From positions 1 to 23,975 of IMG/VR virus record IMGVR_UViG_3300037204_000013: a DNA stretch of 23,975 nucleotides; one strand, 5' to 3'. Positions 1-23,975 of this stretch are shown here, piece by piece. Both the position numbers and the translations under genes were made by a program. Within the stretch, counting starts at the first letter, position 1. Each line of letters opens with the position of its first letter. The notes under the pieces are model-generated. The model made no database searches, was not told where the DNA came from, and worked only from the letters and a program-made list of their open reading frames with translations. The stretch comes from a virus.

Positions 1-2
1 TG

Positions 3-194
3 GAGCACGGCGACGAGGACCGCATCCGTGAGATTCGCGGCGAGGCGATGCGTTCGATAGGCGAGCGGCTCGGCATGGAGTTCGACGCCGAGGGGCATGT
101 CGTGGAGGATGGCGATGACGCCGACTGGCTCCGCAGCCGCCAAGGCGCACGTCCTTCCGGTGCCCAAACCCGAGCGCCCCCCAAGCCCCGTTGA
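3..194 (+). CDS. C-terminal fragment of an unknown protein
   Basis: An open frame enters from the left edge and stops with TGA at 192-194; its start lies outside the window. The visible 63 residues begin with a charged, probably helical stretch (DEDRIREIRGEAMRSIGERL), followed by an acidic stretch and a Pro/Arg-rich tail. I recognise no family. It reads in the same direction as the packaging genes downstream. A small DNA-binding or packaging-related protein would fit, but that is a guess from position. The other forward frames are interrupted by stops within the first 60 bases. Confidence 0.5.
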   Translation, partial: EHGDEDRIREIRGEAMRSIGERLGMEFDAEGHVVEDGDDADWLRSRQGARPSGAQTRAPPKPR

Positions 195-313
195 CGTGCG
201 TGCTACATTCCCGTTTGGGCCGGAGCCATCATCGACCAAGGGACGCACGACACGGGTCGGGGACACTGCCTAACCCGGCCTGTCACCGGGGACGTATACA
301 CTGCTCCGCATCG

Positions 314-520
314 ATGAAAGCGCGTGAGCATCCCGAAGCATTGGTGGGGGTCCACATGAAGTTGCCGTCTGGGCTCGTCAGCCGGGTGGATACTGCTCGC
401 GGGGATGTTTCTCGGACGCGTTGGGTACAGCGGGCGTTGGAAGCCCGACTCGCCGAGCAAGAGAAGGCCCGTGGAGAAGGCCATGTCGCGGGCGATCTTT
501 CTCGGGGAATGCGCCGATGA
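314..520 (+). CDS. Ribbon-helix-helix (Arc/CopG-like) DNA-binding protein
   Basis: Residues 11-18 (VGVHMKLP) look like the beta strand of a ribbon-helix-helix domain. Residues 19-30 fit helix A, and residues 31-46 (DVSRTRWVQRALEARL) match the usual second-helix pattern with a Ser-Arg turn. The family dimerises and inserts its strand pair into the DNA major groove. I chose the ATG at 314 because the later ATG at 356 would cut into the predicted strand; the frame also extends upstream to 191, but that part is Arg/His-rich and unlike a protein. The ribosome site is weak. The stop overlaps the next start (ATGA at 517-520). It lies two genes before the large terminase, so it could be a regulator or part of the packaging-recognition machinery. 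Confidence 0.7.
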   Translation: MKAREHPEALVGVHMKLPSGLVSRVDTARGDVSRTRWVQRALEARLAEQEKARGEGHVAGDLSRGMRR

Positions 521-687
521 CCCCGAGCGCTCCCCCTTCGATAGCAAGGGTGGAGTGCGACGGCACCATGACATGTGCGTGTGCGTCGTGTGAGTGTGAG
601 CGGGAGTTCCGGAAGGCCGTCGGGGTCCGCGACCCGAGACGGGCAAGTGCTCTCGTGCCGCGTCCGCCACGGCTGGGCACGACTTGA
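517..687 (+). CDS. Small cysteine-cluster protein, unknown function
   Basis: This is a 56-residue frame starting at an ATG that overlaps the stop of the ribbon-helix-helix gene and ending in a TGA that overlaps the TTG start of the next gene. Five cysteines fall within 14 residues (14, 20, 22, 25, 27), as in a tiny metal-binding knuckle. The rest is Arg/Pro-rich. I do not recognise a family, and short GC-rich frames can arise by chance. The main support is the exact stop/start overlap on both sides plus the Cys cluster. Confidence 0.4.
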   Translation: MTPSAPPSIARVECDGTMTCACASCECEREFRKAVGVRDPRRASALVPRPPRLGTT

Positions 688-893
688 GCGACTACGAGCT
701 TCAGTGGGTGGGCGAACCCCGCACGCAGGACCAGAAGGGCTGTGCGCGCTGCGGCGCAGATAAGCATCTTCAACTGACCTATCTTCCGTTCACGCATCAC
801 ATCGATGTGGGGGACGGCTTCATCGCGACTCATTGGGCGCCCTGTCCGACAAACGGCGAGCCGATCCTGCTTTGCCAGGGCCCCACGCCGTAG
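684..893 (+). CDS. Small zinc-ribbon-like protein
   Basis: A 69-residue protein starting at TTG (684), whose last bases overlap the upstream stop (TTGA). It has a clean CARC pair (Cys20, Cys23) followed by Cys54 and Cys64, and histidines at 38-39, so it resembles a small zinc ribbon. Similar little Cys-pair proteins are common next to terminase genes in phages of high-GC Gram-positive hosts. Its role is unknown; DNA or RNA binding would be the default guess. There is no clear ribosome site, so translation may depend on coupling to the gene before. A 24-base gap with a strong ribosome site follows before the terminase. Confidence 0.6.
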   Translation: MSDYELQWVGEPRTQDQKGCARCGADKHLQLTYLPFTHHIDVGDGFIATHWAPCPTNGEPILLCQGPTP

Positions 894-917
894 CTCGCGT
901 GTAGAAAGGAGGCGCCT

Positions 918-2576
918 GTGGAGGCGCTCAACCTCGATGTAGCACCCGACCCGCACGCGCTCGCTGCTGACCTGATGGACCCTCCCGGCGGGGGTGTAGA
1001 GCGCTTCTACGACGACCCGGTGGGGTTCGTGAGGGAGTGCATCCGATGGGATGAGGGTCAAGGCCCCACTCCCTACCAGGAAGACGTGATGCAGAGCCTA
1101 TTGGAGAGTAGGCGTCTCGCCGTCCGGGGCGCACACGGGCTGGGCAAGACTGCCATGAATTCTTGGCTGATTTTGTGGTATGCCCTGACGCGCGACGCAC
1201 GCGGCGAAGGGTGGAAAATCGTCACCACCGCGTCGTCGTGGGTGCAGGTCGAAACATACCTTTGGGGCACCGAGATGCGTGAATGGGTGCCTCGCCTGCG
1301 TTGGGCCGAGATAGGCCGCTCTCCCTTCACGGCCGCCGAACTGATGCGCAACAAGCTGCGTCTCAACCATGGTGAAGCGGTGGGGATGGCGTGTGAGGAC
1401 CCGGCCAAAATCGAGGGTGCCCATTCCCCCAATTTGTTGTTCGTCTACGATGAGAGTAAGACGATCCCCGACCGTACCTTCGACGCGACGGAGGGCGCGT
1501 TCTCGGCCGCGGGGGAGCATACGGGGCAGCGTGCTTATGCCATCGCCACGAGCACCCCGGGCGAGCCGATGGGCCGCTTCTATGACATGCACATGGGGCT
1601 CCCCGGGCTGGAGGACTGGGCTAAGCGGCATGTGACGGTCGATGAGATGATCGCCTGCCATCGCCTGGACCCCGAGTGGGTCGAGCAGAAGCGTGTGTAC
1701 TACGGCGAGGACAGCGCCTGGTTCCAGAACCGTGTTCTAGGCGAATTCTCAAGCGGCGAGGCTGACGGGCTCATCCGACTGTCATGGGTCGAAGCGGCTA
1801 TGGACCGCTGGCCCGACTGGGCATCCGAGGGTGTCACCCCTCCCGCGAAGATGGGTCGTCACTGGTACATGGTTCGTCGTGGCTCCCCGCCCGACCCAGA
1901 ACGTATGTATGCGATCCGGCTGGACCATGACGAGACGCTTCGCAAGCAGCTCAGTTGCCTGGGCGTCGATGTGGCGGTCACGGGAGGCGACCGCACGGTC
2001 ATCGCTATGCGCTACGGCAACGCGATCGGAGAGATTCGCCGGGTGCCACGTGGCGAACTGCCGCAGACAACGGGGCATATCGCGACAGCCCTCCAGGGCA
2101 CCGAAGGGCACCCCCCAGCCATCGTTGACTCAATAGGCGTCGGCGAGGGCGTCCCGGCCTACCTACGCGGCATGGGGTTCCCGTCCATAGCGTTCAAGTC
2201 GTCATTCAAGACGAACCTCCGTGACGAGCGCAAAGAAGTCGAGTTTGAGCGCCAACGCGACGCCGCCTATTGGCACATGAGGGATCTACTCGACCCGTCC
2301 CTCGGCCATAACATCGCGCTCCCACCTGATGAGGAACTGCGGGCAGACCTCGTAGCAGCCCGCTGGGAATTTGCCAACAACGGCAAGGTCAAGGTCGAAG
2401 GCAAGCCCCAGATCCGGGCACGCCTTGGCCGCTCCCCCGACGTCGGTGATGCCGTGGTCATGGCATTCTGGCTAGGGGCTCAGATCATGCCCTCAGCCCC
2501 GAAGATCCTGCGTCGTACCTCGCGGTGGGCGCCGATGCGTGAGCAGGCGAGCGCTGGCGGAGGCACCTTCGGCTAA
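918..2576 (+). CDS. terL: Terminase large subunit (packaging ATPase-nuclease)
   Basis: This is the motor that pumps DNA into the procapsid and cuts the concatemer, docking on the portal. At 552 residues it has normal family length. The ATPase half shows a Walker A loop GAHGLGKT (71-78), a Walker B strand LLFVYDE (173-179, catalytic Glu179) and a coupling motif around TSTPG (211-215). The RNase H-like nuclease half shows three acidic positions: Asp351 in GVDVA, Asp404 in AIVDS, and Asp508/Asp511 in PDVGDAV. The GTG start at 918 is preceded by AAAGGAGG with 5-base spacing. All catalytic residues appear present. No separate small subunit is obvious in the window. Confidence 0.96.
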   Translation: MEALNLDVAPDPHALAADLMDPPGGGVERFYDDPVGFVRECIRWDEGQGPTPYQEDVMQSLLESRRLAVRGAHGLGKTAMNSWLILWYALTRDARGEGWKIVTTASSWVQVETYLWGTEMREWVPRLRWAEIGRSPFTAAELMRNKLRLNHGEAVGMACEDPAKIEGAHSPNLLFVYDESKTIPDRTFDATEGAFSAAGEHTGQRAYAIATSTPGEPMGRFYDMHMGLPGLEDWAKRHVTVDEMIACHRLDPEWVEQKRVYYGEDSAWFQNRVLGEFSSGEADGLIRLSWVEAAMDRWPDWASEGVTPPAKMGRHWYMVRRGSPPDPERMYAIRLDHDETLRKQLSCLGVDVAVTGGDRTVIAMRYGNAIGEIRRVPRGELPQTTGHIATALQGTEGHPPAIVDSIGVGEGVPAYLRGMGFPSIAFKSSFKTNLRDERKEVEFERQRDAAYWHMRDLLDPSLGHNIALPPDEELRADLVAARWEFANNGKVKVEGKPQIRARLGRSPDVGDAVVMAFWLGAQIMPSAPKILRRTSRWAPMREQASAGGGTFG

Positions 2577-2600
2577 CCCGATCCTTGAAAGGAACCGTCA

Positions 2601-2861
2601 ATGGCACAGCCCGAGCAGCAGGCACAGCCGCAGATGCCGCCAGACTTCGCCCCCGAAAAGCGTGTTCTCGGTAGCCCGCTCCGCAAGGAAGTACAGAAGG
2701 GGCCACAGGGAGGCACGATCCTCGTCCTCCACAATGTTGTGAGAGGCGAGATGATCCTTGTCCCGTTCGCTGATGACGAGGAGGCGGACCGAATCAGCAA
2801 GGAACTGAAACCTGCCCGTGTCGCGTTGCCTTCTAACGGTGCGGGGCTCGTCATTCCCTGA
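2601..2861 (+). CDS. Hypothetical protein between terminase and portal
   Basis: An 86-residue protein with a GAAAGGA ribosome site before the ATG at 2601. Its stop shares one base with the portal start (TGATG at 2859-2863), so the two are probably translationally coupled. The first 20 residues are rich in Gln and Pro and probably disordered. Residues 36-60 look like two or three beta strands (GGTILVLHNVVRGEMILVPF), followed by a short helix. I recognise no family. Position suggests a small head-related protein. Confidence 0.75.
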   Translation: MAQPEQQAQPQMPPDFAPEKRVLGSPLRKEVQKGPQGGTILVLHNVVRGEMILVPFADDEEADRISKELKPARVALPSNGAGLVIP

Positions 2862-5272
2862 TGGCGACAGTCACCCGTAACGGGAACGGCCGGCATCAGG
2901 ATGTGATCCTCCCGGCAATGGTCCGCAGCGTAGACCGTGCCGCCCGAGCCGAAAACAAAGCGGCTCGGATGGGGCAGCGCAGCCGCCGTGCCGCCCCGTT
3001 GCGTGTAGGTCCCTCCAACCGGCAGGTAGTCACAGACGACCTGTATGGCGAGAGCGGCACGAGCGGCCTGAAGCAGTACGGCGGGTTCGTCCTTGAGGAG
3101 TGGCTCCAGAAGCTCCGGGGAAGATATGGCGCGTGGGCTTACCGCGAAATGATGGACAACAGTCCGATCGCGGCAGGCATCATTTTCGCGATCAAGATGC
3201 TCGCCCGCCAGGTCGAATGGACCATCGAAGACGATGTGGAGATGAGCGGCCTACCGTGCGGCTTCATTGAATCCTGCCAGCACGATATGAGTCACACCTG
3301 GGGGGACTTCGTCAGTGAAGTTCTCTCCATGATCGGGTACGGCTATGCGCCGCATGAGACGGTGCTGAAGCGCAGGGAAGGCCCCAATCCCCTCCCGAGC
3401 TTCGCTGAAGCGACGGACGAGCAGAACGTCAGTGCCACCACCGAAGACGTAGACGAACCGCCGTCCTCGAAATACAACGATGGCCTCATCGGCTGGCGCA
3501 GGCTCCCCGTCCGTAAACAGGAAACGATCTTCCGGTGGATCTTCACCGGCTACTCCGGTATACGCGGTGTCGAACAGATCGACTGGCATGGTGGGAAGCA
3601 CAAAATCCCGATCGAGAAGATGCTGCTATTCAGGACCGAAACGACGGGCAACAACCCTGAAGGTCGTAGTCTATTGCGGTCTGCGTGGACCTCATATTTC
3701 GCCTTGCAGAACATTCAGGCGATCGAGGCGATCGGGATCGAGCGTGACCTCGCTGGGTATCCCGTCTTGACACCCCCTGAAGGTGTGGATCTGAACGCGC
3801 CGGGTAACGAAGAGATCTATGAGGTCGCGAAGGAACTCGTGACGGGTATCCGCCGTGACGAGGACGAGGGCGCCGTCCTCCCGTCTGCCGGCTGGGTGCT
3901 GGAGTTGATGTCGAGCGGCGGCTCAAGGCAGATCGACACGAACGAAATCATCCGTCGCTACGAGCAAAGGATGACCGTGAGCCTCCTCGCGGACTTCCTG
4001 ATTCTGGGGCAGGACGGGATGGGTTCGTTTGCGATGGTGGACATCAAGAGCGAGCTGTTCGGCGTCGCCGTGGATGTGATCCTCGACATGGTGTGCGAGG
4101 TGTTCAACCGGTACGCCATCCCCCGCCTGCTTGCGTTGAACAACTTGAAGCCCGAGAAGCAGCCCCGCCTCTGGCACAGCTCGGCGGGCAGGATGGATCT
4201 TCGGACCGTCGGGGAATTCCTCACAAACCTGAGCTTGGCTGGTGCGCCGATCCCATGGACAGAGCCATTGATGGAGCATTTGTTCAGGGGCGGTGCGCTC
4301 CCGAAGCCCGAATTCGACGTGAAGCCGATCGTCCCGCCGATGCCGAACGAAGCGGCGCATGACACGCAGTGGAGGCCATCATGGGGGTCGGAGAACACCC
4401 CCGCGAAACTCCCGCCCTCCGGCAAAGAACACGAGCGGGTAGCGAAGGCCCAAGGCCCCGAAGCGAAGACACTCCCCGAGGGCACCGCGCTGCACGTCGC
4501 GCCAGTCCTCGCACAGCGTGCACAAACCCTCTCCACCCAGCTTGAGCGCGAGATCGTAGGTGCCCTCACCCAGCTCGGCTCCGAAGCAGCGAGATCTTAT
4601 GCAGCCGCTCGCGGTGAAGGCGATACCCCCCGCCAAGTCGAGCGTCTGGTCGGGAAAGTCATGGCGCAGGCTGGCGTCTCAAGCTGGGTACGCGACAGGC
4701 TCACCCCGCTGCTGCGCAACCATGCCCAGCGGGTCGCAGGCGAAGTCAGCCGCGTCTTGGCGCAGCAGACCGGCAGGGCAGTGAGTATTGGTCCTGCTGA
4801 GATCGCTCGTATCCAGGCCAGCGCGGGCAGCCACCTGAAAATCCGTGACATCGAGCCACAAGTCCGGGAAGCCGTGCACCGCGTGATCGTGGACGGCCTA
4901 CGAACTGGCGAGAGCCCGGTCGTGACCGCTGAACGTATCCGGGAGGCTGTTCCCGAGGGCCGCTTCGTGCATGCTGGGGTTGCTTGGCGTGCGCAGTTGA
5001 TAGGCCGGGACCAGACTTCCCGGATGATGCGCGAGGGAAGCCTTGCTGCCTATGCCGCGATGCCCGACGTGAAACATGTCGAATCCGTCGAGGGCGTTCA
5101 CGGCGCTCCCTCGACGGACCCCGTATGCGTCGGTCGCTCAGGAGAAGTGGTGGCGCTCGCGACCGCCCGCCTGGAGGCCCGCTCAGCGCACCCCTTGTGC
5201 AGCCTGGGTTTTAATCCTATCGTGGGTGGTCCCGCGCCAGCGCACGCTGAGCCCCAGCTGCTCGCCGCGTGA
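2861..5272 (+). CDS. Portal protein fused to a MuF-like head morphogenesis domain
   Basis: The 803-residue product has two parts. Residues about 60-480 are portal-like: a helical N-terminal clamp region with MMDNSPIAAGIIFAIKM (97-113), the segment TETTGNNPEGRSLLRSAW (259-276), and the stem/crown region around IIRRYEQRMTVSLLADFLIL (363-382). This resembles the DUF935/Mu gp29-type portal class. After a Pro-rich linker (490-550) comes a long helical region and a C-terminal block with GRDQTSRMM (715-723), Val-x-Cys756 and HPLC780, the layout of Mu F-like (SPP1 gp7-like) minor head proteins. Portals form the dodecameric DNA vertex; MuF proteins aid assembly or DNA ejection. Usual portals are 400-550 residues, so the extra 300 are well explained by fusion. 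The frame is unbroken. The stop overlaps the next start (GTGA). Confidence 0.88.
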   Translation: MATVTRNGNGRHQDVILPAMVRSVDRAARAENKAARMGQRSRRAAPLRVGPSNRQVVTDDLYGESGTSGLKQYGGFVLEEWLQKLRGRYGAWAYREMMDNSPIAAGIIFAIKMLARQVEWTIEDDVEMSGLPCGFIESCQHDMSHTWGDFVSEVLSMIGYGYAPHETVLKRREGPNPLPSFAEATDEQNVSATTEDVDEPPSSKYNDGLIGWRRLPVRKQETIFRWIFTGYSGIRGVEQIDWHGGKHKIPIEKMLLFRTETTGNNPEGRSLLRSAWTSYFALQNIQAIEAIGIERDLAGYPVLTPPEGVDLNAPGNEEIYEVAKELVTGIRRDEDEGAVLPSAGWVLELMSSGGSRQIDTNEIIRRYEQRMTVSLLADFLILGQDGMGSFAMVDIKSELFGVAVDVILDMVCEVFNRYAIPRLLALNNLKPEKQPRLWHSSAGRMDLRTVGEFLTNLSLAGAPIPWTEPLMEHLFRGGALPKPEFDVKPIVPPMPNEAAHDTQWRPSWGSENTPAKLPPSGKEHERVAKAQGPEAKTLPEGTALHVAPVLAQRAQTLSTQLEREIVGALTQLGSEAARSYAAARGEGDTPRQVERLVGKVMAQAGVSSWVRDRLTPLLRNHAQRVAGEVSRVLAQQTGRAVSIGPAEIARIQASAGSHLKIRDIEPQVREAVHRVIVDGLRTGESPVVTAERIREAVPEGRFVHAGVAWRAQLIGRDQTSRMMREGSLAAYAAMPDVKHVESVEGVHGAPSTDPVCVGRSGEVVALATARLEARSAHPLCSLGFNPIVGGPAPAHAEPQLLAA

Positions 5273-6369
5273 AGGTCCTCGCCTTCCCTGCCGACGACTC
5301 AGCATGCGGCGCCTACCGGATCATCTACCCCGCCCAAGCCTCCGGGGTCGATGTACGCGTAGAAGCGCCTCTGTGGCCCCGTGGAGGCCTCCTGGGGGAA
5401 CGTGCCGTACAGATCGACCCCGAGGACACGGATGTGGTCGTCTGCCACAGGCCGAGCTACCCGGCCCTAGTGGACGAGCTGGAACGCCTCCAGGCAGACG
5501 GGCATGCCCTGGTGGTGGACGTAGACGATGATCTCTCCCGCCCTCACCCTGAGCATGCCTGGGCGCGCGGGGAGCGCGGCGCCACCGCTGCCGTCTGCCA
5601 GAAACGCGCCTGCGACCTCGCGGATCTCGTGACCGTGAGCACTCCTGCGCTCGCTGAGCGTTATGGCGCTCATGGGCGTGTGGTGGTCCTCCCGAACCGT
5701 GTCCCGGAGAGGCTGCTCCCCATGCCGCGTGAGAGCGACGGTAGGACCCTCGGCTGGGGCGGCCTGGCATCGGGGCACCCTGGGGACCTCCAAGCCGCTC
5801 ACGGGGGTGCTGGGAGGGCTCTCGCGGGCAGCGGATGGCGGTTCCTCGTCATAGGGCCAGCAGAAGGGGTACGGATAGGCCTCGGGCTCACGCAGGCTGT
5901 GGACGCCACGGGAGGCCTATCCCTGGAGGGCTACCACGAAGCGCTCGGGTCGCTCGATGTCGGGATCGCCCCGTTGAACCCGAGCCCCTTCAACCGCGCC
6001 AAGTCCGGACTGAAGTGCCTGGAGTACGCGGCGAGAGGCGTCCCCTATGTGGCGTCGCCGAGCCCGGAGTACACACTGCTCGCCGGGGAAGGCGTCGGCC
6101 TGCTCGCCACGGACGCTCTCCAATGGCGCCGGCACCTGACGGACCTGATGCAGGACGAGACTCTCCGTGAGCATCATCGTGAACACGGTCGAGCCGTGAT
6201 AGCCGAGAAGCACACCTATGAGCGGCACGGGCATTTGTGGCCGGAGGCTTGGGAGAGCGCGATGCGTAACCGCGATCAGCGAAGGAGCGGCATGTGTTCG
6301 GAGCGTCCAGTTTCGCGGAAGCGTTCTTTGGTGGGGCCTGGCAGCGTGCGAAGGGAGGCAGCGCCTTGA
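5269..6369 (+). CDS. GT4-like glycosyltransferase
   Basis: A 366-residue protein with a GT-B-type layout. The N-terminal half ends its Rossmann-like part with VVDVDDDL (82-89) and VTVSTPALAERY (121-132). The C-terminal half holds SPFNRAKSGLKCLEYAARG (239-257), a close match to the donor-binding K-S-x2-K-x-LE-Y-A-x-G signature of GT4-like enzymes; Lys245 and Glu252 are the expected phosphate and ribose contacts. The GTG start overlaps the portal stop. The last 30 residues are Arg-rich and overlap the next gene, so they are probably dispensable. Its place among capsid genes suggests it adds sugar to virion proteins, as known for some actinobacteriophages; cell-surface or DNA modification is also possible. 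Donor and acceptor cannot be read from the sequence. Confidence 0.87.
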   Translation: MKVLAFPADDSACGAYRIIYPAQASGVDVRVEAPLWPRGGLLGERAVQIDPEDTDVVVCHRPSYPALVDELERLQADGHALVVDVDDDLSRPHPEHAWARGERGATAAVCQKRACDLADLVTVSTPALAERYGAHGRVVVLPNRVPERLLPMPRESDGRTLGWGGLASGHPGDLQAAHGGAGRALAGSGWRFLVIGPAEGVRIGLGLTQAVDATGGLSLEGYHEALGSLDVGIAPLNPSPFNRAKSGLKCLEYAARGVPYVASPSPEYTLLAGEGVGLLATDALQWRRHLTDLMQDETLREHHREHGRAVIAEKHTYERHGHLWPEAWESAMRNRDQRRSGMCSERPVSRKRSLVGPGSVRREAAP

Positions 6370-6662
6370 GAGTCAAAATCACCGCAGCGAAAGCCGGGAT
6401 CATCTGTCGCGGCCCCTCACGCTGGCTGGTCCGCAACCGCACGAACGGTGCCCCCATTTTCCTCGAAGTCGGCAACTACCCCGAGACAGGGGAACCCGTG
6501 CCCGTAGCCACCGAAGCGACGGGCTATGAAATCCCCAAAGGAACCTCCGTTGGCTCCCCCCTGGAAATCGGGCTTGGTCCCGAAGAGTCCCTGACCGGCA
6601 TCGTCAAGACCGGCGAAGGTGAACAGGAACTCGAACTCCTGCGGGTCAGCCCCCACTTCTAA
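6294..6662 (+). CDS. Small beta-rich virion-associated protein (two possible starts)
   Basis: The reading frame supports 122 residues from GTG at 6294 (ribosome site GAAGGAG at 6281-6287) or 98 residues from TTG at 6366 (ribosome site GGGAGG at 6353-6358, and a TTGA overlap with the glycosyltransferase stop). The first 14 residues, MFGASSFAEAFFGG, resemble the Gly/Phe-rich N-terminus of small phage structural proteins. The body alternates strands and turns (FLEVGN, GYEIPKGTSVGS, LTGIVKTGEGEQELELLRV), like small head or tail decoration proteins with a beta-sandwich fold. No catalytic motif is seen. Starting at 6294 gives an unusually long 76-base overlap with the upstream gene. Confidence 0.7.
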   Translation: MFGASSFAEAFFGGAWQRAKGGSALRVKITAAKAGIICRGPSRWLVRNRTNGAPIFLEVGNYPETGEPVPVATEATGYEIPKGTSVGSPLEIGLGPEESLTGIVKTGEGEQELELLRVSPHF

Positions 6663-6666
6663 GCCC

Positions 6667-7158
6667 GTGCACCCCTCGGTCATGGCGTTCCTCGGGGACG
6701 CGGTGAGCCGCTACGGCCTCTCCTGCCGCTCCATACTTGAGGCGGGCTCGCTGAACGTCAACGGCTCCCCACGCGGCCTGTTCGCAGGCGCCTACCACGG
6801 CATCGACCTACAAGCAGGGAAGGGCGTGGATGAGGTCCTCCCCGCGTCCGAGGCCGGGGCGAAATACCCCGGGCGATTTCAGGTGATCCTCAGCACAGAG
6901 ATGCTGGAGCATGACCCTGAGCCGTGGCTCTCACTCGCCTCCCTCTCCCAATGTGTACCACCGAGGGGGCTGCTGCTGCTCACGGCCCGTGGCTTCGATC
7001 AGCGAGGATCGTTTCCTGTTCACGGCTACCCCTTGGACTGCTGGCGTTTCTCGTGTGACGGCATGCGAGAGCTTCTAAAGCGCACGGGCTGGGAGCCCCA
7101 AAGCGTCCTGCCTGACCCCGATTGCCCCGGCGTGTTCGCTGTCGCCACGCGCCCCTAA
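6667..7158 (+). CDS. Class I SAM-dependent methyltransferase
   Basis: A 163-residue protein with the class I methyltransferase core. Motif I is SILEAGSLNVNGS (22-34), the acidic end of strand 2 is YHGIDLQAG (43-51), and the motif IV region is STEMLEHDPEPW (76-87), followed by GLLLLTARG (101-109) and a C-terminal GVFAVATRP. I chose GTG at 6667 because the family typically begins MHP-x-VMAF, and the frame upstream (from 6619) overlaps the previous gene in a different frame. There is no clear ribosome site, so coupling to the gene ending at 6662 is likely. Phage enzymes of this subgroup often sit beside glycosyltransferases; the substrate, such as a sugar, protein or small molecule, is not known. 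Confidence 0.87.
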   Translation: MHPSVMAFLGDAVSRYGLSCRSILEAGSLNVNGSPRGLFAGAYHGIDLQAGKGVDEVLPASEAGAKYPGRFQVILSTEMLEHDPEPWLSLASLSQCVPPRGLLLLTARGFDQRGSFPVHGYPLDCWRFSCDGMRELLKRTGWEPQSVLPDPDCPGVFAVATRP

Positions 7159-7181
7159 TCACCCAAGCAAAGGAGGACGCG

Positions 7182-7856
7182 GTGCCTACCGAATTCCCCG
7201 GCAACCCCACCATGACCATCGGGTTCCTAACCCAGCTCGCCCAAGCCGTAGAAGCGAACGGCAACGGCAACCCCATAGACAACGCGCTGCTCGGCAACCT
7301 ACGCCAGGCCGGTGCGAACGCCCCAGCCCGCAGCAACCTCCCCACCCTCGGCGGGACCCTGCTGGACGGGGCGTTGAACGGCAGCGAAGTCGCGACCGTC
7401 GTGATGGTGCCCGCCAAACCCGGTGATGTGCTCAAAACCATGTCCCTCGCGATCGGGAAAACGAAAGGGAAAAAAGTAGAAGCGGGCTTCGGCGCGCTCT
7501 ACGCAGGCACGGGTGCTGAACCCGCGCTGCTGGGGCAGAGCAAATCCGCTGCTCTAGGGGAAACCGTCCTCGCGGAAAAACCCCTCGCGTTCACCCTCGA
7601 AACGGCTATCACGGTCACAGAAGCCATGGCGCCCCACGGGTTCCTGTATGCCGCGTTCGCGTTGGAAGCAGAAACGATGCCGACATGTATCGGGGTGGCG
7701 GCCAGCAAAGAAGCACAGGCCTTGGTCGCCGCGTTGACCGCGAACAGCCCGCTGTTCCTCGCAGCGAAAGCCGGGTCTGGGTTGAAAGCGACCGCGAAAT
7801 CCAAGATCGAAGCGCCTGCCGCGGTGGTGCCGGTCCCGATCGTGGTCCTCTCCTAA
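7182..7856 (+). CDS. Putative virion protein, beta-rich
   Basis: A 224-residue protein starting at GTG 7182 after AAAGGAGG (5-base spacing); the frame opens further upstream but the ribosome site decides the start. The N-terminal third is Asn/Gly/Ala-rich (GNGNPIDNALLGNLRQAG). The rest looks like a single beta-sandwich: TMSLAIGK, GALYAGTG, AITVTEAMAPHGFLYAAFAL, then a strand-rich tail. This pattern occurs in small phage appendage proteins of the tail-fibre or head-fibre kind. There is no catalytic motif. Lying just before the protease/scaffold gene, it is probably a head-associated fibre or decoration protein, but this is inference from composition and position. Confidence 0.65.
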   Translation: MPTEFPGNPTMTIGFLTQLAQAVEANGNGNPIDNALLGNLRQAGANAPARSNLPTLGGTLLDGALNGSEVATVVMVPAKPGDVLKTMSLAIGKTKGKKVEAGFGALYAGTGAEPALLGQSKSAALGETVLAEKPLAFTLETAITVTEAMAPHGFLYAAFALEAETMPTCIGVAASKEAQALVAALTANSPLFLAAKAGSGLKATAKSKIEAPAAVVPVPIVVLS

Positions 7857-7868
7857 AAGGGGCGCGAG

Positions 7869-9374
7869 ATGATCGACAAGCTCGAAGACGTCGTCTACAA
7901 GCGGGACATCGACACCGACACCCGGAAGAAGCTCGCAGGCGAAGGAAGCGCGTTGCCGGACGGGAGCTACCCGATCGAGAGCACGGGCGACCTGCACAAC
8001 GCCGCGGTCCTCGCCCGCTCAGGGCATGGGAACGTGTCGGCTGCCAAGGCGCTGATAGGTCGTCGCGCCAGGGCTCTCGGCGTTCCCAATCCCCTTACCA
8101 AGGCCGATGAGTTCAGCAGCGATGGGGAGCTGTGGAAGTCCGACGAGCATCACCTCGTCTACGGCACCGTTCTCGCCCCTGAACGCCGCGACAGCCAAGG
8201 CGACATCATCGTCAAGGAAGACGCCATCAGGACCGCTGCTCACCGCTACATGGAGGAATCTCGCGAGAGCGACGTGCAGCACGCCGTAGAGAAGGCCGAC
8301 GGTGTAGTTCTTGTGGAGAGCGCGATGGCACCCCACGACATGGTGATCGGCGGGAAGCCCGTCACGAAGGGCTCCTGGTTCGCCGCCTACAAGGTCACGG
8401 ACCCCGAGGTGTGGGGGAAAGTGAAGAAGGGTGAGCTGACCGGCTTCTCCATCAGAGGGCACGGCATACGGCTGGCCGACGAAGCGGTCCTGAAGGCAGC
8501 GGTCGAGCTTGGCAAGGCAGAGGCCGTCGAAGACGCCATCGAGAAGGCCCAGCTCACAGACATCGTCGTAGGCCGCGTCTCCCTTGTCGATAGCGCCGCC
8601 GTACGCGACGCGAGCGACCCCACGGCACCCCAGACTTTCCTGCTTTACAAGAACGATTCATCAACCCCCGAAGGAGGCACCATGCCGGATGCACCGACCG
8701 ATCTGGAGAAGGCGCAGGCCGACTTGGCTGCCGCCCAGGAGGCCCTTGAGAAGGCCAACGCCAACAGCGCTGAGGAGAAGGCCGCACGCGAAAAGGCCGA
8801 GAAGGAACGCGACGACCGGCCGATGGCCAAGAAAGACGACCCCGCTCCGTTGGATAAGAGCGAGCTGCCCGAGGCCGCACGCATCGCGCTAGAGAAGGCC
8901 GAGGCAGACGCCGCCGCGATGAGCGAGCGTCTGGAGAAGTCCGAGAAAGCCGCCACCGAGGCGAACGAGCTCGCGAAGGCCGAGCGTGACCAGCGTGTCA
9001 CGCGTGAGTGGATCGCGAAGGCCGAGACCGGGGAGCTGCGCGGCATCCAGGGCGCCCCCGGCGAGGTCGGGCCGTTGATGAAGCGCCTCGCGGAGGCCGC
9101 ACCCACGGATTGGGCGGAGTTCGAGAAGTCCACGCTCATCCCGATGGTCACGCAGGTCAACCAGAGCAATCTCCTGAAGGAGGCCGGTGTCGGCGGGGAA
9201 GGCCCCCCGATCGGGTCAGCCCTCGCGAAGTACAACGAGAAAGTTCAGGAGCTGCTGAAGAGTGACCACGAATTGACGCCCGCGAAGGCGAAAGAGCGGG
9301 TGTTGAAGTCCGAGCCGCAGTTGCAGGCCCAGATCGCTGAAGAGATGGGCACAGGCCAGCACGTAGCGCCGTAA
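7869..9374 (+). CDS. XkdF-like prohead protease fused to scaffold
   Basis: The 501-residue product has three parts. Residues 13-75 form a small helical domain with ALPDGSYPI (28-36) and DLHNAAVLA, seen in front of several phage prohead proteins. Residues 90-250 resemble the XkdF/S78-type serine protease: YGTVLAPERRDSQGDII (98-114), VQHAV with candidate catalytic His138, GELTGFSIRG with candidate nucleophile Ser194, and VSLVDSAAVRD (237-247). Residues 272-501 are a highly charged, Ala/Glu/Lys-rich coiled coil, typical of scaffold. Such enzymes cleave the scaffold, and often the capsid N-terminus, during maturation. The gene precedes the decoration and capsid genes, as expected. A second in-frame start at 8682 is listed separately. 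The catalytic residues are my assignment by pattern. Confidence 0.9.
   Translation: MIDKLEDVVYKRDIDTDTRKKLAGEGSALPDGSYPIESTGDLHNAAVLARSGHGNVSAAKALIGRRARALGVPNPLTKADEFSSDGELWKSDEHHLVYGTVLAPERRDSQGDIIVKEDAIRTAAHRYMEESRESDVQHAVEKADGVVLVESAMAPHDMVIGGKPVTKGSWFAAYKVTDPEVWGKVKKGELTGFSIRGHGIRLADEAVLKAAVELGKAEAVEDAIEKAQLTDIVVGRVSLVDSAAVRDASDPTAPQTFLLYKNDSSTPEGGTMPDAPTDLEKAQADLAAAQEALEKANANSAEEKAAREKAEKERDDRPMAKKDDPAPLDKSELPEAARIALEKAEADAAAMSERLEKSEKAATEANELAKAERDQRVTREWIAKAETGELRGIQGAPGEVGPLMKRLAEAAPTDWAEFEKSTLIPMVTQVNQSNLLKEAGVGGEGPPIGSALAKYNEKVQELLKSDHELTPAKAKERVLKSEPQLQAQIAEEMGTGQHVAP
8671..8677 (+). promoter_or_regulatory. Internal ribosome-binding site for nested scaffold
   Basis: The 7-base AAGGAGG lies 4 bases before an in-frame ATG inside the protease/scaffold gene. 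In the protein it encodes Glu-Gly-Gly, so it is compatible with both uses. It determines the proposed internal start. Confidence 0.6.
8682..9374 (+). CDS. Probable nested scaffold protein from an internal start
   Basis: Inside the protease gene, codon 272 is an ATG preceded by AAGGAGG (8671-8677), as strong a ribosome site as those of the other head genes here. The spacing of 4 bases matches that used at 18597. Translation from it would give 230 residues: the coiled-coil scaffold region without the protease. The codon falls exactly at the boundary between the last protease-like strand region and the helical scaffold. Phage lambda makes Nu3 scaffold from inside gene C in the same way. This is inferred from sequence; expression is unproven. 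Confidence 0.65.
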   Translation: MPDAPTDLEKAQADLAAAQEALEKANANSAEEKAAREKAEKERDDRPMAKKDDPAPLDKSELPEAARIALEKAEADAAAMSERLEKSEKAATEANELAKAERDQRVTREWIAKAETGELRGIQGAPGEVGPLMKRLAEAAPTDWAEFEKSTLIPMVTQVNQSNLLKEAGVGGEGPPIGSALAKYNEKVQELLKSDHELTPAKAKERVLKSEPQLQAQIAEEMGTGQHVAP

Positions 9375-9376
9375 GC

Positions 9377-9391
9377 CAGCGCCTCGCGCTG
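9377..9391 (+). repeat. Hairpin just after protease/scaffold stop
   Basis: CAGCGC, a 3-base loop (CTC) and GCGCTG form a perfect 6-bp stem two bases after the TAA at 9372-9374. No T-run follows, so it is not a classical intrinsic terminator. It may protect or separate the abundant downstream transcript, or be chance in GC-rich DNA. Confidence 0.4.
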
Positions 9392-9424
9392 ATCCACCTG
9401 CAAACACGTTGAAGGAGGCATCAC

Positions 9425-9814
9425 ATGGCCGGACAGAACATCGACCCGCATGACCAGCTCGGCGGGGTGGTGGCGGGCGAAAACCTCTCCGCTAAGCAGT
9501 TCTTCCTCGTCTACATCAAAGAATCCAACGGCAAGGCCTACCTCGCGACCACCGAAAAGCAGCACTGCTTCTCGTTGCAGAACGCGCCCGAAGAAAACCA
9601 GTATTGCGACCTCGCGGGGGTTCTCTCGCAGGTGAAGGTCGTGGCTGCTGAAGAAATCAAAGCGGGTGCTCTCGTGATCTGCAACAACGAAGGCAAGCTG
9701 AAGAAAGCGACCAACGGCAAAGGCGGCGTCATCGGCGTCGCGCTCTCCACCGGCAAAACGGGTGCGCTGATCCCCGTCGGCATGCCTTTGGGCGGGATCT
9801 ACACCGAAGCGTAA
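9425..9814 (+). CDS. Head decoration / capsid cement protein
   Basis: A 129-residue protein with a GAAGGAGG ribosome site before the ATG at 9425. It is beta-rich with short strands separated by Gly turns: DLAGVLSQVKVVAAEEIKAG (61-80), GALVICNNEGKLKKA and GKGGVIGVALSTG. This is the DUF2190/SPP1 gp12-like decoration pattern, in which a value such as GVAL is followed by a Pro-rich or Gly-rich end. It sits directly between the protease/scaffold and the major capsid gene, the normal place for a decoration protein. Such proteins bind the expanded capsid lattice from outside and stabilise it against DNA pressure. Family assignment is by pattern and position. Confidence 0.8.
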   Translation: MAGQNIDPHDQLGGVVAGENLSAKQFFLVYIKESNGKAYLATTEKQHCFSLQNAPEENQYCDLAGVLSQVKVVAAEEIKAGALVICNNEGKLKKATNGKGGVIGVALSTGKTGALIPVGMPLGGIYTEA

Positions 9815-9828
9815 GCCGCTTTCGTCTC

Positions 9829-9892
9829 GCGCTGGCACAGGCCCTTCGCGGCCACAGCCTCCCCGCAACCTACGGCTGGCCAGCGCCAGCGC
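9829..9892 (+). repeat. Inverted repeat in leader of capsid gene
   Basis: GCGCTGGC at 9829-9836 is matched by two overlapping copies of its complement, GCCAGCGC, at 9879-9886 and 9885-9892, with about 42-48 bases between. This is the 100-base gap before the capsid gene. The core TCGCGCTG also occurs after the protease gene at 9384-9391, so both gaps flanking the decoration gene carry it. Possible RNA structure; no promoter is recognised. Confidence 0.4.
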
Positions 9893-9914
9893 TCTCGAAA
9901 GGAAGTGAACGCAC

Positions 9915-10922
9915 ATGCCGAGCCAGCCAACGCAAGGCGAATTGCACATTAATCGGTTCCTGACGGACATGGCAATCGCCTACTCCCAGGAAGCGAAGAA
10001 CTTTATCGCAGGCCGCGTCTTCCCCGTCATCCCGGTACAGAAGGCCTCCGACCTGTACGTGATCTACAACCGGAGCTATTTCTACCGCGACGAGTTCGGG
10101 GTCAGGGCTCACGGTGCGCGCCCGAAGGCCGTCGGGTTCGAGATCGAAAAAGGCAAATACTCCTGTGAAGAGGAAGCAGTCGAGGTCAAGATCGATGACC
10201 GCGAACGTGCTAACGCAGACCAGCCGCTCGACCCGGACGTCACAGCACAGATGCTGCTCACGACACAGGCGTTGATTCACCGTGACCGGCTGTGGGCGGA
10301 AGAATACTTCAAGTCCGGCGTCTGGTCCGTGAACTGGGAAGGCAAGGAAAAAGCCCCCACGAAAAGCGAAGAAGAAACGGAACAGAAGTTCCTCCAGTTC
10401 GACCAGCCCGGCTCGGAACCGATCGAGTTCTTCGACCAGCGCCGTATCGACATCGGGTCCAAAACGGGGTACATGCCGAACAAGCTCGTCCTCGGCGCCG
10501 ACCTCTACAGGGTCCTGAAGAACCACCCCGCCGTCGTGGAACGCATCAAGTACACCCAGCGCGGGATCGTCACGACGGACATCCTCGCCGAGCTGTTCGA
10601 CGTCGAGGAGATCCTCGTCCCGTATGGCGTGTACAACAGCGCGGAAGAGGGCGTCACGCCGTCCTACAACTACATCATCGGCCGGAAGTCCGCGCTGTTG
10701 GCGTATGCCGCTCCCGCCCCGACGATCAACGCTCCGTCCGCCGGCTACAGCTTCGCGTGGACGGGGCTGCTGCCTGGCGTGTCTAACGCGTTTGGTGGGA
10801 TCATCCAGTCGGGCCGGGAAGAGCTGGCGCACTCCGATGTGTTCCAGTGCCGCACGGCGTTTACACAGGAGGTCACGGCCAGCGAACTCGCCGAGTATTT
10901 CGGCGAATGCGTATCGAGCTAG
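9915..10922 (+). CDS. Major capsid protein (HK97 fold)
   Basis: The 335-residue product has the outline of HK97-fold capsid proteins of the short, no-delta-domain type. It shows an N-terminal AKNFIAGRVFPVIPVQKASD (27-46), an E-loop region with YNRSYFYRDEFGVRAHG, a spine helix around TAQMLLTTQALIHRDRLWAEEYF, a P-domain with MPNKLVLGADLYRVLKNHP, and a C-terminal A-domain with GRKSALLAYAAP. It is 335 residues with no separate delta domain, and no obvious N-terminal scaffold of its own, which fits the separate scaffold gene upstream. The ribosome site AAAGGAAG lies before the ATG. It follows the decoration gene in the standard order. Confidence 0.92.
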   Translation: MPSQPTQGELHINRFLTDMAIAYSQEAKNFIAGRVFPVIPVQKASDLYVIYNRSYFYRDEFGVRAHGARPKAVGFEIEKGKYSCEEEAVEVKIDDRERANADQPLDPDVTAQMLLTTQALIHRDRLWAEEYFKSGVWSVNWEGKEKAPTKSEEETEQKFLQFDQPGSEPIEFFDQRRIDIGSKTGYMPNKLVLGADLYRVLKNHPAVVERIKYTQRGIVTTDILAELFDVEEILVPYGVYNSAEEGVTPSYNYIIGRKSALLAYAAPAPTINAPSAGYSFAWTGLLPGVSNAFGGIIQSGREELAHSDVFQCRTAFTQEVTASELAEYFGECVSS

Positions 10923-10925
10923 CTC

Positions 10926-11228
10926 ATGGCCTACATCGCGTTGAAACGGATGCTGTTCGGCCCGCAGAGGCTGGAGGTCGGCGACGAGGTCCCCTTCGAG
11001 CCGAACCGTGACTACGGGCTCATGTTGCGGCAGGGGTTGATCGCGGACACGGAGCGGGTGGCTGCGACAGCTGAGCAGCATGAGCAGGACATGGAGGGCG
11101 CCAGAGCCCGTATAAGGCAGCTGGAGGGCCTGTTGGCGGACGCGAGGGCGGAACTCCAGGCTGTGCAGGGGGAGCCCGCGAAAACGGCCAAGAAGGCCTC
11201 TAGGGGCGCTGCTGTAGCAGCGGCGTAA
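10926..11228 (+). CDS. Small coiled-coil head protein, unknown
   Basis: A 100-residue protein starting 3 bases after the capsid stop. The first 45 residues form a small beta-rich part (LKRMLFGPQRLEVGDEVPF), common in short proteins just after phage capsid genes. Residues 47-80 are a predicted coiled coil (HEQDMEGARARIRQLEGLL). The tail is Lys/Ala-rich. There is no strong ribosome site, so it is probably coupled to the capsid gene. It could be a head-assembly or neck-related accessory; the function is not known. Confidence 0.75.
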   Translation: MAYIALKRMLFGPQRLEVGDEVPFEPNRDYGLMLRQGLIADTERVAATAEQHEQDMEGARARIRQLEGLLADARAELQAVQGEPAKTAKKASRGAAVAAA

Positions 11229-11234
11229 GCGTCT

Positions 11235-11714
11235 TTGTGGTCCTATAGTGGCGATCCCGAGTCGAGCGGCAAGGATGCCGTGCGCTTCGAGATTCAGGAC
11301 ACCGAAGAAAAGGCCCAGCTCCTACAGGACGCCGAGATCGAAGCCGCGATCAACCGCGAAGCCGGAGAATCCCTTCCCCCCGGCACAGTCCCTCCGGAAC
11401 ATGCCCTCTTGAGTGCGGCTGCCCGCTGCTGTGAGATCCTCGCGAGGAAATTCTCTGCGCAGGCGGACACGGTCGTCGGGAGCCTCCAGACCATCTACTC
11501 CAAGTCAGCAGCCGGGTATGCGAAGCTCGCGAAAGAACTCCGCCTCCGCGCACAAGGCACCGCCGCCCCCGCAATGCCCGCTATCAGTCGTAGCGCGAAG
11601 AGGGGGTTGCGGGAAGACACCGACCGGGTGCAGCCGTTCTTCCGCCGTGACCAGCACAAGGTCCGGTTGCAGCGCGGTGAAGAACAGATCTTCCCGCAGG
11701 GGTTTGAGAACTGA
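11235..11714 (+). CDS. Head-tail connector (gp6-like adaptor)
   Basis: A 159-residue protein whose N-terminus WSYSGDPESSGKDAVRFEIQ (2-21), followed by DTEEKAQLLQDAEIEAAI, is a strong match to the connector proteins that bind beneath the portal (HK97 gp6/SPP1 gp15-like), with mostly helical content afterwards. I accept the TTG start at 11235 because the family begins with this W-x-Y-x-GDP sequence at its very N-terminus. The ribosome site is poor. Its stop shares a base with the next start (TGATG at 11712-11716). It forms a ring joining portal and head-closure protein in the neck. Confidence 0.85.
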   Translation: MWSYSGDPESSGKDAVRFEIQDTEEKAQLLQDAEIEAAINREAGESLPPGTVPPEHALLSAAARCCEILARKFSAQADTVVGSLQTIYSKSAAGYAKLAKELRLRAQGTAAPAMPAISRSAKRGLREDTDRVQPFFRRDQHKVRLQRGEEQIFPQGFEN

Positions 11715-12091
11715 TGCTGCCATACACCCTGAGCGAGATCTACACCCAGACGGTGGTCATCGAACGCGACGAGGCGGAACCTGATGAGTTCGGTGCTGTC
11801 ACTAAGGCTGAATGGCTGCCTGTCGGGGAAACGGTCTGCCGGTTGTGGTGGTGGAAGGGGTCGAAGTCCACGGCGAAGTCTGCATCCAACCAGTATGCGC
11901 GCCCCCAGGCGACCTATGACGAGACGGGCGGCGACCTAGCGTTGCCCTTGGACACGGATGTGAAAGTTACGGACCGTCTTGGTGCTGTCACGGACGTCTC
12001 GACTGGTGAAGTGATAGATGAAGGTCCTTTCAGGATCGTGTCGTTGAACCGTTATGAAGATCACATCGAGCTTTCTCTTGAGCGTCCCTGA
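11714..12091 (+). CDS. Head closure / head-tail stopper protein
   Basis: A 125-residue beta-rich protein. It has QTVVIERDEAEPDEFGAVT near the start, a Trp-rich strand (CRLWWWKG), then VTDRLGAVTDVSTG and the ending GPFRIVSLNRYEDHIELSL. The ending, with a D-H-I-E-L strand just before the C-terminus, is typical of phage stopper proteins that cap the connector and stop DNA leaking (HK97 gp7/SPP1 gp16 role). It overlaps the connector gene by one base and follows it in the expected order. Function is inferred from pattern plus gene order. Confidence 0.82.
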   Translation: MLPYTLSEIYTQTVVIERDEAEPDEFGAVTKAEWLPVGETVCRLWWWKGSKSTAKSASNQYARPQATYDETGGDLALPLDTDVKVTDRLGAVTDVSTGEVIDEGPFRIVSLNRYEDHIELSLERP

Positions 12092-12105
12092 CCGAAAGGA
12101 GCACT

Positions 12106-12348
12106 GTGCCGAAGCTGCTGATCCACAAGGAAGGGGAGACCCCCACGCTCGCCTCACCCGAGATGACAGCCGAGGAATGCGAGGCGCAGCGTCAGAGGGT
12201 GGAGGAGGTCATCAGCATCCGGTTCCGTGAGGGCGGCGTGGAGCAGGCAAGGGATGTCGCGGTCGATCTCGGCTGGTGTCAGATAGGCGCCCATGTCATC
12301 AAGGGCGTCAAGGTTATCGACGCGCCGCCGGCCGGGGAGGTGGAGTAA
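12106..12348 (+). CDS. Small neck-region protein, unknown
   Basis: An 80-residue protein with a GTG start at 12106 after GAAAGGAGC. It begins with a beta segment (PKLLIHKEG), has a charged helix (ECEAQRQRVEEVISIRF), and ends with WCQIGAHVIKGVKVID. I recognise no family. It overlaps the next gene by one base (TAATG). It sits between the head-closure gene and the first appendage gene, so it could belong to either group. Confidence 0.7.
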   Translation: MPKLLIHKEGETPTLASPEMTAEECEAQRQRVEEVISIRFREGGVEQARDVAVDLGWCQIGAHVIKGVKVIDAPPAGEVE

Positions 12349-12953
12349 TGCCTGTCACAGGAGAGCAGAAGAACATCGGCCTGAACGCGATGTGGCACAC
12401 CACCAACCGGTGGGTCGGCGCGATGACCGCATCCGCTGCGACCGCGGTGGAAGCTTCGGCGGTCGGCAAACAGATCAAAAAGACGCAGAGCTTGAAAAAC
12501 GGGAACGTCCTCTACTTCTCTGTGCTGTCCGGGGGCGCTGGCCTTGTGGCTTTGCGCCCCTACTATGTCATCGGGGAAAACGCTTCCCACTTCGAACTGG
12601 CGTTGACCGAAGGTGGCACCGCTGTTGAATTCACCACCGAATTGAAAGTCGCCAGCGAATATATCGTCCTGACCGAGATGTCTGGCGGCTCCTATGCCCG
12701 TATCGAAACGGCCTTCGGTGTGGCCTCGGAAGGCAAGACGGAAGACACCACGGAACACTCCATCAAAATCCCTGCGGGGAAAACGATCAACGCCGAGGGA
12801 TACAACGAAGCGGTCTCGGGTGTCGGGACGAGCAAAAAGTGGCTGGGGTTCAGCATCCTCACAACCCCCGAGTCCTACGGCTCAGAAGGCACGTATACGG
12901 TGAAATCTTCGGAGTCGGACATGAACCTCGCGGAAGGCACGCCTGCCCCATAG
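12348..12953 (+). CDS. Fibre-like appendage protein
   Basis: A 201-residue protein starting at the ATG that overlaps the upstream stop. Residues about 50-95 (LKNGNVLYFSVLSGGAGL, ALRPYYVIGENASHFELAL) form a short beta module seen in many phage tail proteins, in which a Tyr-Tyr-Val-Ile strand is followed by a Phe-x-Leu strand. The second half begins GGSYARIETAFG (about 116-127), the signature start of the small phage tail-fibre-like beta-sandwich also seen in the product at 19013. The original reading frame extends upstream to 12276, but that part is Arg-rich out-of-frame sequence. It is probably a virion surface protein; the receptor is unknown. Confidence 0.72.
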   Translation: MPVTGEQKNIGLNAMWHTTNRWVGAMTASAATAVEASAVGKQIKKTQSLKNGNVLYFSVLSGGAGLVALRPYYVIGENASHFELALTEGGTAVEFTTELKVASEYIVLTEMSGGSYARIETAFGVASEGKTEDTTEHSIKIPAGKTINAEGYNEAVSGVGTSKKWLGFSILTTPESYGSEGTYTVKSSESDMNLAEGTPAP

Positions 12954-12959
12954 GCCGCG

Positions 12960-15107
12960 ATGGCCCGGGAAACCAAAAAATACTCGTGCTTCCCGGGCGA
13001 AGCGAGTTTGCAGGAATGGACGGTCGAAGGCGGCACCCTAACGGAATACTTGGCGAAGACCACCGAAGAAGGCACGGAACCCTCAGAAACGGTGAAACTG
13101 AAAACGGCTTCTGAAGCGAAGAAGATACAGACCACGAAATTCGTGTTGCCGTCTGGCCTCAAAACGGCGTTGGAAGCCGGGGCTGTGGTAATAGCGGCCA
13201 CGGTCCATGTGAACGCTAAGGCCACCAAAAAAGCCAAAAACCTTCGCATTGGCTTCGTCACCCCCGAACTCTTTCAGACGTATGAAGCGACGACCACGCA
13301 GGGCTGGTTCTCGCTTAGCCTCACCCGCACCCAGGCTGAAGAACTCTCCAGCAAAGCCTCGCTCGAAGGGCTCGTTCTAAGCGCGGAACACAAAGGCGAA
13401 AGCGTCAGCCTCTTCGAGGGACCATACCTTTCCGTTGAAGTGGAAACGGAAACGGCTAGGGTGGTTCGCAGTAAAGGGTCAGCGAAAACCGCGAGCGGCG
13501 GGGAAGCCTCCATCACGGTCACCTCGTCAAACGCGGGCGACTGCTTGATCGTGGGGATCTCAACGGGCATAGCCGTTGCCGGTGCTACGGCAGTGAGCGA
13601 TAATCAAAGCTCTACCTATGTGCTGGACGCCGAATGGAATGATGGGATACACCCCACCCTCCAGGTCTGGAAAGCCAAAACGCCCACCGCTGGCGTGACC
13701 GAAGTCAAAGCAACCGGGCTCCCCACTACGGCGACGGTGAACCTTACGGTCGTGGAGACCTCAGCTATTGGTGTGAAGGACACGAGTGGCTCCGGGTCTG
13801 GCATCACGACTCTGGCGGCAACGGAAATCGAAGTGAGCACGGCCGCGAAACTTCAGGCCAGCAAAGGAGACTTCGCTATCGCCTGGTTCGCGAGCACGGG
13901 CTCGGGGGCGACGTTCACGCCCGGCGGCTCGATGACAGCCATCTCGGGTGCTAGCCAGACCGGCTTGTCTGTCGGCGGGGAGTACATATCGACGCCCGCT
14001 GAAGGCGCGACGTTCACTGCGAAGGGGACGTTCTCGGCCGCAGGGACATGGAGCGGTGCGGTGATCGCCTACAAGGTGGTCAGCTCCGAAGAAGTCTTCT
14101 CCGGGACTGCAGCTCTGCGTGGCGGTGCCGTGTTGAAGGCTACGGGGGGAAAGACGGCAGCCTCCACTGCCATCGTGACGGCGGCATCGAGAATGGTTGG
14201 GGCTGGAGGGAAGGCCGGTTCTGGCGCATCTACGCTCCGCGCTGGGGTGCCCGGGAGTGCCTCGGGTGCGAAGCTCGCCACCGGCTCCAGCGGGGTGCGG
14301 CCAGCATCGGTTCTCACGGGCTCTGGCTTGAAGGCGGCGGAAGGCGCTCCCGTGCTACATGGTGCAGCCGCACAGGCCACCTCGGGCAGCAAGAGCTTCC
14401 GGGCGCCTGCGAGCGTCCTCTCAGCGGCCCGTCAGGGTGCCTCTGGCGCCAAGAGCGCCACCGGGACGGCATCCGTCCCTTCCGGGGGGCGTGTGGCGTC
14501 TGTGGGGGGGAAGCTGGTGTCTGCGGTGGCGGCCCTTCTCGCCGGGTCACGTGTCACAGGCTCCGGGGCGAAGGGCGGACTCGGGGAAGGCCGGCTCCGT
14601 ACGGGCCTCGAGCTTCTCGCGCAGGGCACAGAACTGGTGTTCGCGGGGGTAGCGAGCCTACGCTCCGGCGGCTCCCTAGGCGCGACGGGAACGAAGTCGA
14701 CGCAGGGCGAAAGCCATGCCCGCACAGCACCCCACATTGCAGCCCTTGGCTTCAAGGCGATCCAGGGGCAGGCGCAGACACGGACCGCCGCAGAGACAAC
14801 CGTGCAGGGAGCGAAGGCGGGGCTCGGCGAAGGAACGATCCGGGCAAGCGCGCGTACTGGCGCGACAGGCATTAAGGGGGGCATCGGTAGCGCGTCCCTG
14901 CGTCTCAGCTCGCGGACGCTGCTGACGGGCGCGAAGACCGGGATAGGGCATGCGTTGCTGCGGGCTGCCGTCTGGCTCCTCCCTCCCGAGCCGCAGCCGG
15001 TGATCATTCCTCCCCTGTTTGCCTATGCGGCCCCCGTCAGCCAGCCCTTCGACGCCTACGCCGTGAGCGAGCAGGGTCTCTACAGCTATGCGGGGAGCAG
15101 CCAGTGA
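12960..15107 (+). CDS. Large virion adhesin-like protein with 20-residue repeats
   Basis: A 715-residue protein. Residues 1-165 resemble a jelly-roll/carbohydrate-binding-like N-terminal domain of minor tail proteins (an extended set of strands with GWFSLSLTRTQAEELSS at 115-131). Residues 166-375 look like an Ig-like/adhesin domain of alternating strands. Residues 379-659 are fourteen 20-residue repeats, listed separately, followed by a partial fifteenth copy. The last 40 residues carry a Pro-rich hinge (PPEPQPVIIPP) and three F/Y-A-Y-A-type segments. Such composition suits an elongated tail or neck appendage. The ATG is 6 bases after the previous stop; the ribosome site is weak. The stop overlaps the next gene (GTGA). 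No enzyme motif is visible. I do not know its receptor. Confidence 0.78.
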   Translation: MARETKKYSCFPGEASLQEWTVEGGTLTEYLAKTTEEGTEPSETVKLKTASEAKKIQTTKFVLPSGLKTALEAGAVVIAATVHVNAKATKKAKNLRIGFVTPELFQTYEATTTQGWFSLSLTRTQAEELSSKASLEGLVLSAEHKGESVSLFEGPYLSVEVETETARVVRSKGSAKTASGGEASITVTSSNAGDCLIVGISTGIAVAGATAVSDNQSSTYVLDAEWNDGIHPTLQVWKAKTPTAGVTEVKATGLPTTATVNLTVVETSAIGVKDTSGSGSGITTLAATEIEVSTAAKLQASKGDFAIAWFASTGSGATFTPGGSMTAISGASQTGLSVGGEYISTPAEGATFTAKGTFSAAGTWSGAVIAYKVVSSEEVFSGTAALRGGAVLKATGGKTAASTAIVTAASRMVGAGGKAGSGASTLRAGVPGSASGAKLATGSSGVRPASVLTGSGLKAAEGAPVLHGAAAQATSGSKSFRAPASVLSAARQGASGAKSATGTASVPSGGRVASVGGKLVSAVAALLAGSRVTGSGAKGGLGEGRLRTGLELLAQGTELVFAGVASLRSGGSLGATGTKSTQGESHARTAPHIAALGFKAIQGQAQTRTAAETTVQGAKAGLGEGTIRASARTGATGIKGGIGSASLRLSSRTLLTGAKTGIGHALLRAAVWLLPPEPQPVIIPPLFAYAAPVSQPFDAYAVSEQGLYSYAGSSQ
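14094..14975 (+). repeat. Tandem 60-bp-period array encoding 20-residue repeats
   Basis: Fourteen consecutive 20-residue units and one partial unit cover residues 379-672 of the 715-residue protein. Gly is at unit position 18 in all 14 full units, Lys at position 20 in 13 of 14 (398, 418, 438 and so on to 538, then 579-659; Glu558 replaces one). Gly is often at position 4 and Arg at position 9 in about 10 of 15. One unit, the tenth, is one residue longer. The DNA copies are diverged, so selection appears to keep the protein pattern. Confidence 0.88.
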
Positions 15108-15442
15108 ACGCAGGGACCGTCATCTGCCGCTTCTGCCTCTGCCTACGACCCCTAACCAAGGCAGAGGAACGCGTCTTCAACGAAGGTGGAGAACTTCCTC
15201 CCGAAGTGGGCTACAAACCCGCGACCGTGCGGTTCATCGAACGCGCCCCCGACGGAGAAGCCATCGTGAACCCAGACCTGGAAGAAGAGGCCGTCGGAGT
15301 GTATGAGATCGAGATCGAGGCAGTCGAGCCTGGGGTGTGGCGTTGGGAAGGCCAAGGCCTCAACACGGAAGGCGAGATCGTGGCCTCTACCGGGCCGCAG
15401 CATTTCTTCATCGAGGCGAAGGTGCAGGACATCTACGCATGA
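15104..15442 (+). CDS. Ig-like virion protein
   Basis: A 112-residue protein with a GTG start overlapping the stop of the repeat protein. The second half is a typical phage Ig-like/beta-sandwich pattern: ATVRFIERAPDGEAIV (40-55), then VGVYEIEIEAVEPGVWRWEGQ (64-84). The 'G-V-Y-x-I ... P-G-V-W-R-W-E-G' strand pair is common in small accessory proteins of high-GC phages that decorate tails or heads. The N-terminus has three cysteines (CRFCLC). Its stop overlaps the next start (ATGA). It resembles the product at 21939 in general plan. Confidence 0.7.
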   Translation: MNAGTVICRFCLCLRPLTKAEERVFNEGGELPPEVGYKPATVRFIERAPDGEAIVNPDLEEEAVGVYEIEIEAVEPGVWRWEGQGLNTEGEIVASTGPQHFFIEAKVQDIYA

Positions 15443-15921
15443 GCGCCCCGGTACTCGACTGGAAAGGCGCAGAGGTCCGCCGCAGGGTAGCGGCCGCATG
15501 CGCCGTCGGAGTCGATGCCACGATGGAGGATGCGGCTGGGAAAGCCCGTGCTGCCCACCCTGCCTATCCACCAGCATCGGAGCCCGGGGAGCGTTATGCG
15601 ACCCGCACAGGCGACCTGACGGCATCTATCGGCGTCAAAGACCCGGCCGTAGAGATCGCCGCCCATGTGGTTGGGGTATGGGGTGCAAGCGCCGACGACG
15701 CCCTCTATGTGGAGATCGGCACCTCACGCAAGGGCTCCGGGGCACCACGAGCACAGACCCGCGCGTTGACCGGGGCGAGCGCTGGCATGTGGGCTATCCC
15801 CGGCCCGTCTGACCCTCCGCAGATGAGTGCCCGCTACTACCTGCGTCCTGCCGCGTCTGAGGCATATTCCCTGCTGGGTTTGAGGATCGCTGCTGCTTAT
15901 CAAGGAACGGAGCTTGGATGA
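15439..15921 (+). CDS. HK97 gp10-like tail completion / neck protein
   Basis: A 160-residue protein from the ATG that overlaps the previous stop. It carries an N-terminal helix, a YATRTGDLTASIGV segment (53-66), YVEIGTS (90-96) and ARYYLRPAASEAY (131-143). The sequence order of an E-x-G-T strand followed by a 'A-R-x-x-L-R-P-A' helix is the hallmark of the HK97 gp10 family, which helps close the neck or join the tail. Members are usually adjacent to the stopper and tail terminator; here it is embedded between appendage genes, about 3.3 kb from the stopper. Its stop overlaps the tailspike start (ATGA). Confidence 0.83.
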   Translation: MSAPVLDWKGAEVRRRVAAACAVGVDATMEDAAGKARAAHPAYPPASEPGERYATRTGDLTASIGVKDPAVEIAAHVVGVWGASADDALYVEIGTSRKGSGAPRAQTRALTGASAGMWAIPGPSDPPQMSARYYLRPAASEAYSLLGLRIAAAYQGTELG

Positions 15922-18527
15922 CGACCTTTGACAAACACGCAAACGGGGCGCTCAGCTCCGTGGCGGTGGCCCCTTCCCCTGCGACCAGTGGTACCTCGAT
16001 GTCCTTGGAAGCGGGGGGTGAAGCGGTGATGCCCACGCCGCCGTTCAACGCGACGGTGTGGCCTGCGAAAGTGGGGGTGGAACCGGGGAACTTCGAGATC
16101 GTCCGCGTCACGAACATCACTGCGGGTGTGGCGACGATCGAACGCAAACAAGAGGGCACGAGCGCCCGGACGATCCAGGTGGGCGACCAGATCGCAGACA
16201 CGATCACCGTCAAGGACATCACCACACTTGAGGTGGCGATCTCGGCGGTGGAAAACGGCTCAGGGTTGCCGCCTTCGGTGGAAAGAAGCAGTGCTGCGCC
16301 GCCGTCGGGGGACGAAACGGGAGCAACGGATACGGCTGCGTTGGCGGCGTCAATGCCAGCCAAAGGCGTTCTGACCCTGCGGCCCGGCGCATACTACGTC
16401 ACGGCTCTACCCACATGCGGTCCCGAACAGGCGCTCAGGGCCTTCGCACAGACCGTGGTCTACATGGTCGGGACAGGCACTTGCCTGCGGATTCACAATC
16501 CGGCATTCCCCGCTGAAGGTGGGGAAGCAACGCTAGTCAAAAACATGGCAGGCCAGTTCGGCGGATTTATCATTGACGGTTCCAAAGCTGGCGCGGGCTC
16601 AACCGGTCTATGGGTGGGGGACATTGAGTGCATAGATCTCAGCACGATCCTTATTCGCGACTTCAAAGGCACTGGCTCTAAAAACTGGCTTTTCAAGTCT
16701 GAAGTAGGCTGGTGTGAGCGCATGAACATCAGGAATTGCCACTCCCTGAATGGCACCGAACTAGTGACATTCGCCAACGGCGGCGCGGGCACTGGTTCGT
16801 TTGACTACTCGTATATCGAAATGGGGTTGTCCGGCTTCTCAAAACAGGACGGCCTCGTTATGGAAGACGGGGTGGCGTTCCTTGGCTGTGATCTGCGTAT
16901 CGTCGGTAACTTTACATCGGGCGTTGGCAACACAGGCACCGTTTGGCGGCTAGGAACAGACAACAGTGCGGTATTCCTCCGTAGCAAACTGATGCTGGAG
17001 GTGGAGTGCAACGGCAGCACGGGTACGGGGCACACGACGATCAGCATGGGGACCGCCGCAGAATGCTACCTAGCGGGAATGATCGTTTTCCAAAACAACA
17101 CCATCGCATTTCAGGCGGGGAATGCTGCACAGCCACGCTTCAGTTTCACGGGCTATTCGCCTACCACATCATTGATCTCTGAAATAGGTCTTCCTGCGGT
17201 TACTAGGCAGGGTAGTGTTGGGCTCGGCTCTAATACGGTTCTCGGCAGCGACCACGGTATCGTCGGCGACGGCACAACGAACGACACCGTCGCGCTCACC
17301 GCAGCGCTGACGGCTGCCTATGAACTCGCGGCGAACACGACAGGTAAAGCCGTGCTCGATCTCTCGATGTACAACACGATCCTCGTGACGGGCGCGGTTA
17401 AACAGGACGCCTTCGGCGCGAACAGTCAGATCATCCTGCCCTATATCGCCGATGGGGAAGAACATGAAAACGTCGGCGTCACTATTCGAGGCAAGCCCGG
17501 CATCGTCAGTCGCCTACATTGGGCCAAAGCCGGAGTGCCGCCCCGCGGTGGGACCACGATCTACAGCACCGTCACGGGCGAATACACAGCCGAACACGGC
17601 ATCCCCTCCATCATCGGCGGACCGACCGGCGTCGCAGGCGAACTCTTCAGCCGCCTGAACCTCAAGCTTGAACATCTCACCTTCCGTCAGCCGGAAAACC
17701 CGAGCCTCACCTGCGTCAACGCGAGCCACCTCAACGCGTTCGAGCACGACAACATCGTCTGCTGCACCGACGCGCGGGGCATCACCGAAACGGCCTGCAC
17801 GCACCCGTTCGCGATCGGGATCATCTATCCCGTTGTGAACACTCGCGGGCCGATCCTCGCTCGCGGCCACAACTTCATCACCGGCTATTACGCAGGAGTA
17901 GAACTCGGCGAGAACCTCCAGTGCTCAGGTGCGATCGAGCTAATGATGTGCACCGTCGCGGTCGCGCACTCCGCAATCTTCCACAGCAACTACATTGCAT
18001 GGCTGGAGACCTTGAAATGCGTCTACCACCATGCGCAGGTCTCGCCGACTGGGGGCGCTGAAGCGATTACGCATAACTGCGCGCTGACGGTCGGCCAGTG
18101 GGACATCGAAGACGCGAAAGCCGCCGTCACGTTCACGACCAAATATCATGTTTGGGACGGCAGCCAATTCCTTGCCTTGCAGGGACCGTTCGATCAAGTC
18201 GTCCCCGCAGGCGCAGGCACGGCACCGGAAATACTGACGCCGGAACCGGGGCTCGGAGCGTGGGGCGTAAAGGTCCGCTATATACGTACCCAGGTAGGAA
18301 ACATCACTGCGCCATCGGTTGAAGCGTCCGGGAAATTCGTCCGCAACCTGCATTGGGCACCCGTGGCTGTCTACGTGAACCCTAACGGCGCGACGATCAC
18401 GGAAATCAAGGTGAGCGGCACCGTACAGGGAGTCACCAGCGGCCTGGTGATAGTCCCGGCGGGATGCACCATCAACCTGTTCTATACAGGGGGTCCCCCG
18501 ACCTGGAAATGGGTCGTGATCGCGTGA
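15918..18527 (+). CDS. Tailspike-like protein with two beta-helix segments
   Basis: An 869-residue protein. Residues 1-104 match a tail attachment module widespread in phages (VAPSPATSGTSMSLEAGG at 17-34, PPFNATVWPA at 41-50, IERKQEGTSART at 74-85). Two right-handed parallel beta-helix entries follow: GATDTAALAAS (135-145) and the classic GDGTTNDT (450-457), with long Gly/Asn-rich strand regions after each. The C-terminal 75 residues (PVAVYVNPNGATITEIKV to WKWVV) form a common phage beta-sandwich cap, probably for trimerisation. Beta-helix tailspikes usually bind and cleave polysaccharide. No catalytic triad can be assigned from sequence. GC drops over residues 235-434. It starts at the ATG overlapping the previous stop. 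Confidence 0.87.
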   Translation: MTTFDKHANGALSSVAVAPSPATSGTSMSLEAGGEAVMPTPPFNATVWPAKVGVEPGNFEIVRVTNITAGVATIERKQEGTSARTIQVGDQIADTITVKDITTLEVAISAVENGSGLPPSVERSSAAPPSGDETGATDTAALAASMPAKGVLTLRPGAYYVTALPTCGPEQALRAFAQTVVYMVGTGTCLRIHNPAFPAEGGEATLVKNMAGQFGGFIIDGSKAGAGSTGLWVGDIECIDLSTILIRDFKGTGSKNWLFKSEVGWCERMNIRNCHSLNGTELVTFANGGAGTGSFDYSYIEMGLSGFSKQDGLVMEDGVAFLGCDLRIVGNFTSGVGNTGTVWRLGTDNSAVFLRSKLMLEVECNGSTGTGHTTISMGTAAECYLAGMIVFQNNTIAFQAGNAAQPRFSFTGYSPTTSLISEIGLPAVTRQGSVGLGSNTVLGSDHGIVGDGTTNDTVALTAALTAAYELAANTTGKAVLDLSMYNTILVTGAVKQDAFGANSQIILPYIADGEEHENVGVTIRGKPGIVSRLHWAKAGVPPRGGTTIYSTVTGEYTAEHGIPSIIGGPTGVAGELFSRLNLKLEHLTFRQPENPSLTCVNASHLNAFEHDNIVCCTDARGITETACTHPFAIGIIYPVVNTRGPILARGHNFITGYYAGVELGENLQCSGAIELMMCTVAVAHSAIFHSNYIAWLETLKCVYHHAQVSPTGGAEAITHNCALTVGQWDIEDAKAAVTFTTKYHVWDGSQFLALQGPFDQVVPAGAGTAPEILTPEPGLGAWGVKVRYIRTQVGNITAPSVEASGKFVRNLHWAPVAVYVNPNGATITEIKVSGTVQGVTSGLVIVPAGCTINLFYTGGPPTWKWVVIA

Positions 18528-18596
18528 CTGCCGCTTTGCGTGACAGCAGGCATACCCAATCTTGAGAACTCGACCCAACTCGAAACAGGAGGCGCT

Positions 18597-19016
18597 ATGC
18601 CCGACCCACTGACACCCCTGGGGCGCCGTGTCCTCGGGAACCTGCCCGCATGGTCCTCTGATGAGGCGTGGGTCATCGAACAGGAGGGCGGACCCGAGAG
18701 CAGCGTCCGCAGCCATGCCCTGGGAGAGATCGCTCAGGCTCTCGCCAGCAACCCTGCCGCTGGGACTCTCGGGTCGAACGGGCCGCTCACCGAAGGCGAG
18801 ACAGAAGGCGCGCTCATCGCCTTGCAGGAAGCAGGCCTCGCCGAACACATCGACGGGCCGACGGACATCGAGGGCATCACCCACGAGAATGCCTGGCGGA
18901 TGACGCAGGCTGGTCTTGAGGCGCTCAACGCGGTACAGGGTTTGCAGGATGCCCCTCCGGGTGCCGTGACGATGCCGTTGCATCCGGCCCAGGTCACCGA
19001 CAACGCGAGAGGATGA
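18597..19016 (+). CDS. Winged-helix-like small protein
   Basis: A 139-residue protein with a CAGGAGG ribosome site before the ATG at 18597. It has a winged-helix rhythm: TPLGRRVLGNLP at the start, EGALIALQEAGLAEHIDG (62-79), then ENAWRMTQAGLEALNA, i.e. a helix followed by a 'G-L-x-E' strand and a 'W-R-x-T-x-x-G' wing, as in transcription regulators and some phage proteins. The C-terminal 20 residues are Pro-rich. It lies inside the appendage region, not with regulatory genes. It could be a chaperone or DNA-binding protein; I cannot decide. Its stop overlaps the next start (ATGA). Confidence 0.65.
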   Translation: MPDPLTPLGRRVLGNLPAWSSDEAWVIEQEGGPESSVRSHALGEIAQALASNPAAGTLGSNGPLTEGETEGALIALQEAGLAEHIDGPTDIEGITHENAWRMTQAGLEALNAVQGLQDAPPGAVTMPLHPAQVTDNARG

Positions 19017-19495
19017 CCATGACCCGTCTACGCACCCACCTTACGATCGGCTGCTACCTCGCGTTCCTCGCGCTCACTGGGGGTTTCGGGAAACTCGTGA
19101 AAGCCGGTGCCCTGTCCTGGGCGGTCGGGAAGGCCGAAACGATCTACAAAAAACCCGCCAAAGCATACCTCGCGCTATGCACCGTCGAAGTGAAATACTC
19201 CAACACGGGGGCAACGATCACAGAGGCCACCGGGGCGACTGGCTATTCCCGGAAGGAAATCACGTTCGCGGAAGCCGTCGAAGGAGAAACGGCAGAAATC
19301 TACAACGCCGCTGAAGAAACGATGGCTGCGATCACGGCAGGAGAAGCGAAAGTGATCGGCTGGGCGCTCTGCGACTCCCCAGAAACGGGGAAAGGCAACC
19401 TCATCGCTTTCGGGACATGCACGGAAACCGTGATCAGCAAAACACAGTCCCCTCCGACTGTTGCTGCTAAAGCATTGAAGGTGGAACTAAAATAG
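19013..19495 (+). CDS. Tail-fibre-like beta-sandwich protein
   Basis: A 160-residue protein of the small phage fibre family. After a hydrophobic N-terminal stretch (residues 8-24, GCYLAFLALTGGFGK region), the pattern is KAYLALCTVE, TGATITEATGATGYSRKEIT, then FAEAVEGETAEIYNAAE, IGWALCDSPETGKGNLIAFG and a final AAKALKVELK. The 'GYSR' start and the 'IGWALCDS...GN-LIAFG' pair are typical. Length is slightly longer than most members. The codons CTA AAA TAG at its end sit where the next frame begins (see findings). The N-terminal hydrophobic stretch is probably part of the fold rather than a signal peptide. Confidence 0.75.
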   Translation: MTMTRLRTHLTIGCYLAFLALTGGFGKLVKAGALSWAVGKAETIYKKPAKAYLALCTVEVKYSNTGATITEATGATGYSRKEITFAEAVEGETAEIYNAAEETMAAITAGEAKVIGWALCDSPETGKGNLIAFGTCTETVISKTQSPPTVAAKALKVELK

Positions 19496-20274
19496 AGGGG
19501 TCGGGACAGCCCCCGGCATCCAAAGCCAAATACGGGGCTGCGGCTGCCCAAACCATCACCGCCTTTCCATCCACCCTCTCCGGGGCACGGACCGTGCTGT
19601 TCGTGCATGGCGGGAGCTGGGAAACGCAGAACGAAGAAGTCGGCGAGGAAAAAGAAGCACTATCCCTCCAAGAACAAGGCTTCTGCGTGTTCAGCATGAA
19701 CTACACCGAGGCGAAAAAAAGCCAGCCCGCGTTCCCTATCCAGGTGACCGACATCGAAGAAGCCGTCAAATGGATACAGGAACACGCCAGCGAATACAAC
19801 GGCAACTCTGCGCTGCTGAGCATCATCGGGGGTTCCTCGGGCGGGAACATCAGCCTCCTCGCGGTCGAGAAAATGGCGGCTAGCACGTTCCGGTCCTCCG
19901 TGACGCTGAGTGCGATCACGAACTTCCCAACGATCATCACCTATGAGGAAGAACGCCACGCCAAAGGCGAAAGCGCCCAGCTCTACCAGGCCATCCCCCA
20001 GGCTCTCGGGTTCGCCACCATCCAAGAAGTCACGAAAGCCGCTGCCGAAGAATGGTCCCCAACCGACCACATCCCAAGCACGATGCCTCCCTGCTGGATA
20101 GCGGGCAGCCATAGCGAGAGCGAGGTCCCCTTCTCCCAGCAGGCCGAAATGGCTGCCGCTCTCGAAGCGAAAGGACAAACCCCGACGTTGGTCGAAGCGA
20201 CCGGAGGCGGGCACAGCTTTGAGTATTGGCGGCAGGTAGAAAAGAAAATCGTGGAATTCATTAGAGCCCACTGA
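19492..20274 (+). CDS. Alpha/beta-hydrolase (esterase-like), start uncertain
   Basis: The frame is coding from at least 19492. It includes an N-terminal strand region (KYGAAAAQTITAFPST) followed by RTVLFVHGGSW with the HGG oxyanion motif. The first canonical start, GTG at 19594, would delete that strand. Counting from 19594, the nucleophile elbow is GGSSGG (Ser82), the acid is probably Glu175 in GSHSESEVP where most family members have Asp, and His207 is in GGGHSFEYW. This is the HSL/esterase type of fold, about 260 residues. In a phage appendage region it may deacetylate or de-esterify surface polysaccharide. Upstream in frame is ATA at 19492, overlapping the previous stop (ATAG), and ATT at 19474. 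The stop shares a base with the next start (TGATG). Confidence 0.83.
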   Translation: MEGSGQPPASKAKYGAAAAQTITAFPSTLSGARTVLFVHGGSWETQNEEVGEEKEALSLQEQGFCVFSMNYTEAKKSQPAFPIQVTDIEEAVKWIQEHASEYNGNSALLSIIGGSSGGNISLLAVEKMAASTFRSSVTLSAITNFPTIITYEEERHAKGESAQLYQAIPQALGFATIQEVTKAAAEEWSPTDHIPSTMPPCWIAGSHSESEVPFSQQAEMAAALEAKGQTPTLVEATGGGHSFEYWRQVEKKIVEFIRAH

Positions 20275-21935
20275 TGACCCTCCTTCTCGGCAGCCCGACA
20301 GAACCCTCCGGCACCCTGACGCTGGTCGAAGGGCACGCGCAGTCCTGCCAGTACACCGCTGAAGGGAACGGCACCCTCCACGAAGTGGTGCTGCATCTCA
20401 CCGAAGGCTCCACCGCGAAATCTCTGCGGGTAGCGATCCTCACGAACAACGGGGAAACACCCAAATCGGAACTGCTCGGCCCCGAAGGCGTCCTGACCGC
20501 CTCCCTCTCCACGGCCGGGGAATACAAAGTCACCGGGCTTGAAGCTGCTGTGGTGGGAGCCGATGTGTACTGGATTGTGATCCTCCCGATCGGCGGGGAT
20601 CTCAAACTGAAACAGAAGGGCAGCGGCGGTACTCGTACGAAGATCGCGAGCAACACCAGCCTCACCAAAATCTCAGAAATCGCAGAAGAAGCCTGGGGCA
20701 CCAATGGGGCACACGGCCCCCTCCGCCTCGAAGGTCTGGGGGAAGGCTCGGGTGCCGTCCTCGGCCTTGTAGCGGCACGCAGCGAAAGCGCGGCCACCGG
20801 GGCGATCCAGGCGCAAGGTCCCGTCAGCCTTCCTCTCGTCAAGGCTACCGCCGCGAGCGCGAGCGCCCTGGAAGTGATCGCCCGAGGGCAGCTCCTTCTC
20901 GGGAGCACCAGCGAAGCGACGGGCGCGGTCACGTTCGCTGCTGGTCATGCCCAGGCGATCGAGTACACAGCCGAGAAAACGGGCACCATCGAAGAGGTCC
21001 TGTTCCACACCGCAGGCATAGGGTCCACGGCGACATCGGTTCGGGTAGCTGTCTTTGCGAACACGGGGCCGATCGGGGAAAACCTCATCGTGGGGGAATT
21101 CACGGTCGGCGAAGAAGAAATCCCGCAAGCCACGATGCTAGGCCCCGAAGGCGTCCTCACACGCTCCTTTAACGAAGCGAAAGCCTATGAAGTCGGGGGT
21201 CTGGAAGCGCGGGTCATCGATGGGGAAGCCTACTGGATCGTGGTGTTGCCGATCGGGGGCACCCTCGAACTGAAATGGAAAGGATCCGGCGGCACCTTCA
21301 GCCGTGCGGCGACCAACACATCGCTCACCCGCATCTCAGAAATCGCAGAAGGTGCCTGGGGAGCCAACGGAGCACACGGCCCGATGCGCCTCGAAGCCTA
21401 CGGACGCCTAGGTGCCGTCCTCGGGGTCGCCCCCGCCACGGTGCAAAGCTCTGGGGCGCTCGCGGTGTCGGCTCCCACACGCATCGTCTTTGCCCCCGGG
21501 CTGAGCCTCTCTTCGGGGAAAGGTGCGATCAACGGGCAACCCGCCTCCCTGCCGCTCTCCGCCGCCCTCAGCCTCAGCGCTGCCACGGCGACCATCAGCT
21601 CGCCTCCTGCGGCTGAAATCATCTTGTTCGCAGCCTCGGAGGTCAGCGGCGGTGTGGACACCATAGCTACGCGTATCTCGCTGCCGCTCTCCCCAGCCCC
21701 AGCGGAAAGCGCAGGTGGCCTGGAAGTCCGTACACGGGTCCTGCCGTTGCATGCTGGGACCTCCAACAGCACCAGCAGCCTCCAGGTGACAGTTTCCACC
21801 CGGGTAGGGGTCCTTGAAGCGTCTGGGGAATCCTCCGGGTCGCTGCGCCTGGATCACAGCGGGGGCGCCCAGGCTACCCCTACCTACGCGAAGATCCATC
21901 TCGCCTCGACATCCGGCGCACTCCATGGAGGATGA
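20274..21935 (+). CDS. Large appendage protein with duplicated domain and repeat tail
   Basis: A 553-residue protein with two copies of a roughly 160-180-residue beta-rich domain (residues 4-164 and 208-384), each running from LLGS through EGHAQ/AGHAQ, LGPEGVLT, YWIV-LPIGG and SEIAE to AVLG. The segment between them and the tail (385-553) are Ser/Ala/Gly-rich with loose repeats of about 20-23 residues (for example GGLEVRTRVLPL and SSLQVTVSTRVGVLE). No enzyme motif is seen. It overlaps the hydrolase by one base and is probably an elongated virion appendage partner. Its tail resembles, but is less regular than, the 20-residue array at 14094-14975. Confidence 0.75.
   Translation: MTLLLGSPTEPSGTLTLVEGHAQSCQYTAEGNGTLHEVVLHLTEGSTAKSLRVAILTNNGETPKSELLGPEGVLTASLSTAGEYKVTGLEAAVVGADVYWIVILPIGGDLKLKQKGSGGTRTKIASNTSLTKISEIAEEAWGTNGAHGPLRLEGLGEGSGAVLGLVAARSESAATGAIQAQGPVSLPLVKATAASASALEVIARGQLLLGSTSEATGAVTFAAGHAQAIEYTAEKTGTIEEVLFHTAGIGSTATSVRVAVFANTGPIGENLIVGEFTVGEEEIPQATMLGPEGVLTRSFNEAKAYEVGGLEARVIDGEAYWIVVLPIGGTLELKWKGSGGTFSRAATNTSLTRISEIAEGAWGANGAHGPMRLEAYGRLGAVLGVAPATVQSSGALAVSAPTRIVFAPGLSLSSGKGAINGQPASLPLSAALSLSAATATISSPPAAEIILFAASEVSGGVDTIATRISLPLSPAPAESAGGLEVRTRVLPLHAGTSNSTSSLQVTVSTRVGVLEASGESSGSLRLDHSGGAQATPTYAKIHLASTSGALHGG
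20283..21425 (+). repeat. Internal domain duplication
   Basis: Copy A lies at 20283-20765 and copy B at 20895-21425, separated by about 130 bases. Shared protein anchors in the same order are GHAQ, LGPEGVLT, PIGG, KGSGGT, NTSLT, ISEIAE, NGAHGP and AVLG. Copy B carries an insertion of roughly 15 residues (around NLIVGEFTVGEEEIP). The copies are clearly homologous but diverged. Confidence 0.9.
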
Positions 21936-21938
21936 ACC

Positions 21939-22367
21939 GTGAGCAACCTGCGGACACGTCGAAGGATGGCCATGGAGGAGGCCTCAAGCGTCAGCCTGGA
22001 CACGGTCACTGCGTCCGCGACGAACACGATCACGGTCAAGCGGAACGACACATGGCCCCCCGTCCGGTTCACCCTGGAAGAACGCAACGAAGAATCCGGT
22101 GAAAAGGAACCGATCGACCTCACGGGCGCCCTGAAAGTGCTGTTCATCATGCGTAGCGAAACGGCGCTCGTCACGGGCACCTGCAAACTCACTCACGCCA
22201 CCGCAGGCTCAGGGGAATACGTCTGGGGTCTTCTGGATACCAAAGAAGACGGCACCTACCGTGTCGAATTCGAGATCGAATGGACCGCCACACACTTCCA
22301 GTCCGTCCCGAACGAAGGCTACCTCCAGATCATCGTCTCCGAAGACTTGGGCGGGAACGCACCATGA
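21939..22367 (+). CDS. BppU-like Ig domain protein
   Basis: A 142-residue protein from GTG 21939, 3 bases after the previous stop, with GGAGGAT before it. After a basic N-terminus it has TITVKRNDTWPPVRFTL (31-47), IDLTGALKVLFIMRS (59-73), a GEYVWGLLDTKEDGTYRVEF stretch and a final NEGYLQIIVSEDLGG. This is the pattern of the N-terminal domain of baseplate upper protein-like (BppU/DUF2479) proteins, an Ig-like fold found in phage receptor-binding complexes. It probably links or decorates the appendages encoded just upstream. The stop overlaps the next start (ATGA). Confidence 0.78.
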   Translation: MSNLRTRRRMAMEEASSVSLDTVTASATNTITVKRNDTWPPVRFTLEERNEESGEKEPIDLTGALKVLFIMRSETALVTGTCKLTHATAGSGEYVWGLLDTKEDGTYRVEFEIEWTATHFQSVPNEGYLQIIVSEDLGGNAP

Positions 22368-22846
22368 CATTCACACGCCTCGCCCCCAAAACCCTCTCCA
22401 CGAGCCCCGCACCCACCCTTGAGCCCGAAGGCGCCGTCCTCGGAGACCCCCTGGAAGCGGTCGCGGCCTATCTGAAGGAACAGATGGGGGAAACCGTCAA
22501 TGGGAACGTCCTTCGCCCCGAACTGCCTGAAAGCCTGGACCCCGCTATGCCGACTGCGGCGATCGTGATCATGCCGGCAGGCGGCGGGAAACTCATGGGC
22601 GCCAACCGGCTCCCCGTATTCGACCCGATGATGGACATCCTCTGCTACGGCCCCACACGGCAGGATGCGGACGATATCGCCCGTGAAGCTGAGTATGTCC
22701 TGCGTGAAATGCAGATGGTGTTCATTCGTGGGCTCTGGCTGTATTGGGCGAGGATCGCGAGCGGCATGATGCCCCGCGTCGAGCCGGAGGTCTTGTGGCC
22801 CTACACGGAGTTCTCTGTCCAGGTCCTAGCGACGCAACTTCTCTGA
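22364..22846 (+). CDS. Tail terminator protein
   Basis: A 160-residue protein from the ATG overlapping the previous stop. It contains DPLEAVAAYLKEQMG (27-41), then VLRPELPESLDPAMPTAAIV, IMPAGGGKLMGANRLPVFDP, MDILCYGPTRQDADDIARE and VEPEVLWPYTEFSVQVLAT. The 'DI-CYG-T-x-x-D-A' region and the W-P-x-x-x-x-x-x-V ending are typical of phage tail terminators, which cap the tail tube and join the neck. The next structural genes are a small acidic protein and the tail tube, the normal order. Confidence 0.85.
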   Translation: MTFTRLAPKTLSTSPAPTLEPEGAVLGDPLEAVAAYLKEQMGETVNGNVLRPELPESLDPAMPTAAIVIMPAGGGKLMGANRLPVFDPMMDILCYGPTRQDADDIAREAEYVLREMQMVFIRGLWLYWARIASGMMPRVEPEVLWPYTEFSVQVLATQLL

Positions 22847-22860
22847 CGAAAGGATCAACG

Positions 22861-23112
22861 ATGGCCCTGATCACCTACACCCCCGACGAGCCCGAACACA
22901 TCTTCGTCCTAGACGACGAGCAGCTCGCGATGGGCGAGACCGCAGAAGTTACAGACGAGCGTGCACAGGAGCTACTCGCTCGTTTCCCAGGCGACTTCTA
23001 TCTCGGCCCGAGCGAGGATGCTTTCTCTGACCCTGACCCGCAGGATGAGATCACTGAGAATCAGCCGCAGGATGAGACTGGCCAGGAGTGGGGTCTCTCC
23101 GACGACACGTAG
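22861..23112 (+). CDS. Small acidic protein, unknown
   Basis: An 83-residue protein with ribosome site GAAAGGA before the ATG at 22861. The first half has a small mixed fold (FVLDDEQLAMGETAEVTDER) followed by a helix (AQELLARFPG). The last 35 residues are strongly acidic (DPDPQDEITENQPQDE) and probably disordered. It lies between tail terminator and tail tube. Proteins of this kind at this place are often accessory structural proteins. I recognise no specific family. Confidence 0.72.
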   Translation: MALITYTPDEPEHIFVLDDEQLAMGETAEVTDERAQELLARFPGDFYLGPSEDAFSDPDPQDEITENQPQDETGQEWGLSDDT

Positions 23113-23196
23113 CACCCCCGCCCCGTAGCGTCCTTTCGCACAGCCCCCATGTCGGGCACAGCGCCATCAGACTCGACAGGAGCGTGACCGTAACCC

Positions 23197-23835
23197 ATGG
23201 CTATTTCCAACAAACCTTATGAGATCATCGCATTCCCCTACACGCTCTACCTAGGTCCCGGTGGTACCGCGATGCCGACTCTTGCGGAAATCGCCACCGC
23301 TGAAGAAAAATATGAAAAAGGTGAAGTCGGAGCCCTTACCGGCTTCAAACGCATCGGTACCTCCGGTGCGTTGAACTATGGTGAAGGTGGAGTGACGGCG
23401 ACGCATTCGCAGACCCTTCAGTTTTTCACGGGTTCGGGTGCGACGATGCCGCGCAAGAGCTGGCGTACGGACGAGGCGATCGAAATCGCGCTGGAACTCG
23501 CGGACCTCTCCGCGAAACAGTACGCCTACATTCTCGACAACGCGACGATCACGACCGTCGCGGGGGTCACGGGGTCAGCGGAAAAACCCGGTGAAGAACA
23601 CTTCAGCCTGTACAAGGGTCCGCTGGTGTACAACTATGCGGCGCTGCTTGTGGGGATCAGCCCGATGAACGCGAACTACAAAGCCGCCTACTACATGCCC
23701 GCGTGCTACCAGTCCGCGAACCCCGCACCGAAATACACCTTGAAGGGCGGCCCGGCTTTGCTTGCTCTTCAGTTCGTGTCGATCATCGAAGAACAGGGCA
23801 AGTACCCCGAATGGCACGGCCAGATCGAACCGTAG
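23197..23835 (+). CDS. Major tail (tube) protein
   Basis: A 212-residue protein with CAGGAG about 18 bases before the ATG at 23197. It has the beta-rich composition and length of siphophage tail-tube proteins: FPYTLYLGPGGTAMPTLAEI (13-32), FKRIGTSGALNYGEGGV (50-66) with the usual G-x-V stretch, MPRKSWRTDEAIEIALELAD (84-103), then GALLV-like strands and FVSIIEEQGKYPEWHGQIEP at the end. Tube subunits stack as hexameric rings. It follows the terminator and no sheath gene precedes it, arguing for a non-contractile tail. Confidence 0.82.
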   Translation: MAISNKPYEIIAFPYTLYLGPGGTAMPTLAEIATAEEKYEKGEVGALTGFKRIGTSGALNYGEGGVTATHSQTLQFFTGSGATMPRKSWRTDEAIEIALELADLSAKQYAYILDNATITTVAGVTGSAEKPGEEHFSLYKGPLVYNYAALLVGISPMNANYKAAYYMPACYQSANPAPKYTLKGGPALLALQFVSIIEEQGKYPEWHGQIEP

Positions 23836-23839
23836 AGGC

Positions 23840-23975
23840 ATGAGCACGGTCGCGGAGGCTGGGGCGGCCTACAAACAAAACGAGGCGCTGCGTCTGGATC
23901 AGGCGGCGCAGCGCCATAAGCATGAGGCGAGACGCCAGAGGCTTCAGATGGTCAGCAAGCTCCAGAAGCGTGACG
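23840..23975 (+). CDS. N-terminal fragment of an unknown, probably coiled-coil protein
   Basis: An open frame from ATG 23840, with GAGG in the bases just before, runs off the right edge. The 45 visible residues are hydrophilic and helical (YKQNEALRLDQAAQRHKHEA, then RRQRLQMVSKLQK). Tail assembly chaperones and the tape measure usually follow the tube gene, but no family signature can be read in this fragment. Confidence 0.6.
   Translation, partial: MSTVAEAGAAYKQNEALRLDQAAQRHKHEARRQRLQMVSKLQKRD

Follow-up and report, generated by a model that had tools for sequence, protein, structure and literature searches.

The question raised by this locus is where translation begins in a phage hydrolase gene that follows a tail fibre gene and has no standard start codon at the junction. 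The hydrolase frame lies at -1 relative to the fibre frame; it is closed by a TAA at 19468-19470 and then stays open through 19471-20274, and the first ATG, GTG or TTG within it is the GTG at 19594. This much had been read from the sequence in a preliminary description of the locus, and it holds. The same description offered three solutions, i.e., a programmed frameshift, initiation at an ATA codon, or a truncated product starting at the GTG, and these are the right ones to weigh. The fibre/hydrolase pair is real, complete and of a known kind, and its start is unusual; initiation at ATA, coupled to termination of the fibre gene, is the reading that we tentatively favour.

The virus record and the surroundings of the locus

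The window, by which we mean the whole stretch of 23,975 bases that was analysed, comprises positions 1-23,975 of the virus record IMGVR_UViG_3300037204_000013. It contains the structural gene cluster of an uncultured tailed phage (terminase, portal, protease, and major capsid protein); RNA family and tRNA searches of the window gave no Rfam match and no tRNA. The capsid protein used as a query retrieved two relatives among viral_contigs, the IMG/VR contigs L002 (72% identity) and L003 (67% identity), neither of which has a gp80 match, while L003 is also devoid of a BD-FAE match. Scans of viral_contigs with the hydrolase, the fibre, the terminase, the downstream protein and the large fibre found no close relatives, and tblastn at 1e-5 against phage records found no close homologue of gp80 or of the hydrolase. 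A group of phage esterase matches (H41-H62) was too weak to be used for synteny.

In L003, the genes at 15337-15918 and 22280-22843 have homologues that adjoin each other; the whole fibre/hydrolase block at 15918-22367 thus looks like a cassette that was inserted or exchanged. Elsewhere in the window, a glycosyltransferase gene and a methyltransferase-like gene are found at 5269-7158, amid structural genes, with the portal on one side and the head protease on the other. Two long, internally repetitive proteins, one encoded directly downstream of the hydrolase and the other at 12960-15107, have no family match and are probably fibre or appendage proteins.

The fibre gene and the hydrolase gene

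The coordinates of the features discussed below are collected in Table 1.

Table 1. Features of the fibre/hydrolase junction and its neighbours (window coordinates)
Feature	Position	Strand	Evidence or remarks
gp80-like tail fibre protein, 160 aa	19013..19495	+	PF23140, Pfam 7.1e-11; ATGA overlap with preceding gene
Ribosome-binding-site-like AAGGTGGA	19478..19485	+	6 nt ahead of ATA 19492, inside fibre gene
A AAA TAG: lysine codon able to re-pair after a -1 slip, then fibre stop	19489..19495	+	sequence
Proposed start codon ATA overlapping TAG, geometry as in ATGA overlaps	19492..19494	+	sequence, window junctions
Alpha/beta hydrolase (BD-FAE / esterase type), about 260 residues	19492..20274	+	Pfam, PHROG, AlphaFold, Foldseek, alignment columns
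Predicted hydrolase strands 1-3 (residues 10-13, 21-25, 32-38)	19519..19605	+	AlphaFold; Y14/P26 conservation
First GTG in hydrolase frame (V35), unlikely start	19594..19596	+	alignment, AlphaFold
Downstream repetitive fibre-like protein	20274..21935	+	ATG overlaps hydrolase stop (TGATG); no Pfam/PHROG match

The fibre protein matches the Gp80 fibre family with 43 bits (cut-off 27), its residues 43-157 corresponding to positions 18-127 of the 128 in the profile. The match thus runs to the penultimate profile position, and the fibre domain is therefore complete at its own TAG. The gene ends, as the preliminary description had it, with CTA AAA TAG (GAA CTA AAA TAG in full, the stop occupying 19493-19495).

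The hydrolase gene, as judged from its sequence, is likewise real. It is matched by Pfam BD-FAE (PF20434, 5.8e-25, 88.5 bits at a cut-off of 26.8) and by the esterase family phrog_3341 (1.1e-18). Alignment columns identify the oxyanion motif HGG at residues 39-41, the nucleophile S115 in a GxSxG context, and H241. The position of the catalytic acid is taken by Glu209 (codon 20116-20118), whereas in 58 of 61 homologues it is Asp; this is a conservative change that would still supply the acid expected in the esterase family. The AlphaFold model of the product read from 19492 has a pLDDT of 85.1 and a pTM of 0.87, and its Foldseek matches include the rumen lipase 6nkf (5.2e-16), Thermogutta Est2 (5ao9), and the GH43-CE protein 6mly.

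How much of this fold precedes the GTG decides whether that codon could serve as the start. A scan of genomes for the conserved motifs gave 80 bacterial esterases of about 22-30% identity, which are informative on the N-terminus only. Tyr14 and Pro26, present in 55 and 57 of 61 homologues, respectively, are both retained here and are both encoded ahead of the GTG. In the model the first two strands and half of the third fall in the same region, with block means of pLDDT between 80 and 94 over residues 11-40 and of 63 for residues 1-10. Codon usage in 19495-19593 fits the hydrolase frame better than the other two (+1.2 bits vs -19.2 and -6.5), a fit that is weak in absolute terms. Translation from the GTG would yield a truncated hydrolase of 226 residues, beginning within strand 3 and deprived of both conserved residues, from a codon that is the earliest standard start of the frame and that has a ribosome-site energy of -5.0 but sits 98 nt past the fibre stop. 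The family profile by itself would tolerate this loss, as the upstream part raises its score by only about 5 bits (138.2 with it and 133.4 without); because this test is weak, the argument for the longer N-terminus relies on the conserved columns and the structure model. On these grounds the hydrolase most probably needs the region ahead of the GTG, and we regard the truncated product, one of the possibilities raised in the preliminary description, as very improbable. The same description had correctly put the N-terminal region upstream of the GTG, but extended it too far, through RTVLFVHGG; the GTG encodes the V of RTV, and LFVHGG comes after it. It had also listed ATT 19474 and ATA 19492 as the only codons available for initiation. 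Both exist, but ATC 19555 is there as well, within predicted strand 2 and with no ribosome site noted.

Proposed initiation at the ATA codon

The ATA at 19492-19494 starts one base ahead of the fibre stop, which is exactly the arrangement of a -4 overlap. The window has six further junctions with overlaps of this type (ATGA or GTGA), at 5269, 15104, 15439, 15918, 19013, and 22364, and three more with -1 overlaps. What sets the present junction apart is the codon itself, ATA in place of the ATG, GTG or TTG of a standard coupled pair. The -4 overlap is the commonest one in prokaryotes, and it supports coupled reinitiation (PMC10666635; PMC6728339).

The upstream sequence AAGGTGGA is predicted to pair with the anti-SD at -7.1 kcal/mol, an energy at least equal to that of 61% of the assigned starts in the window (median -6.3) and reached at 8.9% of random positions. 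Against its role in initiation it can be said that the match may simply reflect the codons for K-V-E. Two other observations likewise count against an ATA start. AUA is a very poor start codon in most bacteria, where IF3 discriminates against such codons, and all comparable split phage hydrolases that we found start with ATG. On the other hand, AUA starts are documented for infC, ccpN and citZ of S. aureus, and AUA reporters built on ccpN and citZ reached about 10% of the AUG level, rising for ccpN to as much as 30% in rich medium (PMC13009471).

In the mechanism that we propose, the two reading frames would form a translationally coupled pair of tail fibre and hydrolase. A ribosome that ends the fibre at its TAG would restart, or a new one would start, at the overlapping ATA, with AAGGTGGA guiding initiation. 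The product would be a hydrolase of about 260 residues, complete and separate from the fibre protein, with the N-terminus (f)M-EGSGQPPASKAKYG, and made at a level probably below the one that ATG would yield. The enzyme probably acts on the virion, where it would strip ester groups off the host surface polysaccharide. Coupled initiation at ATA is the best-supported of the readings, if held with some reserve, because the GTG is unlikely, the geometry of the -4 overlap is exact, the spacing of AAGGTGGA is suitable, and AUA starts are known to occur. It is also favoured by other phages in which a hydrolase of the fibre region overlaps, start on stop, with the preceding gene (-4 in Faja, -1 in Barco, Mellie, CheeseTouch and REQ2). 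In this respect the suggestion of initiation at ATA from a GAAGGTGGA ribosome site, made in the preliminary description, has turned out to fit best.

If ATA initiation is true, the locus would clearly exemplify, for phages, the use of a rare start codon within a 4-base overlap, and a means of holding the enzyme at a low ratio to the fibre; the true start of the hydrolase would then escape gene finders.

Other readings of the junction

A different account of the missing start is loss or misreading. Either the virus or the metagenome contig may carry a point change, or an indel of one base, that removed a normal start codon or split what was an in-frame fusion. The run of A at the junction lends itself to indels, the window derives from an IMG/VR-type virus record, and a startless frame that opens right after a stop in the preceding frame is a usual sign of frameshift or start-codon loss. 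Moreover, fused relatives of such fibre-hydrolase genes exist, and a standard start would arise, with the fibre stop kept, from certain one-base substitutions close to that stop. The simplest version of this, an ATG misread as ATA at 19492, was rejected because an ATG at that place would erase the fibre stop. What speaks against a sequence change in general is that both reading frames are otherwise intact, with the fibre domain complete at its TAG; we nevertheless consider such a change the strongest competitor of initiation at ATA, if less probable than it.

Programmed -1 frameshifting, in which the lysyl-tRNA in the P site would slip from AAA to the overlapping AAA with TAG in the A site, would give a fraction of the fibre protein a fused hydrolase, with a G/S/P-rich linker (EGSGQPPASKAK) between the two. 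Re-pairing on A AAA beside the stop codon would be perfect, as the preliminary description stated, and the absence of a standard start from the junction, as well as the linker-like appearance and lower confidence (pLDDT 63) of the first ten residues of the hydrolase, suit this explanation. So does the existence of fibre-hydrolase fusions in other phages, namely gp24 of ArV2, detected in virions by LC-MS/MS with 11 peptides (PMC4205034), and gp33 of Seahorse; the homologue of ArV2 gp24 in phage Faja consists of two ORFs in -1 relation. The precedent for a fusion is thus genuine, but the fusions known so far are single-frame genes, and the split pair of Faja has an ATG.

The usual signals of frameshifting, too, are largely wanting. 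The site reads A_CTA_AAA and not X_XXY_YYZ; since CTA is unable to re-pair with ACT, AAA alone can do so and there is no tandem slippery heptamer. Downstream folds are not significantly better than those of shuffled sequences (z of -1.05 and -0.37); the former, at -24.1 kcal/mol in 63 nt, is stable in absolute terms, the calculation applying to structures other than pseudoknots. SD-type stimulators of -1 frameshifting are usually located 10-14 nt from the slip site, whereas the SD-like site here ends a few bases before AAA. The A-AAA context is rare in the window (14 of 7106 codons) and occurs at one of its 24 gene ends, that of the fibre, which is suggestive but, as one instance, no proof. 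When 397 genomes from the phylum of Geodermatophilus amargosae (locus L081) were searched for PF23140, six matches were obtained; among those read, one (L094) has a clear collinear neighbour, and in this single case the distant prophage gp80 gene ends with GCA TAA, with no A-AAA-stop. Transcriptional slippage, considered separately, was rejected on general knowledge, a run of four A being too short.

Taken together, these points make frameshifting improbable. Somewhat more doubtful still is its most specific form, in which A-AAA-TAG would be a stop-associated -1 signal that provides a minority of fibre subunits with a covalently joined esterase, as a frameshift counterpart of the one-frame fusions of the ArV2 type. 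If frameshifting is true, the locus would show how phages decorate only some of their fibres with an enzyme. Our order of preference, which is a matter of judgement and not of computation, thus places initiation at ATA ahead of a sequence change or error, followed by the frameshift fusion and, at a long distance in plausibility, by initiation at the GTG.

Comparison with known systems

A structure search against viral proteins pointed to Arthrobacter phages. A close likeness in gene arrangement is seen in Faja (MH834612), where a LamG-type fibre protein, gp31, is followed by an esterase, gp32, with a 4-base ATGA overlap, and where, as in the window, a G-rich ribosome site is located within the end of the fibre gene. 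Unlike the window, the Faja hydrolase starts with ATG, the fibre stop is TGA, and the fibre domain is LamG instead of gp80; the hydrolase belongs to another subfamily, having no significant BLAST similarity to the one described here and a profile probability of 28%. A run of five G immediately precedes the gp31/gp32 overlap in Faja.

In ArV2, the 495-residue gp24 joins a fibre-type domain to an alpha/beta hydrolase in one continuous frame, with no frameshift; its N-terminal half matches Faja gp31 (38% identity), and its C-terminal part Faja gp32 (43%). Accordingly, the two Faja genes (L102:22589-24066), in -1 relation to each other, correspond to the single ArV2 gene (L103:1721-3208). Seahorse gp33, too, is encoded in one frame and carries its hydrolase part at the C-terminus, and hydrolases in -1 overlap with the preceding gene are found in the Gordonia phages Barco, Mellie and CheeseTouch and in the Rhodococcus phage REQ2. 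The hydrolases of these Arthrobacter, Gordonia and Rhodococcus phages, including ArV2 and Seahorse, are of a different subfamily from that of the window and therefore count as analogues, not as members.

With infC, ccpN and citZ of S. aureus the window shares an AUA codon preceded by a ribosome site; the S. aureus starts, in contrast, were mapped experimentally and the strength of their extended SD motifs is stressed, whereas the window site is moderate, and in the parts of that work drawn on here no phage gene or 4-base overlap is described alongside them (PMC13009471). The likeness to dnaX and other A_AAA_AAG sites consists in a lysine codon after A that is able to re-pair in the -1 frame; the window differs from them in having no tandem heptamer and no supported stimulator structure, and in that its next codon is a stop. 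Among these systems, the locus looks like a split fibre/hydrolase pair with an odd start. Fused and split pairs both occur, as ArV2 gp24 is fused and Faja has the same protein in two parts; whichever reading of the present junction is right, Faja and ArV2 show that fibre-hydrolase proteins switch between the fused and the split state, a switch that is open to study in cultured phages.
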